Below are positions 1 through 64,000 of a stretch of 64,000 nucleotides of DNA, one piece after another. Location of the stretch: positions 1 to 64,000 of the forward strand of contig CAIXFN010000002.1 of the NCBI GenBank assembly GCA_903918755.1, given 5' to 3'. The notes below the pieces were generated by a model. The model had not been told where the DNA came from. It saw nothing but the letters and a program-made list of their open reading frames with translations, and searched no databases. Each line of letters opens with the position of its first letter. Position 1 is the stretch's first letter. This stretch comes from an uncultured Pedosphaera sp. Lineage in GTDB: Bacteria > Verrucomicrobiota > Verrucomicrobiia > Limisphaerales > Pedosphaeraceae. The translations under genes were made by a program, and so were the position numbers.

Positions 1-1
1 A

Positions 2-151
2 TTGCCAGAAACCCTCGCCCCGTCGGTACGGGTATCGCGGCCCGGAGCAATGCTGCCCGTGTCGAAGGCCCTAAGCGTGAGTGCTGCCGTGAAAATTGCC
101 ATTGAGGCCATCGAATCGAGTGCTCCTGGCCGCGAATTGGATCGTCTCTGA
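2..151 (+). CDS. C-terminal end of a HEAT-like protein (partial, cut by window edge)
   Basis: An open frame enters from the left edge and gives 49 residues before a TGA at 149-151. Its end (residues reading LSVSAAVKIAIEAIE) resembles the end of the HEAT protein encoded at 511-1395 (SSYSPAAAAEDAIEMIA): Ser/Ala-rich, then an A-I-E-x-I helix. Both genes stop directly before a copy of the same repeat of about 300 bp, so this may be the 3' end of a paralogue in tandem. The fragment is short and the call rests on that resemblance and the shared context. It could also be a chance open frame. Confidence 0.4.
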   Translation: MPETLAPSVRVSRPGAMLPVSKALSVSAAVKIAIEAIESSAPGRELDRL

Positions 152-153
152 CT

Positions 154-450
154 GCCGAAGGCGCGACGAAGGAGCATCTTGCCTTTTCCGCCGCTGTGCG
201 CGCCCGGTGGCACTCGCGAACCAGAACGGATGAAGTGCAACCGGCACATTCGAATTACTGCGGCGTCCGTCGTGCGCGCGGAGCAGCGTCCCGCGCCGAC
301 AACGGCTCTCGGACGACACAGACGGCGCGTGGTGCGGCGTAGCCGCAAGCGTCGGCGGACGCGCACGGCGATACGTGTGGACGAACTGGGACGCCCGACG
401 GTTGGTGCGCTCGTATTGGTTGAGCGTAGCGAACTGACGTTACCGACGGG
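154..450. repeat. Long direct repeat, copy A (~297 bp)
   Basis: This segment matches 1398-1698 in the same orientation. Both begin with GCCGAAGGCGCGAC right after a stop codon (TGA at 149-151 here). Both end with TTGAGCGTAGCGAACTGAC followed by a TTACCG-like stretch. The copies have diverged by substitutions and small indels, with best matches at both ends and in the middle (GGCGCGTGGTG, TAGCCGCAAGCGTC). No protein is supported in it. Confidence 0.8.
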
Positions 451-510
451 CTGGCTCCGAACGGCCACAATCTTCCTCGATTTTCTCCAGGCTTCTGCCA
501 TGGTTCCCAA

Positions 511-1395
511 ATGAAGGGCAAGAAAATGCGCAATTTAGGAGGCTGCATAGTGCTTCCTGCCGTGGTTTTGGGAGCTTTGTTGATTTACGCCCCCCGGGGC
601 AACCCGATGTTCAAAGGGAGACCATTGCGTTTTTGGCTGCAAGGATGGGGGCCCTTTGCGGGGATGGTCATGAATCCGGGTACTCCCTACGAAATCGCTT
701 ATCCGACAGCCTCGGATGCGCAGATGGCTTTGCAAAACAGTGGGGCGAAGAGTCTCCCCGCACTGTTGAGAATGCTCAGGGCAAACGATTATGGGCTGAC
801 CTGGAAAATTGAGTATTGGTGCGCAAAGCACCGCCTCTTGACGCAGGACATCGACCCGACTATTCAACGCATGACGGCAACAGTCGCGCTTAGAATGTCA
901 AACTCAGGTGCCGCAAGGGTGGTCCCACAGCTAATTGCCATTTACGAGGGGTACAAGCGTCCTGCCGATCTGGGCATGTACATTCCAACCATTTTTACTT
1001 CGATTGGTCCTGGCGCAATCGACGCCGTCCCTGCTCTGTCGCATGCGCTCACCAATGAAGTGAAGGCCGAAGCACGCCAGTGCGCGGCCGAAGCTCTGGG
1101 CGCGATCCATTCGCAACCAAAAATTGCCGTCCCTGCGCTTTTGCTCGCGCTGCGCGATTCTTCTCCCGACGTTCAAGCTCAAGCTGCCCTTTCGTTGGGT
1201 GAATTTCGCACGAATGCTGAAACTGCTTTGCCGACCTTGCGCATCCTGGCCCAACAACCTGGGCCGCGTCGCCGTGGCAGCCATCAGAGTTGGGACCTAG
1301 GGAACGTTTCGAGTTACTCTCCGGCTGCTGCTGCCGAGGACGCCATCGAAATGATTGCTCCACAATCAAAACACCCTGCTCACTCACCTCACTGA
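511..1395 (+). CDS. HEAT-repeat protein with N-terminal membrane anchor
   Basis: The protein has 294 residues. A short basic N-terminus is followed by one hydrophobic segment (about residues 9-25), which would act as a signal anchor. The mature part has helical HEAT or PBS-lyase-like repeats, clearest at about residues 150-250, with Ala-rich pairs such as VPALLLALRDSSPDVQAQAALSLGEF and AVPALSHALTNEVKAEARQCAAEALG. HEAT solenoids are usually protein-binding scaffolds; no partner can be named. An alternative ATG at 526 has a better spaced AAGGG. The gene stands alone between the two copies of a roughly 300-bp direct repeat. HEAT proteins of this type are common in Verrucomicrobia. Confidence 0.75.
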   Translation: MKGKKMRNLGGCIVLPAVVLGALLIYAPRGNPMFKGRPLRFWLQGWGPFAGMVMNPGTPYEIAYPTASDAQMALQNSGAKSLPALLRMLRANDYGLTWKIEYWCAKHRLLTQDIDPTIQRMTATVALRMSNSGAARVVPQLIAIYEGYKRPADLGMYIPTIFTSIGPGAIDAVPALSHALTNEVKAEARQCAAEALGAIHSQPKIAVPALLLALRDSSPDVQAQAALSLGEFRTNAETALPTLRILAQQPGPRRRGSHQSWDLGNVSSYSPAAAAEDAIEMIAPQSKHPAHSPH

Positions 1396-1397
1396 CA

Positions 1398-1698
1398 GCC
1401 GAAGGCGCGACAAAGGAGCATCCTGCCTTTCCGCCGCCCCTCGCGCGCGGTGGCATTCGCGAGCCGAAGGGGGGTTGATTGCCAACCAGCGCATTCGAAC
1501 TCCCCGGGCGTCCGCCGCGCGCGAGGGAAGCGTCCCGCGCCGGGACCGCGACATGGCAAGCCGATGACGGCGCGTGGTGAGGCGTTAGCCGCAAGCGTCA
1601 GCGGCGCGCGAGTGTGGCCAGCAGCATGGACAAACGGAGGGCGCCCGCCGGTTGCGCGATCGTAGGGGTTGAGCGTAGCGAACTGACATTACCGCCGG
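1398..1698. repeat. Long direct repeat, copy B (~301 bp)
   Basis: This is the second copy of the 154-450 repeat and starts 2 bp after the TGA of the HEAT gene. The start (GCCGAAGGCGCGACAAAGGAG) and the end (GGTTGAGCGTAGCGAACTGAC) are nearly identical to copy A. A weaker trace, CGAACCAGAGCG followed by TGAGGTGC near 1838-1858, recalls part of the same unit and may be a remnant of a third copy. Confidence 0.8.
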
Positions 1699-2525
1699 AC
1701 GCATTCCCCAGCCTGGCGCATGACTCCGCCGCCGTTCAACCGCACTACCGCGCCACCGCATACCCATCGCGAATTCCAGTAACGTTAGCAAATTCCGCGC
1801 GAACTCGAAGGACCGAGCCACCTGGCGCTTCGTGCGGCGAACCAGAGCGTTTGAGGTGCGTATTGCGCCCGATTGCGACCGTTAAGGTAGCCAGAAGCGA
1901 TATTGGCAACCCATTCAATTGCAGCGCATTAGGAACCTGTTTGCATTCAATTGTGAAGCGTCATTGCCAGGCAGTCGTAAGGAATCTTTTTGGGGCATTA
2001 GTACGATGCTACCCTTTAGGGGAGCGCCCCCTTCCCACCCGAAGCCAAAAATAAAAAAAACACACAAATCGAAAAACGGGGTCAAAAATCCACCCACCCA
2101 CCGGACGTAGTGTGTTGGAACAGCCAACAGGATCCCCACCCAAAAGCACCCCCAACCAGCCATAACCCGCACACCGCCGGTCGCCTGGATCCCGTGACCT
2201 CTCCGCAATCCACCCCTGCAGGAGCACCGACCGGCACCGCATTTATGCGAGGGACGGCAAAACAAAAAAACACACAATTCCGACCAGCACACTGAATGAA
2301 CCCATTGGAATCATTGAATTCGCGACCATCGCCCAGCAAAGTTTGGGGGTTTTTTCGCCCGCCGTACCACTCACAAGAACCCGGTGCCAATGACCCTTAA
2401 CCCGCGAGCCAGCGAGCGCCAAATAGATTCCTTTCCCCGGGGGGCCAGCCCTGGGCCGGCCTCCCGGCCGAGCCCCGCACTTACCCTTACCTCGTCGCCT
2501 CGGGCGACCTGGCTCATCCCCACCG
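1699..2525. other. Non-coding stretch, strand-asymmetric
   Basis: No convincing gene is seen. About 2020-2300 is rich in A and C and poor in G on the plus strand, with C-runs such as CCACCCACCCACC at 2091-2103. Two similar A-rich tracts read AAAAAACACACAA (near 2055 and 2268). Short open frames exist on both strands, but none resembles a known protein. Confidence 0.6.
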
Positions 2526-3193
2526 CCCGGTGCAGCCGGGCAGCGCGGACGCGCCTCGCGCGCTCCGCATCCTGATTCCCCGGACGGAGCGCCGCCAAGG
2601 CGATCCAGACCGGCCTCGCCCGGCGCAGCCGGGCACCGGGGACGCGCCTCGCGCCCTCCGCATTCCTTCCGCTCGGACGGGAGCGCCGACCAGGCGATCC
2701 AGTCCGTTCTCGCCCGGTGCAACCGGGCACTGTGGAAGCGCCCCGCGCGCTCCGCATTCCGATCCGCCCGGACAGAGCGCCGCCAAGGCGATCCAGGCCG
2801 CTCCCGCCCGGTGCAACCGGGCACTGCGGAAGCGCCCGGCGCGCTCCGCATTCCGATCCGCCCGGACGGAGCGCCGCCAAGGCGATCCAGTCCGTTCGCG
2901 CCCGGCGCAGCCGGGCACCGCGGACGCGCCCCGCGCGCTCCGCATCCTGATCCTCCGGACGGAGCGCCGCCAAGGCGATCCGGTCCGTTCCCGCCCGGTG
3001 CAACCGGGCACCGCGGACGCGCCCAGCGCGCTCCGCATCCCGACCGCCCGGACGGAGCGCCGCCAAGGCGATCCGGTCCGTTCCCGCCCGGCGCAGCCGG
3101 GCACTGCGGACGCGCCCAGCGCGCTCCGCATCCTGATCCCCCGGACGGGAGCGCCGCCAAGGCGATCAAGGCCGCTCCCGCCCGGTGCAATCA
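2526..3193. repeat. GC-rich 93-bp tandem repeat array (minisatellite)
   Basis: Units start with CGGACGGAGCGCCGCCAAGG or close variants at 2581, 2674, 2769, 2863, 2956, 3049 and 3142. The spacings are 93, 95, 94, 93, 93 and 93 bp. A partial unit precedes (from about 2526) and another follows (to about 3193). Each unit holds an inverted repeat GCCCGGtgcaaCCGGGC and a second GCGGA...TCCGC pairing. Because the unit is a multiple of three and very GC-rich, long open frames run through it on both strands. The 1-2 bp indels break any single frame, so no protein is called. Confidence 0.9.
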
Positions 3194-3284
3194 GGCGACT
3201 CGCGGTCGCCTGGCACCCGAAATGACCCCCAAGAAAGCAGCAAAAAATATGGCTCATAAGACGACGACATGCGTAGGCTAAAAA

Positions 3285-3320
3285 GCACTTTTTTGCTACT
3301 TTTTTTGCTACTTTTGCTAT
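3285..3320. repeat. Short T-rich repeat (TTTTTTGCTAC units)
   Basis: About three copies of a T-run followed by GCTAC or GCTAT stand side by side. A related stretch with GTGCTGC and GTGCTAC between T-runs lies at 3541-3572, on the other side of the tRNA-Leu fragment. On the minus strand both read as KVAKKVAKK or KVAQKAAQK. That resembles the C-terminal tails of some tyrosine recombinases next to tRNA genes, so these may be remnants of integrase genes. Confidence 0.45.
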
Positions 3321-3440
3321 TTGAACCTCCGCCCCTTTGCCACACTGGCTGGCGTGCGTTAAATGCAGCACTAGCCAATGTTTACATGGTTAAAGTGAGT
3401 GTTTAGAGCAGCGTAAAGAAGTGAAGAAAAACCCCTTAAA

Positions 3441-3484
3441 TCAGATTTTTAAGTCCTGTGCGTCTGCCATTTCGCCACACCGGC
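3441..3484 (-). pseudogene. tRNA-Leu (anticodon TAA) 5' fragment
   Basis: Read on the minus strand, the sequence starts GCCGGTGTGGCGAAATGGC. It continues through a paired D-stem (GCG/CGC) and an anticodon arm with loop CTTAAAA, anticodon TAA, matching bacterial tRNA-Leu. The 3' side of the anticodon stem is degraded (ATCTG instead of TCCTG). No variable arm, T-arm or acceptor 3' strand follows. It is therefore a roughly 44-nt 5' fragment, not a working tRNA. tRNA-Leu genes are frequent integration sites, so it may mark the edge of an old insertion. Confidence 0.7.
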
Positions 3485-4037
3485 TACCGTTGATTTCCGA
3501 GCAATTGCCATTTCTGGCCCCGTTATTTTGGCACCGAACGGGCTTTTGTGCTGCTTTTTGTGCTACTTTTGGCCGACCGACGGACGCAGTCGGAGGTTTT
3601 GGGTTCCGATTTTTCCGGTGTCGATGGCCAATGGACGCACTTCCAGCGAACTGGGATACCTTCGCAAACTTGGTGGAAGGACACAAGCCGGCAGTTTAGG
3701 CAGTTTTTGTCTCGGGGACGTGGCGCCGAATCGGAATCCTGGGCGGAGACCGTTCGACAGGCTCACAGAGCGGGACGGGGATTTTTGAGTTCGATTCCTG
3801 GGGCGTCGCGAGGGACCCGTTGCCCCCTGAGTTGCATGGATCATGGCTTTGGAGCTGGTTCGCGACAATCATGCCTCCTCCGGTTCCGCCAACCACTTGG
3901 CTGGAGGCAACCCAATCGACTGTGGAGAAGCCTTATCCGGGGCCAACCGCCCGGGGCGCTGGATCGGAACGGATTCCGGCTTGACGCATACGGTGAAACA
4001 ATTGAATTTGCGGGTGTTGCCGATAGTCTCCTTATTG
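3485..4037. other. Non-coding leader region upstream of the DUF1592 gene
   Basis: No gene is supported. The frame of the following cytochrome gene stays open back to 3843, but that extension lacks a signal peptide and any family resemblance. The region probably carries the promoter of the cytochrome gene. No clear -35/-10 pair was identified. Confidence 0.5.
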
Positions 4038-6023
4038 ATGCGAATTCGCCTATTTCCGCCGTTGCTGCTGACGGTGCTGCTCTCGTTCGTGCTCTGGCGC
4101 GCCACCGCGGGGGCGGCCGAGGCGCCAAAGCCGCCCGGCGGGCTGACGTTGGAGCGCGATATTACGCCCTTGCTGGACAAGTATTGCTATGCCTGTCACG
4201 GACGCGGCAAAAGCAAAGGGGATCTGGCTCTCGATTCGTTCCATAATCTGGCCGAGATCACTAAGGAACGGAAAGTGTGGGAATTGGTGCTGCACCATGT
4301 CCATTCCGGCGAGATGCCGCCGGACAACAAACCGCAACCCACTCCGGCGGAACGGGACCGGATTACCGGCTGGCTGGAAGCGACCCTTTTTCACTTTGAC
4401 CCGAAACATCCCGATCCCGGCCGCGTGACCATCCGCCGGCTCAACCGGGCGGAATACAACAACACCGTCCATGATTTGCTCGGGGTGGATTTCCATCCGG
4501 CGGACGATTTTCCGGTGGATGACTCGGGCTATGGCTTCGACACGATCGGGGATGTGCTTTCGCTCCCTCCCTTGCTGATGGAGAAATACCTGGCCGCGGC
4601 GGACAAGGTGCTGGCAAGCGCCTTGCCCGCCGAGCAGGGCGCGATTTCGGGAGCAGTGCCGCCGCCCCTGCCAGAAGCGTTGCAACGCATCTTCACCCGC
4701 CAACCCACGCCGGGGACAAAAACCGCCGCGGCCCGGGAGATTATCGGGCAATTGGCCCGGCGCGCGTGGCGCCGGCCGGTGACGGACCGGGAGTTGGATC
4801 GTCTGTTCCGGCTGTTTGAACTGGCGGACACCCATGGGGATGATTTCCGCGCCAGTCTGAAGCTGGCTTTCAAAGCCGTCATGGTTTCCCCGCATTTTAT
4901 TTTCCGCGGGGAATTGCAACCGCAACCGGACAACCCGGATGCCATCCAGCCGGTGGATGAATTTGCCCTGGCGGCGCGCCTCTCGTATTTCCTCTGGAGC
5001 AGTATGCCGGATGATGAATTGCTGGATCTGGCGGGTAGGGGGGCTTTGCGGAAGAACCTGACCGGGCAGGTCCAGCGGATGCTGACGTCGCCCAAATCGT
5101 CAGCTCTTACGGCCAATTTTGCTGGTCAATGGTTGCAGACCCGCAGTCTCGGGGCGTTCACACCCGACCGGACGCTGTTTCCGGATTTCGACGAGCCGTT
5201 GCGGGCGGCGATGACGGAGGAAACGGCCCGTTACTTTGAAGCGGTCATGCGGGAAGACCTTAGTGTGCTGGACTTTTTGAACGGGGATTACACGTTCGTC
5301 AATGACCGCTTGGCCCGGTATTATGGCCTGACCAATGCGGTCACTGGCGGGGGATTTCAAAAGGTTTCGCTCGTGGGCCTGCCGCGCCGCGGCGTGCTGA
5401 CGCAGGGCAGCGTTCTCCTGCTGACGTCCAACGCCACCCGGACCTCGCCGGTCAAACGGGGTAAATGGGTGTTGGAAAACCTGCTGGGATCCCCGCCGCC
5501 CGCGCCGCCGCCGAATGTACCCCCGCTCAAGAATGACGGACAACCGCTGACCGGACCGTTGCGCCAGCAGATGGAGCAGCACCGTGCCGATCCGATCTGT
5601 GCCAGTTGTCACGCGCGGATGGATCCTATCGGATTCGGATTGGAGAATTTCAATGCGATTGGTGCCTGGCGGGTGAAAGAGGGCGGGTTTACGATCGACC
5701 CGGCTGGGAAGTTGACCACCGGAGAGGATTTCGCTGGCGCGGTGGATCTTATCAATCTGCTCGCGCGCAAGAAGCGCACGGATTTCCTCCGTTGCATCTC
5801 GGGTAAAATGTTGACCTACGCCCTCGGCCGCGGTTTGGAGTATTACGACCGCCCGGTGGTGGATGGCCTCGTTAAAAATCTGGAGGCGCACCACGACCGT
5901 TTTTCCACGCTGATCCTGGGCGTGGTCAACAGCGTGCCCTTTCAAATGCGGCGCGGGGAAGGGGAACCGGGCGTGAAACTGGCCAGTCAGGCCATTGGAA
6001 CATCGAGTTCGCCGCGGGAATAA
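4038..6023 (+). CDS. Secreted planctomycete-type cytochrome c protein (DUF1592 family)
   Basis: The protein has 661 residues from the ATG at 4038, chosen because a signal peptide follows directly (MRIRLFPPLLLTVLLSFVL, cleavage near AEA). Domain order fits the PSCyt1-DUF1587-DUF1595-DUF1592-DUF1588-DUF1585 architecture. There is an N-terminal c-type heme motif CYACH at residues 50-54 and a second CxxCH (CASCHARMDPIGFGLENF) at 521-525, followed by the C-terminal DUF1585 region. Such proteins are exported, probably to the periplasm or cell surface, and occur in large numbers in Planctomycetes and Verrucomicrobia. Their reaction is not established. The usual partner, a DUF1552 protein, lies at 6890-8245, separated by an antisense phzF gene whose 3' end overlaps this one by 37 bp. 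Confidence 0.9.
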   Translation: MRIRLFPPLLLTVLLSFVLWRATAGAAEAPKPPGGLTLERDITPLLDKYCYACHGRGKSKGDLALDSFHNLAEITKERKVWELVLHHVHSGEMPPDNKPQPTPAERDRITGWLEATLFHFDPKHPDPGRVTIRRLNRAEYNNTVHDLLGVDFHPADDFPVDDSGYGFDTIGDVLSLPPLLMEKYLAAADKVLASALPAEQGAISGAVPPPLPEALQRIFTRQPTPGTKTAAAREIIGQLARRAWRRPVTDRELDRLFRLFELADTHGDDFRASLKLAFKAVMVSPHFIFRGELQPQPDNPDAIQPVDEFALAARLSYFLWSSMPDDELLDLAGRGALRKNLTGQVQRMLTSPKSSALTANFAGQWLQTRSLGAFTPDRTLFPDFDEPLRAAMTEETARYFEAVMREDLSVLDFLNGDYTFVNDRLARYYGLTNAVTGGGFQKVSLVGLPRRGVLTQGSVLLLTSNATRTSPVKRGKWVLENLLGSPPPAPPPNVPPLKNDGQPLTGPLRQQMEQHRADPICASCHARMDPIGFGLENFNAIGAWRVKEGGFTIDPAGKLTTGEDFAGAVDLINLLARKKRTDFLRCISGKMLTYALGRGLEYYDRPVVDGLVKNLEAHHDRFSTLILGVVNSVPFQMRRGEGEPGVKLASQAIGTSSSPRE

Positions 6024-6778
6024 ATGACCGCCTGGCCGCCGATACCGACCCGCTCCCCGCGCAGGCGGCACGCAAAAACGCCGCCCCGACGGGAAAGTTG
6101 ACGGGCGGACAACTCGGTCTTGCCCAGGCGGTCCACCCAATAGGGAATGAGGGAGCAGTGACTGGAGCCGGGGGCGGGATCCTCATCCACGCCGGCCCGG
6201 GGCGCGAAGAAGCGCGAAACAAAATCCACCCCGGCCGGTCCGGGGGCGGTGGCGATCACACCCAGGCAATCCAGTTCGGCCAGGGCTTCGAAGTCGGGGC
6301 GAAGTTTCGCCACTTCTTCCGGGGTGGCGAAGACCGCGAGGTAATCGCGGGACTTGAACACCGTGGTGGGCGCGCGCCCCAGACCGGCGGCCAGCCCAGC
6401 CGGGGGCGCGCAAGCTTCCGGCGGTCGGCTGGGAAAATCGAGTTCGATAATACCGCCCCGTCGCTCGGCAGACAGCCAGCCGCTCCGGGTGTGAAAACGG
6501 ATGATCGATCCGGGATATTGCTTTTCGGAAAACAGGATGTGCGCCGGTGCCAGAGTGGCGTGGCCGCACAAATCCATCTCGAAGACGGGCGTAAACCAAC
6601 GCAAATCAAAGCCCTCGGCGCGGGGGACGAAAAAGGCCGTTTCAGCCAGGTTATTTTCGGCCGCGATGGCCTGCATGGTGGCGTCCGGCAGCCAGGCGGT
6701 GAGCGGGCACACGCCGGCGGGATTTCCGCCGAAAGTCCGGTCCGTGAAGGCATCCACTTGATAATACGGAATTCGCAT
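5987..6778 (-). CDS. PhzF-family isomerase/epimerase
   Basis: The protein has 263 residues and begins MRIPYYQVDAFTDRTFGGNP, the standard PhzF start. The active-site glutamate is visible as E46 in NNLAETAFF. Further family motifs are RWFTPVFEMDLCGHAT in the first half and DEDPAPGSSHCSLIPYW in the second. PhzF-like proteins form a diaminopimelate-epimerase fold dimer in the cytoplasm and act on small molecules; the substrate of this one is not evident. The gene sits antisense between a DUF1592 and a DUF1552 gene. Its stop lies 37 bp inside the 3' end of the cytochrome gene, and its start is 111 bp from the divergent DUF1552 gene. Confidence 0.88.
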   Translation of the reverse strand: MRIPYYQVDAFTDRTFGGNPAGVCPLTAWLPDATMQAIAAENNLAETAFFVPRAEGFDLRWFTPVFEMDLCGHATLAPAHILFSEKQYPGSIIRFHTRSGWLSAERRGGIIELDFPSRPPEACAPPAGLAAGLGRAPTTVFKSRDYLAVFATPEEVAKLRPDFEALAELDCLGVIATAPGPAGVDFVSRFFAPRAGVDEDPAPGSSHCSLIPYWVDRLGKTELSARQLSRRGGVFACRLRGERVGIGGQAVIYSRGELDVPMA

Positions 6779-6889
6779 GCTGCGTATTAGCCGGGCGCGG
6801 GGCGCGGCGTCAACCGCAAAGGGCTTGTTTTTGAATAGGGGCGGGGTTAGGTTCGTCCGACAACACGACGAGTTTGGAGACCTTCGATT

Positions 6890-8245
6890 ATGAGCAAAAA
6901 GTGGCAAATACCCCGTCGGCGATTTCTGCGCGGTTTGGGAACGGCAATCGCTTTGCCCATGCTGGAAGCCATGGTGCCGCCCATCTCGGTTCTGGCCGCC
7001 GCGGCGGGCGCTCCGGCCCGTAGTTTTCCCACCCGCATGGCCTTCATTTATTTGCCGAACGGCAAGGACATGGCCAATTGGATTCCCAAGACCGAAGGGG
7101 AGAATTACGAACTTCCGATGATCCTGGAGCCGTTGAAAGCCCACCAGAAGGATTTCATGGTGATCAGCGGCCTGGCGCAAAAGCACGCGGAAGCCAATGG
7201 CGATGGCGCCGGGGATCACGCCCGCGCCTCGGCGACTTTCTTGACCGGTTGCCAGGCGCGCAAAACGGCCGGGGCGGACATCAAAGTGGGCGTTTCCGTG
7301 GACCAGATTGCGGCCTCGAAGATCGGGGACCAGACCCGCCTGCCGTCCCTGGAATTGAGTTGCGACCAAAGCCGGCGCGCCGGGGAATGTGATTCTGGTT
7401 ACGCTTGCGCGTATCAATACAATATTGCCTGGAAATCGGAAAACATGCCGCTGAATCCGGAGGCCAATCCGAAGCAGGCCTTCGACCGTCTTTTTGCCGG
7501 GGCCAACCCGCACGAGACCAAGGAAGCCCGCGCGAAGCGGGAGTTGTATGACAAGAGCGTGCTGGACGCCGTGTTGGATGATGCGCGCAGCCTGCAGTCC
7601 AACCTGGGGATGACGGATCGCCGGAAATTGGACGAATATCTGAGCGCCGTTCGCGATATCGAAAAGCGGGTGGAGCAGGGCCGCAATTACGCCGTGCAGG
7701 TGCCGTCCGGGGATAGCCAACAGGGCAAGGAATACAGCTTCGAACAGCACATCCGCCTCATGTATGATTTGCAGGTGCTGGCGTTTCAAACCGACACCAC
7801 GCGGATTGCCACGTTCCTGGTGGCGCATGACGGCAGCAACCGGGCTTATCCGTTTGTGGGTGTGCCGGAAGAGCATCATGAATTGTCGCATCATGGGGGC
7901 AAGGCCGAGAAGAAGGCCAAGCTGGCCAAGATCAACCGGTTTCACACCACTCAGCTCGCCTATTTCCTGGAACGGCTCAAAGCTGTCAAAGAAGGCGAAG
8001 GCAACTTGCTTGACAACTGCATGATTGTTTATGGCAGCGGCATCGCGGACGGCGACGCCCATGCCCACCATAATCTGCCCATTCTCTTGGCGGGCAAGGG
8101 TGGGGGAACCATCCGCACCGGTCGGCACTTGAAGTTGGGCGGCCGCGTCCCGCTGAATAATCTTTATCTTTCGATGCTGGATCGCATGAACGCCCCCACC
8201 GAGCATTTCGGCGACAGCACGGGCAAAATCGCTGAATTGGCGTAA
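6890..8245 (+). CDS. DUF1552 family secreted protein
   Basis: The protein has 451 residues. The N-terminus has a twin-arginine-like export signal (RRRFLRGLGTAIALPMLEAM) and a cleavable hydrophobic stretch. The body matches the DUF1552 family: ARSFPTRMAFIYLPNGKDM near residue 42, a DHARASATFLTGC segment near 108, and a C-terminal region with YGSGIADGDAHAHHNLPILL around 380-400. DUF1552 proteins almost always accompany DUF1592 cytochromes and are thought to work with them outside the cytoplasm, by an unknown reaction. Here the partner is upstream, but a phzF gene on the opposite strand lies between them, so they are probably transcribed separately. Confidence 0.88.
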   Translation: MSKKWQIPRRRFLRGLGTAIALPMLEAMVPPISVLAAAAGAPARSFPTRMAFIYLPNGKDMANWIPKTEGENYELPMILEPLKAHQKDFMVISGLAQKHAEANGDGAGDHARASATFLTGCQARKTAGADIKVGVSVDQIAASKIGDQTRLPSLELSCDQSRRAGECDSGYACAYQYNIAWKSENMPLNPEANPKQAFDRLFAGANPHETKEARAKRELYDKSVLDAVLDDARSLQSNLGMTDRRKLDEYLSAVRDIEKRVEQGRNYAVQVPSGDSQQGKEYSFEQHIRLMYDLQVLAFQTDTTRIATFLVAHDGSNRAYPFVGVPEEHHELSHHGGKAEKKAKLAKINRFHTTQLAYFLERLKAVKEGEGNLLDNCMIVYGSGIADGDAHAHHNLPILLAGKGGGTIRTGRHLKLGGRVPLNNLYLSMLDRMNAPTEHFGDSTGKIAELA

Positions 8246-8287
8246 ACCTGACCACGACTTCTTTTCCCAGCCAAGTGTGGGGGACTC

Positions 8288-9628
8288 ATGAACTCACGGC
8301 CCAAACGCTGGTTGGGATTCTTGGTGCTGGCAGCGGTGCTGTTTGGCTTCGGAAGCCTGATTCTTGGACCGTCCGGTTCCAAATCGAATCGCCGCTACGT
8401 TTTGGCGGATGGCTCCGTGTTGTCCTTGGGGCCAGTTTCTTTTGGGCTCAATCGGACCTTGCGACAGTATACTGTAACCGGCTGGCGATTGCGGTTGGGG
8501 CAAAGATTGCCCGCCTCCGTGTCAACCCGACTGGGTTGGCTGCCGGGGGGCTCGGCAATTACACTTGGGGGAGATCCCGCCCAGAGCAACCTTTTGGTCT
8601 CAACGATTTGTGACTTCGCCACCAATGCCACTTTTTTGACACCGCGGGTCCAAATATTTGATCAAGCCGGAAATGTGTTTGACGGAGTCGAGGGGCAAGG
8701 AAGCCTCGGAAGCTTCGGCGCCAAGCGAATCACCCGAATGGATGTGTGGTCTTTGCCAGCGTTTCCCCGGCGGGAAAAGGAACTGGGGCTGCGTATTCTT
8801 GCGGAGTCCAATGGGGTCTGGCAAGCCGTCGCCGAATTCTCCTTTCCCAACCCGGTCCGGGGGGATTACCCGAACTGGCGTCCCGACGCGCTCTCCACTG
8901 CCCGAAATGTCGGCGATCTCGCGATCGCCATGGTGAATTTTAGTTCCGTTCCCGGAGGGCGGGAGCCTTCAAAATTGGCGTACACGAAAATGGAATTCGA
9001 GGTGCGCGAGGCGGGGGTCGCGTCCTTGGGAATCTGGGAAGTTGCCGGTCTGGAGCTCGCTGATGCCACGGGAAATCACTGGCATCCCCGCCTCTTCGGG
9101 AACAACACCGGGGAGGAAAGAATGAAATTTACCCCAGCCAACTTTATGGGGGCGCTCTGGCCCGGGGAAGCCGCCTGGAGGATCAAGGCCGAATTCTCGC
9201 GCGCTACCAATTTTCCGCCGGAAGAGTTGGTAACCGTGGCGGGAATTCCCGTGCCGGAGTCCAAAGACGTTATCGCCCTCAATCTCACAACCAATATTGC
9301 CGGAGGTCAGATCAAGTTACTGTTTATCAGCGGGGCGGAGCAGGAACAACCCGGCAACCTGAAATGGAGTGGTTTCCATGACCGGGTCAACTTGTCCGTT
9401 CGGACAGACCTGCCGGCTGAGCCGATTCGCCGATTGCGCATGGTGAAGATTACCGATGACGGAGGGCTGGCGGTGAAGGACCTCATGGGCCATGGCGACG
9501 CGAATGGCCTCCAAGCCACCTACGGGTTTGCTCCCCATGAAAGCGCCCGATTCCTCACGATCACGTTCGCCGTTCCCGCCAGCCGTTTCGTGGAGTTTCT
9601 GGCGCGACCCGATTTTCTGAAACCGTGA
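8288..9628 (+). CDS. Secreted or membrane-anchored protein of unknown function
   Basis: The protein has 446 residues and starts 42 bp after the DUF1552 gene, so the two may be co-transcribed. Residues about 8-26 form one hydrophobic segment after a basic start (MNSRPKRW), a signal anchor or signal peptide. The rest is soluble and beta-rich in character, with no recognised motif. The phrases LGSFGAKRITRMDVWSLPAFPRREKELGLRI and LGIWEVAGLELADATGNHWHP resemble uncharacterised verrucomicrobial secreted proteins. The base composition matches its neighbours. No function is proposed. Confidence 0.7.
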   Translation: MNSRPKRWLGFLVLAAVLFGFGSLILGPSGSKSNRRYVLADGSVLSLGPVSFGLNRTLRQYTVTGWRLRLGQRLPASVSTRLGWLPGGSAITLGGDPAQSNLLVSTICDFATNATFLTPRVQIFDQAGNVFDGVEGQGSLGSFGAKRITRMDVWSLPAFPRREKELGLRILAESNGVWQAVAEFSFPNPVRGDYPNWRPDALSTARNVGDLAIAMVNFSSVPGGREPSKLAYTKMEFEVREAGVASLGIWEVAGLELADATGNHWHPRLFGNNTGEERMKFTPANFMGALWPGEAAWRIKAEFSRATNFPPEELVTVAGIPVPESKDVIALNLTTNIAGGQIKLLFISGAEQEQPGNLKWSGFHDRVNLSVRTDLPAEPIRRLRMVKITDDGGLAVKDLMGHGDANGLQATYGFAPHESARFLTITFAVPASRFVEFLARPDFLKP

Positions 9629-9869
9629 TTCCAAGAGCCGGAGGACACCCCAAAAAGTTCAACAGGAGCAAACAGATAACAGAGAAGGTGGAAGAGGGAA
9701 AACTGATCAAAACGGCGCCAGCACAATTTGAACAGAAGGCCGCTAAGAGGGGAAAGAATTAACCGGGATGGAATTGGATTTCTCGGTTTCCTCGGTTGAC
9801 TCCTATCCAAAACCTCAGCCTGCGTTTGAACAAGCGCACCTGAAGTCAAAACCATGAACCCGGGCATTG

Positions 9870-9970
9870 AGACAGGATTTACAGGATGGAGCATGATGGA
9901 CCGGAATAAGGTCCCAGCGGGGCGGCGCGTCTTCGCCTGCCATCCTGCAAATCTTGTTTAATCCTGTTCA
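9870..9970. repeat. Inverted-repeat element with ACAGGATT arms
   Basis: The left arm, GACAGGATTTACAGGATGG at 9871-9889, pairs imperfectly with the right arm at 9940-9970, whose complement reads GAACAGGATTAAAC, then AAGATTTGCAGGATGG. A related direct run (GACAGGATTGACAGGATTTT) lies at 31140-31159. Runs of this ACAGGATT type recur between genes in verrucomicrobial genomes. Confidence 0.6.
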
Positions 9971-10016
9971 AAAGTCTTTTCCACGGGGTTGAGCGGTTTG
10001 ACAAGCTGCGGAGATT

Positions 10017-10063
10017 GGCTACTGTAGCTCCGTTCAGGCTGCGGATGGCCATCCGCAGTAGCC
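10017..10063. repeat. Nested palindrome upstream of the DUF2721 gene
   Basis: A perfect 18-bp palindrome, TGCGGATGGCCATCCGCA, lies at 10040-10057. Around it GGCTACTG (10017-10024) pairs with CAGTAGCC (10056-10063). It ends 30 bp before the DUF2721 start, so it could form a cruciform or leader hairpin. It may also be a REP-type repeat. Confidence 0.6.
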
Positions 10064-10093
10064 TGAAACCCGACGTTGGATTCTTAACCCAAA

Positions 10094-10546
10094 ATGATTT
10101 CCACACCCCTAACCGAACTGGTGCCCGTTTTGCAAGTTGCCATCGCCCCGGTCATTTTGATCTCCGGGGTGGGGCTGCTCCTGCTGAGTCTCACCAACCG
10201 ATTTGGTCGGGCGGCGGATCGCACCCGGCACATCCTGCGGGAAATGCGCGAGGCCCCGATGGAACAGCGGGCGCAGTTGTCGCACCAAGTGCAGATTATC
10301 TACCGGCGGGCACGATTAATCCAGTTGGCGATTGTTTTGGGGGCGTTGAGTGCCTTGTTTGCCGCCTTGCTCATTTTGGCGCTCTTCTTCACCGCGTTGC
10401 TCAAATGGACGACATCGGAAATGATCACGATCTTTTTCGTCTGCTGCCTGGTCTGCCTGGTGGGCGCGCTGGGCACTTTTATCCTGGATATCCGGCTATC
10501 CTTGAAGGCGCTTAAACTGGAGTTGGATCGACCCGGCGAGAATTGA
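10094..10546 (+). CDS. DUF2721 family membrane protein
   Basis: The protein has 150 residues with three hydrophobic segments, at about residues 12-32, 80-103 and 109-133. The family hallmarks are visible: VAIAPVILISGVGLLLLSLTNRFGRAADRTR near the start, then an amphipathic charged helix (REMREAPMEQRAQLSHQVQIIYRRARLIQ) before the second and third helices. DUF2721 proteins are small inner-membrane proteins of unknown role. Its stop overlaps the region just before the DUF2071 gene, and the two probably share a transcript. Confidence 0.85.
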   Translation: MISTPLTELVPVLQVAIAPVILISGVGLLLLSLTNRFGRAADRTRHILREMREAPMEQRAQLSHQVQIIYRRARLIQLAIVLGALSALFAALLILALFFTALLKWTTSEMITIFFVCCLVCLVGALGTFILDIRLSLKALKLELDRPGEN

Positions 10547-10572
10547 TCGCGCATCTTTCGGTGGATAATTTC

Positions 10573-11313
10573 ATGACCGCCCCTGACCGACCCGCACCCT
10601 CACAGAAGACCTTCCTGACGGCCGAGTGGCGTCACCTGGTGATGCTCAATTACGAGTTGGATCCGCAAGTCCTGCGTCAACGGGTGCCGCGCGGCACGGA
10701 ATTGGATACGTGGGGAGGACGCACTTTTGTCAGCGTCATCGCGTTTCGATTCCTGGATACCCGAGTGCGGGGTTTGGCCATTCCCTTTCACCGCGATTTT
10801 GATGAGATCAATCTCCGGTTTTACGTGCGCCGTCGCGGCCCGGAAGGCTGGCGGCGGGGCGTGGTGTTCATCCGCGAGATTGTCCCCCGCTTCGCCATCG
10901 CCGCCGTGGCGCGGCTGGTTTACAACGAGAACTACATCGCCCTCCCGACACGCAATCGTTTAGACCTGACGCCGGGCCGGATGCAGGCGGAGTATGGTTG
11001 GCGCTTTCAGGGCCGGTGGAATGGCGTGAAATTTCAGGCGCAAGGTTCGCCCCGGGAACTGGTGGCTGGCTCGTTGGAAGAGTTTATTACCGAGCACTAC
11101 TGGGGCTACGCGGCCCAAAAGGACGGGGGTTGCATGGAATACCAGGTGGAGCACCCGCGCTGGCAGGTCTGGCAAGCCACTGAAGCGACCATGGATTGCG
11201 ATGTCGCGGCGCTTTATGGAACTGAATTCCAGGCGGCATTGACGGGCCCGCCAGCGAACGCTTTCCTGGCCGATGGCTCCAAGGTCAGTGTTTATAACGG
11301 GGTGCGACTTTGA
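10573..11313 (+). CDS. YqjF-like DUF2071 family protein
   Basis: The protein has 246 residues from the ATG at 10573; the frame is open further upstream from a TTG at 10543, but the family normally starts close to FLTAEWRHLVMLNYEL. Typical DUF2071 features are LVMLNYELDPQVL, LDTWGGRTFVSVIAFRF, and FDEINLRFYVRRRGPEGWRRGVVFIREIVP. The C-terminal part carries EHYWGYAAQKDGGCMEYQVEHPRWQVW. DUF2071/YqjF proteins are cytoplasmic with an acetoacetate-decarboxylase-like fold; the ligand is unknown. The gene follows the DUF2721 gene by 26 bp. Confidence 0.85.
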   Translation: MTAPDRPAPSQKTFLTAEWRHLVMLNYELDPQVLRQRVPRGTELDTWGGRTFVSVIAFRFLDTRVRGLAIPFHRDFDEINLRFYVRRRGPEGWRRGVVFIREIVPRFAIAAVARLVYNENYIALPTRNRLDLTPGRMQAEYGWRFQGRWNGVKFQAQGSPRELVAGSLEEFITEHYWGYAAQKDGGCMEYQVEHPRWQVWQATEATMDCDVAALYGTEFQAALTGPPANAFLADGSKVSVYNGVRL

Positions 11314-11363
11314 GTGACTCAATCATGGCGTACCTCGGTTTTGAAATGAGTCCAACTTGAAGC

Positions 11364-11978
11364 ATGTGCCGATTGATCATTTTCGTAAAGGCACCGCGAC
11401 CGGGAAAAGTTAAGACACGGTTGGCGGCGGTCCTTGGTGAGACGGTAGCCTGTGCCGCCTATTGTCGGATGGTGGCGGTTTTGCGCGGGCGATTGTCATC
11501 CCTTAACACTGTTTCGTTGTGCTTTTCACCTCCGGAGGCAGCGGAAGAAGTGCGGCTCTGGTTGCAAGCGGGCTGGGATTTGGTGCCGCAGTCGGCTGGT
11601 GATTTGGGAGAGCGACTGAAGGACGCCTTTGCCGGTGCTTTTGCCCGGGGCGACCGACGCGTGGTTATCATTGGCTCGGATTCACCCGCCATCACGCAAG
11701 GGGATATCGAGCTGGCCTGGACGGCGCTGAACTCCCATGAGATCGTGCTCGGTCCGGCGCGGGACGGCGGCTATTGGCTGATCGGACTCCGCCAACCCCA
11801 GCCCCAACTTTTCCAGAACATGGTCTGGAGCACGCCCAAGGTTCTGCGCGAGACTTTGGAGCGGGCAAGTGCCTCCGGATTATCAGTCAAACTCTTGCAC
11901 GAACTGGACGATATCGACACCGCTGCCGATTGGGAGCAGTTCCTGCGTGACGAGGCAAAGAATGACGGCGCGCCCTGA
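11364..11978 (+). CDS. DUF2064 / TIGR04282-type glycosyltransferase
   Basis: The protein has 204 residues. The N-terminus IIFVKAPRPGKVKTRLAAVLGE is the nucleotide-binding start typical of the TIGR04282 group of GT-A-fold, arsenosugar-linked or general sugar-nucleotide transferases. A DxD-like metal site lies at VVIIGSDSPAI (near residue 112), and LGPARDGGYWLIGL follows at about 131-144, also characteristic. It is probably cytoplasmic. No SAM-dependent arsenosugar partner gene is near, so the acceptor is unknown. It lies 50 bp after the DUF2071 gene and ends 5 bp before the convergent pdxH. Confidence 0.85.
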   Translation: MCRLIIFVKAPRPGKVKTRLAAVLGETVACAAYCRMVAVLRGRLSSLNTVSLCFSPPEAAEEVRLWLQAGWDLVPQSAGDLGERLKDAFAGAFARGDRRVVIIGSDSPAITQGDIELAWTALNSHEIVLGPARDGGYWLIGLRQPQPQLFQNMVWSTPKVLRETLERASASGLSVKLLHELDDIDTAADWEQFLRDEAKNDGAP

Positions 11979-11983
11979 GCGGT

Positions 11984-12634
11984 TTACGGGGAGAGCCGCT
12001 CGATAATCCATTCGCCCGTCGGGTCCTTCCGATATTGAAAGCGGTCATGCAGCCGGTTCGGCCGACCCTGCCAGAACTCGACCCTCGCCGGAGCCAGACA
12101 ATAACCGCCCCAATGCGGCGGGCGGGCCACTTCCTCGTCGGGGTATTTTTCGGTGATCTCCCGCAGGCGCTCTTCCAGTGCCGCCCGATCGGCGATGGCT
12201 TCGCTCTGGCTGGAAGTCCAGGCCGCGAGCCGGCTGCCGCGCGGGCGGGAATTGAAATAGGCGGTGGATTCCTCCGCGGAGACACGCGTCACCTGGCCAC
12301 TGACGCAAATCTGCCGTTCCAATTGGGGCCAGAAAAACACGAGGGCGGCGCGGGGATTATGGGTGAGTTCCCGGCCTTTGCGGCTGTCGTAATTGGTGAA
12401 AAACACGAAGCCGCGTTCGTCCGCCGCTTTTAGCAGCACAATGCGCGCGGAGGGTTGGCCGGCGGTGTCCGTGGTGGCCAGGGTCATGGCATTGGGTTCC
12501 GGCACGGGAGCGGCGACCGCCTGGTCGAACCAGTGGTGAAACTGCGCCAGGGGAGTAGGTGCCAGATCGGCGCGGCGCAACCCGGCGAGCGTGTAATCCC
12601 GGCGTAAATCGGCAAGGGAGCCTGTCTTCAACAT
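11984..12634 (-). CDS. pdxH: Pyridoxamine 5'-phosphate oxidase
   Basis: The protein has 216 residues, the usual length of PdxH. It oxidises pyridoxamine or pyridoxine 5'-phosphate to pyridoxal 5'-phosphate with FMN in the cytoplasm. Visible family motifs are LRRADLAPTPLAQFHHWFDQA, RIVLLKAADERGFVFFTNYDSRKGREL (FMN contacts, about residues 64-90), RQICVSGQVTRVS and the C-terminal FWQGRPNRLHDRFQY. The ATG at 12634 is well placed, with YTLAGLRRADL following. The gene is monocistronic and convergent with the glycosyltransferase gene (5 bp apart). Confidence 0.95.
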   Translation of the reverse strand: MLKTGSLADLRRDYTLAGLRRADLAPTPLAQFHHWFDQAVAAPVPEPNAMTLATTDTAGQPSARIVLLKAADERGFVFFTNYDSRKGRELTHNPRAALVFFWPQLERQICVSGQVTRVSAEESTAYFNSRPRGSRLAAWTSSQSEAIADRAALEERLREITEKYPDEEVARPPHWGGYCLAPARVEFWQGRPNRLHDRFQYRKDPTGEWIIERLSP

Positions 12635-12736
12635 ACCGCTTTGTTAACGCAGACGGGCAAAAATGGCCAGCGGGAAGGAGCCGGATTTCGATTGCCCGCC
12701 CGGCCTGTGCCGGTTTACCTTCGCCTTCAACAGCCC

Positions 12737-13711
12737 ATGAAAACCATTGCCCAATATCTATTGCGGACCGCGCTGCTCGCGGGTCTTTGTGTTGCCTCGG
12801 TCAATCCCAGCCGCGCCGCCGATCCGGGCACCGCGGGCGATGGCGATTTCACGATCGGTCCTGATTATACCAATGCGCCGGAATTGACCGTAAAAGAAGG
12901 CGTCCCCCGTGGGACGATTCATGAATTTGTGATGGACTCGGCCGACAGCCAGGCTTATCCCGGGCTGAAGGGGCCGTACAAGCGGGCGGTTTACGTTTAT
13001 GTGCCGAGCCAATACGTGGCGGGGACCGCGGCACCGTTCATCGTTGCGCAGGATGGGCGGGGCTACACGAATACCCTCAGCCGGACGCTGGACACCATGA
13101 TCCACGAACACCGGCTGCCGGTGATGATTGCCATTATGATCAATTCCGGCGGGGGTGATGGAAAGGGCAGTGAACGGGGTTTGGAATACGACACCGTTTC
13201 CGGGAAGTATGCGGAATTCATCGAGGCCGAGGTCCTGCCGCGAGTGGCCAAGGAATGCAACGTGAAGTTCACCAGCGATCCCGAGGGGCGGGCGGCCATG
13301 GGCGGCAGTTCCGGCGGCGCGGCGGCTTTTACCATGGGCTGGTTTCATCCTGAGCTGTACCGTCGCATCCTGACCTACTCCGGCACGTACGTTAATCAAC
13401 AGTCACCCGTGAATCCGGCCTCGCCGCATGGCGCCTGGGAATATCACGAACACATCATCCCAGCCAGTTCGGTGAAGCCTTTGCGCATCTGGCTCGAAGT
13501 GAGTGAGAATGACAATGGCTCGAAAAGCCCGGAAGAATCCTATCACAACTGGGTGCTGGCCAATCAGCGGATGCGGGATGTTCTGAAAGCCAAGGGCTAT
13601 CACTACCAATACGTTTTTGCACAGAACGCCGGTCACACAGATGGCAAAGTCACGCGGCAAACGCTGCCCGATGCCCTCGCCTGGCTGTGGCGCGGTTATC
13701 CGGTAAAGTAA
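12737..13711 (+). CDS. Secreted esterase of the enterochelin-esterase/esterase D type
   Basis: The protein has 324 residues from the ATG at 12737, chosen because MKTIAQYLLRTALLAGLCVASVNPSRAA is a good signal peptide; the frame is open upstream to 12641 without such a signal. It has an alpha/beta-hydrolase fold of the PF00756 group. The nucleophile elbow GGSSGG has S192, an acid is likely in WLEVSENDNGS, and a His lies in FAQNAGHTDGKVTRQTLPDALAWLW near the end. Such proteins are often sold as gluconolactonase-linked or trehalose-type esterases in Verrucomicrobia; the substrate is unknown. It is probably periplasmic. Confidence 0.85.
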   Translation: MKTIAQYLLRTALLAGLCVASVNPSRAADPGTAGDGDFTIGPDYTNAPELTVKEGVPRGTIHEFVMDSADSQAYPGLKGPYKRAVYVYVPSQYVAGTAAPFIVAQDGRGYTNTLSRTLDTMIHEHRLPVMIAIMINSGGGDGKGSERGLEYDTVSGKYAEFIEAEVLPRVAKECNVKFTSDPEGRAAMGGSSGGAAAFTMGWFHPELYRRILTYSGTYVNQQSPVNPASPHGAWEYHEHIIPASSVKPLRIWLEVSENDNGSKSPEESYHNWVLANQRMRDVLKAKGYHYQYVFAQNAGHTDGKVTRQTLPDALAWLWRGYPVK

Positions 13712-13729
13712 CCAGCCGGAGAATCCGGA

Positions 13730-14428
13730 TCAGGCGGCCGGAGGCGGGGCGATCCGGCCGTCCACCAGGTTGATGACCCGGGGGGCACGGGCGGCCACCT
13801 TGGTGTCGTGCGTGGCGATTACCAGGGTGACCTGGTGCTCGGCGCGCAGGGCGCAGAGGAGATCGATGATCTCTTCTCCGGTGTGCGAATCCAAGTTGCC
13901 GGTGGGTTCATCGGCCAGGATCAGGACGGGGGAATTGATCAAGGCGCGGGCGATGGCGACGCGCTGCTGTTCGCCCCCGGAAAGCTCCGTGGGGCGGTGA
14001 TCCATGCGGTCCTTCAAGCCCACGCGGGCGAGGAGTTCGCGACCGGTTTTTTCCGCTGCGGCGGCCGAGGTGCGGGCGATGCGGGCGGGCAGGCAGACAT
14101 TTTCGAGCGCGTCCAGTTCCGGCAGGAGGTGATAGGCCTGAAAGATGAGGCCGACCTTTTGATTGCGCCAATGCGCCAGGGCGCCGACGGACAGCTTGGC
14201 GAGATTGTTATCCTGGAACCAAATCTCGCCGGAATTCGGCGTGTCCAGTCCACCGAGCAAATGCAGCAGCGTGCTTTTACCGGCGCCCGAAGCGCCCCGC
14301 AAGGCGAGGAAATCCCCGCGCTCCACCGTGAGACTGACGCCGCATAAGACCTCGAGGGAACGTTTGCCGAGGTCGTAACGCTTATGGAGGTCGCGGGCGG
14401 TGAGGATGGGGGTGGGGGAATTATTCAC
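13730..14428 (-). CDS. lolD: ABC transporter ATP-binding protein, LolD type
   Basis: The protein has 232 residues. The Walker A motif is GASGAGKST (about residues 40-48), the signature LSGGEQQRVAIARAL, Walker B VLILADEPTGNLD, and the switch His is in VIATHD. The match is to the MacB/LolD group. Together with the LolC-type permease, whose 3' end it overlaps by 8 bp (14421-14428), it should form the inner-membrane complex that releases lipoproteins to the outer membrane. The overlap suggests translational coupling. The gene order permease then ATPase is the same as in lolCD operons. Confidence 0.9.
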   Translation of the reverse strand: MNNSPTPILTARDLHKRYDLGKRSLEVLCGVSLTVERGDFLALRGASGAGKSTLLHLLGGLDTPNSGEIWFQDNNLAKLSVGALAHWRNQKVGLIFQAYHLLPELDALENVCLPARIARTSAAAAEKTGRELLARVGLKDRMDHRPTELSGGEQQRVAIARALINSPVLILADEPTGNLDSHTGEEIIDLLCALRAEHQVTLVIATHDTKVAARAPRVINLVDGRIAPPPAA

Positions 14429-15713
14429 GGCGCAAAGCTTCGACGGGCTTGAGGCGGCTGGCGTTCCACACCGGGAAGGCCGCCGCGAGCAGGCAAATGA
14501 TCAGGGAACCCCCACAAATGATCGCGATGTCACCGGGGATGATAAGCGCTGGCAATTCGTAAAACTCGTAAACGGAGGAAGGAAATAGCTCCAACCCCGT
14601 GGTCTTGCGCATGAACCGCAGGAAAGGATTACGATAAAGCACGCCGAGGATTCCGGTGGTGAAGCCAACCAGGATGCCCATGATGCTCACCCCCATGCTC
14701 TGACTCAGGAACACCCAAGCAATCTGACGGCTGGTGGCACCGAGCGCTTTCAGCACGCCAATCTCCCGGGTCTTCAAGACCACAAAAGTGATCAAGGTGC
14801 AGGTGATCCCGAAGGCGGCCACAATGACGATGAAGAACAGGATGTACAACATCACGTTCTTCTCCACCATGACGGCATCCATGGTCGCATTGTGTTCCTC
14901 GGACCAGATGGTGACCCGATAATGATTGCCGAGGGATTTCTGCAATTGGGATTTGGCCGCCCTAGCATCGTCAGGATTGCGGAGCATAACCAGCAAGCCT
15001 TGCACCGCATTGGAGAGCGAATAGAGTTCCTGAAAGTCCTCTAAAGAGGAAATCACGATGTTGGCGTTGTAATCGTAAAAGCCGCTGTCGAAAATACCGC
15101 GAATCTCGTAGTCCTTGGGCAGGACTGCCTCGTCCTTGCCGGCTTTGTGGTTCCGGATCATCAACCGCAGTTCATGCGGCGAAGAAACCGCCACGCGATC
15201 GCCGATGCGCAATTCGAGCTTTTGGGCAAGATCCACGCCCACCAACAGTCCGCGGTCGGCGAGGTCGAACTTGCCCGCCTTCAGATTCGTCGTAAACTGG
15301 CTGACGTTGGTTTCCGTCAGTGGATCCACGCCGCGCAGGATGGGGTCGGCAAATTCGGGTTCGGCGGGTTCCGGGGGCTGGGATTGCAGTAAAACCTTGC
15401 CCAGGGCGTACGGCGTGGCGGCCCGGACCAGGGAATTCGCCGTGACCTTTTGCAGCACTTTGGGGGCATCCAGCAGATACGTGTCGCGCAGGGTGGCGGG
15501 GTCCACCTGAAAAATCTTCATGTGGGCGTTGAAACCCAGCACCTTGTCCCGCAGATCATGGTCAAACCCGCTCATGACGCTGATGACGATGATGAGGACG
15601 GCGACCCCGAGGGTGACCCCGAGGACGGAAATCAGCGTGATGATGGATACAAAGGTCCGCTTCGGGCGCAAATACCGGAGCGCCAGCAGAAGTTCGAACG
15701 GCAACCGTGACAT
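14421..15713 (-). CDS. Lipoprotein-releasing ABC permease, LolC/E type
   Basis: The protein has 430 residues with four predicted membrane segments: one near residues 22-48, a large periplasmic MacB-like domain, then three in the C-terminal third. The start PFELLLALRYLRPKRTFVSIITLISVLGVTLGVAVLIIVISVMSGF is the family signature, and FGITCTLITFVVLKTREIGVLKALGA is the coupling-helix region. A single LolC/E homologue with one LolD is common outside Gammaproteobacteria, where one protein serves both roles (LolF). It moves outer-membrane lipoproteins to the carrier LolA. It is the first gene of the two-gene operon with lolD. Confidence 0.9.
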   Translation of the reverse strand: MSRLPFELLLALRYLRPKRTFVSIITLISVLGVTLGVAVLIIVISVMSGFDHDLRDKVLGFNAHMKIFQVDPATLRDTYLLDAPKVLQKVTANSLVRAATPYALGKVLLQSQPPEPAEPEFADPILRGVDPLTETNVSQFTTNLKAGKFDLADRGLLVGVDLAQKLELRIGDRVAVSSPHELRLMIRNHKAGKDEAVLPKDYEIRGIFDSGFYDYNANIVISSLEDFQELYSLSNAVQGLLVMLRNPDDARAAKSQLQKSLGNHYRVTIWSEEHNATMDAVMVEKNVMLYILFFIVIVAAFGITCTLITFVVLKTREIGVLKALGATSRQIAWVFLSQSMGVSIMGILVGFTTGILGVLYRNPFLRFMRKTTGLELFPSSVYEFYELPALIIPGDIAIICGGSLIICLLAAAFPVWNASRLKPVEALRRE

Positions 15714-15790
15714 GCCGGGAGGCTAAGGGCCAAGGGGAGTTGTGTCAACGCGGGGAGAGCCGTTTTGGCGGCAAACCGGAGGTTTCGGAA

Positions 15791-17386
15791 TCAATTCGCA
15801 GAGCGGGCGACGCGGCTGCGATCCAAGACCACGGGGTGGCCGGCCACGCCGCAACGATCCACGGCAGTGAGCGCCAGGGAGTCCGGGAGGTGGGCGAAAG
15901 TCTGGGTGCGGGCGTCGCCGGGCAGGATGGTGGTGGTCCAATCGGCACCCGACTTGGCTTGCAGCACCCAGAGCCAGGGATCCGCTTTGCCGGTGGCGCT
16001 CCAGGTGAACCGGTCCTGACCGCGAAAGGCGAGCCGGGGCTCACCCGGGGTGCCGCGTTCCAGCCAGGGGGAGGCGGGCACCAAGGCGGGTTCGGAGTAC
16101 AAATCGCTTTTCAAGGTGCTGGCGAGGCTGCCGCGGTTTTGGAGGAGGGATTTCATGCTCCAATGGATATGGCCGGAATCGGCGGATTGATCGCGGGTGA
16201 TCCGGATCTGATTGACGATTTCTCCGGCCGTCCATTTGCCGCCGACGTTGCCGGAATTGAGTCCGGGCCAAAGGTGCCGGCCGAGGGGGTTTTGTTCCGT
16301 CCACCATTTCAGCAAGGCGGGGTAGCTGGTCTCGGGCTTTTGGACGGACCAGTAGAGTTGTGGGGTGCAGTAGTCCACCCAGCCGTTCATGAGCCACTTG
16401 CGCGAGTCGCAATAAAGTTCCTCATAGGAATTAAGCCCCACGATTTGGGCGGGATGGCCGGGTTGCCAGATCCCGAAGGGGGAGATGCCGAACTTGACCC
16501 AGGGTTTGGTGGCCTTGATGGCCTGGTAAACCCGCTCGACAAAGCGATTGACGTTGTCCCGTCGCCAATCTTCGCGGCTGAGTGAGCCGCTGGCGCCGTA
16601 ACGCTTCCAACTCGCAGCGTCGGGGAAATCGACCTTTTGATTTTGAGCGTCCTTCACCTTGTAAGGGTAAAAATAATCGTCGAAATGCACGCCATCAATG
16701 TCGTAGCGCTTTACGACGTCCATGACCACGCGGAGGGAGTAATCCTGGACAGCGCGTTCGCCGGGGTCGAGCCAGAGAAATTCACCGTATTCGCGGACGA
16801 GTTCCGGGTGGGTGCGGCTGATGTGATTCGGGGAAAGGGGAACCTTGCTGGAGGGATGGAGGGCGCGGTAGGGATTGAACCAGGCGTGCAACTCCAAGCC
16901 GCGCTGGTGGGCTTCGGCTACGGCGAAGGCCAGCGGGTCATAAAATGGCTCGGGCGGTTTGCCCATGACCCCGGTAAGGTACGGTGACCAGGGTTCAAGT
17001 TTGGAAGCGTAGAGGGCATCGCACGCGGGGCGGACTTGAAAGACGATGGCGTTGAGCCGGAGTTCGGCGGCGCGATCCAGCAGGGCGATCAATTCGGCTT
17101 TCTGCGTGGCCACGGGCAAGCCGGGCTTCGACGGCCAGTCGATATTGGCGACCGAAGCCACCCAACCGGCGCGGAATTCGCGGTGCGGCGCGGGCGGTAG
17201 GATCCGGGAAGGGATATAGAGAACGGGTTTCGGTTCGGCGCGGCCGATGTTCGCACTGAGCAGCAGGAGCAAAAAAGCGGCGAAGCCAGGCAAAGTTAAA
17301 CCCGGGGCCAGCCGATGCGACCGATTTGCCCAAGGGACTCCCCGCCATGGAAAGGAACCCATGCCGGAGTAAACGCCAGCTTTCAT
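15791..17386 (-). CDS. Family 10-like glycosyl hydrolase (GHL10, DUF187 type), secreted
   Basis: About 531 residues from the ATG at 17386; the frame stays open to 17452. A hydrophobic segment LTLPGFAAFLLLLLSANIGRA indicates a signal peptide. The GHL10 domain follows: REFRAGWVASVANIDWPSKPGL, LRLNAIVFQVRPACDALY, HAWFNPYRA, and RYDIDGVHFDDYFYPY with likely catalytic acids, then FGISPFGIW and DYCTPQLYW. The C-terminal 80 residues resemble an FN3-like module. GHL10 enzymes act on peptidoglycan-like or other glycans; the substrate here is unknown. An alternative ATG is at 17362. It lies 84 bp downstream of the GH20 gene. Confidence 0.85.
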   Translation of the reverse strand: MKAGVYSGMGSFPWRGVPWANRSHRLAPGLTLPGFAAFLLLLLSANIGRAEPKPVLYIPSRILPPAPHREFRAGWVASVANIDWPSKPGLPVATQKAELIALLDRAAELRLNAIVFQVRPACDALYASKLEPWSPYLTGVMGKPPEPFYDPLAFAVAEAHQRGLELHAWFNPYRALHPSSKVPLSPNHISRTHPELVREYGEFLWLDPGERAVQDYSLRVVMDVVKRYDIDGVHFDDYFYPYKVKDAQNQKVDFPDAASWKRYGASGSLSREDWRRDNVNRFVERVYQAIKATKPWVKFGISPFGIWQPGHPAQIVGLNSYEELYCDSRKWLMNGWVDYCTPQLYWSVQKPETSYPALLKWWTEQNPLGRHLWPGLNSGNVGGKWTAGEIVNQIRITRDQSADSGHIHWSMKSLLQNRGSLASTLKSDLYSEPALVPASPWLERGTPGEPRLAFRGQDRFTWSATGKADPWLWVLQAKSGADWTTTILPGDARTQTFAHLPDSLALTAVDRCGVAGHPVVLDRSRVARSAN

Positions 17387-17470
17387 TAGGGAAAAGTCTA
17401 ATCCACCTTGCGGAAACCTCAAGTCCCCATTTGGCGGCGAGGTAACCCGCATCCGCCCCCGTCCGGCGCG

Positions 17471-19438
17471 TTAATCCGCGCTGAGGGAACGGCGTTCCGG
17501 GGCGGCGATGTCGGGAGGGAAATGCAGCACGGCCCGACGGTAATCGGCGATCCGCCATTGCAGGAACGGCGAGCATTTGACCGGGGTACCCTTGTTGCGT
17601 AGTGGCCAAGCGGCGGTGAATTCCTGGTCCAAACTCGCCAACTTGGCCGAATTCGTTCGGGCCATTCGCTGGGCGGTACCGGTTTTTCCCGCGGCGAGAG
17701 CCTGCTGCCAGAGCATGAAGCGACAGGATTGGGCGGCCATGCGGGCGGCCAGTTCGAGTTCGATGCGCAGGGTGGCCGCCCCCGGCGACGGGGTGCCGCG
17801 GTGCAGGACCTGCAACTGGCTTTCCACGTCCGCCAGGGACTTCTGGATGTTCGCGGATGGGATGCGGGCGTAATACTTCAGGCCATCGCGGCAGAATAAT
17901 TCGCGCTGCTCCGGTGGCGGGGCGGCGATCACCGCGCCCAGGGGGGTGACGTTGTGGGCCGTGTATTTCAAGGCCTGATGCGCGTGGCCCAGGGTGAAGG
18001 CCGCCTGCCCAATCCGCCCGGTGGGGTCGGCGAACACATCGCGATTGAGCACCGGGATCAGGAGCTTTTCGTCGTAGGATTTGGTATGCCAGCTCAGGGC
18101 GGCCCCAGCGAGAAACGGGAGATAGCTGACGGCGAGGGGCTGGGGGTGACCGCCGTCGCCCCAATCGGTATTCAGGTAGCCGCTGGCTCCGTGGGCGCGG
18201 CCCGCCTCGGCGGCCAGTCGCAGGTTGGGGAGGGCATTGTCGTGCCGGCCTATCAGGGTCATCCAGGTGGAGGTGCCGGGACAAACGTAGAACGGCACTT
18301 TGGAACGGGCGAAGGTGGCGGCTTCGGCGTCAAATGGGTGGCGGGCATCATAGCCCCAGTTCAGCGCGATGAGGTCCCGGGGGAGTTCCGCCACTAATTC
18401 CGGGTAATGGAGGATGATATCGCCCCAGAACATCATCTGCTTGCCGCGGGCGCGGACTTCGGAATGAATTTGGGTGAGAAAATCCAGGTAAACCCGGCCT
18501 TTGCCCCGGCTCTCGCAGAGCGCCCGACTGCGGCCCCGGCCGAGGTCCCACGTTTCGTCGCAGCCCACGTTGAAAAGGCTGCTGCTGAAATGGGGCAGCA
18601 ATTCATCGTATAAGCCCCGCAGGAACGGCAGGGTGCCGGGGTGATTGGGCGCCAGGGTGGCCGGGTAACGCAGGAAGGCGCCGCCTTGGTCCGGCCAGGG
18701 TTTGGCGGTTTCCGCGAGCCGGCGCAGCGGTGGATACGCGAGCCAGGAGCGGAGATGTCCGAAGGAGTTTTGGTTGGGAACGAGGTCCATGCCGAGTTGG
18801 CGGCAGCGGGCGTCGAGTTCCAGAATCTCCGCCCCCGTCAGGGCACCCCATTCTTCCCAGACTGGGCGGTAATTCCGATAGGCGAAGGTATGTTCGGTAT
18901 AAAGTTGAAACTCGTTGATCTTGAAATCCGCCAGGTGATCGACCAATTCGAGCAGGGTGGCGAGGTTCGGCACGCGTCCACGCGAAACATCGAGCATGAC
19001 CCCGCGACGGGGAAAATCCGGTTGATCGAGGATGACCAGACGCGGGAGGCGGCGGCCATATTCCCGCAGCAATTGCCGAAGCGTGGCGATACCGGCCCGC
19101 AAGCCTGCGTCACTGCGATAATTCAAAATGATGCCCCGAGCGCCGATTTCGAGGCGATAACCTTCCGGATGTTCCGGGGCCTGATCGGAACGCTGGGCCC
19201 GGAAAGAAAGCGCGGGATGTTGCGCCGGGCCGGTAATCAATTCGAGTTCAGCGCCCGCCGCGTTCGCGGCCGATTGCAAACGCCGGGCGAGAGGAAGGAG
19301 GACGGTGTCCCGGGGCAAATCCGCCGGAAACCACATGGCCGAATGCGCCGGGAGGGTGTACCAACCGGCGGAACGACGCAGCGAAACGGGATGGGGCAGC
19401 AGTTGCAAGCGGGCGACCGCCTCAGGCTTGCGCGGCAA
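17471..19438 (-). CDS. Glycoside hydrolase family 20 (beta-N-acetylhexosaminidase-like)
   Basis: The protein has 655 residues and starts with TTG at 19438, 17 bp inside the 3' end of leuD. No ATG or GTG fits better. An N-terminal GH20b domain (LLPHPVSLRRSAGWYTLPAH...EGYRLEIGARGIILNYRSDAGLRAGIATL) precedes the GH20 barrel: PDFPRRGVMLDVSRGRVP, INEFQLYTEHTFAYRNY, and the catalytic Asp-Glu pair D294-E295 in FNVGCDETWDLGRG. It would cut terminal N-acetylhexosamine residues by substrate-assisted catalysis. No signal peptide is seen, so it may act in the cytoplasm, for example in recycling amino sugars. The C-terminal 150 residues are helical. Confidence 0.88.
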   Translation of the reverse strand: MPRKPEAVARLQLLPHPVSLRRSAGWYTLPAHSAMWFPADLPRDTVLLPLARRLQSAANAAGAELELITGPAQHPALSFRAQRSDQAPEHPEGYRLEIGARGIILNYRSDAGLRAGIATLRQLLREYGRRLPRLVILDQPDFPRRGVMLDVSRGRVPNLATLLELVDHLADFKINEFQLYTEHTFAYRNYRPVWEEWGALTGAEILELDARCRQLGMDLVPNQNSFGHLRSWLAYPPLRRLAETAKPWPDQGGAFLRYPATLAPNHPGTLPFLRGLYDELLPHFSSSLFNVGCDETWDLGRGRSRALCESRGKGRVYLDFLTQIHSEVRARGKQMMFWGDIILHYPELVAELPRDLIALNWGYDARHPFDAEAATFARSKVPFYVCPGTSTWMTLIGRHDNALPNLRLAAEAGRAHGASGYLNTDWGDGGHPQPLAVSYLPFLAGAALSWHTKSYDEKLLIPVLNRDVFADPTGRIGQAAFTLGHAHQALKYTAHNVTPLGAVIAAPPPEQRELFCRDGLKYYARIPSANIQKSLADVESQLQVLHRGTPSPGAATLRIELELAARMAAQSCRFMLWQQALAAGKTGTAQRMARTNSAKLASLDQEFTAAWPLRNKGTPVKCSPFLQWRIADYRRAVLHFPPDIAAPERRSLSAD

Positions 19439-19976
19439 TCATGCCCGAACTCCGGGCGAAGTTGAACAGCCCGCCGGCATCCACCACGGGGCGGACGTCG
19501 CCGAGGGGTTTGAAAGAATAGACTTTGCCGGTGGCCACGACGGTGACGGTTGCCGCATCGAGATCCACGGTGACCACATCACCGGTTTTCAAGAGATCGC
19601 ACAGCCGTTCCGGGCATTCGCAGGGATACAACTCGCCGGTGGCGACGCAATTCCGGAAAAAGATGCGGGCAAAGCTCTCCGCGAGCACCAGTTTGCAATC
19701 CGCCGAACCGAGGGCGATGGGGGCGTGTTCCCGGGAACTGCCGCAGCCGAAATTACGCCCGGCGACGAGGATGGGATAATCGCTATCCACCTTGCCTTCT
19801 TTGACGTAGCGGGTCGCATACAGCGATTCGGGCAGGCCGCACATCGCGTAGGAACCGAGTTTGTCGTATTCCTCGGCGATCGTCGGGATGAGGTTCAGGT
19901 ACTGGGCAGGGATAATCTGGTCGGTGTCGATGTTGTCGCGCACCACATAAACCGGTCCTGTAAAAACAGATTGCAT
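19422..19976 (-). CDS. leuD: 3-isopropylmalate dehydratase small subunit
   Basis: The protein has 184 residues from the ATG at 19976; the frame is open to 20054 with another ATG at 20021. Aconitase swivel-domain motifs are clear: VVRDNIDTDQIIPAQYL at the start, then ILVAGRNFGCGSSREHAPIALG, and FARIFFRNCVATGELYP. With LeuC it interconverts 2- and 3-isopropylmalate in leucine biosynthesis; leuC is not in this window. The gene's end overlaps the GH20 gene by 17 bp, and it starts 31 bp after a MOSC gene, so it sits in an unusual accessory operon. Confidence 0.92.
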   Translation of the reverse strand: MQSVFTGPVYVVRDNIDTDQIIPAQYLNLIPTIAEEYDKLGSYAMCGLPESLYATRYVKEGKVDSDYPILVAGRNFGCGSSREHAPIALGSADCKLVLAESFARIFFRNCVATGELYPCECPERLCDLLKTGDVVTVDLDAATVTVVATGKVYSFKPLGDVRPVVDAGGLFNFARSSGMIAAQA

Positions 19977-20007
19977 GGGGACAATCTGGCGGCTTGGACG
20001 AGGATTT

Positions 20008-20517
20008 TCAACCAGATTCATCCGCGGATTGCGGGAGCGGGCTGATGCGATCACCCAGGCGGATGACCCCGGAGCGGAGCACCTCCGCGAGCACGCCCTG
20101 GCGGCGGTTGGTCATCAACTCGCGCAAACCGGGACAAAGGGCGTCCATTTTTTCGCAGGGAGTACGGTCTTCGTAAAAATGCAAAACGGCCTCCCCGACC
20201 TGCACCTTCCGGCCGATGAGGCTGATGAGGTCGATGCCCAGCGTCTCGATGTTGGAGCGAACATCACCGGGAGCGATGCTTTCCAAACCAAGACTGGTCG
20301 CGTGTTCGGCAATCTGTTCGCGCTCCATGAGGGTGACCTGTCGGCGCGAGGGACTGCCGCTGGAGCGGCTGACCCGGCCGAAATACCGGCCATTGCCGGC
20401 GAGGCCTTTTTGTTCCACGGCTTCGACCTGCTCCACCGGGCGCATGGGCATGCCGCCGCGCGCGGGATGGAGATGGAGCGAGACGACGCGGCCGGTAGTT
20501 GGGGCAGGGGTGTTCAT
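20008..20517 (-). CDS. MOSC-domain protein
   Basis: The protein has 169 residues from the ATG at 20517; a TTG at 20526 is also in frame. MOSC features are visible: GRVVSLHLHPARGGMPMRPVEQVEAVEQKGLAGNGR, the PGDVRSNIETLGIDL segment, and the C-terminal CEKMDALCPGLRELMTNRRQGVLAEVLRSGVIRLGDRI. The conserved Cys of the domain is present in the CEKMD segment. MOSC proteins handle sulfur or molybdenum cofactor in the cytoplasm; the substrate here is unknown. It is the first gene upstream of leuD, 31 bp away. Confidence 0.85.
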   Translation of the reverse strand: MNTPAPTTGRVVSLHLHPARGGMPMRPVEQVEAVEQKGLAGNGRYFGRVSRSSGSPSRRQVTLMEREQIAEHATSLGLESIAPGDVRSNIETLGIDLISLIGRKVQVGEAVLHFYEDRTPCEKMDALCPGLRELMTNRRQGVLAEVLRSGVIRLGDRISPLPQSADESG

Positions 20518-20670
20518 GTCAGGCAAAGCGGCCGGGCGGTGTGTTGTGCGAGATTTTTGACCGGGTAATCACCCATGCGGAGAGCTTAGCTGGGTAACTC
20601 GAGGGCGGCAATTCCGGTTTCATTTGCTTGTCGGAAAAGGCGGGCGGGGCCAAGCTCTCCGCCTGCGAAT

Positions 20671-21546
20671 ATGAAACTGCTTTGTGTGCATGCCCATTAC
20701 GATGATTACGAATTCGTCGCCGGGGGGACCTTTGAGATGTGGCGGCGGAAGCTGGGGGCGGAACTGCGCACCAAAGTGGTCGTGTGCACGGATGGTTGCG
20801 GGGGGCATCAATTCCGGACGCGTGCCGAGACGGGGCGCCTGCGATTAGAAGAGCAACTGGCCTCGGCGCGCGTGGGTGGTTACGAATTCGAATTGCTCCG
20901 GCTACCTTCGGGTGAGATTTTGCGCGAAGCCGGGTTTGGGGCCACGACGGAGGTGCTGGCGGCCTTGTGGAAAACCATTCGCGATTTCGAACCGGATTAT
21001 CTTTTTTGCCCGCCTATTCCCCGGGATCCACTCGTGGGTGTGCATGTGGACCATATCGCCGTGGCCGAAGCGGTGCGGAAGGTCGCTTATTTGATCAATG
21101 TGCCGCATGCCTTTACGCCGGAATATCCGGCCGATGAAACGCAGTCCACGCCCTGCAAGGTGCCGGTGATCATCAACGTGCACGACGGCTACATGGGCGG
21201 CGGCGAGCGAAGCGATCTGGCGGTGGAGGTGGGACCGGCCTTTGAGCTGATTTGCGCGATGTCCTGGTGTCATCAATCCCAGATACGGGAATGGCTGCCG
21301 TGGGTGGGACGGCATGATCTGGCCGCACCGGCGAACCTGGCGGAGTGGGCCGTGGCCCTGCGGCGGCGGTTGGAAAAGAATGCCCGCGGTCAGGGGCTGA
21401 AAACGAACCGTTTGCTCGAATTCTTCAATGTGACCGCGTGGGGCACCGTCCCAACCTGGGAACAAATCGAGCGCGATTTCCCGAATCTCGTTCCGGAGAT
21501 GTCCAATTTTGAACGGCTCCGGGAACGACTCGATCGCCTGGCTTAG
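20671..21546 (+). CDS. PIG-L family deacetylase
   Basis: The protein has 291 residues. The zinc site is visible as HAHYDDYEFVAGGT at the start (in place of the usual HPDDE, a common variant) and GVHVDHIAVAEAVRKVA around residues 126-142. PIG-L enzymes remove acetyl groups from N-acetylglucosaminyl compounds such as GlcNAc-inositol, bacillithiol precursors or other LmbE-like substrates. It is probably cytoplasmic. The gene runs opposite to its neighbours and ends in a 4-bp convergent overlap with the phosphohexomutase gene. Confidence 0.88.
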   Translation: MKLLCVHAHYDDYEFVAGGTFEMWRRKLGAELRTKVVVCTDGCGGHQFRTRAETGRLRLEEQLASARVGGYEFELLRLPSGEILREAGFGATTEVLAALWKTIRDFEPDYLFCPPIPRDPLVGVHVDHIAVAEAVRKVAYLINVPHAFTPEYPADETQSTPCKVPVIINVHDGYMGGGERSDLAVEVGPAFELICAMSWCHQSQIREWLPWVGRHDLAAPANLAEWAVALRRRLEKNARGQGLKTNRLLEFFNVTAWGTVPTWEQIERDFPNLVPEMSNFERLRERLDRLA

Positions 21547-22979
21547 GCCGTCAACAAGGCCTGGCAGGCGGTGCGCAGTTTTTTCAAACCAGCGGCCGAA
21601 CGGGCTTCAATGTAACAGCGGATGAGGGGTTCCGTGCCGCTGGCGCGGAAGGCCACCCATTCCTTCTTGGGTAATAGAAATTTGTAGCCATCCGTGGTGA
21701 TAAACTGCTCCACGGGAAACGTGCCGATTTTGGTCAGGCCGGAACCGAGCTTGGCGAGGAGGGCGGCTTTTTGTTCCGCCGGAATCTTGATATTGATGCG
21801 GTCGGTGAAGAATTGCCCCACCTTGGCTTCAATGGCGCGCAGGATTTCCCCGAGGGATTTTTTCTCCGTGGCCACCAATTCGGCCATGAGCAAGCAGGCC
21901 AGAATGCCGTCCTTCTCCGGGACATGCCCCTTCACGCTCAAGCCGCCGGATTCCTCACCGCCCACGATGATCGGTTCGCTCTCCATCAAGGCGCCGATGT
22001 ATTTGAAGCCGACGGGAGTCTCATGCACCTTCACGCCCAGCATTTCCGCCACGGCATCCACTTCATGGCTGGTGGGGACGGTGCGGACGACCGCGCCTTC
22101 CCAATGGCGGTTCTTTTTGAGGTGGTAAAGCGCGAGCGGCAGGATCTGGTTCGGCGTAAGCCAGGTGCCATCCTTATCCACGATGCCAAAACGGTCGGCG
22201 TCCCCATCCAGGCCCAGGCCGATTTGCGCTTTGCCGGATTTTACGAAGGCGCTGACCTCGGCCATGCCTTCGGCATTGGGTTCCGGGTGGTGTCCGCCGA
22301 ACAAGGGATCCGGATGATCATGGAACTTCGTCACCTTCGCCCCGTATTCGCTCAACAAGGTGTCCAGATAACCATGTCCCGTGCCATACATCAGTTCCAC
22401 GGCCACTTTGAGCTTGGCGCGACGGATCACGTCGAAATCAATCAACTTCTTGAGTTGCTTGAAGTAATCGGGCTGGGGATCAATGGTCTTGCAGGTAAAA
22501 GTGCCGACGACGGATGCGGCGAAGGTCCAGTTTTTGGCCACCAGACCCGCGATTTGCGCTTCGATCTTTTGGGTGACTTCCGGGGTGGCAGGGGCGCCAT
22601 TGCTGGTCGAAAACTTGAGGCCCTGATATTCCGCCGGATTATGGCTGGCGGTCATGTTGATGCCCCCGATGGCCTTGCGGTGCCGGATCGTGTGGGCAAT
22701 GACCGGCGTGGGAGTGTCACGGTCGCACAGCAAGGGAGTAATTCCCGCGCGCGTGAGCACCTCCGCGGCGGCGAGGCTGAATTCCTTGCCGAGGAAACGG
22801 GTGTCGTAACCCAGGATTAAGACGGGCTTACGTCCATGGATCGTGGATTTCGGATCCGCGAGTTCCGCCAGCAAATATTGGGCGATGCCCTGGGTGGCGA
22901 GCCGGACGTTTTCAAACGTGAAGTCGCGGGCGATGAGACCGCGCCAGCCCGAGGTGCCGAATTTGATGGACGGGGGCAT
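21543..22979 (-). CDS. Phosphoglucomutase/phosphomannomutase family protein
   Basis: The protein has 478 residues. All four active-site motifs are present: the phosphoserine loop NMTASHNPAEYQGLKFS with S112, the metal-binding loop GLDGDADRFGI, the sugar-binding loop GGEESGGLSVKGH, and the phosphate-binding loop FRASGTEPLIRCYIEA at the C-terminus. It isomerises hexose 1- and 6-phosphates in the cytoplasm. Whether glucose, mannose or glucosamine is preferred cannot be read from the sequence; GGEESGG fits phosphoglucomutase-like members. The gene starts 61 bp downstream of the nuoA stop. Confidence 0.92.
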   Translation of the reverse strand: MPPSIKFGTSGWRGLIARDFTFENVRLATQGIAQYLLAELADPKSTIHGRKPVLILGYDTRFLGKEFSLAAAEVLTRAGITPLLCDRDTPTPVIAHTIRHRKAIGGINMTASHNPAEYQGLKFSTSNGAPATPEVTQKIEAQIAGLVAKNWTFAASVVGTFTCKTIDPQPDYFKQLKKLIDFDVIRRAKLKVAVELMYGTGHGYLDTLLSEYGAKVTKFHDHPDPLFGGHHPEPNAEGMAEVSAFVKSGKAQIGLGLDGDADRFGIVDKDGTWLTPNQILPLALYHLKKNRHWEGAVVRTVPTSHEVDAVAEMLGVKVHETPVGFKYIGALMESEPIIVGGEESGGLSVKGHVPEKDGILACLLMAELVATEKKSLGEILRAIEAKVGQFFTDRINIKIPAEQKAALLAKLGSGLTKIGTFPVEQFITTDGYKFLLPKKEWVAFRASGTEPLIRCYIEARSAAGLKKLRTACQALLTA

Positions 22980-23040
22980 AAATGGATGGAATTGCGGGAC
23001 TTATATCAGAGACAGGAACGTGCGATATTTGCGAGCAGGC

Positions 23041-23454
23041 TCAGGTCTTCCAATTAAAAGCACCCTTCTTCAACGCGTAGAGGTAACCCACGAACAGAAT
23101 CGCCAAAAAGGAAATCATGGATCCAAAAATCAGATCGCGGGTCTCAGGATTGTGGAGCATGGTGCGGTAAACCACCGCCCAAGGATACAGGAAAACGACT
23201 TCGATATCGAACAGGATGAACAACATCGCCACCAGGTAGAATTTCACCGAGAGGCGGGTGCCGCCATCGCCCACGGGCAGCATGCCGCATTCATAAGCGA
23301 TGTCCTTGATCCGGGAACTGTGACCCGTGCGGCGACCGCGATTCGCCAACCGGCCAACGACGGCCGACAAGATCAAAGTGCCGAACGCAAAACCGATCGC
23401 CACCAGACCAAGCAGGAGGACCGGGACATATTGCGTTAACTGCGAATTTTCCAT
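23041..23454 (-). CDS. nuoA: NADH-quinone oxidoreductase subunit A
   Basis: The protein has 137 residues with three membrane helices, at about residues 9-32, 72-95 and 101-128. The conserved matrix-side loop DIAYECGMLPVGDG and the following RLSVKFYLVAMLFILFDIEVVFLYPWA are the NuoA hallmarks, including the acidic residues of the second helix. It is part of the proton-pumping arm of complex I in the inner membrane. No other nuo gene is adjacent: phosphohexomutase follows and a GlcD-like oxidase precedes (52 bp apart). Complex I genes must lie elsewhere. Confidence 0.95.
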   Translation of the reverse strand: MENSQLTQYVPVLLLGLVAIGFAFGTLILSAVVGRLANRGRRTGHSSRIKDIAYECGMLPVGDGGTRLSVKFYLVAMLFILFDIEVVFLYPWAVVYRTMLHNPETRDLIFGSMISFLAILFVGYLYALKKGAFNWKT

Positions 23455-23506
23455 GGCCTTAATTTAAAAAAGGGTGGGGACGCTTGGCAAGCCTCAAATG
23501 GGGGGC

Positions 23507-24892
23507 TCAAACATCGAACATTTTGCCCGGATTCAACACGGCGTGAGGATCCAAGACCCGGCGCAATTCCCGGAGGACGCGCATCTGGGTGTCGCCCAAG
23601 AAACTTGGGAGAAACCCTTTCTTGGCCAAGCCGACCCCGTGTTCCCCGGTGATGGTGCCGCCGAGGCGGATGGCTTCCGCGAAAATCTCCTTGAAGGCTT
23701 CTTCGACGCGGTGCATTTCGGCGTGGTTGCGCTCGTCCGTGAGGAAGGTGGGGTGCAGATTGCCGTCGCCCATGTGACCGAAAGTACCGATGCGGAGTTG
23801 ATACTTCTTCGCGATGGCTTCCACGAAGCGGATCATCCGGGCCAATTCGCTGCGCGGCACGGTGGCGTCTTCCAGAATGGTGGTGGGGGATACGCGAGCC
23901 AGCGCGGAAAAGGCGGAGCGGCGGGCGCTGGCCAGTTGGTTGGCTTCGGCGTTGTCTTTGGCCACGCGGACGGCGAGGCAACCGCATTCCCGGCAGCATT
24001 TTTCCATTTGCGCTGCTTCCTCCGCCACCACGGCCGGATGGCCGTCGGTTTCCATGAGCAGCAGTGCTTGGCAATCCAGCGGGAGACCGATTTTGGCGAA
24101 GTCTTCCACGGCATGGATCGTGGTGCGGTCAAGAAACTCCAACGTGCAGGGAATCACTTGTGCGGCGATGATGCGGGAAACGGCTTCGGCGGCTTTGTCC
24201 ATTTGGTCAAACGTCGCCACCATGGTCTGCTTGGCCGCGGGGGCCGGGATCAAGCGGAGCAGGACCTTGGTAATAATCCCCAGAGTGCCTTCGGAGCCGA
24301 TGAACAAATCTTTGAGGGAATACCCGGCCACGTCTTTGACGCATTTGTTCCCGAGCCACATTACTTCGCCGTCGGGGAGCACCACTTCCAGGCCCATCAC
24401 GTAATTGCGGGTGACGCCGTATTTCAATCCGCGCAGGCCGCCGGAATTCTCCGCGACGTTGCCGCCAATGGTCGAAATCTTCATCGAACCGGGGTCGGGG
24501 GGGTAGAACAAACCGGCACCAGTCGCGGCCTCGGCGATTTTCAGCGTCGTCATGCCGGGTTCGACCATGAGGGTGAGGTTGGCGCGGTCCAATTCGAGCA
24601 GGCGGTCCATGCGGGCGGTGCACAGCACGATGCAATCGCGGTTCGGCACACTGCCACCGCTAAGGCCGGTGCCGGAGCCGCGGGTCACCACGCTCAGGCG
24701 CTGGGCGTTGGCCAGGCGAAGGATGGCGGAAATCTGTTCGGTGGTGGTGACGAAGACCACGCAGCCGGGCATTTGCAGGAGGGCGGCGGTGCCATCGAAG
24801 GCGTAAGGGATGAGGTCCTCCTGCTGGGTGAGGACGTTGTCCCGGCCGACGGCGGCGCGGAGCTCATTCAGGATTGACTCGCTTAGAGGCAT
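23507..24892 (-). CDS. FAD-linked oxidase, glycolate oxidase GlcD type
   Basis: The protein has 461 residues from the ATG at 24892; the frame is open further upstream to 25015 without family resemblance. The FAD-binding-4 domain shows VVTRGSGTGLSGGSVP (about residues 68-84), STIGGNVAENSGGLRGLKYGVTRNYVMG and LFIGSEGTLGIITKV. The C-terminal cap has GHMGDGNLHPTF and TGEHGVGLAKK, typical of GlcD and D-lactate dehydrogenases. It oxidises a 2-hydroxy acid at the membrane side of metabolism; glcE and glcF are not next to it. It lies 52 bp upstream of nuoA, so a shared transcript is possible. Confidence 0.9.
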   Translation of the reverse strand: MPLSESILNELRAAVGRDNVLTQQEDLIPYAFDGTAALLQMPGCVVFVTTTEQISAILRLANAQRLSVVTRGSGTGLSGGSVPNRDCIVLCTARMDRLLELDRANLTLMVEPGMTTLKIAEAATGAGLFYPPDPGSMKISTIGGNVAENSGGLRGLKYGVTRNYVMGLEVVLPDGEVMWLGNKCVKDVAGYSLKDLFIGSEGTLGIITKVLLRLIPAPAAKQTMVATFDQMDKAAEAVSRIIAAQVIPCTLEFLDRTTIHAVEDFAKIGLPLDCQALLLMETDGHPAVVAEEAAQMEKCCRECGCLAVRVAKDNAEANQLASARRSAFSALARVSPTTILEDATVPRSELARMIRFVEAIAKKYQLRIGTFGHMGDGNLHPTFLTDERNHAEMHRVEEAFKEIFAEAIRLGGTITGEHGVGLAKKGFLPSFLGDTQMRVLRELRRVLDPHAVLNPGKMFDV

Positions 24893-24953
24893 AAATATTT
24901 GATGACCGCCGCCAGCATGGAACAGGGGCGCGGCGGGGTCAAGATGGAGGTGA

Positions 24954-26420
24954 TCAAGCGATGACGGCCTTGATGATTTCGCCGGCCACGTCGGTGAGGC
25001 GGAAATCGCGCCCATTGTAACGGAAGGTCAGGCGGTCGTGTTGCATGCCGAGCAAGTGCAGGATGGTGGCGTGGAGGTCGTTGATGCTCACGCGGTCAAC
25101 GGCGGCTTTGAAGCCGACTTCGTCGGTCGCGCCATGGTGGTAGCCGGCTTTGACTCCGCCGCCCGCCAGCCAGACGGTGTTGGCATGCTGATTGTGGTCG
25201 CGGCCCGGTTTGCCGCCGGGTTGGGAAATGGGCAACCGGCCGAATTCGCCACCCCAGATGACGAGCGTGCTGTCCAGCAGGCCGCGTTGTTCCAGGTCGG
25301 ACAGCAAGGCCGCAATAGGCTGGTCCGTCTCCCCGGCGAAACCGGTGTGGTTGCCGACAATATCCTTGTGGCCATCCCAACTGAGCTGGTTCTCCGTCCC
25401 GCCGCTGTAGATTTGCACGAAGCGCACCCCCCGCTCGACCATGCGGCGGGCCAGGAGGCATTGCCGGGCGAAATGCGAGCAGCGTTTCTCATCAACGCCG
25501 TACATCCGTTTGATGTGTTCCGGCTCATGGGCGATATCCATGGCCTCCGGGGCGGTGACCTGCATCCGGTAGGCTAGTTCAAAACTTTCGATCCGGGCGT
25601 CCAATTCGGGATCGGCCCCGGCCCCGGTGTGATCGTGATTGAGTCGGCCCAGCAAGTCCAACTGCGCCCGCTGGGCGGTGTCGGACATTCCCGCAGGCCG
25701 GACGAGGTTGTCGATGGGTTCGCCCTTGGGTCGGAGAAAGGTGCCCTGATACACGCTGGGCAGGAATCCCGCCCCCCAGTTTTGGGCGTAGCCCTTGGGG
25801 AGACCGCGATTAAGCGGGTCGGCCATCACCACGAAGCCGGGAAGGTTTTGGTTTTCGGAACCCAGGCCGTAATTCACCCAGGAGCCGACGCAGGGGGCGC
25901 CCATGCGGGTCACGCCGGTGTTAATGGCGAAGAGGGCGGGACTGTGATTGTTAGACTGGGTGTGGAGGGAATGGATGAACGCCATTTTGTCCACGTGCCT
26001 GGCCAGGTTCGGAAAAATCTCCGAAACCCAGGAGCCACTCTGGCCGTGCTGGGCGAAGGCGAACGGGGACTTCATCAGCGGCCCCACTTCGTTGGCGAAG
26101 AAGCCGGTGAACTTGTCCATCCCATCCAGTTTTTGACCATCCCGCTTGGTCAACTCCGGTTTGTAGTCCCAGGTGTCCACCTGGCTGGGACCGCCGTTCA
26201 TGAACAGCCAGATCACCGCCTTGGCCCGCGCGGGGTAATGGGGCGGATGGGGGGCGAGCGGGCCGGCCGGTGGGGCCGCGGCGGCGGCGGCGGCGGGGCT
26301 CAACAGGCCTTCCTTTTCCAGCAAGCCCGCCAGCGCGAGGAGACCGAAACCGGCGCCCGCGCGCTTCAGCGCGTTACGACGAGACATGCCCGCGGGCGGA
26401 TTCCAAAGGGGATTATGCAT
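24954..26420 (-). CDS. DUF1501 family secreted protein
   Basis: The protein has 488 residues from the ATG at 26420. A twin-arginine-like signal (MSRRNALKRAGAGFGLLALAGLL) lies 11 residues into the protein. The body is DUF1501, a sulfatase/alkaline-phosphatase-like fold: AKAVIWLFMNGGPSQVDTWDYKP, HQSN-like NNHSPALFAINTG, FVQIYSGG, LVIWGGEFGRLPIS and GRDHNQHANTVWLAGGGVKAGY. It is exported, probably folded. DUF1501 genes pair with DUF1549/DUF1553 cytochromes. Here the partner's stop is only 8 bp upstream, so they form one operon. The reaction is not known. Confidence 0.9.
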   Translation of the reverse strand: MHNPLWNPPAGMSRRNALKRAGAGFGLLALAGLLEKEGLLSPAAAAAAAPPAGPLAPHPPHYPARAKAVIWLFMNGGPSQVDTWDYKPELTKRDGQKLDGMDKFTGFFANEVGPLMKSPFAFAQHGQSGSWVSEIFPNLARHVDKMAFIHSLHTQSNNHSPALFAINTGVTRMGAPCVGSWVNYGLGSENQNLPGFVVMADPLNRGLPKGYAQNWGAGFLPSVYQGTFLRPKGEPIDNLVRPAGMSDTAQRAQLDLLGRLNHDHTGAGADPELDARIESFELAYRMQVTAPEAMDIAHEPEHIKRMYGVDEKRCSHFARQCLLARRMVERGVRFVQIYSGGTENQLSWDGHKDIVGNHTGFAGETDQPIAALLSDLEQRGLLDSTLVIWGGEFGRLPISQPGGKPGRDHNQHANTVWLAGGGVKAGYHHGATDEVGFKAAVDRVSINDLHATILHLLGMQHDRLTFRYNGRDFRLTDVAGEIIKAVIA

Positions 26421-26428
26421 AGCCGCTC

Positions 26429-29400
26429 CTATTCCAAATAAATGAATTCGTTTAAACCGAACAGCACCTGGCAAAAATCGGCCAGCGCCAGGGTGAGGGG
26501 GCTGGCCGCGGGCGGCGGATCGGTTTCATAAGTCCGGCGCTGCCGTTCGATAAAGGCGGTGGCGTCCTTTACTTCCACCGTGGAGGGACGGCGTCCCACG
26601 GTGAGGCGATAGCCCTGGGTGATCGCCTCCGCCAGGGACTTATCGGCGTTCGTTTGCAATCGGTGCGCCAGGGCGAGGGCATAGGCGCGCACGTTCGGAT
26701 TGTTCATGAACAACAGCGCCTGCGGGGCAATCGTGGTGGCCACGCGGCTCCCGGTGCTGACAGAGGGATCCGGGGCGTCAAAGAGTTGCAGGATGGGAAT
26801 GAACTGACTGCGCTTGAGGAAGAAATAAATGCTCCGCCGGTGCATGGTTTCATCCAAAGTTCCGGGGCCGTAAAGGCGATCTTCCAATTGCCCACTCACC
26901 TGCAGCAGGGAATCGCGGATGGCTTCAGCCTCCAGCCGCTGATGGTCGCGATGCCAGAGCCATTGATTGTCGGGGTCGATTTTATTCCGTGCTTCATCCC
27001 GCGCGCCGCTTTGCAGGTAAACCGCGCTGGTCATGATCAGCCGGTGGAGGTGTTGGAGATCCCAGCCGTGCTGTTGAAAGTCCGCCGCCAGCCAATCGAG
27101 CAATTCGGGGTGGGTGGGACGCGCGCCCTGGGTGCCGAAGTCGTTGGGCGTGGCGACCAGGCCGCGGCCGAAATGGTGCTGCCAGACCCGGTTGACCGCC
27201 ACTCGCGCGAGCAAGTCACCGGCGCCATACTGCGCGTCGGTCATCCACGTGGCCAAGGCGCGGCGACGCCCCGAGGTGCGACTGCCGTCCGGCACTTTGG
27301 TTTGCCAGTGCTGGTCGCCGTCCGGCGCGTGATTCAGAATCTGGAGGAAGCCGGGAGTGGCTTCCTCCCCCTTTTGGTGGGTATCCCCGCGCTTCAGGAA
27401 AAATGTCTGCGCGTAAAAGTGCGGGAAGCCGCGATCATCCGCGTGATGGGGAATGGGTTTGTATCCCTCGCTGGTGACCATGACTTTCTTTACTTCCGGT
27501 TTGGGAGCCGCACGGAGATGCTCCTGGACGGCGGCGTCCAGCTTTTGCCAGCCGGGGTCGCGAGGGGCGTAGTAATTCCGCACCGTCTGCCGTTCGGTCT
27601 CGGTCAATCCGGTAGTGCCATCCGCCGGGTTTAACCGGGCGAACAATTCGGTGAGCGACTGGGGCGCGGATTCACCCGCCAAGGGGAGGGTCGTGGAGCC
27701 CGTGGCTACCGACACCCGTGGCCGACCGATGGTGTGCTGAGTATTGCCGTTAAAAGCGAGCGTGATTTTGAGCTGGGCGCCTCCGGGGAACTGCACCGGG
27801 TTTTGAAACTGGAAGACCGCAGCGTGATTGGTGCCGAATTTTGGATCCACGGCCCAACCAGAATGGGGATCGCCGTCCACCACCGTGGCCACGGCCAGCG
27901 AGGCATTCTGTTCAAAGGTGGCCCGCGGATTAACAAGCTTTACTTCGACGGGTGGCCCTCCGCCGGAGCTGGGCATGGCGGTGACGTGCAAATCGGTGAA
28001 TTGGAAATTGCCATTGCCGGCCCGGCCCGGCCCGCCCTTGACCAGAGAGGGATCGGCGAGAGCTTCGACGCGAAGGCCGGTGAGATTGGTGCTCTCCACG
28101 CGGGCGGTGAAAGTGTAGGTGTCGTGGTCCGGATTCTTGCCGGTCACCAGCACCGAGCCGTCCGCCAGCTTGTTCAGAGTTGCCCCGGCTTGCGAGGTGA
28201 GTCCGTCCAAATCGAGGATGAGCCAGTCGGGATGAGCCAGCCCGGTGAGGGGGGCCGCCTTGAGCCAGGCCTCGCAGCGGGCCGGTAATTCATCGCGCTC
28301 ATACGCTGTCCGTGCGGCGACGAGAGCTGATTGCGCTGCATCAAATCGGGCTTTTTCCGCGCGGTACTTTTCCGGGGCGAAATCCAGTTCGATATCACTC
28401 CGGATGGTTTTGGCAAAGGTGGCGATGAACCGGTAATAGTCCCGGCTGGGGATGGGATCGAACTTATGGTCGTGGCAGCGGGCGCAACCGATGGTCAGGC
28501 CGAGCATCGCGGTGCCCGTGGTGGCGGCCATGTTATCCAATTCATCGTAGCGCGCGGGTTCGAACTCGGCTTCGGTCAATTGCGTGGGGAATACTCCTGC
28601 GCCGAGGAACCCCGTGGCCGCCATGGCCCAGGGATTATCCGGCGCGAATTCGTCCCCGGCCAGTTGCCAGCGGATGAACTGGTCAAAGGGCAGGTTTTCA
28701 TTCAATGCCTTGATCACGAAGTCGCGATACCAATAGGCATAGGGCCGGTCGTAATCCTGTTCAAAACCATGGCTCTCGCCGAAACGCGCGGTGTCCAGCC
28801 AGTGACGCGCCCAGCGTTCGCCGTAATGCGGGGAGGCCAGGAGGTGATCGATCAATCTGGAATAGGCATCGGCCGCCGGATCCTTCACGAACGCGTCCAC
28901 CTCTTCCGGCGTGGGCGGCAACCCGGTCAGATCCAGATAGGCCCGCCGGATGAGCACGCCGCGCTCCGCCTCGGGGTTGGGATGCCGTTGGTTGGCCTCC
29001 AAACGGGCCAGGATGAAATTATCGACGGGGGTGCGTCCCCAGGCGGAATCCTGCACGGCGGGCGGCGCGGTCCGGGACAGCGGTTGGAAGGCCCAGTGCT
29101 TGGCCGGGTCGGTCACGACTAGGGCCGCCGGTTCCGGCCAGATCGCCCCCTGATCAATCCAATCCCGGATCAGGTCGATCTCCGCGGTGGGCAGGGCCTT
29201 TTCCTTGGACGGCATCCGCTCGTCCGGACTGGTTTCCCGCAGCCGTTCCACCAGCGGGCTTTCATCGCCATGACCGGCAATGATCACCGGACCATTCTCG
29301 CCCCCGGCCAGCGCGCTGGATTTTACGTCCAAGCGCAGGCTGGCCTTCATTTTGTCCGGACCGTGGCAATCGAAACAGGCGGCTTTGAAAATCGGAAGGA

Positions 29401-29518
29401 CTTCGTGGATAAAATCCACCGGTTTGGGATCTGCGGCCCGGGCTCCGACCAGTCCTGGTGCCAGGGTCAATCCGAAGGTGAGGAGAAAAAGGGACAATTT
29501 TACGGCGTTCGCTTTCAT
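26429..29518 (-). CDS. Secreted planctomycete-type cytochrome c protein (PSCyt1-DUF1549-DUF1553)
   Basis: The protein has 1029 residues. A signal peptide ([28 protein letters not shown]) precedes the PSCyt1 domain with the c-type heme motif CFDCH at residues 48-52. DUF1549 follows ([13 protein letters not shown] near 148, with [19 protein letters not shown] around 350). A middle region resembles a carbohydrate-binding or LamG-like module (about 420-560), and DUF1553 closes the protein ([36 protein letters not shown] to the end). Such proteins are exported and their substrate is unknown. It is the first gene of an operon with DUF1501, 8 bp apart. Confidence 0.92.
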
Positions 29519-29564
29519 CGGTGCCTTACGCCCTCAGCATGGCCGAATCCCCTGCGAAAGCAAG

Positions 29565-30218
29565 CTAACCCTGAATGAAATAACTGAGATTTTCCAACTC
29601 CATGGCGAGGTTCACGTTATTGACCATGACGTCCTCCGGCACGTGCAGGACGAGGGGCGCAAAATTGAGGATGCCGGTGATTCCGTAGGCGATCAGCGTG
29701 TTGGTGACCTCCTGGGCGGAAGGAGCGTCCACGGTAAGAATGGCCATGCGCACCCCGCGCTCCTTGATCACCTCTTCCAGTTGATCCATGCCGAGGAGGG
29801 GTTGGGTGACCTTTTTATCGCGCCGCCGCAGGGGATCGATATCGAAGGCGGCGATGATTTCAAAGCCTTCCTTTTCAAAACCGCGATAGGAAAGCAGGGC
29901 CAAGCCCAGGTTGCCCACCCCCACCAAAATGACCGGCTGCAAGCTCTTGGTCCCCAACTGATCGGAGATCATTTGGAAGAGCTCCTCCACCTCGTAACCC
30001 AGGCCGCGGGTGCCAAACTGGCCAAAATAGGTCAAATCCTTGCGCAACTGGGTGGATTTGACCCCGGCCACCTTGGCCAGGGCCTCGCTGGAAACGGTGC
30101 GGATGGCGTTGTCCTTCAACCGGGCCAGGCAGCGCAAATAAATGGAGAGACGATAAATCGTCTTGCGCGGGATTTCGGGGCGGTCCGGTTTCTTCAAGCA
30201 GGGCAAGAGATAGTTCAA
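29565..30218 (-). CDS. rex: Redox-sensing transcriptional repressor Rex
   Basis: The protein has 217 residues. A winged-helix DNA-binding domain comes first (KTIYRLSIYLRCLARL...VSSEALAKVAGVKSTQLRKDLTYFGQFGTRGLGYEVEEL). A Rossmann NAD(H)-binding domain follows (VILVGVGNLGLALLSYRGF) and the dimerising C-terminal part NNVNLAMELENLSYFI. Rex represses respiratory and fermentation genes when NADH/NAD is low and lets go when NADH rises. The only start in range is TTG (30218 or shortly after), which makes the exact start uncertain. It precedes the DUF1549/DUF1501 operon by 46 bp on the same strand, possibly as its first gene. Confidence 0.93.
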   Translation of the reverse strand: MNYLLPCLKKPDRPEIPRKTIYRLSIYLRCLARLKDNAIRTVSSEALAKVAGVKSTQLRKDLTYFGQFGTRGLGYEVEELFQMISDQLGTKSLQPVILVGVGNLGLALLSYRGFEKEGFEIIAAFDIDPLRRRDKKVTQPLLGMDQLEEVIKERGVRMAILTVDAPSAQEVTNTLIAYGITGILNFAPLVLHVPEDVMVNNVNLAMELENLSYFIQG

Positions 30219-30337
30219 AGCGGGTGGGGATGCAAGTCCGGGGGCGAAATGACGTTCGAATCGCCGGCCAAACGGCCAGTTGACGAGGTGGCCCGGCTCG
30301 CTGCAACTGGCCGGATTGTTGCCTGGGTGCGCAGGAT

Positions 30338-30365
30338 TTGACTAAAGGGTGATTCCGCTTACATT
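30338..30365 (+). promoter_or_regulatory. Possible sigma70-type promoter of the BON-domain gene
   Basis: TTGACT at 30338-30343 is followed after 16 bp by TACATT at 30360-30365. This would place transcription start about 12 nt before the BON-gene ATG. Prediction by eye only. Confidence 0.3.
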
Positions 30366-30383
30366 TTGGGTCGTCAAAAAACT

Positions 30384-30854
30384 ATGAAATTCATTGTTGG
30401 ACTGTTGTTCGGAATTCTGATCGCTGGGGGCATTGTTTGGTACTTGGCCGATCAGCGCGGGGATCCCGCCGCCCGGGATGCCAAAAGCAAGGTGGAAGCG
30501 CTCGGTCGGGAGGCGAAACAGAAAACGGAAAAGGCCATCGACAGCATTGATTGGAACACCGACACCATCAGCAAAGAGCTCGCCGATACTGGCAAAGTGA
30601 TCCGGCGCAAGGCCAAGGAAGCCGGGAACGCGATCGCCGACGCCACAGCCGATATGCGGACCACCGCGGTGATCAAGGCCAAACTCGTGGCGGATACGGA
30701 CCTTTCGTCATTGGGCATTTCGGTGAACACGACCGAGGGCCGGGTGACGTTGTCGGGCAAAGCGTCCTCCCCGGAACAGGTTCGCAAGGCGATGCAATTG
30801 GCGCTGGATCAACCCGGGGTGAACGAGGTGATTTCAACCCTGGTGGTGAAGTAG
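30384..30854 (+). CDS. BON-domain protein with N-terminal membrane anchor
   Basis: The protein has 156 residues from the ATG at 30384. One hydrophobic segment (MKFIVGLLFGILIAGGIVWYLA) serves as signal anchor. A charged helical, possibly coiled-coil stretch follows (KSKVEALGREAKQKTEKAIDSI...KEAGNAIADATADM). The C-terminal half is a BON domain (TTAVIKAKLVADTDLSSLGISVNTTEGRVTLSGKASSPEQVRKAMQLALDQPGVNEV). BON domains bind phospholipid and occur in periplasmic, osmotically induced proteins such as OsmY. It is a single gene between rex (divergent) and a repeat-rich gap. It should act at the periplasmic face of the membrane. Confidence 0.88.
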   Translation: MKFIVGLLFGILIAGGIVWYLADQRGDPAARDAKSKVEALGREAKQKTEKAIDSIDWNTDTISKELADTGKVIRRKAKEAGNAIADATADMRTTAVIKAKLVADTDLSSLGISVNTTEGRVTLSGKASSPEQVRKAMQLALDQPGVNEVISTLVVK

Positions 30855-30867
30855 GCCACTCCTCCCC

Positions 30868-30950
30868 AAACCCGGCCTGCCCTGCATAGCTGCCCAGCGA
30901 AGAAGGGAGGGTTGCCGGAGTGCAGCCGGTGGTGAAACCCCCGGTCCCGT
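30868..30950. repeat. REP-like repeat, left copy (83 bp, inverted relative to 39062-39144)
   Basis: Its complement matches 39062-39144. Over the 47-bp core there is one difference, and the ends are about 70% alike. Both copies carry a CCGGTGGT...ACC-type hairpin arm and a CCCAGCGAAGAAGGGAGG core. This copy lies 13 bp after the BON-gene stop. The other lies 54 bp after the lnt stop, in the same orientation relative to the upstream gene. Confidence 0.8.
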
Positions 30951-31847
30951 TTGCCCTCTTCCCCACCGCCCCGACACTTGGCGGCGCAATCCCGTCACGT
31001 TTCGTGATCTCGGGTCAGCCACAAAGGGGCGAAATATTACAGGTCCCTTCCTTTCCAGCTCAAGAGCAACCACCAAAGGACCCGGAAACTTTAGCCGCAA
31101 AAATTGCAAAATCCGCAAAAGGCAACCTGAAACAACTCAGACAGGATTGACAGGATTTTGCATGATGATGAACCTGAACACTGGCTCGGCCGCGCAGCCG
31201 ACCTCTGCCTTCCATAATGCCTGCAGTGGATGGCCGCCAGCGTCGCATCTGTCCAAACAACCGATATTGCGTTTTGAGCAAATTCCCGGCCACCGACGAA
31301 ACCCACGGCCGCAGGGTAAACCCGGGAAACTGGATTAACTGTCCGAAACTGGATTAACTGTCCGGAACCTGGACTCCGCAGGGGAATTGGACTGATCGGA
31401 CGTAGCTTTGGGGAATTTGGGATGAGGTTCTCCTGCGGTGGTGAAACCTGACTGGTTTAGTCGGGATTATGGGTCTATCGGGAGACCAGAATTGGTTGTT
31501 TTTGGATGAACAGCGTGGCGGATGGCGGGGTGCGGCGTATGCTGCGGATTGGGTGAAGGGCAGGGGGTACGCGGCAGTGGTCGCCATCCGCTTTCGATGC
31601 GCCGGGCGGTTGCCGGGTGATCGGCAAACTCAGAATAAGTATGTCAAAGAGCGGTGCTGCCCGTCGCCCAGAAAAGGTTGTCGGGCAGGCGAAAGCCGCG
31701 GGTGGCCAGAGCGGTGCGCCGATTTCAAGAGACGGGCGGATCGGCCCCCGGGTTTGGTTTTAGCATGGGTTCCGGGATTTCGTATTCCTCTGGTAGGAAT
31801 TTAGCAGGGTATTTTTGAAGGAATTGGCAAGGGATTGCGTAGGGGAT
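30951..31847. other. Repeat-rich gap without genes
   Basis: No credible gene is present. The stretch holds an ACAGGATT-type direct run at 31140-31159 (GACAGGATTGACAGGATTTT) and a 19-bp unit occurring twice in tandem near 31329-31366 (GAAACTGGATTAACTGTCC). It also has G-rich segments in its right third. Short open frames, such as the one at 31469-31804, have no resemblance to known proteins. Confidence 0.6.
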
Positions 31848-31907
31848 GCTTAAGCAAAGCAGGCTGATCGCTCAATCACAGTCCCAGTTGGCCGGCATCA
31901 GTTGGGT
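31848..31907 (-). other. attC-like site (downstream of the Imm26 gene)
   Basis: On the minus strand an R''-type box ACCCAAC (31901-31907, RYYYAAC) begins right before the TGA of the Imm26 gene. The pairing R' box is CTTAAGC (31848-31854), one base off GTTRRRY. The site is 60 bp long. It is the last site of the array, with no cassette gene beyond it. Confidence 0.55.
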
Positions 31908-32368
31908 TCAGCGGTCAACGCTTTGGTCAGGTGGAACTCCGCTGCGCCAAAACCATAGATGGAGTCGATTCTCAGATGAGCCTCGAAATTGGGTGGGGCC
32001 GGCTCCTCGGCCTCGACACGGTTGGGGTCGTCATCCGCGTAATGGACCAGCCACGCGTACCTCCCTTCACGTCGAACAAAAACCGGCATTGGCCAATCGG
32101 AGCGCTGCCAGACCTCGGCGTTTCCAATGATGGGCCACATTCCCTTGAAAAGGCCCAAGTCGCTAATCTTGATGGCCAAAACCGCGTCCTGCGCCTTCAA
32201 ACTCTCCACCTCCGCCAGTGCTGGAACGGAGCTCCGCTTTGGCCCGAAAAAGTAGGCAAGCAGGATTCGCCCTCTCGGCCCGGATCTTGCAACAATACCC
32301 GTTCCGAATCCGCCCCCTTCAAGCGGCACCGCAAACCAGGTTCCTTCGCGATAAGGCAGTTTTTTCAT
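31898..32368 (-). CDS. Imm26-like immunity protein
   Basis: The protein has 156 residues. Its start, KLPYREGTWFAVPLEGGGFGTGIVARSGPRGRILLAYFFGPKR, is the Imm26 pattern: an aromatic-rich beta-barrel start, then G-x-G-x-V-x-R and YFFGP-K. Later come LGLFKGMWPIIGNAEVWQRSDWPMPVFVRRE. Imm26 proteins neutralise polymorphic toxins in the cytoplasm. No toxin gene is nearby, which is typical of orphan immunity cargo in gene cassettes. The stop codon overlaps an attC-type box. The gene is 17 bp after the unknown gene at 32386-33057, so both may be one two-gene cassette. Confidence 0.75.
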   Translation of the reverse strand: MKKLPYREGTWFAVPLEGGGFGTGIVARSGPRGRILLAYFFGPKRSSVPALAEVESLKAQDAVLAIKISDLGLFKGMWPIIGNAEVWQRSDWPMPVFVRREGRYAWLVHYADDDPNRVEAEEPAPPNFEAHLRIDSIYGFGAAEFHLTKALTAEPN

Positions 32369-32385
32369 TGATGGAGGTGGTTAAA

Positions 32386-33057
32386 TTAGGTTGCTTGGGT
32401 GATGACGCGGATGGTTTTCCAATCGCGGGAGATGAAGAAATATTGCGCCACCTCCCCCGGAATAAAGGCTTCGCTCCCCAACAATCCATCCGTCTGGCTG
32501 GGAGACTCATAACCGATGCCGGCGAAATACCGATACCCATCCTTGGCTGGAGCCACGTAATCGATATACGGAGGAGGTCCGAACAGGCGGATGACACCCT
32601 GGCCTCCCAGAAAAGAATCCAGGGCAACCCAATAGGATGCTTCGTCCGTCCAGAGCTCGTCCGCACGCATTTCCCTAAGCCGCAGGGGCGATTCGGGCAA
32701 GGGAATCGGCAGCCGGTCCCGCATCGGGAGCAAGGCCACTTTGGCGTCGAAGGGTTTAAACGTAGCATGCTGCGCGGCGTGATCCAATTCATACTCTTGC
32801 TGTGGAATAATGCCAGCGAGATTCAAGTGGCTGAACAGAGGGATCTCGACGCTGCATTCACCATTGATCGCCTGGTGCAAGACGGGGGTGCGACAATCGA
32901 CCGTCACCAGGAGAGCGGGATTGCCCAGGTCGGGGCGTGGGCCAGTCGCTGTCCAGGCTTCTCCGCCGAGGCGGCAGGTGGATGGATCGCCCTCTTTCCG
33001 GTTGGCAATAAAGCCGGGCCGAAATGTCGCCTCGGGATTGTAATTCGTATGATTCAT
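32386..33057 (-). CDS. Cassette protein of unknown function
   Basis: The protein has 223 residues, is soluble and is not assigned to a family. A C-terminal segment FLGGQGVIRLFGPPPYIDYVAPAKDGYRYFAGIGYE and the end EAFIPGEVAQYFFISRDWKTIRVITQA have an aromatic, beta-rich, immunity-protein-like character. The gene starts 59 nt after a possible R' box and ends 17 bp before the Imm26 gene. It may be a partner of that gene. The ATG at 33057 has no clear Shine-Dalgarno sequence. Confidence 0.6.
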   Translation of the reverse strand: MNHTNYNPEATFRPGFIANRKEGDPSTCRLGGEAWTATGPRPDLGNPALLVTVDCRTPVLHQAINGECSVEIPLFSHLNLAGIIPQQEYELDHAAQHATFKPFDAKVALLPMRDRLPIPLPESPLRLREMRADELWTDEASYWVALDSFLGGQGVIRLFGPPPYIDYVAPAKDGYRYFAGIGYESPSQTDGLLGSEAFIPGEVAQYFFISRDWKTIRVITQAT

Positions 33058-33116
33058 GGCGGTTAATTGGCGTTAGCGGGCGGGCGATATTGTGGATCCG
33101 CGCCGGGGATCAAGCA

Positions 33117-33230
33117 AGGTAACCCAGGTGCCCTCAGTGAGCCGATTGAATTGGCAATTGTCGCCACCAATGGGGAACTCGCGGCAGGGCTTGGCGCTCT
33201 GGCCGGGTTGGCTACCGCGTATGGTTAGGC
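33117..33230 (-). other. attC-like site
   Basis: On the minus strand the R'' box GCCTAAC is at 33224-33230 and contains the TAA stop of the gene at 33225-33701. The R' box is less certain; GTTACCT at 33117-33123 is the best candidate. Length would be 114 bp. Confidence 0.5.
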
Positions 33231-33701
33231 GACCGTTTCATGGGTCTTCTGTATCCACTTCCTCGCTGGCGTGGCAAGCAGCGCGCGCATGTAGGCCAAC
33301 GATCTCATCTCAGGACACTCGCAAACGGCTCTCTGAAAGTCCGCAGGTGGACAGTAGCCATGCGCGTCAATGTAATGCGCGATGTTCGTCGGGGAAACGT
33401 AAATAGTCGATTCTCTCGGAACAAACAACATCCCGCTCCCGCCACTACTAGCGATCTGATGACTCTTGTACGTGGCGCTACCACCCCCGCTGAAACGACA
33501 GAACCCACAGCGATGCACGCCCCCAGATGCGACAAAACTCCACGGCTCGACCAGCAACTGGCAAAGGCGCTCGAAAAACTCCGGCGAAACATCGCCGCGC
33601 GCATACTCATGTGCAGGGTCGAGCCAGCCAACCGCAAGACAGCGCGAACCGGGCTCTGCGCCCACATACTCACAGCCGGACAGATCGGGGTAATTTGCCA
33701 T
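33225..33701 (-). CDS. Cassette protein, possibly DUF7919-like
   Basis: The protein has 158 residues from the ATG at 33701. This ATG is chosen because an attC-type GTTAGGC box (33714-33720) stands 12 nt upstream; the open frame extends through the box itself from a TTG. The order MANYPDLSGCEYVG, AVGWLD, a long middle with VHRCGFCR (possible metal or disulfide pair), then STIYVSPTNIAHYIDAHGYCPPADFQRAV recalls DUF7919-like proteins common in cassette arrays. Function unknown. The stop codon TAA lies inside the R'' box of the next site. Confidence 0.65.
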   Translation of the reverse strand: MANYPDLSGCEYVGAEPGSRCLAVGWLDPAHEYARGDVSPEFFERLCQLLVEPWSFVASGGVHRCGFCRFSGGGSATYKSHQIASSGGSGMLFVPRESTIYVSPTNIAHYIDAHGYCPPADFQRAVCECPEMRSLAYMRALLATPARKWIQKTHETVA

Positions 33702-33713
33702 GTGCGTGAAGTC

Positions 33714-33806
33714 GCCTAACACCAAGACCTCAACAACCCGGTCCGCGATGGCTTTGGATTGCGTCCGCGAAGCGAAGGCCGGGGGCGCTGGAGCGCATAG
33801 TTGGGT
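33714..33806 (-). other. attC-like site
   Basis: Minus strand: R'' ACCCAAC (33800-33806) then TATGCGCTCCAGCG, and R' GTTAGGC (33714-33720); length 93 bp. Inner arms CCCGGTCC and GGCCGGGG can pair. A central TTGGATT (plus strand 33754-33760) is shared with the sites at 34926 and 36718. Confidence 0.75.
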
Positions 33807-33813
33807 TTCTCGT

Positions 33814-34266
33814 TCATGTCACAGTGACAAAAAGTGCCTGATGCTGCTCCAAGTAGGCTGCAAGGCACTGTTGCAGTGAAGGCGAACATTCGTGAAAACG
33901 CGAGTCGAAAGCGTTGAACTCGCCCGCGAGCGCCGTGTCGCAAAACTCCTGTGCTGTCCCGACAAGCGAACGGGAACGACTCAACCACATTGCGCCAGCC
34001 TCTCGAAGAACCTGCTGCTGGCAAGTGGCTCCAAGCAATCCCAACGCCGCAACGGTGGCGGCGAGATGCCTGGTGCCACGATTCTCGAAATACTGCAAAT
34101 GCCCTCCGTTTTGAACCTCGCTTTCATACCAAAAGACATGATGGGCCGGGCGCTGCTCAAGCGTGAGACTCGCAAGCTCCTCCATTGCCAACAAATCCAC
34201 GAAAGCGTTCCAGATTTCGGAGGGCGCTGCCTCAACTTGTTGCTGGGTGAGTGAGCGGAGAATCAT
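33814..34266 (-). CDS. DMP19/DUF4375-like protein
   Basis: The protein has 150 residues from the ATG at 34266, chosen because an R' box GTTAGGT (34284-34290) lies 17 nt upstream; a longer frame starts inside the attC-type site. The core matches the DMP19-type domain: ELASLTLEQRPAHHVFWYESEVQNGGHLQYFEN followed by HLAATVAALGLLGA. Proteins of this fold bind other proteins and occur as immunity-like cargo. It probably acts in the cytoplasm. It ends 8 bp before the R'' box of the site at 33714-33806, so the cassette is gene plus site with almost nothing else. Confidence 0.72.
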   Translation of the reverse strand: MILRSLTQQQVEAAPSEIWNAFVDLLAMEELASLTLEQRPAHHVFWYESEVQNGGHLQYFENRGTRHLAATVAALGLLGATCQQQVLREAGAMWLSRSRSLVGTAQEFCDTALAGEFNAFDSRFHECSPSLQQCLAAYLEQHQALFVTVT

Positions 34267-34283
34267 GGCGTGCGCGTCGAGAT

Positions 34284-34383
34284 ACCTAACGACCCAAGCT
34301 CCGCTGGTCGGCCCGTGGGACGCAACGACTGCCCCAGCGAGGCGTTGACCAGATTCGCTCGATTGCATGGCGGCATGTCAATC
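34284..34383 (-). other. attC-like site
   Basis: Minus strand: R'' GATTGAC (34377-34383, with the TGA stop of the upstream gene inside) and R' GTTAGGT (34284-34290), 100 bp apart. On the plus strand the left end reads ACCTAACGACCCAAGC, close to GCCTAACGATACAAGC at 36718. Confidence 0.65.
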
Positions 34384-34902
34384 AAGGCCAATGTCGTGAA
34401 CATAATCATGGTCATCCGCAAAATCCGCGACGCCGGTAATGTCTGTGACTACCGCCCGCACAACGCTGCGAATCTCCGAGCGCGTCCAAGGCTCGCCGGG
34501 CCGCTTCAGGTCTTTGGCAGCGTGAATGACCGCCCAGCGCGTGAGGTCGCCGACGGTGCGTGGCGAGCCCCAGCCCAAATCGGGCAAGGATGAAATTCCG
34601 CAGGTGGAACGAATGGCTTCCCAAGTGCGACGACGCCCCGTGCTCACCAGGTCTCGAAGACGTGCAGCAGGGCGAACGCTGTCGCGGCTGACGCCGGCGA
34701 TAGTGATGAGGGAGTGTCGCAAGCGGTGAAAGGCGCGAAGCGTCAGGCACGCCCGGCTCGGTCTGTCCTGCGCTGCAAGCTTGGTGGTGAGGAGGTCAAT
34801 GGTCTGGCGCGGCGTGCGTAACGTCATCGCCTCGGCATCGGCGATGGAGATGCCGAGCGACTCCTCCCAAGCCATCACAATCTGGACTGAATCAAGGCCC
34901 AT
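34378..34902 (-). CDS. Protein with N-terminal acyl-carrier-like (phosphopantetheine) segment
   Basis: The protein has 174 residues from the ATG at 34902. The upstream frame to 35007 runs through an attC-type site and is rejected. The start MGLDSVQIVMAWEESLGISI matches the core of acyl carrier proteins: DSV with the serine that would carry phosphopantetheine, then a helix. The usual first helix is missing, so it is a truncated or divergent carrier. A second region ends VADFADDHDYVHDIGLD, which looks like another ACP-like DxGLD motif at the extreme C-terminus. Whether it is phosphopantetheinylated is unknown. It ends inside an attC-type site. Confidence 0.55.
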   Translation of the reverse strand: MGLDSVQIVMAWEESLGISIADAEAMTLRTPRQTIDLLTTKLAAQDRPSRACLTLRAFHRLRHSLITIAGVSRDSVRPAARLRDLVSTGRRRTWEAIRSTCGISSLPDLGWGSPRTVGDLTRWAVIHAAKDLKRPGEPWTRSEIRSVVRAVVTDITGVADFADDHDYVHDIGLD

Positions 34903-34925
34903 AAATTTTGCGAAGTGCGAATGCC

Positions 34926-35018
34926 GCCGAACGGTAAAAACCGAACCACGCCGGGACGGTGGTGTCAACCGTGATTTGGATTTAATACCCCGCGCGTTGC
35001 AGTGCATGGTTGTCAGGT
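34926..35018 (-). other. attC-like site
   Basis: Minus strand: the box near 35012-35018 reads ACCTGAC and is followed by ACCATGCACTGCA; the R' box is GTTCGGC at 34926-34932. Length about 93 bp. A central TTGGATT (plus strand 34976-34982) is shared with two other sites. Confidence 0.55.
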
Positions 35019-35030
35019 GGCAACAGCCGG

Positions 35031-35216
35031 CTAAACTTCAACATTTTTGGCGAGCGTCTTAAAACGCTCCCCATTTTGCTGTTTAACCGTAATGGTGAGG
35101 TGACCCGTCTTGCTGGTCTTAATGTCGTGAACGGTGCCCGATTTGCCGGCGTGCGTGCCGGCGACGACTTTGCATTGGTCACCGTCCTTTAGTTTTGTGG
35201 TTGTTTTTGTTTTCAT
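35031..35216 (-). CDS. Small KOW-domain protein
   Basis: The protein has 61 residues from the ATG at 35216; the open frame further upstream runs through an attC-type site. The sequence KLKDGDQCKVVAGTHAGKSGTVHDIKTSKTGHLTITVKQQNGERFKTLAKNVE is a single KOW motif with flanking strands, as in NusG or ribosomal proteins. It is probably an RNA- or protein-binding module in the cytoplasm. Too short for a firm family name. It is a cassette gene with a leader of about 36 nt after a weak R' box. Confidence 0.65.
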   Translation of the reverse strand: MKTKTTTKLKDGDQCKVVAGTHAGKSGTVHDIKTSKTGHLTITVKQQNGERFKTLAKNVEV

Positions 35217-35252
35217 ATTGGTGGTTCGGGGAGGTGAGCGTGACGCGCAGCT

Positions 35253-35380
35253 GGTCAACGACGTGAGCTCAGCGAATCGGTATCGCCATGCTTCGTAGCA
35301 GTGCTTTGCGGAGGGCGGGCGGGACACGACGGCGGCAACCCCAACGCGCTGTTCGGATTCGCGAGAGAGCATGGTTTGGC
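35253..35380 (-). other. attC-like site (long)
   Basis: Minus strand: R'' GCCAAAC (35374-35380) then CATGCTCTC, and R' GTTGACC (35253-35259). Both are one base off consensus. Length 128 bp, the longest of the series. Confidence 0.5.
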
Positions 35381-35384
35381 GTTA

Positions 35385-35624
35385 TCATTGCGCGGCGAAC
35401 TTGGCGTCAGAATAAAACTCCGTAAACCCACATTTCTCACAGCGAAAGGCGGCAATGGGGATACCCTCCCGTGACGGCGCTTTCGTCCGGCTCCAAAAGG
35501 ACTTTTTCGGGTGGCCGGCATGCCAACCGCCGACACGCGTTGCTCCATGGGAGTAATAATCCGGCACAAATCCTTGCGCCATCTCACCGTTGCACTTCGG
35601 ACACAGCAATTTGTTGGTCGTCAT
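35385..35624 (-). CDS. Small zinc-ribbon protein (PF20097/DUF6487-like)
   Basis: The protein has 79 residues from the ATG at 35624, the first start after the R' box of the next site (9 nt away). CPKCNGEMAQGFVPD at the N-terminus and FRCEKCGFTEFYS at the C-terminus form two CxxC knuckles that would bind one zinc. The order is that of the DUF6487-like zinc-ribbon family. The role is unknown. It ends 4 bp before the R'' box of the site at 35253-35380. Confidence 0.7.
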   Translation of the reverse strand: MTTNKLLCPKCNGEMAQGFVPDYYSHGATRVGGWHAGHPKKSFWSRTKAPSREGIPIAAFRCEKCGFTEFYSDAKFAAQ

Positions 35625-35633
35625 AGATGATTG

Positions 35634-35737
35634 GCAAAACCCGTTGTTTAATTCCCAAGCTTGATGATCCCGCCCTCGGGACGCACCAAGGGCAAACACG
35701 ACGTTCAAGCCGGGTTCGTTGCGGCGCATGGTCAGGC
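35634..35737 (-). other. attC-like site
   Basis: Minus strand: R'' GCCTGAC (35731-35737, containing the TGA of the upstream gene) then CATGCGCCGCAACG, and R' GTTTTGC (35634-35640). Length 104 bp. Confidence 0.6.
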
Positions 35738-36049
35738 TCTGTCTTTCGATGAGTCGGCTTTTGGCTCATCGCGATAAAGAGTATACCACAGCAAACCGAG
35801 GAATGTCGCGCAGCAAATCAGCTCAACGGTGAAGAACAGCCAATCCTTCGCTGCCAGAAAGCCCTCCGCAAGGAGATGCTCCAAACCAGCTCCCTCTTTC
35901 TCCATCTGCATCCAGACAGGGTCGTGATAAACAATCCAAGCTGACACCCGTGACATCGCCCAGGTGACAAAAAGCAGCGAAAAAACTGCGATGGCGGCGA
36001 GCAGCATCACCACCAACTTCTTCTGTGAGCGAGGGAAATAGAGCGGCAT
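35732..36049 (-). CDS. Small membrane protein of unknown function
   Basis: The protein has 105 residues with two hydrophobic segments: VVMLLAAIAVFSLLFVTWAMS (about residues 13-33) and WLFFTVELICCATFLGLLWYTLY (about 70-92). Between them is a charged loop. It is probably an inner-membrane protein. No family is recognised. The ATG at 36049 lies 8 nt after the R' box GTTAAGC. Its TGA stop lies inside the R'' box of the next site. Confidence 0.6.
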   Translation of the reverse strand: MPLYFPRSQKKLVVMLLAAIAVFSLLFVTWAMSRVSAWIVYHDPVWMQMEKEGAGLEHLLAEGFLAAKDWLFFTVELICCATFLGLLWYTLYRDEPKADSSKDRA

Positions 36050-36057
36050 GGTGTGCT

Positions 36058-36101
36058 GCTTAACGGCGCTCTTCCGGCACGCCGGGTGAATGGTGTTCAG
36101 T
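36058..36101 (-). other. attC-like site (short)
   Basis: Minus strand: R'' ACTGAAC (36095-36101, containing the TGA of the lipoprotein gene) and a perfect R' GTTAAGC (36058-36064). Only 44 bp, with an inner CCGGC...GCCGG pairing. Short attC sites of about this size are known in integrons. Confidence 0.6.
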
Positions 36102-36708
36102 GGTCAACCCAGGCGCGTTCCCGGCGGGTGGCCGGAGCCGGCTTGTCCGGTCGCTTCGGTGGCAAAACGCGAAACGTTCCCAACGGCGTGGTTTTCTTGG
36201 GTGCCAGGGACTCTGCCTCCTGAACCCACTTCGCAATATCCGCCCAAGGCACGTCACGAATCGTTTTGTCTGGCTGATACTCGAACTCCGCTCGCACGCC
36301 ACTCTCAGCCAGCGTGACCTGCATAAGGCGGTAACTTTTTTGCGAATTGAGTGTGTCATTGAAGATGCGCTCCGAAATGATGACCGGAGGCCCAGCGCCG
36401 CGGATGGCGAACAGTTGCGGAGAAATGGCGTAGTCATACATCGGTCTGCCGTCGCTGTTTGGAAGGACGTCGGGTACCGGCGCGGAGAAGACGAAAATGC
36501 CATCGTGGTAAGCTTTACCTGAACCCGTGTACACATTTGGCCATACTGATTTTCCCCTGTAGTAAAGCGCCGTACCGGGATGACCATCCGGACTCCAAGA
36601 CTGGGGAGTGACCAAAACATAGTCAGAACCCACCCGTTCGTGTTGGCTGCATCCGATGAGGGTTACGAGAGCAGTGGCAAATAGGAAATATAGCGTTTTT
36701 TGGCGCAT
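36097..36708 (-). CDS. Putative lipoprotein of unknown function
   Basis: The protein has 203 residues from the ATG at 36708, which lies 9 nt after a perfect R' box GTTAGGC. A longer frame reaching 36768 runs through the site. The start MRQKTLYFLFATALVTLIGC is a lipoprotein signal with lipobox LIGC, so C20 would be lipidated. The mature part is soluble and unassigned, with GTALYYRGKSVWPNVYTGSG and KTIRDVPWADIAKWVQEAE. The C-terminus is rich in Pro and basic residues (PPKRPDKPAPATRRER). It should sit at the outer or inner membrane. Confidence 0.65.
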   Translation of the reverse strand: MRQKTLYFLFATALVTLIGCSQHERVGSDYVLVTPQSWSPDGHPGTALYYRGKSVWPNVYTGSGKAYHDGIFVFSAPVPDVLPNSDGRPMYDYAISPQLFAIRGAGPPVIISERIFNDTLNSQKSYRLMQVTLAESGVRAEFEYQPDKTIRDVPWADIAKWVQEAESLAPKKTTPLGTFRVLPPKRPDKPAPATRRERAWVDH

Positions 36709-36717
36709 GGGGGAGTA

Positions 36718-36810
36718 GCCTAACGATACAAGCATAGTGAGCCGGTCCACGGAAAACTTGGATTGCAACCGGAGCGCGATGGCCGGCGCGGCTGGAGCAC
36801 GTGATTAGGC
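36718..36810 (-). other. attC-like site
   Basis: Minus strand: R'' GCCTAAT (36804-36810, containing the TAA of the GIY-YIG gene) and a perfect R' GTTAGGC (36718-36724), length 93 bp. Inner arms GCCGGTCC and GGCCGGC can pair. Central TTGGATT is at 36758-36764 on the plus strand. Confidence 0.75.
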
Positions 36811-37653
36811 CTGTTCGTCGAGTTGTTTGAGTGATTTGCCATCCTTGGTCTTCCAGGATGTTAGTCCATTTGCGCTTCCGCCGTGAATTACGACGGCTGC
36901 TGCGGAGGGACTGGTGAATTCTGCGTTCTTGGTGAACGAGAGGAAACCCTCCTTCTCGATTAGCGTGCCTTCGGCGAGGAGTTGTTTACGTTGGGCAATG
37001 ACATACGGATAGCTCTCCGCAGAAGGACGCTCCTCCAAGACGGCTGTGGATCCTTGAAATATCACGAAGCCATTAGCCGTGCGTTGGCCGCGTGCCTCAG
37101 CTCCCTTGATGCGGCAGAAGAGGACACCGCCGGGTTGGGCCTTTGCGGCGGGTTGTGCAATGGGCGCAAGGATGTCAGACCCGAGCACGGGTAGGAGCTG
37201 TCGAATGCGGGCGAGAAACACCTCCATGTCTTCGCGGTCCGACTCAGGCAGACGTGAGCCGCCTGCCTGATTCTGTTCAAGCGTGAATCGGTTGATAGTG
37301 GCGGCCTCCGCAAGGAGGCGGCTCTCAAGATACCTCACATGGGCTTTGGTCAGGTTCTCGTCCTTGCTGACGAACACGATGGCAGAAACCCAAAATTCCT
37401 TGGTTTTGTGTTGCTTGAGGCGGTCTCGGATGACTTCCGCCTCGCCAATGTAAGCGCGGGGTGCGTTGGTAAATGGATCGCTGCCGATGAGGATATAGAC
37501 CCCGGCCTTGTCGAGTTCTTCGCGTGCTAGAAGCTCATCTAGCTCCGTGCGAGGCGCGGCAACTGCTTTGCCCGTCCAATTGGAGATTTCGGCAGTGCGC
37601 AGACTCTTCGCGTCCCCGCGTGGCAGAAAGAGTTTGATCGTCGCGGAAGTCAT
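36805..37653 (-). CDS. GIY-YIG nuclease-domain protein with DUF4357
   Basis: The protein has 282 residues. The GIY-YIG core is visible as KAGVYILIGSDPFTNAPRAYIGEAEVIRDRLKQHKTKEFW (about residues 49-88), with the tyrosines and the following Arg in the usual order; E129 or a neighbour would serve as metal ligand. The C-terminal DUF4357 domain spans about 190-280 (IKGAEARGQRTANGFVIFQGSTAV...EFTSPSAAAVVIHGGSANGLTSWKTKDGKSL). Such proteins are found with restriction systems and in mobile cargo. The start at 37653 lies 14 nt after R' GTTAGGC. Confidence 0.85.
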   Translation of the reverse strand: MTSATIKLFLPRGDAKSLRTAEISNWTGKAVAAPRTELDELLAREELDKAGVYILIGSDPFTNAPRAYIGEAEVIRDRLKQHKTKEFWVSAIVFVSKDENLTKAHVRYLESRLLAEAATINRFTLEQNQAGGSRLPESDREDMEVFLARIRQLLPVLGSDILAPIAQPAAKAQPGGVLFCRIKGAEARGQRTANGFVIFQGSTAVLEERPSAESYPYVIAQRKQLLAEGTLIEKEGFLSFTKNAEFTSPSAAAVVIHGGSANGLTSWKTKDGKSLKQLDEQA

Positions 37654-37667
37654 GGATGTGCGCTTGG

Positions 37668-37759
37668 GCCTAACGATAATTGTGCTGCATCACCTGATGA
37701 TGATATGTCCAGCCTTCTCGGCAGAGCAATGATGTTCTGGAGCGGTCTCATAGTTTTAA
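37668..37759 (-). other. attC-like site
   Basis: Minus strand: a degenerate R'' region TTAAAAC (37753-37759) followed by TATGAGACCGCTCCAG, which parallels TATGCGCTCCAG at 33800. The R' box is a perfect GTTAGGC (37668-37674). Length 92 bp. Confidence 0.6.
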
Positions 37760-37762
37760 ATT

Positions 37763-38587
37763 TTACTGGAGTTTAGCCCGCATGCCGAAATTGCCAAATT
37801 CGTAATAAAGTCCGCGATCCTCGGGTTCCGGAGGTGGCTTCCGGAAGAGTTCAATCTTTTCTGAAGCCAACAGGGATTTGTAGCAGGCGTGCTCGAGAAT
37901 CTGAGATTCTCCTGGGCCGATGTTGGAGACATCCAAATAGATGGTTCCGTTTAGCCGCCCGGGCGCGTTAGCCCCGATGGTCAGATGGGAAAGCCGAAGT
38001 GTCGAGCCATTGTGGACACGGATTTGCGCGTCGCCGTTACTGGCAGTGCCGACGCGCTCAAAAGAATAAAGTTTTATAGCTTCAACGATGGATAATTCGG
38101 TGGTGGTGAAAGGCAAAGCGCCAGCGACGATGCGCTTCCATTCAGCTTTCTTGTAAAGCCTTTTGCAGCGTTCAAAGCGCTGCTGGAGCCAATCGGCAAA
38201 CGAATCGGCCACTTTGCGAATTTGTGGTCCGGTCCCTTCAAACACAACGGGATCAATGTTGCTTTTCCCCGCGCATTTACGGAAGTGGGCGTAGCCACCA
38301 TTGAGGAAGAAACCAATTTCGAGCAATATGGCACCATTCTTGCCAGCCCGAATACGAGGACGGGCGAAAACTGCGAGAGAATAAGAACCCCTCCGCAGTT
38401 CACGGAACAAGCGGGCCTCACCGAATTGTTCGACAAAGCGGACGTAGTCGGCTGGAAGTTGCCCAAATGCGCTTGTCACCGCGGACGATGGTTCGCGGGG
38501 AGCACCAGGCGTTAGCGAGAAAAAGCCCTTCCAACGAACCTGCGCAACTTCGCCAACAAGCCATTCGTACGAGTCGGTTTGTTTCAT
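37763..38587 (-). CDS. SUKH-like (SMI1/KNR4-type) cassette protein
   Basis: The protein has 274 residues. Near the N-terminus, SAFGQLPADYVRFVEQFGEARLFRELRRGSYSLAVFA resembles the SMI1/KNR4 (SUKH) fold, a common immunity-protein scaffold (LP-x-D-Y-x-x-F-x-x-x-G-x-A). The remaining two-thirds are unassigned; NGSTLRLSHLTIGANAPGRLNGTIYLDVSNIGPGESQI is beta-rich. It would act in the cytoplasm, perhaps neutralising a toxin. No toxin gene is adjacent. It is the outermost gene of the array, and no R' box is seen before its ATG. Confidence 0.6.
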   Translation of the reverse strand: MKQTDSYEWLVGEVAQVRWKGFFSLTPGAPREPSSAVTSAFGQLPADYVRFVEQFGEARLFRELRRGSYSLAVFARPRIRAGKNGAILLEIGFFLNGGYAHFRKCAGKSNIDPVVFEGTGPQIRKVADSFADWLQQRFERCKRLYKKAEWKRIVAGALPFTTTELSIVEAIKLYSFERVGTASNGDAQIRVHNGSTLRLSHLTIGANAPGRLNGTIYLDVSNIGPGESQILEHACYKSLLASEKIELFRKPPPEPEDRGLYYEFGNFGMRAKLQ

Positions 38588-39198
38588 GCCTCTGAGGGGA
38601 GATTCTAAGGGGATCGACGTCGTATTGTCGATGTTTGCTGGTTGATCATTGGGAAAGGCATTTGGCTTTTGGTCGCAGTTCGAGTTTGCCGCAACCCGCT
38701 TCGGGTTGAGGGATTATTGGATGACCACCCGGGGTAGGCGCGCGTGGCTCACTTGCGCCAACCCCGGGCTGGACGGCACAACACCATTGGTGTTGAGGAC
38801 TAGGGCGGTGTTTCGGCTGGGATTGTGGAGCCGGGTGGGCGGATGGATTGGGGCGCACTTTCAGCGCTTTGGGGATTTTTTGGGGGAGGGATTTCCAGGC
38901 CGATGGCCTGGGCTGGGGTTGAAGCGCGCCTTTGGCGTTGGGGGGCGGGGATTTGGGCTCCCAGGAATTCCGAGCGGGGTATGTTGCCCCGCGGGACAGG
39001 GCGGGTGGGGGCTGTGGGGGTGATGGCGCTGCCGCCTCCGGGGCAGGGGAAAATTAGGATGCTGGATCCGGTGGTTTTACCACCGGTTAATCTCCGGCAA
39101 CCCTCCCTTCTTCGCTGGGAAGCTATGCAGGGCAGGCCGGGTTTGAGGTACTTGAAGACGAAATGGCTGGATAATTGCGTGCGGAGATCCGTCAGGGA
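38588..39198. other. Gap with hairpin repeats and strong G bias
   Basis: No gene is supported over these 611 bp, and no integrase gene is present. Two perfect 17-nt hairpins, CAACCCGCTTCGGGTTG at 38692-38708 and CAACACCATTGGTGTTG at 38779-38795, belong to a repeat type frequent in Verrucomicrobia. From about 38800 to 39050 the plus strand is very G-rich, with runs such as GGGGGG. The right copy of the 83-bp repeat follows at 39062-39144. Confidence 0.65.
39062..39144. repeat. REP-like repeat, right copy (83 bp)
   Basis: This is the inverted partner of 30868-30950. It contains a perfect palindrome, CCGGTGGTTTTACCACCGG at 39069-39087, and the core CCCTCCCTTCTTCGCTGGG. It lies just after the lnt stop on the lnt strand. 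Confidence 0.8.
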
Positions 39199-40869
39199 TT
39201 ATGGGGCCGGGGGGGCGGTTGATTTCCTGCGGCGTAAGGTGCGGAGGATGGGGAAAGCGGCGAAGGCGACGCAGAGCCAGCCGAAACGGTCGCCGTAGCG
39301 GTGGTAATAAGTTTCGACGCGCGGGTTCGCGGGGTCCAGGAGGGGGACGCGGACGATGAGGAAGCCGGGGCCGTAGATGCCGTGCTCGGGGGTTTCGAGA
39401 TGGTTGCGGAGGCGGCCGTGGGCGTCCGCCCAGCCGGTGAGGCCGTTGTTGGCGCAGCGGACCAGCGGGAGGCCATTTTCGACGGCGCGGAAGATGGCGC
39501 AGGCGGCTTGTTGCCATTGGGCCGCGCCTTCGCCGAACCAGCCGTCGTTGGTCAGATTGATCAGGAAATCGGTGTCGCTGGCGGCGTATTCGCGCGCGAA
39601 ATCGGGGAAGATATCTTCGAAACAGATCAGCACGGAGAGGTTGGCCTTGGGTTCGTTGAGTTTGAAGGGGACGGGGCCGGTGCCGGGAGTGAAGCCGCCC
39701 TGAATGGGGGTGAGGTATTTGAGGAACGGGAGCCAGCGGACGAGGGGGACGTACTCACCAAAGATGACCAGTTGGCGCTTTTTGTAAACAGCATCGAACC
39801 CGCCGTCCGGCGCCAGCAGAAAGCTGCTGTTGTAGTATTCGCCGTCCTCCCAGGACGTGGCATTGGGCGGGAGTTTGGCGTCGTCGGCGCCGATGATGAG
39901 CCAGAGGTGGTTGCTGCGGGCCAGGTCGGAGAGGGCGGCGGAGAGGTCGGGTTGGTAGCGGGGAACGCCGGGGACCACGCCTTCGGGCCAGATCAGGACG
40001 TCGGGGTGATTCGTGAGGGCGGCGCGGGAGAGGTCCAGGAGCTGCTGCATCCGATTAGAACTGGAGTGGGCGTCCCAGATGACGGTTTGCGGGATGCTGG
40101 GTTGGATGAGGGCGAGTTTGAGTTCGGGTCCGGGGGGAGTGGGTCGCATGACCTGCCAATAGCCGGAGGCGTAGGTGAAGGCGACCACCGTGAGGGGCAG
40201 GATTGCCTCAGCAGCCCAGGCGGAACGGAGCGCGGGGCGTCCGATGATGGCCAGCGCGCCGCAGAGGAGGGAAACGGCGAACCAGACGATCAGGAAAGCC
40301 ACGCCGTAAACGCCGGTGTAGGCGGCGATCTGGATCAACGGGACCATGCGATACTGGGAGGCGCCGAGCAGGTTCCAGGGAAAACCACCGAGGAAGCGGG
40401 TGATCATCATTTCCAGGGCCACCCAAAGGGCGGCGCTGAACAGGCACCACATAAATCTTTGGGACCAACTGGTCGTCAGGAACCGTTTGGCCAGTTCGGC
40501 GAGGTTGGCCGGGGGACCGCCTTCGCCAAGGCGTCCGGGGAATTGTCGCCAGGTGAGCCAGACCCACACGCCGGGGTAAAGGGCCATGAAGGCGGACAGG
40601 GCCGCCCAGCCCAGAATGGGCGCGCCGATGACAGGAATTCGCAGCAACCAGGAAAGGGAGATGAGGTAATGCGCCAGGCCGGCGGCATAGCCGAGGCGGA
40701 AGGTCATTTTGGGCGAACGACCGGCCGCCGGGAGAAGGATCAGGGCGGGCGCGATCCAGGCCAGACCGGCCAGGCCGATATTCGGGAAAGCGCAGGCGAG
40801 GACTGCCCCGGCGGCCAAGGCCCAAGGGTAGCGGCTAACTAAAAATGATTTCAGGCGGCGCTTAAACAC
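39199..40869 (-). CDS. lnt: Apolipoprotein N-acyltransferase
   Basis: The protein has 556 residues from the GTG at 40869. An AGGAG stands 10 nt upstream, and MFKRRLKSFLVSRYPWALAAGAVLACAFPN is a normal Lnt start; another GTG at 40932 is in frame but poorly spaced. Six to seven membrane helices fill the N-terminal half. The nitrilase domain shows the catalytic glutamate (about E296) in LIWPEGV, the lysine in YKKRQLVIFGEYVPL and the cysteine in LSVLICFEDIFP. It adds the third acyl chain to lipoproteins at the periplasmic face of the inner membrane. The 5' end abuts a MITE-like element. Confidence 0.93.
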   Translation of the reverse strand: MFKRRLKSFLVSRYPWALAAGAVLACAFPNIGLAGLAWIAPALILLPAAGRSPKMTFRLGYAAGLAHYLISLSWLLRIPVIGAPILGWAALSAFMALYPGVWVWLTWRQFPGRLGEGGPPANLAELAKRFLTTSWSQRFMWCLFSAALWVALEMMITRFLGGFPWNLLGASQYRMVPLIQIAAYTGVYGVAFLIVWFAVSLLCGALAIIGRPALRSAWAAEAILPLTVVAFTYASGYWQVMRPTPPGPELKLALIQPSIPQTVIWDAHSSSNRMQQLLDLSRAALTNHPDVLIWPEGVVPGVPRYQPDLSAALSDLARSNHLWLIIGADDAKLPPNATSWEDGEYYNSSFLLAPDGGFDAVYKKRQLVIFGEYVPLVRWLPFLKYLTPIQGGFTPGTGPVPFKLNEPKANLSVLICFEDIFPDFAREYAASDTDFLINLTNDGWFGEGAAQWQQAACAIFRAVENGLPLVRCANNGLTGWADAHGRLRNHLETPEHGIYGPGFLIVRVPLLDPANPRVETYYHRYGDRFGWLCVAFAAFPILRTLRRRKSTAPPAP

Positions 40870-40872
40870 AGG

Positions 40873-41036
40873 CGCAGGACTCCTGATCCCGGATCGGGAA
40901 TATTGTGGGACCGGGAAGAAGCATGCTGCCACCTCTCCTCAACCCTCTCCGCCATTGTGAATGGCAGTGAGGGAGAAGAGGGCGGGTCGGCAATCGTTGC
41001 GGGCTGCGCAAGTTCCATAAGCTCAGGAGTCCTGAA
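40873..41036. mobile_element. MITE-like element with terminal inverted repeats
   Basis: An 11-bp perfect inverted pair, AGGACTCCTGA (40876-40886) and TCAGGAGTCCT (41023-41033), extends to about 14 of 16 matches. Inside are a C-rich stretch, a CCATTGTGAATGG palindrome and a mirrored CTCTCC...GGGAGAAG arm. There is no coding sequence. No clear target-site duplication was found. It lies between lnt and the epimerase gene. Confidence 0.5.
40880..40884 (-). promoter_or_regulatory. Shine-Dalgarno AGGAG for lnt, inside the MITE-like end
   Basis: AGGAG on the minus strand, 10 nt before the GTG at 40867-40869. It is part of the inverted-repeat end of the element, and it decides the start chosen for lnt. 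Confidence 0.5.
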
Positions 41037-41082
41037 GCGTGGAAGGATCTTACCGGCGGGCGGGGGCGGGGGAAGCAATGGC

Positions 41083-42114
41083 TCATAGGAAATACTTGAG
41101 AATGCTCAAGACACCTTGCTTAACAGCCGAGCGGTGATGCGAAGCGCCGTGCGCCTGGAAGATGGCTTCCCGGTTTTTGACATACCAATCATAGCTCTGA
41201 CAGAACATCTCCTGATTGGAGAAGCGCGGCTGCCAGCCGAGTTCGGTTTTGGCTTTGGTGATATCGAAATACATCGAACGGCCGTACATGAGCGCGTGGT
41301 AGGGGCCAAGCGGGGACAGGCCCAATCGGCTGGTCAGGTTCATGAACGTCACGGCCGGGGCGAGGGGAACTTTGCGCACGCGGGAGCCGGTGCCGGCGTG
41401 GGCGCATAAGGCTTCCAGGGTTTCCTTCATGGAGCCAAAACGGTCCGTGCCGCAATTGTAAGCGGCGGCGCCGGGGCGGGCGGCGGCCAGGATGCAGGCT
41501 TCCGCCAGGTCATCGGCGTGGACGAATTGGTAGAGGTTGTCGCCGGAGCCGAGGACGGGGACGTTGTAGCCGGTACGGATCCATTCAAAGAGGATTTGGA
41601 AAATGCCCAGCCGACCGTGGCCCATGATGGTGCGGGGACGGATGAGGGAGACGTCCAAGCCCTGCGCGACGTAACGCTGGACCAGGTCTTCGGCGGCGCA
41701 CTTGGCGCGACCGTAGGCCTCGGCCGGGGCGGGCGCGGTGTGTTCCTTGACCGGATTGGTTTTGGGCGCGCCAAAGATGGCGCTGGAGGAAACGTGAATC
41801 ACCTTGCCAACGCCGGCGGCGCGCGCCGCCCGCAATAAGTTTTCGGTGCCACCGACATTAACCGATTCAAACAAATGCCGATCCTTGGCCAGCGGCACCT
41901 GGGCGACGCAGTGGTAAACCGTGGCGCAACCGGCGCAGGCGCGGGCAATGGCGGTTTCATCCCGGATGTCGCCGGCGAGAAATTCCACGGTCGCAGGCCG
42001 GTCGTCGGCGTCCCGCAAATCGAAGATGCGAACCGGGACGCCCCGGGCGAGCAGGCGATCGCGCAGCAGGGCGCCAAAATAGCCGGAACCGCCGGTGATG
42101 AGGGCTGGTTTCAT
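41083..42114 (-). CDS. NAD-dependent epimerase/dehydratase (extended SDR)
   Basis: The protein has 343 residues from the ATG at 42114. The Rossmann motif is ALITGGSGYFGALLRDRLLARG, followed by FLAGDIRDE. The active-site Tyr-x-x-x-Lys is in AYGRAKCAAEDLVQRY with the upstream Ser in VIHVSSSAIFG. RPRTIMGHGRLGIF and YQFVHADDLAEACI are further extended-SDR features. It reduces or epimerises a sugar-nucleotide or a lipid-linked ketone; the substrate is unknown. It is the last gene of a four-gene operon with another SDR (16 bp apart), a GMC oxidoreductase and a HAD-UbiA prenyltransferase. Confidence 0.88.
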   Translation of the reverse strand: MKPALITGGSGYFGALLRDRLLARGVPVRIFDLRDADDRPATVEFLAGDIRDETAIARACAGCATVYHCVAQVPLAKDRHLFESVNVGGTENLLRAARAAGVGKVIHVSSSAIFGAPKTNPVKEHTAPAPAEAYGRAKCAAEDLVQRYVAQGLDVSLIRPRTIMGHGRLGIFQILFEWIRTGYNVPVLGSGDNLYQFVHADDLAEACILAAARPGAAAYNCGTDRFGSMKETLEALCAHAGTGSRVRKVPLAPAVTFMNLTSRLGLSPLGPYHALMYGRSMYFDITKAKTELGWQPRFSNQEMFCQSYDWYVKNREAIFQAHGASHHRSAVKQGVLSILKYFL

Positions 42115-42130
42115 GACGACAGCGGGCAAC

Positions 42131-43189
42131 TCAAAAACGGATCCCCTGACTCACACACCACTGGAGAGAGCGGCGCATGCCTTCTTCCAGGGCGATCGTG
42201 GGATTATAGCCCAATTCCTTTTCCGCGCGGGCCACGGAGCAAGCGATGGTTTTGTTCATTTCCGAGAGGACGTGGATTTTTTGCTGATAGAGACCCAGCG
42301 ATTGCAGGGTGGCGTCCACCAAGTAGGCCACCTCGCTGGCGAGGCCGGGCAGGCGCATGCGCTTGTGGGCGCAGGTGGCGCCAAACTCGGTTTCGAGCAG
42401 GCGCTCGATGGTCGCGATGATTTCGTTCATCGAGTAGGGCTGGCGGTCGGCGATCCAATAAGTTTGGCCGCGGGCCTGCGGTGTGAGGGCGGCCAGCAGC
42501 AGGCCCTGGCAAAGGTTGCCGATGTAACTCATGGAACGGAGGTTCCTGCCGGAGCCGACGACGGGCGCTTTACCGTCGCGGACCATTTCAAAAAACAAGG
42601 TCTGGCGCGCGGGTTGATTCGGGCCGTAGAACCACGGCGGGCGGATGATGACGGTTTCGATTTTTTCCTGCCGCGCCTGCACGGCCAGTTCCAGCAGCAT
42701 CTTGGAACGGCCGTAGCCCAAGTACGGATGGTAGGGCGAGTTTTCGTCGAACAGGTGATCGGGGTGGGGATTACAGCCGCAGGGGGAATTGGAGGAAACA
42801 ATCACGGCGCGGCGGACTTTGGCGGCGATGGCGGCATCGAGCAACTGGGTTCCGCCCCGGACATTGATCTCTTGAAAATCCGCGATGCGCCGGGGATGGA
42901 TGATCCCGGCGGTGTGGAAAAGGACGGCTCCGGCGGCATTGGCGCAGAACCGGGCGCAATCGGCGGCTTCCCGCAAATCCCCGGTCACGATTTCAACCTG
43001 GGGGGAGATTTGGCGCAAGCGCGTGGTGTCTTCACCGGGCAGCACCAGGCAGCGGACGCGCAGACCGGATTGGGGCTGACCCAGCGCGGGGTGATCAGGA
43101 AGCCCGCGTACGAGCGCCTCCACGAGACTGATGCCAAGCCAGCCGGCGGCGCCGGTCACCAAGACCTGATTGGTTTGAAATCCGTCCAT
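42131..43189 (-). CDS. 3beta-hydroxysteroid-dehydrogenase-like extended SDR
   Basis: The protein has 352 residues from the ATG at 43189. The N-terminal VLVTGAAGWLGISLVEALV binds NAD(P). FHTAGIIHPRRIADFQEINVRGGTQLLDAA resembles the 3-beta-HSD branch of the extended SDRs. The catalytic Tyr-x-x-x-Lys is in YLGYGRSKMLLELA with VIVSSNSP before it. The substrate is probably a hydroxylated ring or lipid, but this is only by family. It lies 9 bp after the GMC gene and 16 bp before the next SDR, so these genes are co-transcribed. Confidence 0.85.
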   Translation of the reverse strand: MDGFQTNQVLVTGAAGWLGISLVEALVRGLPDHPALGQPQSGLRVRCLVLPGEDTTRLRQISPQVEIVTGDLREAADCARFCANAAGAVLFHTAGIIHPRRIADFQEINVRGGTQLLDAAIAAKVRRAVIVSSNSPCGCNPHPDHLFDENSPYHPYLGYGRSKMLLELAVQARQEKIETVIIRPPWFYGPNQPARQTLFFEMVRDGKAPVVGSGRNLRSMSYIGNLCQGLLLAALTPQARGQTYWIADRQPYSMNEIIATIERLLETEFGATCAHKRMRLPGLASEVAYLVDATLQSLGLYQQKIHVLSEMNKTIACSVARAEKELGYNPTIALEEGMRRSLQWCVSQGIRF

Positions 43190-43198
43190 AAGCAAGCG

Positions 43199-45034
43199 TC
43201 AGTGTTTTCCCAAAAACCGCAAGACATTGCGGCGGGCCAGGGCCATGACCGTGCCCTGCGGATTCACGCCGGGAGCACCCGGCAACAGGCTGGCATCCGC
43301 CACCCAGAGATTCCGCAAACCCCGCACGTGCCCAAACGAATCAGTCGCGCACTGGGCTGGATTCTCACCCATCGGGCAGGAAGAGAAAAGATGAATGGTC
43401 ATGAGATTGCCCTGTCCCTCGGGTAAGGAAGATGGCAAGTCGCGCAAGTCTGCTTCACGGCGGATTGGACGACTACCGGACACCGCAGGAAACACCGCCG
43501 TGGCACCACCCGCGAACAGGGCCGCGCCCAGCTTGCCCAATCCGTCGGCGAGATCCCGGCGATCCGCGGCGGTGATGCCGTAGCGCACGAGGGGATCGCG
43601 GCGTCCGGGTATCGGGCGGACGGTGCCGCCGCCGGTGCCAGTGATCATGGCATAATAGGCCGCGAGATGGGGCCATTGCGCTGGCAAAGTACGACTGGCG
43701 CCCGGATGATCAAGCAGGGCCAGCGCGAGGTACGCCGGACTGCTCACCGAACAACCGAAGCCCAGGCGGGGCGAGAATTCCTTGACCTGATGGGACGGAA
43801 CACCGAGGTCAGGCCCATTGACCGCGTCGGGGAATTCCGCCACCAACTTGACGGTGGGATGAACCCGGAGGGAATTGCCGACATTGTCCGTGATGCCGCT
43901 CCGGCGGAGCAGGGCGGGGGTCTGGACGGCGCCGCCGCACACGAAGAGCTTCTCCGCGAAGAGGCGGCCAAGACCGGATTCCGGATGCGTGTAATCCAGG
44001 GTCCACCACGCGCCATCCTGCCGGATTTGGCGCACGGTGGTTCGCGGCAGCAAGCGTCCGCCCGCGCGCAGAAAGCGGGGGATGTAGGTCTCGGTCATGG
44101 ATTGCCGCCGACCGGGTCCGGCTGGTTCCGCCCCGGCGGGGTAGCGGTACCAGCGAGGCACCTCGAAGGACTTCCAACCCAATTGGCCGGCGCCGGCATG
44201 CAGTTTTAGCGCGGCGGCGGGATTTGGCCCCGGTCGGAGGGAAACGGAGAGTTCGCGTTCCACGGCGGCAAAGTGCGGGAGCATTTCCCGCTCGGAGAGT
44301 TCGGCCACCTGAAAATCGGCGCGCCATTGGTCGAGGATTTCCGGCGGCGTGCGGTGGTACAAACCGCTGTTGATTTCGCTGCCACCCCCGACACAACGGC
44401 CTTCGACGTAGGCGATCTTGTCGGTACCCAAGGCCACGGTCTGGCCGCCGTTGCGATATTTTTGCACCATTTCGATGCGCGAGAACGGTTCGCACGAATC
44501 GAGCGGCAGGTATGGTCCGGCTTCGAGGAGCAGGACATCGTGGCCGGCTTCGGCCAGGTAACAGGCAGTGAGGGCGCCGCCGGGACCGGAGCCGAGAACC
44601 ACGATTTCCGAATCCGGATTGGCGGGTGGCTGGGATAAGATCGCGGATGGGGGCGGCGGACGCGGCGAGGAAACGGACGGGCGACTAAAGAGCGCCAGCA
44701 GCGTGAGGCTTTCGAAGTAGCGGATGAAATCGCGTTGAAAACTGGCGGGGGAGCCCCGCCAGGCGGCAATCTGGCGTTGCCGGTTTTCCGGGGGTTGCGC
44801 ATGGAAGGGTTTGCCCCCGGACCGACAACCAAACAGATCAAAGGCGAGGGCGGCAGCCGTCATGGGGCCGCCCAGGTAATCCGGCAGGCGCGCGTGTTGC
44901 TCCAAGACGAACCGGGTCAGGTCATTGTAAGGCGGGGCATAGGCGGAATCGCCCGGCGGCGCGTGCACACTGGCGAGAGACCAAACGAGCGCGGAGGCGG
45001 TCGCGGAGAAGGGTGAAGCCAGGAGCGAAATCAT
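43199..45034 (-). CDS. GMC-type FAD-dependent oxidoreductase
   Basis: The protein has 611 residues. An N-terminal helical segment of about 140 residues precedes the FAD-binding Rossmann motif IVVLGSGPGGALTACYLAEAGHDVLLLEAG (about 143-172). The GMC middle has KIAYVEGRCVGGGSEINSGLYHRTPP, and the C-terminal HLFSSCPMGENPAQCATDSFGHVRGLRNLWVADASLLPGAPGVNPQGTVMALA carries the substrate-side His/Asn region. It oxidises an alcohol to a ketone or aldehyde with FAD. Its operon partners (two SDRs, UbiA) suggest a polyprenyl- or ring-type lipid. Gap to the UbiA gene is 14 bp. Confidence 0.9.
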   Translation of the reverse strand: MISLLASPFSATASALVWSLASVHAPPGDSAYAPPYNDLTRFVLEQHARLPDYLGGPMTAAALAFDLFGCRSGGKPFHAQPPENRQRQIAAWRGSPASFQRDFIRYFESLTLLALFSRPSVSSPRPPPPSAILSQPPANPDSEIVVLGSGPGGALTACYLAEAGHDVLLLEAGPYLPLDSCEPFSRIEMVQKYRNGGQTVALGTDKIAYVEGRCVGGGSEINSGLYHRTPPEILDQWRADFQVAELSEREMLPHFAAVERELSVSLRPGPNPAAALKLHAGAGQLGWKSFEVPRWYRYPAGAEPAGPGRRQSMTETYIPRFLRAGGRLLPRTTVRQIRQDGAWWTLDYTHPESGLGRLFAEKLFVCGGAVQTPALLRRSGITDNVGNSLRVHPTVKLVAEFPDAVNGPDLGVPSHQVKEFSPRLGFGCSVSSPAYLALALLDHPGASRTLPAQWPHLAAYYAMITGTGGGTVRPIPGRRDPLVRYGITAADRRDLADGLGKLGAALFAGGATAVFPAVSGSRPIRREADLRDLPSSLPEGQGNLMTIHLFSSCPMGENPAQCATDSFGHVRGLRNLWVADASLLPGAPGVNPQGTVMALARRNVLRFLGKH

Positions 45035-45048
45035 GCGCCAGACCTCGC

Positions 45049-46521
45049 TTACCAGTGGGTCGCCAGCCAGAGGATGGCCAGCGTGGCGCCGCCGATGGCG
45101 TAGCTCACGGCGTCCCGGAGCGCGAACACAATGGGGTCATCATGGACGAGACCGCGATGGGCCAGAAGCCAGACGCGGCTGATCCAATACAGTAGGAGCG
45201 GACAAACCGCCAGGAGCAGGATCGGGGAATGATAGAGGCCGGCGACTTCCGGGCTGTGGACATAGAGCGCCAGGACCAGAACCGCCAGTCCGCCATTCAC
45301 GATGCCGAGGGTGGCCAGGAATTCGAGGTCGCGGGCGGAATAGCCGCGGCCGCGGGCGTCCTGTTCCTTGTCCGCGCGCAAGGTCCGCAGCTCGGTGAAG
45401 CGTTTCACCAAAGCTAGGCTGAGAAACAGAAACATCGAAAAAGCCAGCAGCCAGGGCGAGTATTTTATCCCGGTGGCGGCGTGACCGGCAATCAGGCGCA
45501 TGGTGTAGAGCACCGCCAGAAAGAAAACATCCACCAGCGCCAGTTGCTTCAGGCGGAGGGAGTAAGCCGTGGTCAAAACAAAATAGCCGCCGAGCACCAG
45601 GAGGAACGGGGGTGGCAGGAGGAGGGCCAGCACAATGCTTAGGCAGAAACAACCCAGAGCCAACCCAAAGCCGACGGGGACGCTGAGCGTTCCCGCGGCC
45701 AGGGGACGGGCACGTTTTGAAGGGTGGTGGCGATCCGCTTCCATGTCCAGCAGGTCATTGAGCCCATAAACCGCCGAGGCGGCCAGGCTGAAGGCCGCAA
45801 AGGCGAGTAAGGCATTGGCCAGCAGCGCGGACGGGACCAACTGATGGGACGTCAGCAGGGGAACCAGGATGATGAGATTCTTGACCCATTGATGGGGGCG
45901 CAGGGCGCCGATCAAAGCCGCGAGGAGCCGCCGGGGTTCATTGAAGACGTGGCTCACTTCGGTCAACTTCCGGGCGCGTTGAGCAAGGCGTTCGTCCGCA
46001 TTCACCACCAGGGCGCGCCGGGAGCCCTGCCAGACGGGCAGGTCCACGGTGGAGTTGCCGGCGTAGTCAAAGCCCCGGGGTCCCAAGCGCTCCGTGAGGT
46101 GCCGGACTTTGTTGTGGCCGCGGAGATTCGTGGTGCCGTCGCTGGCGACCACGTCCGCAAAGAGGCCGATATGGCGGGCCACCGGTTCGGCGAGGCGGCG
46201 GTCGGCAGCGGTGGCCAGGATCAGGGTGCGGCCGGCGCGATGCTCCGTGCGGAGGTAAGCGAGGAAAGGCTGGTGGTAGGGGAGGACCGCCACATCCAAC
46301 TCGACCCGGGCGGCAATTTCCCGCTTGAGATTGGCCCGGCCACGCGACCACCAGAAAGGGATCGCGAGCGCTTGCAGGGGCCGGCGCTTGACCAACTGCA
46401 CGAGGGATTCCCAGAGGACATCCGTGCGGATCAGGGTGCCGTCCAAGTCCACGCAAAGGGGAACGGAATCCGCGGGCGGGCGGGTTATTTCGGCGGGCCG
46501 ATTGGAATCTTTTTCAAGCAA
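45049..46521 (-). CDS. HAD-phosphatase and UbiA-family prenyltransferase fusion
   Basis: The protein has 490 residues from a TTG at 46521, the only in-frame start that keeps a short lead before the HAD motif; other starts cannot be excluded. The N-terminal HAD part has CVDLDGTLIRTDVLWESLV and, later, FDYAGNSTVDLPVW. The C-terminal half is a polytopic UbiA domain with the first aspartate motif NDLLDMEADRHHPSKRARPLAAG (about residue 255) and YSLRLKQLALVDVFFLAVLYTMRL. This resembles the decaprenylphosphoryl-phosphoribose synthase branch. It would transfer a polyprenyl chain and dephosphorylate the product in the inner membrane. It is the first gene of the operon. Confidence 0.88.
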   Translation of the reverse strand: MLEKDSNRPAEITRPPADSVPLCVDLDGTLIRTDVLWESLVQLVKRRPLQALAIPFWWSRGRANLKREIAARVELDVAVLPYHQPFLAYLRTEHRAGRTLILATAADRRLAEPVARHIGLFADVVASDGTTNLRGHNKVRHLTERLGPRGFDYAGNSTVDLPVWQGSRRALVVNADERLAQRARKLTEVSHVFNEPRRLLAALIGALRPHQWVKNLIILVPLLTSHQLVPSALLANALLAFAAFSLAASAVYGLNDLLDMEADRHHPSKRARPLAAGTLSVPVGFGLALGCFCLSIVLALLLPPPFLLVLGGYFVLTTAYSLRLKQLALVDVFFLAVLYTMRLIAGHAATGIKYSPWLLAFSMFLFLSLALVKRFTELRTLRADKEQDARGRGYSARDLEFLATLGIVNGGLAVLVLALYVHSPEVAGLYHSPILLLAVCPLLLYWISRVWLLAHRGLVHDDPIVFALRDAVSYAIGGATLAILWLATHW

Positions 46522-46590
46522 CCGGGTTAGGCTAGTCGAGGGGGTTGGCGATTGACAAGCGCTTAGGTTTTGGCCAGTTTGCCGCGCAAC

Positions 46591-48177
46591 ATGAACCTCA
46601 AGCGACCGGGTCTGATATTCCTGCTGGTGTTCGGTTGGAAGGTCGCGCTGTTCCTGCTTTCCACCCAGCCGGTGCCCGCCAACGACGCATTTTTTTATGA
46701 TGGCGCGGTGGTGAACCGGCTGTTGAATGGTGGCTACTTCAACCCCTCGCTGGCCGCGGCACTGCCGATTTCCGGCACGGAAGTCTTTTGCGCGTATCCG
46801 CCGCTGCACCAGGCGGTGCTGCTGGGCTGGATGGCGGTGTTCGGCGTCTCGTCCTGGACCGCAATGACCTTTCATCTGACCCTGGTGGGGGTTTATCTGC
46901 TGTTGTTGTGGGCGATTTTTCGGCGGCTGGGAACCCCGGCCTGGGCGGTGGGCATGGCGGGGATTTATGGCATCCTGCTGACCTTTCATGACCGGCCGGA
47001 CACGCTGGGACATACCCTCGGAATGGCGGCGGTGTATGCCGGGGTGCGCTGGTTACAAGGCGTGACGCGGGGGAGCTCCGGGACGGGATGGATCGCGGCG
47101 ATGGTTGCGGCGGTGGTGCTTTGCTTTTGTACCAGCCTGCAAATCGGGGCGATCTATTTCCTGCTGGTGTGGGTGTTGGTTGTCGGGGCGACGTTCACGG
47201 GTTGGACCCGGTTTCCGACGGTGGCCATGGCCGGGTTGACACTGGCGCCGGTAGCCTTGGTGGCGCTGGTTAAATTTGGCTATCCCCATTTGTGGACCGG
47301 ATTTTTGGAACATGCCCGGCAGACGCCGAGCTTCACCGGACTGCGGATGCCTTACGGGCCGGAAATTCTCAAGGTGGTGCGGACAGCGCCGGGTGTGATC
47401 GTGGTGGCGGCGCTGCTGCCTCTGGCTTTATGGCGGCAGGGGGTGGCCTTCAGGGATCGAGCGGCCGGGCGGGGAGGGGACGGTGGTATGGTGCCGGTGC
47501 ATGAATTGCTGGCGATGGCCACCCTGCTCGCGGGCTTGGCGGTCGTGCTGGCGTGCCTCTTCGTGCTGACCGCCAACACGGTGGCGATCGCGAATTACCT
47601 GCAACCGCTGCTGGTGGGTTGTTTCCTAGGGATGCTGGCGAGGGAGCGAGCGGTGGCCGCGCCGGGTGGGAGGTTTGGCTTTCGCCTGGCATTGGGATGC
47701 CTGTTGGTGGGGGCGGCCCTGGGTTCGGTCCGCGCCGTGGGCATGACCACGTGGGGATTGGCCTGTGCGTGGGATGTCAATTATGCCCAGGCCATTCACC
47801 GGGTGGACACCGAATTAAGCGCGCTGCCGTCGGGGAGTGTCGTGGTGCTTTCCTCCGCGTTTTTGTATGAAGCGGCGCGCCATCCCAATGTGCGCTGGCT
47901 GCATTCCGACTGGCTGGTACGCGCCGATCCCAACGCCGTGGATCCGGATCTCAAAGGCTTGCGGCATTTTCGTCCCCGCCGGGTGATCGTGAGCCAGTTT
48001 GATTACTACCGGCGCTACGGGGCGGTGCTGGACAAATTGCGAATGGATCCCGGGGTGGCGGCGGTGAAAGTAGACAATATGGCGCACCGGCGTCCCCCGG
48101 ATGCCTATCCGTCTTTGCAGCGGGTGGTGCAGCATATTTCCTGGGCGCCGGTGGTCGTGGAAATCGACTGGCGCTAA
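46591..48177 (+). CDS. Polytopic membrane protein, probable lipid-linked glycosyltransferase (GT39/GT87-like)
   Basis: The protein has 528 residues from the ATG at 46591 with about ten to twelve membrane helices. After the first helix an acidic loop NDAFFYDGAVVNRLLNGGYFNP occurs, typical of GT-C transferases that use a lipid-linked sugar. The helices include LVGVYLLLLWAIFRRL and VVLCFCTSLQIGAIYFLLVWVLVVGA. The C-terminal soluble part ends with RVIVSQFDYYRRYGAVLDKLRMDPGVAAV. The donor and acceptor are unknown. It is divergent from the HAD-UbiA gene (69 bp between starts), so the two may share a control region and a lipid-linked pathway. Confidence 0.7.
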   Translation: MNLKRPGLIFLLVFGWKVALFLLSTQPVPANDAFFYDGAVVNRLLNGGYFNPSLAAALPISGTEVFCAYPPLHQAVLLGWMAVFGVSSWTAMTFHLTLVGVYLLLLWAIFRRLGTPAWAVGMAGIYGILLTFHDRPDTLGHTLGMAAVYAGVRWLQGVTRGSSGTGWIAAMVAAVVLCFCTSLQIGAIYFLLVWVLVVGATFTGWTRFPTVAMAGLTLAPVALVALVKFGYPHLWTGFLEHARQTPSFTGLRMPYGPEILKVVRTAPGVIVVAALLPLALWRQGVAFRDRAAGRGGDGGMVPVHELLAMATLLAGLAVVLACLFVLTANTVAIANYLQPLLVGCFLGMLARERAVAAPGGRFGFRLALGCLLVGAALGSVRAVGMTTWGLACAWDVNYAQAIHRVDTELSALPSGSVVVLSSAFLYEAARHPNVRWLHSDWLVRADPNAVDPDLKGLRHFRPRRVIVSQFDYYRRYGAVLDKLRMDPGVAAVKVDNMAHRRPPDAYPSLQRVVQHISWAPVVVEIDWR

Positions 48178-48187
48178 CGGGGTGGAA

Positions 48188-49111
48188 TTAGAAGCGTTCG
48201 CGGGCCGCCGCGACGTCGCGGGCGATCTGTTCCCGCAACGCGGCCAGGGAGGGGAATTTCTGTTCGTCGCGCAATTTTTCCAGGAAGACCAACTCCATTT
48301 CCTCGCCGTACAAGTAGCCGTTAAAATCGAGCAGGTGGGCCTCCACGCGCAGTTGCGGCACGGGATTGTTCAGGGTGGGGCGGAGTCCCAGGTTCACCAC
48401 GGCAGGCTGCGTCTCGCCCCGGAAACGGGCGTGGGCCGCGTAAACCCCGTGCGGAGGCAGGACCAGGCCGGTGACATCGAGGTTGGCGGTCGGAAAGCCG
48501 ATCTGGCGGCCCAATTGATCACCGGCGACGACCGGGCCGATGAGGGAGTAACTGCGCCCCAGCATCTGGGTGGCGGCATCGAGTTCACCCGCGCGAATGG
48601 TTTCGCGGATGCGGGTACTGCTGACGATCTTGCCATCCAGCGAAACCGCCGCCAGGCCATGTACCGTGAACTTTAGTTCCGCGCCGAGGGTGCGGAGCAA
48701 CGCCACATTCCCCGTGCGCTTGTGGCCAAAGGTGAAAGCGCTGCCCACGCATAGGCTCTGGAGTTGACCCAACTCCCGGGCGAGGCCGCGCACGAACGCC
48801 TCGCCGGGTTGCTGGCTGAATTCCCGGTCAAAATGGATTAGTAACAAGGCATCGGCGCCGAGGGAGCCGATGACGCGCAATTTTTGGGAGAGCGGGTAGA
48901 TCAGGTCGGGGGCGCGCTGCGGGGCGACGATGGTATTGGCGTGCTGGTCGAACGTCACGACCACGGAGACCGCGTTATGCTGGCGGGCATCCGCCACGGT
49001 CTGGCGGATGATTTGCTGGTGACCGAGATGAACGCCGTCAAAGAAGCCGATCGCCAGGCAGACTTTGCGCCCGGCGGGCGACAATTCGCTGGCGGTGCGG
49101 AGGACGCGCAT
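48188..49111 (-). CDS. ribF: Bifunctional riboflavin kinase / FAD synthetase
   Basis: The protein has 307 residues. The N-terminal FAD synthetase half has the nucleotidyltransferase motif IGFFDGVHLGHQQIIRQTV, ISSTR-like SSTRIRETI and the linker. The C-terminal riboflavin kinase half shows GRQIGFPTANLDVTGLVLPPHGVYAA and the following RVEAHLLDFNGYLYGEEMELVFLEKLR. It makes FMN and FAD from riboflavin with ATP. It is the last gene of the nusA-infB-rbfA-nrnA-truB-ribF operon, 12 bp after truB. No FMN riboswitch is seen ahead of it. Confidence 0.95.
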   Translation of the reverse strand: MRVLRTASELSPAGRKVCLAIGFFDGVHLGHQQIIRQTVADARQHNAVSVVVTFDQHANTIVAPQRAPDLIYPLSQKLRVIGSLGADALLLIHFDREFSQQPGEAFVRGLARELGQLQSLCVGSAFTFGHKRTGNVALLRTLGAELKFTVHGLAAVSLDGKIVSSTRIRETIRAGELDAATQMLGRSYSLIGPVVAGDQLGRQIGFPTANLDVTGLVLPPHGVYAAHARFRGETQPAVVNLGLRPTLNNPVPQLRVEAHLLDFNGYLYGEEMELVFLEKLRDEQKFPSLAALREQIARDVAAARERF

Positions 49112-49123
49112 ATCGCGGGGAGC

Positions 49124-49831
49124 TTACACGAGCTTGAGAAACGGAATCACGCGTTTTTCGAATTCCGCATTGCTCAATTTCAAAACCTCCTCGAACTGGA
49201 TGGCATTGGCGACATCAAACTTGCCGGAAACCACGCGGCGCAGGGTGGCCAGGTGGGCGCCGCAGCCGAGCTTTTCCCCGAGGTCATGGGCGAGGCTCCG
49301 CACGTAGGTGCCTTTGGTGCAGGCGACGCGGAAACGGCCGATGGGTTCCTGGTAATCCGAGAACCGGAAATTGTAAACATGGATGAGGCGCGGATCGCGG
49401 GCCACTTCGATGCCCTTGCGCGCGAGCTTGTAAAGCGGCACGCCGCCCTTTTTGATCGCGGAAACCATGGGGGGCATTTGCATCTGATCGCCCACGAAGC
49501 CGGCCGCGAGTTCGTTCAATTCGGCGAGGGTGGTGGGGGGCACGGGGAGGGAGGCCACCAATTCGCCATCCGCATCGTAACTGTCCGTGGTCTCGCCAAA
49601 TTTGATGGTGCCCTCGTAGATCTTGTCCGAGGACATCAGTTTTTCGGACAACTTGGTGCCGCGACCGACCACAATCAGGAGCAGACCGGTGGCGTTTGGA
49701 TCCAGGGTGCCACAATGGCCGACCTTCTTGATCTGGAATTGCCGGCGGATCGCGTCCACCACATCGTGGGAGGTGGGACCAGCGGGCTTATCGATCAGCA
49801 GGGCGCCATCCAGAGTGTCAAATTCGTGCAT
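49124..49831 (-). CDS. truB: tRNA pseudouridine(55) synthase
   Basis: The protein has 235 residues from the ATG at 49831; the longer open frame upstream runs antisense over nrnA and is not used. The start GALLIDKPAGPTSHDVVDAIRRQFQIKKVGHCGTLDPNATGLL contains the catalytic D44. GTIKFGETTDSYDADGEL and KGTYVRSLAHDLGEKLGCGAHLATLRRVVSGKF are the other family motifs. It converts U55 of tRNA to pseudouridine. At 235 residues it is a short version, lacking the C-terminal PUA domain. It lies 47 bp after nrnA in the same operon. Confidence 0.94.
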   Translation of the reverse strand: MHEFDTLDGALLIDKPAGPTSHDVVDAIRRQFQIKKVGHCGTLDPNATGLLLIVVGRGTKLSEKLMSSDKIYEGTIKFGETTDSYDADGELVASLPVPPTTLAELNELAAGFVGDQMQMPPMVSAIKKGGVPLYKLARKGIEVARDPRLIHVYNFRFSDYQEPIGRFRVACTKGTYVRSLAHDLGEKLGCGAHLATLRRVVSGKFDVANAIQFEEVLKLSNAEFEKRVIPFLKLV

Positions 49832-49878
49832 AGAAAAGGGGGACAAAAAGGGTTGCGGGCGTTGGTGGCCCGGAGAGA

Positions 49879-50862
49879 TCAGCGGGCGGCGTCCAGGGCT
49901 TTTTTGATGGCCTGGATGACGCGGCGTTGAACGGAGAGGGGTTTGCCCGCCGGGCGGGCGCCGGCCGCGGCGATGTGGCCGCCGCCGCCAAATTGGGCGG
50001 CGATTTCGTTCACGTTGATTTTGGCGCTTTTGGAGCGGAGGCTGATGCGGGTGGATTCCGGTCCCATCTCCTCGAAGACGCAAGCCACCACGACGGGTTC
50101 AATAGCCCGGATATGGTCGATGAGCCCTTCGGAATCGTCGGTGGAGGCGCCGGTGCGGTCAAAATCCGCCTTCTTCAACCAGAAATAGGCAATCTGGTTG
50201 TTATGGACGAGGCGGAAATGATTGTAAACGTGCTGGAGCAGGCGGACCCGGGACAGGGGAAAAGATTGGTAAACCTCGTCGCAAATCTGGGCGAGATTGG
50301 CGCCGCGTTTAACCAGTTCGCCGGCCACATTGTAGGTGCTGGGCCGGGTGCTCGGGAACTGGAAGGAGCCGGTGTCCGTGGAGACGGCGGTAAACAGGCA
50401 ATCGGCGATGGCGGGGGTAATCGGCCATTTGGCGGCTTGCAGCAGTTTGAAGATGAGTTCGCCGGTAGAGGCTTCCTTGGCGGAAACCCAATTGAGATCC
50501 GCGTAGCGGGTGTTGCTCGCGTGATGATCAATGTTGATGAACTGCGTACGGTTTCCGATGCAGGCACCGACCTTGCCGAGGCGTTCGAAGCTGGCCGCGT
50601 CCGTGGCGATCACGCAATCGAATTTCCGGTCCTTTTGGGGGCGTTGAACGAGGCGATCAGGATCCAGAAAGGCCAGTTTCTTGGGCACCGAATCTTCATT
50701 CCAGACGGTCACCTCTTTGCCTTGATCGCGCAAAGCCATGGCCAAACCGACCTGCGAACCGATGCAGTCGCCATCGGGGCGGATGTGACCAACCACACAA
50801 ATGGTGTGGTGGGGTTCGAGAGCGGAGATGATGCGGTCAATTATCTTCGGGTGGGACTTCAT
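49879..50862 (-). CDS. DHH-family oligoribonuclease/pAp phosphatase, NrnA type
   Basis: The protein has 327 residues from the ATG at 50862, which overlaps the 3' end of rbfA by 26 bp. The DHH motifs are VVGHIRPDGDCIGSQVGLAMAL, VIATDAASFERLG, FINIDHHASNTRYADLNWV, ISTDT-like AVSTDTGSFQF, and the DHHA1 end QFGGGGHIAAAGARPAG. NrnA degrades short RNA oligomers and hydrolyses 3'-phosphoadenosine 5'-phosphate, with Mn. Its place between rbfA and truB is conserved in many bacteria. Translational coupling to rbfA is likely. Confidence 0.9.
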   Translation of the reverse strand: MKSHPKIIDRIISALEPHHTICVVGHIRPDGDCIGSQVGLAMALRDQGKEVTVWNEDSVPKKLAFLDPDRLVQRPQKDRKFDCVIATDAASFERLGKVGACIGNRTQFINIDHHASNTRYADLNWVSAKEASTGELIFKLLQAAKWPITPAIADCLFTAVSTDTGSFQFPSTRPSTYNVAGELVKRGANLAQICDEVYQSFPLSRVRLLQHVYNHFRLVHNNQIAYFWLKKADFDRTGASTDDSEGLIDHIRAIEPVVVACVFEEMGPESTRISLRSKSAKINVNEIAAQFGGGGHIAAAGARPAGKPLSVQRRVIQAIKKALDAAR

Positions 50863-51211
50863 CGGCGGACGGGGACTGGTCGAGTTCCTCAATGATTTGG
50901 AGCACGCGGTTGCCGTGGACGATGGAGTCGTCCAGGATGAACCGCAAACTGGGGGTGTATTTGAGCACCACGGACTGGCCGAGGAGGGTCTGGAGGCGCT
51001 TGCGGTTGGAGTTCAGGAGCGAGAAACCCTTCTTGCGCTGCTCAGGAGTTCCGAGAATGCCGACGAACGCGGTGGCCGAGCGCAGGTCGCTGCCCATGGT
51101 GACTTCGTTGACCGTGATCAGGCCGTTTTCACCCACCGGCAATTCCCGGCGGATGACGTCACCCAATTCGCGCTTCAACAATTCGCGCACGCGTTGCAGG
51201 CGTAAGGACAT
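50837..51211 (-). CDS. rbfA: Ribosome-binding factor A
   Basis: The protein has 124 residues, the usual RbfA length. It begins MSLRLQRVRELLKRELGDVIRRELPVGENGLITVNEVTMGSDLRSATAFVGILG, with the KH-like fold, and ends KYTPSLRFILDDSIVHGNRVLQIIEEL. It helps mature the 30S subunit at the 16S rRNA 5' end. It lies 18 bp after infB and overlaps nrnA by 26 bp. The C-terminal tail (SADEVPPEDN) is acidic. Confidence 0.95.
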   Translation of the reverse strand: MSLRLQRVRELLKRELGDVIRRELPVGENGLITVNEVTMGSDLRSATAFVGILGTPEQRKKGFSLLNSNRKRLQTLLGQSVVLKYTPSLRFILDDSIVHGNRVLQIIEELDQSPSADEVPPEDN

Positions 51212-51229
51212 GGAAGAGTAGGCGGCGGA

Positions 51230-53935
51230 TCAGAGTTTCTGCGCCAGGCGCTCGACCGTGTAGCACTCGATGGTGTCGCCGACCTGGAAATCACCAAAAC
51301 CTTCGAGGCGGATACCGCATTCCATACCGGCGCGCACTTCGTTGACCTCATCCTGGAAGCGGCGCAACGTCTGCGTAACGCCCTCATAGATCAAGCCCTT
51401 GCGGCGCATGACGCGGACCTTGCCGCGGACAATACGGCCCATCGTGACCATGCAACCGGCGACGGGGCCGCCCTTGGAAAGGTTGAAGATCTTGCGAACT
51501 TCCGCCGAGCCCATAACGACGTCCTTGAGCAACGGATCGAGCAATCCGGCCATGGCCTCTTTGACCTGGTCAATGAGTTCGTAGATGATGGCGTAAAGCT
51601 TGATCTGCACGCCTTCGCGCTTGGCAAACTCGGAGACGCCATTGTCAATGCGGGTGTGGAAGCCCAAGATGACCAATTCGGAGGCGGCCGCCAGCGAGAC
51701 GTCGGATTCCGTGATGGTGCCGACGGCGCTGTGCACCACTTCGAGGGTGACCTTGTTGGATTCGATTTTCTTGAGTGCTTCGACGATGGCTTCCACGGAG
51801 CCCTGGGTGTCAGCTTTGACGACGATCTTGAGCACCTTGCCGGCGTTCGAGGTCATCGTGGCGAACAACGTTTCCAAGGTGACCTTGGCGCGGACTTCCT
51901 GGCCTTGGGCGCGCGCCTCGAAGGCACGTTTCTCGGCGAGGTCGCGGGCTTCTTTTTCGTCTTCGACCACGCTGAATTCAATGCCCGCTTCGGGGACGCC
52001 GTTCAAGCCGAGCAACTTCACCGCGACCGAAGGAACCGCTTCCTTGAGGCGTTTGTTGTCCTCGTTGATCAAGGCGCGGACCTTGCCGTAATACTGGCCG
52101 CAAATAACGATGTCGCCGAGGCGCAGGGTGCCCTTGCGAACCAGCACGGTGGCGGTAGGGCCGCCGGGTTCCAGGCCGGATTCGATGACATTGCCCTTGG
52201 CGCGGCGATTGGGGTTGGCCTTCAACTCCATGATTTCCGCCTGGAGCAAAATGGCTTCCAACAATTTGTCGACGCCGACCTTGGTCAGGGCGGAGACATC
52301 CACAAAGAGGGTCTTGCCGCCCCATTCTTCGCAAACGAGGCCCTTTTCCTGCAATTGCTGGCGAACGCGGGTGGGGTTGGCGTTGGGATGGTCGCTCTTG
52401 TTGACGGCGACAATGATTTCCGCCTTGGCGGCCTGGGCGTGGTTGAGCGCCTCAATGGTCTGGGGCATCACGCCGTCATTCGCGGCAACCACGAGCACAA
52501 CGATATCCGTGACGTTGGCACCACGGGCGCGCATGGAACTGAAGGCCGCATGGCCGGGGGTATCCAGGAAGGTGATCTGCTGCAGCTCGGTCTTCCGTTC
52601 GGGATGCGGGAAGGCAATGGTGTAAGCTCCGATATGCTGGGTGATGCCACCCGCTTCGCCGGCCACGACATTGGTTTTCCGGATGACATCCAGGAGGGAT
52701 GTCTTGCCATGGTCGACATGGCCCATGATGGTGACCACGGGAGCGCGCGGACGGAGATCTTCGGTCTTGTCGTCGATGTCGAGTTCGACCTTTTTGACGG
52801 GGGCGTGGATGATGCCGCTGCCGCGCTCGCGTTTTTCAACCTCGAAACGGAAGCCGTATTTCGCACAAATCTTCTGGGCGACCAATTCGTCAATCGCCTG
52901 ATTAACGTTGGCGAACACGTTCAACTCCATCAAATCCGCGATGAGTTTGAACGGCTTCAGCTTGAGCTGATCGGCCAATTCGCGCACGACGATCGGGGGC
53001 TTGATCGTGATGATTTCGCCGGTTTGCGGTCCCACGAATTTCGGGGGAGCGGGGGGCGCGGGCTTGGCGTAGTCGCCACGACCCTGCTGATTGCCATAGC
53101 CCGGGCGACCGGGAGGGCCCGAATTCCGGTTCTGCGGTCCGCCACCCATGCCGGGGCGTTGGTTGCGATTGTCGCCGGGGCGTCCACGATTAAAATCCTG
53201 CCGGGGCGCGGGCGCGCCGGGGCGGCCAGGCACCGGTTTGGCCGGCGCGGGCTTCTCGGGAGTCCGCGGGGCGGGCTTGACCGGCAGCTTGATGAAACCA
53301 ACCTTGTCACCAACTTGGGGCACATGCGGTGCCGGGGCGGGCGGCAGGGCAGGTGCCGCCGGGGGCGCAATTGGCGCCACGGGCGCGGCCGACGAAGGCG
53401 TAACCACCGGGGGGAGAACCTCGGCGGGGGCCGGAACCGGACTCGCGCTCAAAGGTGCGGTGTCATGAGCCACGGCGGCGGGAGAATTTTCGATTTCGGC
53501 AGCCGCTGATTCAACATGGATCGCGGGCGCAGAGGGTTCCTCCGGGGGAGCCGGACGCGGTTCCGCCTTGGGCACGTGAGCTTCCACGGCCGGCGCGGCG
53601 GGCGGTTCGGGGGCGAAATGGGCCGGGGGTTCCACGACCTTGGGCACTTCCGGCACAGGCGGTGGGGCGACAAAAGCAACCGGGGCGACAACCGGGGCCG
53701 GCGGAGGAGGCGGAGGCGCGGTCACGAAAATAATCTTCTCGGGCTCGGCGGGCGGCGCGGGCGGGGGCAACGGGCGGCCGCGGACGAGTTCGTTTTCCAG
53801 GTATTCGGCGGTGATTTTATCGAGCGAACTCGACGCGACCTTGGCGGCAGTTATGCCCAACTCTTTGGCCTTGGCAATCACGTCCTTGTTGTCCAGGCCG
53901 AGCTTCTTCGAGATGTCGTAAATACGAACGGGCAT
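51230..53935 (-). CDS. infB: Translation initiation factor IF-2
   Basis: The protein has 901 residues. An N-terminal IF2_N module ([28 protein letters not shown]) is followed by a long Pro/Ala-rich linker of about 240 residues. A second IF2_N-like helix comes at about 315-360 (REL...[25 protein letters not shown]). The G domain has P-loop GHVDHGKT at 405-412, then [16 protein letters not shown] and NKSD. The C-terminal domains ([27 protein letters not shown] and [34 protein letters not shown]) bind fMet-tRNA. It brings initiator tRNA to the 30S subunit. It follows nusA by 97 bp. Confidence 0.97.
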
Positions 53936-54032
53936 AATCTATTTGATCTTCAACTGCGCACTGATACCGCCACCAAGCCTTCATACGGCTAAAAATTTAA
54001 CATACCGCCAAATCCATTCCAAGTGATGGATT

Positions 54033-55328
54033 TCATACCGCGGCCGCATCGGCGCCGCCACCGAGTTTGATTTTGCGCCGGTCGGCTTCCGCCGCCACCG
54101 CCGCCAAAATCGTGGCCGCCTGGTCACCCAGTTCGGGAATACCCGACAGATCACTGGCGTCCGCCTGCAACAGATCCTCCAGACGGGTCAGCCCGTGATG
54201 GACCAGCACGTCGGCCTGTTGGGGAGTGATCCCGGGGATGGCCGCCAGAGTCTTGACCGCTTGCGCCACCTTTTCCTCGAAGCCGAGCGTCTTGATGATT
54301 TCCGGATCGATATCCACCTGCCAGCCGGTCAGTTTCGAGGACAGGCGGGCATTTTGACCGCGCTTCCCGATGGCGAGCGATAACTGCTCCTCGCTGACGA
54401 TGATCCGGACGCGGCGTTTGACTTCATCGACTTCAAAAGTCTTCAATTGCGCCGGTGCCAGCGCATTGGTCAGAAACACCTTGATATTAGGATCCCACCG
54501 AATGATGTCCACCTTTTCGTTGTTGAGCTCGCGGACGATGTTTTTCACCCGTTGCCCACGCAGGCCCACGCAGGCACCCACGGGATCGACTTTTTCGTCG
54601 CGTGTATACACGGCGAGTTTGGAGCGGAAGCCGGGTTCACGGGCGATACCCTTGATCTCAATGGTGCCGTCGTTAATTTCCGAGACTTCCAACTGGAAAA
54701 GCTTGATGACAAACCGGGGATCGGCGCGGGAGAGGATGATCTCCGGACCGTGCGGGCCGTTTTCCACCGCTTTGACATAGCAGCGGATGCGCTCACCGAT
54801 CTGGTATTCTTCGGTGGGAACGCGTTCGCGATTCGGGAGGAGCGCCTCGTATTTGCCCAAATCAATGCTCACGTCGGAACGGTCAAAACGGCGAACGACG
54901 CCACTGATGATGTCGCCGACCCGGTCCTTGAATTCGGTGAAAATGAGTTGTTTCTCCGCCCGGCGGATATGCTGGGTGAGGGACTGTTTGGCATACTGGG
55001 AGGCGATGCGACCAAAGCCGGCTGGCGTGACCTCGATTTCCAATTCCTCCCCAACCAGGGCGTCGGGCTTGATCCGGCGCGCGTCAAACAGGCTGATTTG
55101 GTCATGTTTGGACAGGACCTTTTCCGAAACCACCAATTTGGCGAAGGCTTTGATGTCACCCGATTTCGGATCAATAACGCACCGCAATTCGCGGGCCGGG
55201 CCGACCGCCTTCTTGGCAGCAGACAAAAGGGATTCCTCGACAGCAGCAACGAGCGTAGCCCGGCTGATGCCTTTTTCGCGTTCCCAGAATTCCAAAACCG
55301 CTAAAAAGTCTGCGTTCATAAGGTTCAT
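54033..55328 (-). CDS. nusA: Transcription termination/antitermination factor NusA
   Basis: The protein has 431 residues from the ATG at 55328 (another ATG at 55319). The N-terminal RNA-polymerase-binding domain has ADFLAVLEFWEREKGISRATLVAAVEESLLSAAKKA. The S1 domain has FKDRVGDIISGVVRRFDRSDVSIDLGKYEALLPNRERVPTEEYQIGERIRCYVKAVE. The KH domains contain VGACVGLRGQRVKNIVRELNNEKVDIIRW and LSLAIGKRGQNARLSSKLTGW. The end has a helix-hairpin-helix-like part (LAAIPGITPQQADVLVHHGLTRLEDLL). It controls pausing and antitermination. No rimP precedes it. It opens the operon that ends with ribF. Confidence 0.95.
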   Translation of the reverse strand: MNLMNADFLAVLEFWEREKGISRATLVAAVEESLLSAAKKAVGPARELRCVIDPKSGDIKAFAKLVVSEKVLSKHDQISLFDARRIKPDALVGEELEIEVTPAGFGRIASQYAKQSLTQHIRRAEKQLIFTEFKDRVGDIISGVVRRFDRSDVSIDLGKYEALLPNRERVPTEEYQIGERIRCYVKAVENGPHGPEIILSRADPRFVIKLFQLEVSEINDGTIEIKGIAREPGFRSKLAVYTRDEKVDPVGACVGLRGQRVKNIVRELNNEKVDIIRWDPNIKVFLTNALAPAQLKTFEVDEVKRRVRIIVSEEQLSLAIGKRGQNARLSSKLTGWQVDIDPEIIKTLGFEEKVAQAVKTLAAIPGITPQQADVLVHHGLTRLEDLLQADASDLSGIPELGDQAATILAAVAAEADRRKIKLGGGADAAAV

Positions 55329-55571
55329 CGCGATACAGACCCCCGTGAGGGAAATAAAAAAGTCGGTAGATTTGATTCTTCCGACTTTGGCGCGCTGGCG
55401 AACCAGCCATCTGTACCGTTCCCTGACAACATAGGTAGCTTTAACGAATGCGTCAAGGGCATTTGACGGTTGTTTTGGGTGATTTTTCCGCCGCGACGAC
55501 CGGGGCAGCGGGGTCCACAGGAGGCGAATAACCCGGTGGCGGGGAATCGGGTTTGCGGTCGTGCCCGGGAG

Positions 55572-56225
55572 CTATTTATCCGCTTCGGCGGACGGCGGGG
55601 ACTTTCGCTCACCGTCGTTCCAAGTCTTGCGTTCCAATTCCTTGTCCGCGCTGAGACGGACCTGCCACTGCAGAAATCCGCTGGGAAAGTAACCGTAGGC
55701 CATGCCCTCGCGCTGGCCGTGTTTCATTTCGATTTGCTCCGCCAGTTGGCCGTTGTCATGCCAGCGCCGGAAAGTGCCTTCAAATTTGCCCAGCACAAGC
55801 GTGGCCTCCGCCATGGGTTTGCCGTTCTCATGCCATTTTTGCCGGACTCCATCCGAGACGCCGTCCTTGAAATGTTCCAGCACCTGCATCTGGCCGTTGG
55901 GGTACCAAATTTCGGAGGCCCCGTTGAGGCGGCCGTTTACGTAGGCCGCCCGGGTCCACCGCCCGCCCTCCTTATAAAATTCCACCGCGACCCCGGTGAA
56001 GAGATTGGTGGTATTCCCCTGATAAAGCAGTTCGTTTCGCAGGGTCAGTTCCCGGCGTGGAATTTCCGGAGCCGGGGGCGGGGGCGGTTCGACGTGAACC
56101 ACCGCGGGCTTCTGTTTGGGGGCAAAAGCCCAGAGCAGCACAATGGCCGTAACGCCCAACCCCAAGACCAGCAAGGCAAATGGTTTCCGAATGCCCCCGG
56201 GCGGCGTGACGTGGCTTTCACTCAT
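55572..56225 (-). CDS. MORN-type (YwqK-like) repeat protein with membrane anchor
   Basis: The protein has 217 residues from the ATG at 56225. A hydrophobic segment (FALLVLGLGVTAIVLLWAF) after a short N-terminus anchors it, followed by a Pro-rich stretch (EPPPPPAPEIP). The rest shows repeated toxin/antitoxin YwqK-type motifs: GRLNGASEIWYPNGQMQVLEHFKDGVSDGVRQKWHENGKPMAEATLVLGKFEGTFRRWHDNGQLAEQIEMKHGQREGMAYGYF. Such repeats often serve as binding modules. The location is periplasmic or membrane-bound. It lies 24 bp after the unknown secreted gene (56250-57104) on the same strand. Confidence 0.8.
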   Translation of the reverse strand: MSESHVTPPGGIRKPFALLVLGLGVTAIVLLWAFAPKQKPAVVHVEPPPPPAPEIPRRELTLRNELLYQGNTTNLFTGVAVEFYKEGGRWTRAAYVNGRLNGASEIWYPNGQMQVLEHFKDGVSDGVRQKWHENGKPMAEATLVLGKFEGTFRRWHDNGQLAEQIEMKHGQREGMAYGYFPSGFLQWQVRLSADKELERKTWNDGERKSPPSAEADK

Positions 56226-56249
56226 CCCCAAAGCGTAAACGGCGCGACA

Positions 56250-57104
56250 CTATTGCACCAGTAATTTGAAGAAGCGCAACTTTGGGCCGGTGGTGGGCTG
56301 CAGCGCCTGGACCTGAATGGTTTGCACGCCGGAGACATAAATGTTCGCCCGGGTGGCCGGCGACACTCCATCCGCGGGAAGCTGAAAGGACACGGGAACC
56401 CATTGCTTCATATCGGTGGATCCGAGCACCGTGTAGGTGCGGCCATTGATGGCGTTGAATTCGAGGACGGGTGAATCGCCGTTCACGGCGACGAAGCGCA
56501 TCACCAAAGCGTCACTGGGATCGAACGGATAGGTGCCGGCGATGAAGCTGCCGTAATACGTCATTCCACCGGGGTAAGCCCGGCCATTCGGCCCGATCTG
56601 CGACAGATCCGGCCCCAAGCCCAAGGCCGCCAGGATGGCGTATTGCCACTCGTCCGGCAGGCCGTCGCCATTAGAATCGGTCCCGAGGAAGAGATCCAGG
56701 CGGGTTTGGCCGCCGGGTTTTCCCAGTTGGGAATAGCCGTTGAGCATCTGGATGGGGGTGTTCGTGATGCCGCCGAGCACGACGTACATTTTGTATGAGG
56801 CGGCAGTTCTGAGCGCGTTGGCCTCGTAGAGATCGATGGTGTTGCCGGCGTCCATCGGCACTTCGAGATGATAATTCACCCCCGGGGCCAGGCCGGGCTG
56901 GATGCTGTTGGCCAACCGCACGCCCCCGGGTGTTTGCAGTATCACGAGGGCGGAAGGGTCGTTCACCGGATTGCCGTACTGGTCGCGGACTATTCCGGAG
57001 ATGACATGGTGCGGGGCGGGGGGGAAGGCGCGCACCGACACTGGAAGCAGCGCGATCGTGACCACCGCCATGGAGAGTTTGAGGACCGTGGAAATAACTT
57101 TCAT
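56250..57104 (-). CDS. Secreted protein with calcium-binding-like loop
   Basis: The protein has 284 residues. MKVISTVLKLSMAVVTIALLPVSVRA is a signal peptide. A carboxypeptidase-regulatory-like region follows (HHVISGIVRDQYGNPVNDPSALVILQTPGGVRLAN). A loop DSNGDGLPDEWQYAI at about residues 144-158 is of the D-x-N-x-D-G type that binds calcium in thrombospondin-3 and dockerin-like modules. The C-terminus (GRTYTVLGSTDMKQWVPVSFQLPADG) is of the 'putative autotransporter adhesin or PEP-like' kind seen in verrucomicrobial secreted proteins. It follows the giant gene by 21 bp, so they may be co-transcribed. Confidence 0.72.
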   Translation of the reverse strand: MKVISTVLKLSMAVVTIALLPVSVRAFPPAPHHVISGIVRDQYGNPVNDPSALVILQTPGGVRLANSIQPGLAPGVNYHLEVPMDAGNTIDLYEANALRTAASYKMYVVLGGITNTPIQMLNGYSQLGKPGGQTRLDLFLGTDSNGDGLPDEWQYAILAALGLGPDLSQIGPNGRAYPGGMTYYGSFIAGTYPFDPSDALVMRFVAVNGDSPVLEFNAINGRTYTVLGSTDMKQWVPVSFQLPADGVSPATRANIYVSGVQTIQVQALQPTTGPKLRFFKLLVQ

Positions 57105-57125
57105 AGTCGTGCGATGGGAGGATCG

Positions 57126-60100
57126 TTAATTGCCGGAATACGAATAGGTGACGAAGTAGAGTTTGATGTCCCGCACCGTCTTGATGAAGCGGTCCAAACC
57201 AGCATTCGGATCGTTTAGCAGTGTGCGACCCGGGATTACCAACTTCCAATGGCTGTTCCAGACGGAACGGCCGATCAACCGACTGTTGGTGAAGGAGGTC
57301 TTGGTCAGGGAACCGCCGGAAGAGAAGGCGGCCGGGGTGAGCACCGTCGCCGTCGAAACCGGGCGGAAAGCCTGGTGCTTGCGGATCGAAAACAGCGGCT
57401 CGGAGAGCGAGTTGGCCGCGATATAATTCGGGGCCGAGCTAAAGTCCGCCGCCGAGATGTTGAAAGGCAGGGGAATGGTGACATCGTCAACACTCCAGGT
57501 CCGCACCGAGCTGGTGTCGCCCAACGGCGGGCTGCGCATCGAATCCACGCCGCAGGGAATCAGATACACGTAGGGCGTCGCGGCCAGGCCATTCGGATCC
57601 GTGCTGGGATCAGTGGGGGAGGCGGCCCCAGTGGGATTGTCCATGCCGATGTAGCCGTCGAAATCCACGCCGACGGCGAAGATTTTGTTGGCGAAGGCGG
57701 TTGCCGAGAAGTCATGGTCGGCCGCCGCCAAGGGTTGGCCAAATAGATTCAGGCCGTTCGCAATGACCGTGCTGAAGTCGATGATAATGCCCGGCACGGG
57801 GAGACCGCTGCCATCATTGACCTGGAGGCAGTAACGATTGACGTCCGGGTCGGCCAGGATGTCCGTCACGCGATGTTGATTGAGCACATCGGTCCAATGG
57901 CTGTTGCCGTCGGCACTGTTCAGGATGCGGAAATTCTCCGTCCGCATGGAAGCCAAGGTGCCATACCCATCGGGGTTGTTGAATCCAAGCCGTCCCTTGA
58001 GCACATCGAAGTCCGCTTTCATTTCCGCCAGGGCGCTGGAGAGTCCCGGATCGCCGGTATCGCTACCGGCATATTGCGGCAGACCACCGCTTACCACCCC
58101 GAGCGCCTGGGCATTGATGATGCGCGCGAGAAAGGACTTTCCTTGCGAGGTGTTCAAAAGACCGGTTTCATAATCGTAAGCTTGCGCCGCCAGGTAGGCA
58201 TATTCACCGGCCAGATTGAACAGGGTTTTGTAACGCTCGAGCTTTTCATTCCGGAACACGCGGAAAGCAGCGTCGCGGGTGCGATAGCCTTGGACAATCG
58301 CCGCCGATTTTTGGCGGAAGACTTGGCGTTCCGCCTGGGTGCGGTCACCCTGGGCGACCAACCCGTCGTATTTGCGTTTGGCATCATCCAGGGCCTGCAA
58401 CCGCTGATTGATGGTGGTAAGACGCGTGGACAGGGCAATGAGACTGTTGCCAAGGGTGTTGATCGAAGTTTGCATCTGCAAGGTCCAGTCCAGTGGCGCG
58501 ATGCCGAAGAACTGGGCGTTGGCCGAGGCCAAGGTGGAGCCATACTGCAAACTGCGGACAATCGTGTACTGGACAAAATCCGCCACTTTGAAGCCGCCGG
58601 TAACGACTGCCGCCGCTTGATTGATTGCAAGACGGGCTGGGGATAGCTCATCCCCACCGTCCGCCAAACCGAAGATCAGGCTCTTGGGCAGCGCATCGGC
58701 GAAGATGGAAGCCTGCTTGGAGGCGATGGTTTGCGTATCGGCCGAGATTTTGGTGGCGATATCGCTGGCGAACTGGGCTGCATCCGCGATATCTTTAATC
58801 GCGAGAACACCAGCGTTAATGGTTCGCTCTTTGTCGTGGGTGTCCACCTGAGCCTGAAAGACCTGGTAAGCCTTGTCCAGCGCCTGGCGGGCCACATCCG
58901 CATCATTCAATGCCGAGTCCACGGCATCGTGGGCCTTGACATAATCCGAGATGGCTTGCTGGATGGTCCCGGGGGAAACCCGTTGCGAATTCCAGGCCGC
59001 CGGTTTACCGAAGAAGCCATTGGGGCCAAACTGGAACTTAATCGTGCTGCGGTTGGCGAGGAAGCCCGAATCCGTCGTGAGGCCGGCCTGCCAATCGGCC
59101 GGAATCTTTGACGTGTCCAGAGTAAAAGTCTGGACTTGGGTCGGATCCGGCAAGGCTCCGCCGAAAGTGGTCGTGGGATTCTCCACATACATATAATGGA
59201 CGTAATCGGGGCCATTGTAACCCTGTTTATAGGTTTGACCGGGCCCGATGTCATCCGGGTAAGGCGTGCCGTAAAGAGCGACCAACGTGTTGGTATAGGC
59301 CAGTTCCTGGCTCGCGACCGTGGCCTGAAAGGCGGCCAGTGACGTGCCTTCCGAGCGCATGTTGGCGGTTACCCCTTGGGCGTCGTTGAAGGCCACCACC
59401 GCGTTCGCGAGCGCGGTGGTGGCGCGTTGGTAGATTTGCTCAAAATGGGTCAGGGCGTTGGCGCCGGTGACCTGATACGGGTTGATATCAAAGGGAATCG
59501 CATTGGGCGAGAAACCCAGCGGATTCAACGCGCCTTCCGCGTTATTCATGTCAGTCTGCAAAGCGGTGGCCAGGGCGGGAAGTTCCTGCAATTCCGGAAC
59601 CGTGGTCCGGTCCACCTTTTGAATGCCCTGATGGCTGGGGTCGGGGTCCACTGCCGGCAGGATCGCATTCCCGACCACCCAATTGATGTAGCTGCCCTGG
59701 CCCGTGCGGGTCGCCCAATGATCCAGACCAAAGTAGCGGGTGACATACGCCGTGGCCCCTCCGTTCGAATAAGGCCGCTGCATATTTACCTGGCCATCGC
59801 CGAAACTCGACCAACCATTATTTCCGGGCAAGTATTTTTCGCGCCAGGTCAGGTCAAATATCTGTTGACCAGAGCGCGCCACCGCCGCCGCCGCCGTGGC
59901 AAATTTTCGTTCATCCTGATAATCCACGGAGACCACAGCACCCAGAACCGTGACGGCTTCAATGCGGGGAACCCAATCAAAATTGGGATTCATCAGCAGT
60001 TGATAATACCCGGTCAAAGCCGTCAGGTAATGACCGTAGGCATCGCCATGTCCTTGCGGATAAAGGATGGCGGCGTCGGCAGCGTTGACCACGCCATCGC

Positions 60101-63100
60101 CGTTTTGGTCGAGAATATTGTAGTTGAGGGCGTAAACGATCTCGCCCGAGTCGATACCGCGGGTGTAGTTCCAATAGAGGCGATTGTAAACCGGATTGAG
60201 GTTTACGCCCGGCTGCAGGGAGTCGTCACGACCCCGCAGCAAGGCCAGATTTTCCTCCAAAAGCGACGGTTCCTGTCCTTTGAAGGCGTAAAGCGCGGTG
60301 GCGACGCTCCCCAGAGTGGCGTTGGCCGTGCCGATACCAATGGTGGGGTCCGCGGCATCGGCGAAGGCCTCATTGCCGAGGTTCATGTAAAGGTCGCTGA
60401 GATATCCCGCGGCCAACAGCAGGGCATCGTTGGCGGGGCCGAAATTGATGTTGTCGTTGATGCTGAGGGCTTCGCCCCGGCGCAGCACGGTTTCATAAAT
60501 TTCGATCAAACCAAAATTGTTGATGGTGTCCAAATTCAGCGCCACATCCCCCTCCCAGCGGTGGCCGGCCTGTTCAATGAGGCTGGCATCCGTGGCGATG
60601 GTGTTGTTGAAGAGATCTGTCGTGCGTTGGTTAAAGGGATTGATGCCCGCGAGGACCCGTTTGATCCAGCCTTCGGCCAGCTGCGGCGTGGTCCAGGCGG
60701 ACCAATTCGTCGTCGCCGGGTCGGCGTACGGACTGGTGTTGCGATAGCGCATGACGATATAATTGTCCACCAGGGTCTGGATCCCGGCGCCTCCGAGCGT
60801 GTAGCGGGGAACCCCGAGGCCGTTGGTGAGCGTGGTCCAGTTCGTATAGGGCATGGTGGGCGGGAATCCGTCCACGGGCGGCTCAATGCGCCAATCATAC
60901 TGGTAAGTGAAAAATTGGCCGGCCAGATCCGCCGTGTGCTGCATGGTCAGCAACTCATTGAGGGGATTGGCGGAAGGCAATACCTTCAGCTCGCCCGTCC
61001 AGAGCGGAGCGGCGACCCGGGCGATGTTGACCGTAACCGGGGATCCTTCGGGAGTAAAGGCGCGACCGTTGCCGGTGATGTAGGTGATGTAGCCTTCTCC
61101 CGGACCCGCGGCGGTCAAAGCGTAGGAATCGACCGCGGTGTCGCTATTTTTGACTTCGGACAAGGAACCGAAGTTAATAAAGGTGTCCAGACTGGGGTTC
61201 GGAATGTACTGTCCGGGTACGGCAGGGTTCTCATAGAACGTCTGCAAGGTGGTGCTCAAGGCGGTCACCAAGGCATTCCAGGCAGCCTTGTGAGTATCGG
61301 CATTGGCGCAAAGGGAAAGCGCCGTAGTATAGTCGGTGCCCTCCAAAACGTTCAAGTGGAGATATTTTTCTCCGACAATGTCGTTGATAAATTGTCCGAT
61401 GTAAACCAGGGAACCATTGGTCCCCCGGTTGGGATCATAATACAGCCGTTGGGCCAGGTGGGGGGGCAAATTGGGGAAGTAAATGCGCCCCTGATACGAA
61501 TCGGTGCGAATGCTGTCGGGGAGCTTGGTCAGCCCTTGGGCGGCAAGATCGGAGATTTTGGCGCGCGTGGGGTCGTGCAGCACGGCGCTGCTGGTTTTGA
61601 AAGTAATGTTCGTGCCGATCGACTGTTGATAGAACAATTGCGCGCTGTTCTGGCCGCGAACTGACGTCAAGCCATTGATCGGCAGGGTCAAAGTCTGACC
61701 GGAATAAAGAGTCGGAACCGGCTGGCCGTTGATCAAGGAGGGCCAGGTCGGACGGTAAACGATATCCAGACTCTTGGTGGAAGCAGCCGTGGGATCGCCG
61801 ACATACTTGCCGCTGCCGTTGAACGGGCGCAGATACGGAACGATGGATCCGTTCGTGGGCGGGTTCAAAATCCCAGGCCACGCGAAGCCATCCTGGGTTT
61901 TGTAATAGAAATGCATGGTAAAACTGTTGGCCGGGGTCGGGGCTTGGGCCAGTTGCGGAGGGCGGTTCGTAAAGGTGATGGTGGTGCCCGAGTATTGATT
62001 CGTGCTGGTGATGGCCAGCGGTGTCAGGGCAAAGGCCGTACCGTTGGACACAACATTGATCACCAACGAATTCGTGATAATGGTGTTGTCCCCGGTGTCC
62101 TGGATGCTGATGCTGCACGGGAAACTTCCAACCGCGCCGTTGGGAATGCCGCTAATGCTCAACCCATTGGTGGTGCTTGACGGATTCAGTCCCGCCGGCA
62201 GAGGGGTAAGGGCATTCATAACCAAGGATGCCGGGCGACGGGAAACATGAACATAATAGTCAAATTGCTGACCCAACACGGCGGTGGCCGTCGGCAGCGC
62301 GCCAAAGGTGTTATTGGTGCTGTTGTATTTACCCGATTGGAGAATGGGAAGGCCCGCGTGCAAGCCGCGGTACACCCAGAAATTGTGCTTGCGATCCTCA
62401 AAAGTGAAGCTGCGATAGTTGGCATAGGGGCCGGTAGCGTAGGTCGCGTCGCTCCAGCCGGGGGGGAGATCACCGGACGTTCCCGGCGGTTCGGTGTTGT
62501 AGTTATAGGCGTTGGCGCCGGAGCCTACGACGGGTTGGTCCAGGAAGGGCAAGGGCATCGGTTCTTGAACCAGCGTGCCAGCGTCCACGACGTAATCAAA
62601 CAGAATTCCTTGCTCGGGAGCCTCCCGCCGCACTTTGAACGTGGCTACTGCCGGGCGGCCGTCCGCTTCGGTATAATCCACGAGAACATACGGGTCGGAC
62701 GAGTACTCGTTATTGGTGTGGGTGGTGATGTTTAAATCATCCCGCAGGGCGTAGGCCTGGCCGCCGAGCATAATGGCATGTTCCTCATTCGGATTGTAGC
62801 CCGGTTGGGTGGGATCGTTTTGCGTGTAAATGGTGCCCTTGGCCTGCAGCGAGGTGAGGGCCCCGCTGCCCGCTCCACTGGCCAGGATGATTTGGTTGGG
62901 ATTGGCGGGCCACTGAATGGTATAGCGCCCGATGACGGCCGGCCAGTAGGTTGGGGAGAATCCGAGGGAAGCGTCGGCATGATTCTGTCGGAACCACCAG
63001 ATCTCGAGCAGATTGTGATTGGGAATCGCGTTCACCGGAATAATGGCACCCGCGTTGGCATTGCTAAAGGCGTTGGAAAAGGGTTCCACATAGGCGTTCA

Positions 63101-64000
63101 CATCGTACGAATTGCCGTTCGTTTGTCGGATATAACCGGCGAGGTAATCGCCGGTATTGCCTAACTCTCCGGGCGGGGCCAGAATGCGATCGCCTACGTT
63201 CACGGTATAGTTGGTGACATACGGGGCGTTAAAGAGTACCGCGCTGAAGTCAAAGTTTTTGTTCGTGGAATTCCAACCCGTCAGATTTGTGGCGGAGGAG
63301 CCGACGAACAAGCTCGGCGATTTAAGCCCGGCATCCAGGAACGAAAAGATGCGCTCGAAGAACAGCGTGCTGCCGGCGGTGTAACGGATCAAACCGCGAT
63401 GGGCCGGATAGGCTGGAGTAAGGTAGGTGTAATACGCGAATGTATCCGTGAGCTTTCCGCGCAGAGTGTCGAGCGCATCCTGGTATTGAATATAGGGCGC
63501 GTTGGCGCTGGGGAGCTGCACGGCGGTCAGTTTGGCCTCCGCCTCATTGGCGGCGAGGGGCCGGACATAATGCGTGTACTTTGTGGGGTCCGACGGCCAG
63601 ACTTCGTGGTAACGATTGAAGACCAGGGGCCATTGGAGTCCGGCAATGCCAGTCGTCAGCCAATAGGCTTCAAAGTCGTTCAGGTTGAAAGTTTCGTGCG
63701 TGGCGTAAAGAGTGATTTGATTGTTGCCAGGATTAATTTGCTGATAATAGTAGGCCTGCCCGACGCTGAGGAGGGGGGAGGGCACGAGTTTGGAATCATC
63801 GCGGCCATCGCCGAAGGCGGGGATCCGGTCACCCAAATTCACAAAAATGTCATTGGGTGCCACCTGTTTGGCAACATCCACGATTTCGTAGCCGAGCCAC
63901 CGCCGGGTGATGCCATCATCATGGATTTCACCGAGCATTTCCACAAATACGCGGCCCTCGATATTGTACGCGAGGATCTGTCCGCGCAGGGAGTCATACC
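57126..64000 (-). CDS. Very large secreted protein (partial, 5' end outside window)
   Basis: The frame is open from the right edge to a stop at 57126, giving at least 2,290 residues; the start lies beyond 64000. A He_PIG/Ig-like segment (PLPAGLNPSSTTNGLSISGIPNGAVGSFPCSISIQDTGDNTI) is near 62050-62200. A dockerin-like calcium loop (DQNGDGVVNAADAAILYPQGHGDAYGHYLTALTGY) is near 60020-60120. A long helical region with coiled-coil character follows (DVARQALDKAYQVFQAQVDTHDKERTINAGVLAIKDIADAAQF and TTINQRLQALDDAKRKYDGLVAQGDRTQAERQVFRQ). It is probably exported. No catalytic motif is recognised. It appears to be a structural or adhesive protein. Confidence 0.75.
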   Translation of the reverse strand, partial: YDSLRGQILAYNIEGRVFVEMLGEIHDDGITRRWLGYEIVDVAKQVAPNDIFVNLGDRIPAFGDGRDDSKLVPSPLLSVGQAYYYQQINPGNNQITLYATHETFNLNDFEAYWLTTGIAGLQWPLVFNRYHEVWPSDPTKYTHYVRPLAANEAEAKLTAVQLPSANAPYIQYQDALDTLRGKLTDTFAYYTYLTPAYPAHRGLIRYTAGSTLFFERIFSFLDAGLKSPSLFVGSSATNLTGWNSTNKNFDFSAVLFNAPYVTNYTVNVGDRILAPPGELGNTGDYLAGYIRQTNGNSYDVNAYVEPFSNAFSNANAGAIIPVNAIPNHNLLEIWWFRQNHADASLGFSPTYWPAVIGRYTIQWPANPNQIILASGAGSGALTSLQAKGTIYTQNDPTQPGYNPNEEHAIMLGGQAYALRDDLNITTHTNNEYSSDPYVLVDYTEADGRPAVATFKVRREAPEQGILFDYVVDAGTLVQEPMPLPFLDQPVVGSGANAYNYNTEPPGTSGDLPPGWSDATYATGPYANYRSFTFEDRKHNFWVYRGLHAGLPILQSGKYNSTNNTFGALPTATAVLGQQFDYYVHVSRRPASLVMNALTPLPAGLNPSSTTNGLSISGIPNGAVGSFPCSISIQDTGDNTIITNSLVINVVSNGTAFALTPLAITSTNQYSGTTITFTNRPPQLAQAPTPANSFTMHFYYKTQDGFAWPGILNPPTNGSIVPYLRPFNGSGKYVGDPTAASTKSLDIVYRPTWPSLINGQPVPTLYSGQTLTLPINGLTSVRGQNSAQLFYQQSIGTNITFKTSSAVLHDPTRAKISDLAAQGLTKLPDSIRTDSYQGRIYFPNLPPHLAQRLYYDPNRGTNGSLVYIGQFINDIVGEKYLHLNVLEGTDYTTALSLCANADTHKAAWNALVTALSTTLQTFYENPAVPGQYIPNPSLDTFINFGSLSEVKNSDTAVDSYALTAAGPGEGYITYITGNGRAFTPEGSPVTVNIARVAAPLWTGELKVLPSANPLNELLTMQHTADLAGQFFTYQYDWRIEPPVDGFPPTMPYTNWTTLTNGLGVPRYTLGGAGIQTLVDNYIVMRYRNTSPYADPATTNWSAWTTPQLAEGWIKRVLAGINPFNQRTTDLFNNTIATDASLIEQAGHRWEGDVALNLDTINNFGLIEIYETVLRRGEALSINDNINFGPANDALLLAAGYLSDLYMNLGNEAFADAADPTIGIGTANATLGSVATALYAFKGQEPSLLEENLALLRGRDDSLQPGVNLNPVYNRLYWNYTRGIDSGEIVYALNYNILDQNGDGVVNAADAAILYPQGHGDAYGHYLTALTGYYQLLMNPNFDWVPRIEAVTVLGAVVSVDYQDERKFATAAAAVARSGQQIFDLTWREKYLPGNNGWSSFGDGQVNMQRPYSNGGATAYVTRYFGLDHWATRTGQGSYINWVVGNAILPAVDPDPSHQGIQKVDRTTVPELQELPALATALQTDMNNAEGALNPLGFSPNAIPFDINPYQVTGANALTHFEQIYQRATTALANAVVAFNDAQGVTANMRSEGTSLAAFQATVASQELAYTNTLVALYGTPYPDDIGPGQTYKQGYNGPDYVHYMYVENPTTTFGGALPDPTQVQTFTLDTSKIPADWQAGLTTDSGFLANRSTIKFQFGPNGFFGKPAAWNSQRVSPGTIQQAISDYVKAHDAVDSALNDADVARQALDKAYQVFQAQVDTHDKERTINAGVLAIKDIADAAQFASDIATKISADTQTIASKQASIFADALPKSLIFGLADGGDELSPARLAINQAAAVVTGGFKVADFVQYTIVRSLQYGSTLASANAQFFGIAPLDWTLQMQTSINTLGNSLIALSTRLTTINQRLQALDDAKRKYDGLVAQGDRTQAERQVFRQKSAAIVQGYRTRDAAFRVFRNEKLERYKTLFNLAGEYAYLAAQAYDYETGLLNTSQGKSFLARIINAQALGVVSGGLPQYAGSDTGDPGLSSALAEMKADFDVLKGRLGFNNPDGYGTLASMRTENFRILNSADGNSHWTDVLNQHRVTDILADPDVNRYCLQVNDGSGLPVPGIIIDFSTVIANGLNLFGQPLAAADHDFSATAFANKIFAVGVDFDGYIGMDNPTGAASPTDPSTDPNGLAATPYVYLIPCGVDSMRSPPLGDTSSVRTWSVDDVTIPLPFNISAADFSSAPNYIAANSLSEPLFSIRKHQAFRPVSTATVLTPAAFSSGGSLTKTSFTNSRLIGRSVWNSHWKLVIPGRTLLNDPNAGLDRFIKTVRDIKLYFVTYSYSGN

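Follow-up and report, generated by a model that had tools for sequence, protein, structure and literature searches.

A phosphoribosyltransferase-type HAD-UbiA fusion clustered with a GMC oxidoreductase and two extended SDRs in a Pedosphaera genome suggests a lipid-linked pentofuranose pathway

Results

An operon joining a HAD-UbiA fusion to a redox module

The window, a 64,000-nucleotide stretch of an uncultured Pedosphaera sp. genome, carries four adjacent reverse-strand genes in the order HAD-UbiA, GMC, SDR1 and SDR2, with a divergent GT-C gene adjoining. The HAD-UbiA gene (45049..46521) encodes a fusion of the PPPRS type (PRP phosphatase plus polyprenyl-phosphate phosphoribosyltransferase), with its HAD domain at about 46449-46033 and its UbiA domain at about 45834-45154. 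It is followed by a GMC oxidoreductase (43199..45034) whose N-terminus carries a fused helical domain (about 45034-44681), by SDR1 (42131..43195, better started at the ATG at 43189), an OleD/3beta-HSD-like probable ketone reductase with an S-Y161-K165 motif, and by SDR2 (41083..42129, better started at the ATG at 42114), an HpnA/GalE-like probable reductase or epimerase with a D37 NAD signature and S-Y139-K143. With these ATG starts the genes are separated by 14, 9 and 16 bp, in agreement with the 9-16 bp given by an earlier sequence-only reading of this DNA, and Pfam returned the same families that it had named (HAD and UbiA; GMC_oxred_N and GMC_oxred_C; Epimerase/3Beta_HSD for both SDRs). 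Downstream on the same strand lies lnt (39199..40932, TIGR00546), encoding apolipoprotein N-acyltransferase, a conserved neighbour that follows SDR2 at loci L060, L064, L068 and L069; we do not take it as part of the pathway.

The UbiA domain belongs to the phosphoribosyltransferase branch

The fusion scored 643.7 bits against NCBIfam NF006088 (cut-off 351) across residues 18-489, placing it in the PRK08238/ORF15 type, and the second-ranked curated model was PRK12324, decaprenyl-phosphate phosphoribosyltransferase. Its closest solved relative is Rv3806c (8j8j, E 2.2e-31), with NDxxDxxxDR aligned; NDLLDMEAD and KRFTE of the fusion align to this structure and match the NDxxDxxxD of loop II and the RxxE of loop IV, so that the phosphoribosyl-type UbiA envisaged earlier held up when its active site was compared with that of the mycobacterial enzyme. 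The motif residues are the same as those given for Citrobacter youngae ORF15 (PMC11127046), and the HAD half carries DLDGT, a DxD nucleophile motif. Scanning for the UbiA motif with a strict regular expression was uninformative, the pattern being too narrow. By profile the protein falls in the polyprenyl-phosphate phosphoribosyltransferase branch, and this activity is predicted for it. At L070 and L073 the fusion is replaced by a standalone UbiA and a standalone HAD. A UbiA of quinone, heme or chlorophyll biosynthesis with chance neighbours, of which the quinone and heme branches had been named earlier as what would overturn the idea, shares the superfamily fold, but we discount it almost entirely: curated models score far under their cut-offs (cyoE, 35 bits against 210; ubiA, 24 against 275; compared with 644 for PRK08238), a generic prenyltransferase reaches E 0.004 where Rv3806c is the best solved relative, and the HAD fusion also argues against it.

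Features of the redox enzymes and the divergent GT-C gene

GMC_N and GMC_C domains, the FAD-binding GxGxxG and the catalytic His and Asn are all present, placing the oxidoreductase in the GMC superfamily; H548 is kept in 78/78 sequences and N591 in 78/79. Its predicted model (pLDDT 94) superposes on choline oxidase (Z 40.5, rmsd 2.3, 449 residues), and membrane fructose dehydrogenase tops its Foldseek matches, with cholesterol oxidase among the best solved ones. The N-terminal helical domain is a separate small gene at L070, L073, L105, L110 and L210. Both SDRs are of the extended type (348-354 aa) with conserved catalytic S-Y-K. Among curated models SDR1 comes closest to lipid ketone reductases, OleD for example. 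SDR2 forms two clades, about 45% identical, that replace one another from cassette to cassette, and GMC and SDR1 vary together (r 0.79 against 0.49).

The divergent gene (46570..48177, forward strand, better started at 46591) matched nothing in Pfam or NCBIfam at E 0.001. Foldseek matched its predicted model (pLDDT 85) to ArnT (E 2.3e-6) and AftA (3.6e-4), and VIA comparison gave Z 15-20 against PMT, ArnT, EmbB/C and AftB (ArnT, Z 17.5, rmsd 6.0 over 424 residues; EmbB, Z 16.9; Pmt2, Z 19.6). These models support a multi-helix GT-C membrane fold for the product, a probable user of the lipid-linked pentose, and bear out the GT-C-like neighbour reported earlier. In genomes of the order the gene largely follows GMC, SDR1 and SDR2, and a homologue sits inside the operon at L070 (8215-9789). 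An SMR flippase-like gene often accompanies GMC cassettes, with examples in cyanobacterial, rhizobial and some verrucomicrobial ones; a search of the window's own genome found no SMR-type relative.

The four families are co-conserved within the order and beyond

GMC, SDR1 and SDR2 show identical presence in 12/58 genomes of the order, including unlinked cases (G002), and they occur together more often than expected by chance. A UbiA partner is found in 11 of these 12, the exception, G005, having a contig that ends at the GMC gene. Across the 58 genomes and other phyla, the co-occurrence that the sequence-only reading proposed to check was recovered for all four families. HAD-UbiA is also present without GMC in other Verrucomicrobiota, so this co-conservation is one-way. 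Among 51 loci with 6 kb flanks, UbiA lay near 37, SDR1 near 40 and SDR2 near 45. The redox module is not invariant, since SDR1 was not found genome-wide in L103, L124, L135 and L154, and neither SDR was in the cluster at L110 and L112.

The cassette also occurs in Cyanobacteria, Planctomycetes, Acidobacteria, Proteobacteria and other phyla, and on plasmids of legume symbionts. Plasmid pNGR234a holds the full set (HAD-UbiA, SDR1, SDR2, SMR, a small protein, GMC and a multi-spanning protein) near nodSU; the sole nod box match lies upstream of nodS, with none beside the cassette. Literature searches on GMC with UbiA, and on the y4nG-M gene names, returned nothing useful.

Relation to DprE1 and DprE2

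The Pfam model PF04030 alone is an incomplete probe for DprE1, as a DprE1-like gene at L201 has FAD_binding_4 only; therefore, a whole DprE1 protein was also used. No DprE1 turned up in the genome of the window or in 11 relatives that carry GMC; Corynebacterium glutamicum, G102 and G197 served as positive controls. The cyanobacteria tested gave no convincing scores. This pattern gives partial support to the earlier proposal of a GMC enzyme in place of DprE1. However, in Bacillaceae and Acidimicrobiia GMC relatives have genuine DprE1/DprE2 genes next to them, which weakens strict replacement: the GMC enzyme is not a simple stand-in for DprE1, and the product may be a sugar other than arabinose. 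Probably the enzyme performs another oxidation, or the route ends in another sugar. The operon also departs from a DprE1/DprE2 pair in its components, with a GMC enzyme instead of a VAO-type oxidase (FAD_binding_4/ALO) and two extended SDRs instead of a classical SDR of about 250 aa.

Discussion

In our reading the operon likely supplies a pentofuranose donor carried on polyprenyl phosphate. The first two steps, phosphoribosyl transfer and removal of the 5-phosphate by the HAD half to give polyprenyl-phosphate-ribofuranose, are assigned because the fusion belongs to a biochemically characterised architecture; synthesis of this lipid by a PRP-UbiA protein has been demonstrated in Citrobacter (PMC11127046). 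Family chemistry, co-conservation and fold suggest the remainder: the GMC enzyme, with FAD, would oxidise the lipid-linked ribose at one hydroxyl, leaving a carbonyl, SDR1 and SDR2 would reduce or epimerise the product so that at least one stereocentre is altered, and an unlinked transporter would flip the lipid for a GT-C enzyme to transfer the pentose to an extracytoplasmic glycan or protein. The pathway logic proposed by the sequence-only reading recurs in a published three-component system (PMC11127046), and the oxidise-then-reduce order after prenyl transfer which that reading set out is retained here; the simple exchange for DprE1 is not. A GMC plus dual-SDR redox module on this route is apparently undescribed. 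Variable SDR content, the lack of an SMR flippase in the window's genome and the prediction of the scheme from sequence and fold count against this donor pathway.

Which pentose would result is less certain. That the module makes two inversions, or one at C3, yielding xylofuranose or lyxofuranose with the SDR2 clade deciding as Citrobacter ORF13 does, is a tentative possibility: both SDRs are conserved and, by motif, catalytically competent, SDR2 clades are swapped while GMC and SDR1 co-vary, the module coexists with DprE1/DprE2, and there is precedent for an SDR setting pentose identity (PMC11127046). Against this, ORF13 acts without a flavoenzyme; both SDR2 clades may catalyse the same reaction; and lyxofuranose is not known among solved polysaccharides (PMC11127046), a literature search for it in bacteria having returned nothing useful. 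Alternatively, the GMC enzyme and one SDR might substitute plainly for DprE1/DprE2, by C2 oxidation and reduction to polyprenyl-phosphate-arabinofuranose with the second SDR auxiliary. The missing DprE1 genes, the parallel plasmid layout in Proteobacteria (HAD-UbiA, GtrA, DprE1 as FAD oxidase, DprE2 as SDR), the resemblance of the GT-C neighbour to ArnT/Aft/Emb and the single SDR at some loci speak for substitution, but we rate it slightly lower because GMC beside real DprE1/DprE2 would be redundant if the product were identical, and two extended SDRs face one classical SDR.

The GMC substrate could also be something other than lipid-linked ribose, such as the lipid itself. If GMC and the SDRs acted on the polyprenyl chain, or on some other lipid alcohol within this glycan pathway, that would suit the hydrophobic alcohols used by GMC relatives, cholesterol oxidase among them, and the kinship of SDR1 to lipid ketone reductases; recurrent linkage to sugar-transferring PPPRS, flippase and GT-C genes, and the sugar dehydrogenase heading the Foldseek list, make it improbable. 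The boldest extension of the favoured donor pathway, a so far unrecognised route in which GMC and two SDRs across phyla turn polyprenyl-phosphate-ribofuranose into a pentose new to bacterial glycans (such as lyxofuranose or some other pentose altered twice) set by the SDR2 clade, rhizobial symbiotic plasmid included, we regard as unlikely.

Cell walls, O antigens and pilin glycans draw on lipid-linked pentofuranoses, and in tuberculosis DprE1 is a drug target. A second, non-homologous redox module on the same first step, present in cyanobacteria, in Planctomycetes and on the symbiotic plasmids of rhizobia, would broaden pentofuranose chemistry. It predicts that Planktothrix, Arthrospira and Sinorhizobium fredii NGR234, which can be cultured, bear a pentose decoration not yet described.

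The three-component pentofuranose system of Citrobacter youngae O1/O2 comprises the PPPRS ORF15, the epimerase ORF13, the MATE flippase ORF14 and the GT136 enzyme ORF12 (PMC11127046). The operon resembles it in its HAD(PRP)-UbiA fusion with identical motif residues, in an SDR that would set the pentose and in a probable GT-C user, although that user is GT-C by predicted fold and unassigned to the GT136 family of the Citrobacter enzyme; the operon has GMC and two SDRs and no flippase gene, whereas Citrobacter has one SDR and a flippase. The mycobacterial decaprenyl-phosphate-arabinose pathway consists of Rv3806c, Rv3807c, DprE1, DprE2 and Emb/Aft. The two would have in common phosphoribosyl transfer from PRPP, dephosphorylation and a GT-C user and, on the scheme proposed here, also oxidation by a flavoenzyme and reduction with NAD(P)H; by contrast, the oxidase here is GMC rather than VAO, the reductases are extended SDRs rather than a classical DprE2, and the phosphatase is a HAD. 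Plasmid cassettes of Rhizobium, Salipiger and Agrobacterium (HAD-UbiA or UbiA, GtrA, an FAD-binding oxidoreductase and an SDR) share a homologous UbiA and a common cassette logic, with a DprE1/DprE2 pair and GtrA where the operon has GMC, SDR1 and SDR2, joined by SMR in many GMC cassettes.

Gene organization and co-conservation

On the minus strand, the genes for HAD-UbiA (46521-45049), GMC (45034-43199), SDR1 (43195, with an ATG at 43189, to 42131) and SDR2 (42129, with an ATG at 42114, to 41083) follow one another with the coordinates, shared strand and domains assigned in the sequence-only reading, and its gaps of 9-16 bp measure 14, 9 and 16 bp when the ATG starts are used for the SDRs. 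A divergent gene (46570-48177), the GT-C candidate, adjoins HAD-UbiA, and lnt lies downstream of the operon. The C-terminal DUF4357 domain of a protein encoded at 36805-37653 has no relation to the operon.

Orthologues of GMC, SDR1 and SDR2 occupy an identical 12 of the 58 genomes of the order, spanning eight families (chance of two matching sets of 12 under independence ~1e-12, a figure that disregards relatedness), and the same-genus genome G001 (L060/L080) also has the cassette. SDR1 and SDR2 are distinct families, because cut-offs of 1e-30 returned cassette members alone, although a first look had given many other SDR candidates per genome. In relative G002 the SDRs sit on a different contig from GMC and UbiA, still co-occurring. 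UbiA partners were found in 11 of the 12 GMC-bearing genomes, the exception being G005, where the contig stops at GMC; in three relatives (G023, G039 and G054) the fusion gives way to two genes, a UbiA on its own (31-34% identical) and a HAD, which independently assigns the two halves to one pathway. The expected co-conservation of the four families thus stood when followed from GMC, but other Verrucomicrobiota have HAD-UbiA and no GMC, so the association is one-way.

Genes for HAD alone, sharing 55-59% identity with the PRP half of the fusion in the window, were seen in GMC-less relatives at L075 6861-7424 (G003), L076 6135-8390 (G048) and L077 6381-6923 (G057). In G003 the gene lies between a divergent GT-C and lnt, as though UbiA-GMC-SDR1-SDR2 had been cut out, and in G048 HAD and Lnt share a single open frame.

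Predicted functions of the encoded proteins

Against NCBIfam NF006088, whose cut-off is 351, the HAD-UbiA protein reached 643.7 bits, and the second-ranking models are decaprenyl-phosphate phosphoribosyltransferases. A heme or 4-hydroxybenzoate UbiA identity was rejected at 19-35 bits, well below those models' own cut-offs, which removes the quinone or heme branch that could have undone the original proposal. Rv3806c, the mycobacterial phosphoribosyltransferase with which comparison had been suggested, was the top match among solved structures (8j8j, E 2.2e-31), with loop II (NDxxDxxxDR) aligned, against E 0.004 for a generic prenyltransferase. Citrobacter youngae ORF15, which produces farnesyl-P-ribofuranose from PRPP, has the same domain order as the window fusion, N-terminal HAD (PRP) and C-terminal UbiA (Kelly et al. 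2024, PMC11127046). At the motifs of the ORF15 residues put to test (N247, D248, D251, D255, R366, E369 and D18), the window protein reads NDLLDMEAD, KRFTE and DLDGT. Family membership, by homology to this assayed architecture, gives good support to a fusion that would transfer phosphoribose from PRPP to polyprenyl phosphate, forming polyprenyl-P-ribose-5-P, and dephosphorylate it to polyprenyl-P-ribose.

GMC would then catalyse an FAD-dependent oxidation, and SDR1 and SDR2 a reduction or epimerisation. The predicted GMC model (pLDDT 94) aligns with choline oxidase (Z 40.5, rmsd 2.3, 449 aligned) and, in Foldseek, matches membrane-bound fructose dehydrogenase; His548 is kept in 78/78 sequences covering the region and Asn591 in 78/79. 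Residues 1 to ~118 of GMC make up a helical domain, which at loci L070, L073, L105, L110 and L210 is encoded as a small gene of its own, equated in L210 by position and a short similar stretch rather than a BLAST match. S-Y161-K165 of SDR1 (68/68 sequences) and Asp37, S114, Y139 and K143 of SDR2 (72/72) are invariant; the NAD-binding-type aspartate is in SDR2 and missing from SDR1, from which their cofactor preferences may be read. Two SDR2 clades, ~45% identical, fill the same cassette slot and are swapped among related genomes (clade A in the window, L210 and L130; clade B in L081, L105 and L125); GMC and SDR1 vary together (identity-matrix correlation 0.79 against 0.49) as the SDR2 clades change between cassettes. 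The exchange may reflect two end products.

The divergent gene matched nothing in Pfam or NCBIfam. Its predicted model (pLDDT 85) matches ArnT (Foldseek E 2.3e-6; Z 17.5, rmsd 6.0, 424 aligned), EmbB, AftA, AftB and PMTs, bearing out its description as GT-C-like. The GT-C profile has strong matches in 11 genomes, of which nine belong to the 12 with GMC (hypergeometric ~1e-6, uncorrected for relatedness), and in L070 the GT-C gene lies within the operon, between SDR1 and SDR2. The lipid-linked sugar would be flipped by an unlinked transporter and transferred by this enzyme; a search of the window's genome for an SMR relative found none.

Wider distribution

Among named genomes, where some MAG titles may carry the wrong organism, a scan recovered 79 loci whose GMC relatives share 35-67% identity; they come from Verrucomicrobia, Cyanobacteria, Planctomycetes (Kuenenia included), Acidobacteria, Nitrospirae, Proteobacteria, Actinobacteria, Deferribacteres, Neomarinimicrobiota and Bacillaceae. 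Where the flanks reached at least 6 kb on each side (51 loci), UbiA was nearby in 37, SDR1 in 40, SDR2 in 45, all three in 28 and an SMR gene in 10; in Actinobacteria, UbiA is mostly absent from the GMC vicinity. Symbiotic plasmid pNGR234a holds the full set inside ~8 kb (299625-307690; L210 8034-16099), in the order SDR2, SMR, small protein and GMC; the opposite strand then encodes a multi-spanning protein of 658 residues, SDR1 and HAD-UbiA. This cassette lies ~7 kb from nodS (nodS/nodU vicinity) with an IS element between, and the set is common to related Sinorhizobium and Mesorhizobium plasmids.

Relation to DprE1 and known systems

That GMC stands in for DprE1, as the sequence-only reading proposed, accords with the genomes of the order: neither the window's genome nor 11 relatives with GMC gave a DprE1 match, and this search did detect DprE1 in G102 and G197, Verrucomicrobiota with HAD-UbiA but without GMC. 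Canonical plasmid cassettes likewise place HAD-UbiA (or UbiA), GtrA, an FAD oxidase and a classical SDR in equivalent positions. However, Peribacillus and Metabacillus have GMC, UbiA, DprE1 and DprE2 in a single run that lacks SDR1/SDR2, and in Ilumatobacteraceae and other Acidimicrobiia DprE1/DprE2 lie close to GMC or elsewhere in the same genome, which would be redundant if arabinose were the product of both. This coexistence makes it more likely that, at least in these lineages, GMC oxidises at a different site or leads to a different sugar.

The Bacillaceae runs (L110 9908-14943 and L112 9908-14945), in which GMC has its small gene split off, also contain LPG_synthase_TM, DUF212 and PMT_2 genes. 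In other Verrucomicrobiota (L201 6507-12353 and L205), HAD-UbiA has as neighbours a GT2, a membrane protein with DUF2298 and an FAD_binding_4 protein resembling DprE1.

Open-access literature, with subscription journals mostly outside this scope and an earlier mention possible, yielded no paper joining UbiA, DprE1 and GMC and none describing a glycan system of this GMC-UbiA kind. Already known are the first step, the three-component logic and redox epimerisation as an idea, and PMC11127046 mentions systems of greater complexity, in Xanthomonas and Bacillus, that have several candidate epimerases, the passages concerned leaving the enzymes unnamed. The module of GMC and two extended SDRs is absent from its main text, where GMC never occurs. 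GtrA, an FAD oxidase and a classical SDR belong to the canonical plasmid cassettes, whereas the window operon has GMC, SDR1 and SDR2, a module that can be tested in culturable hosts.
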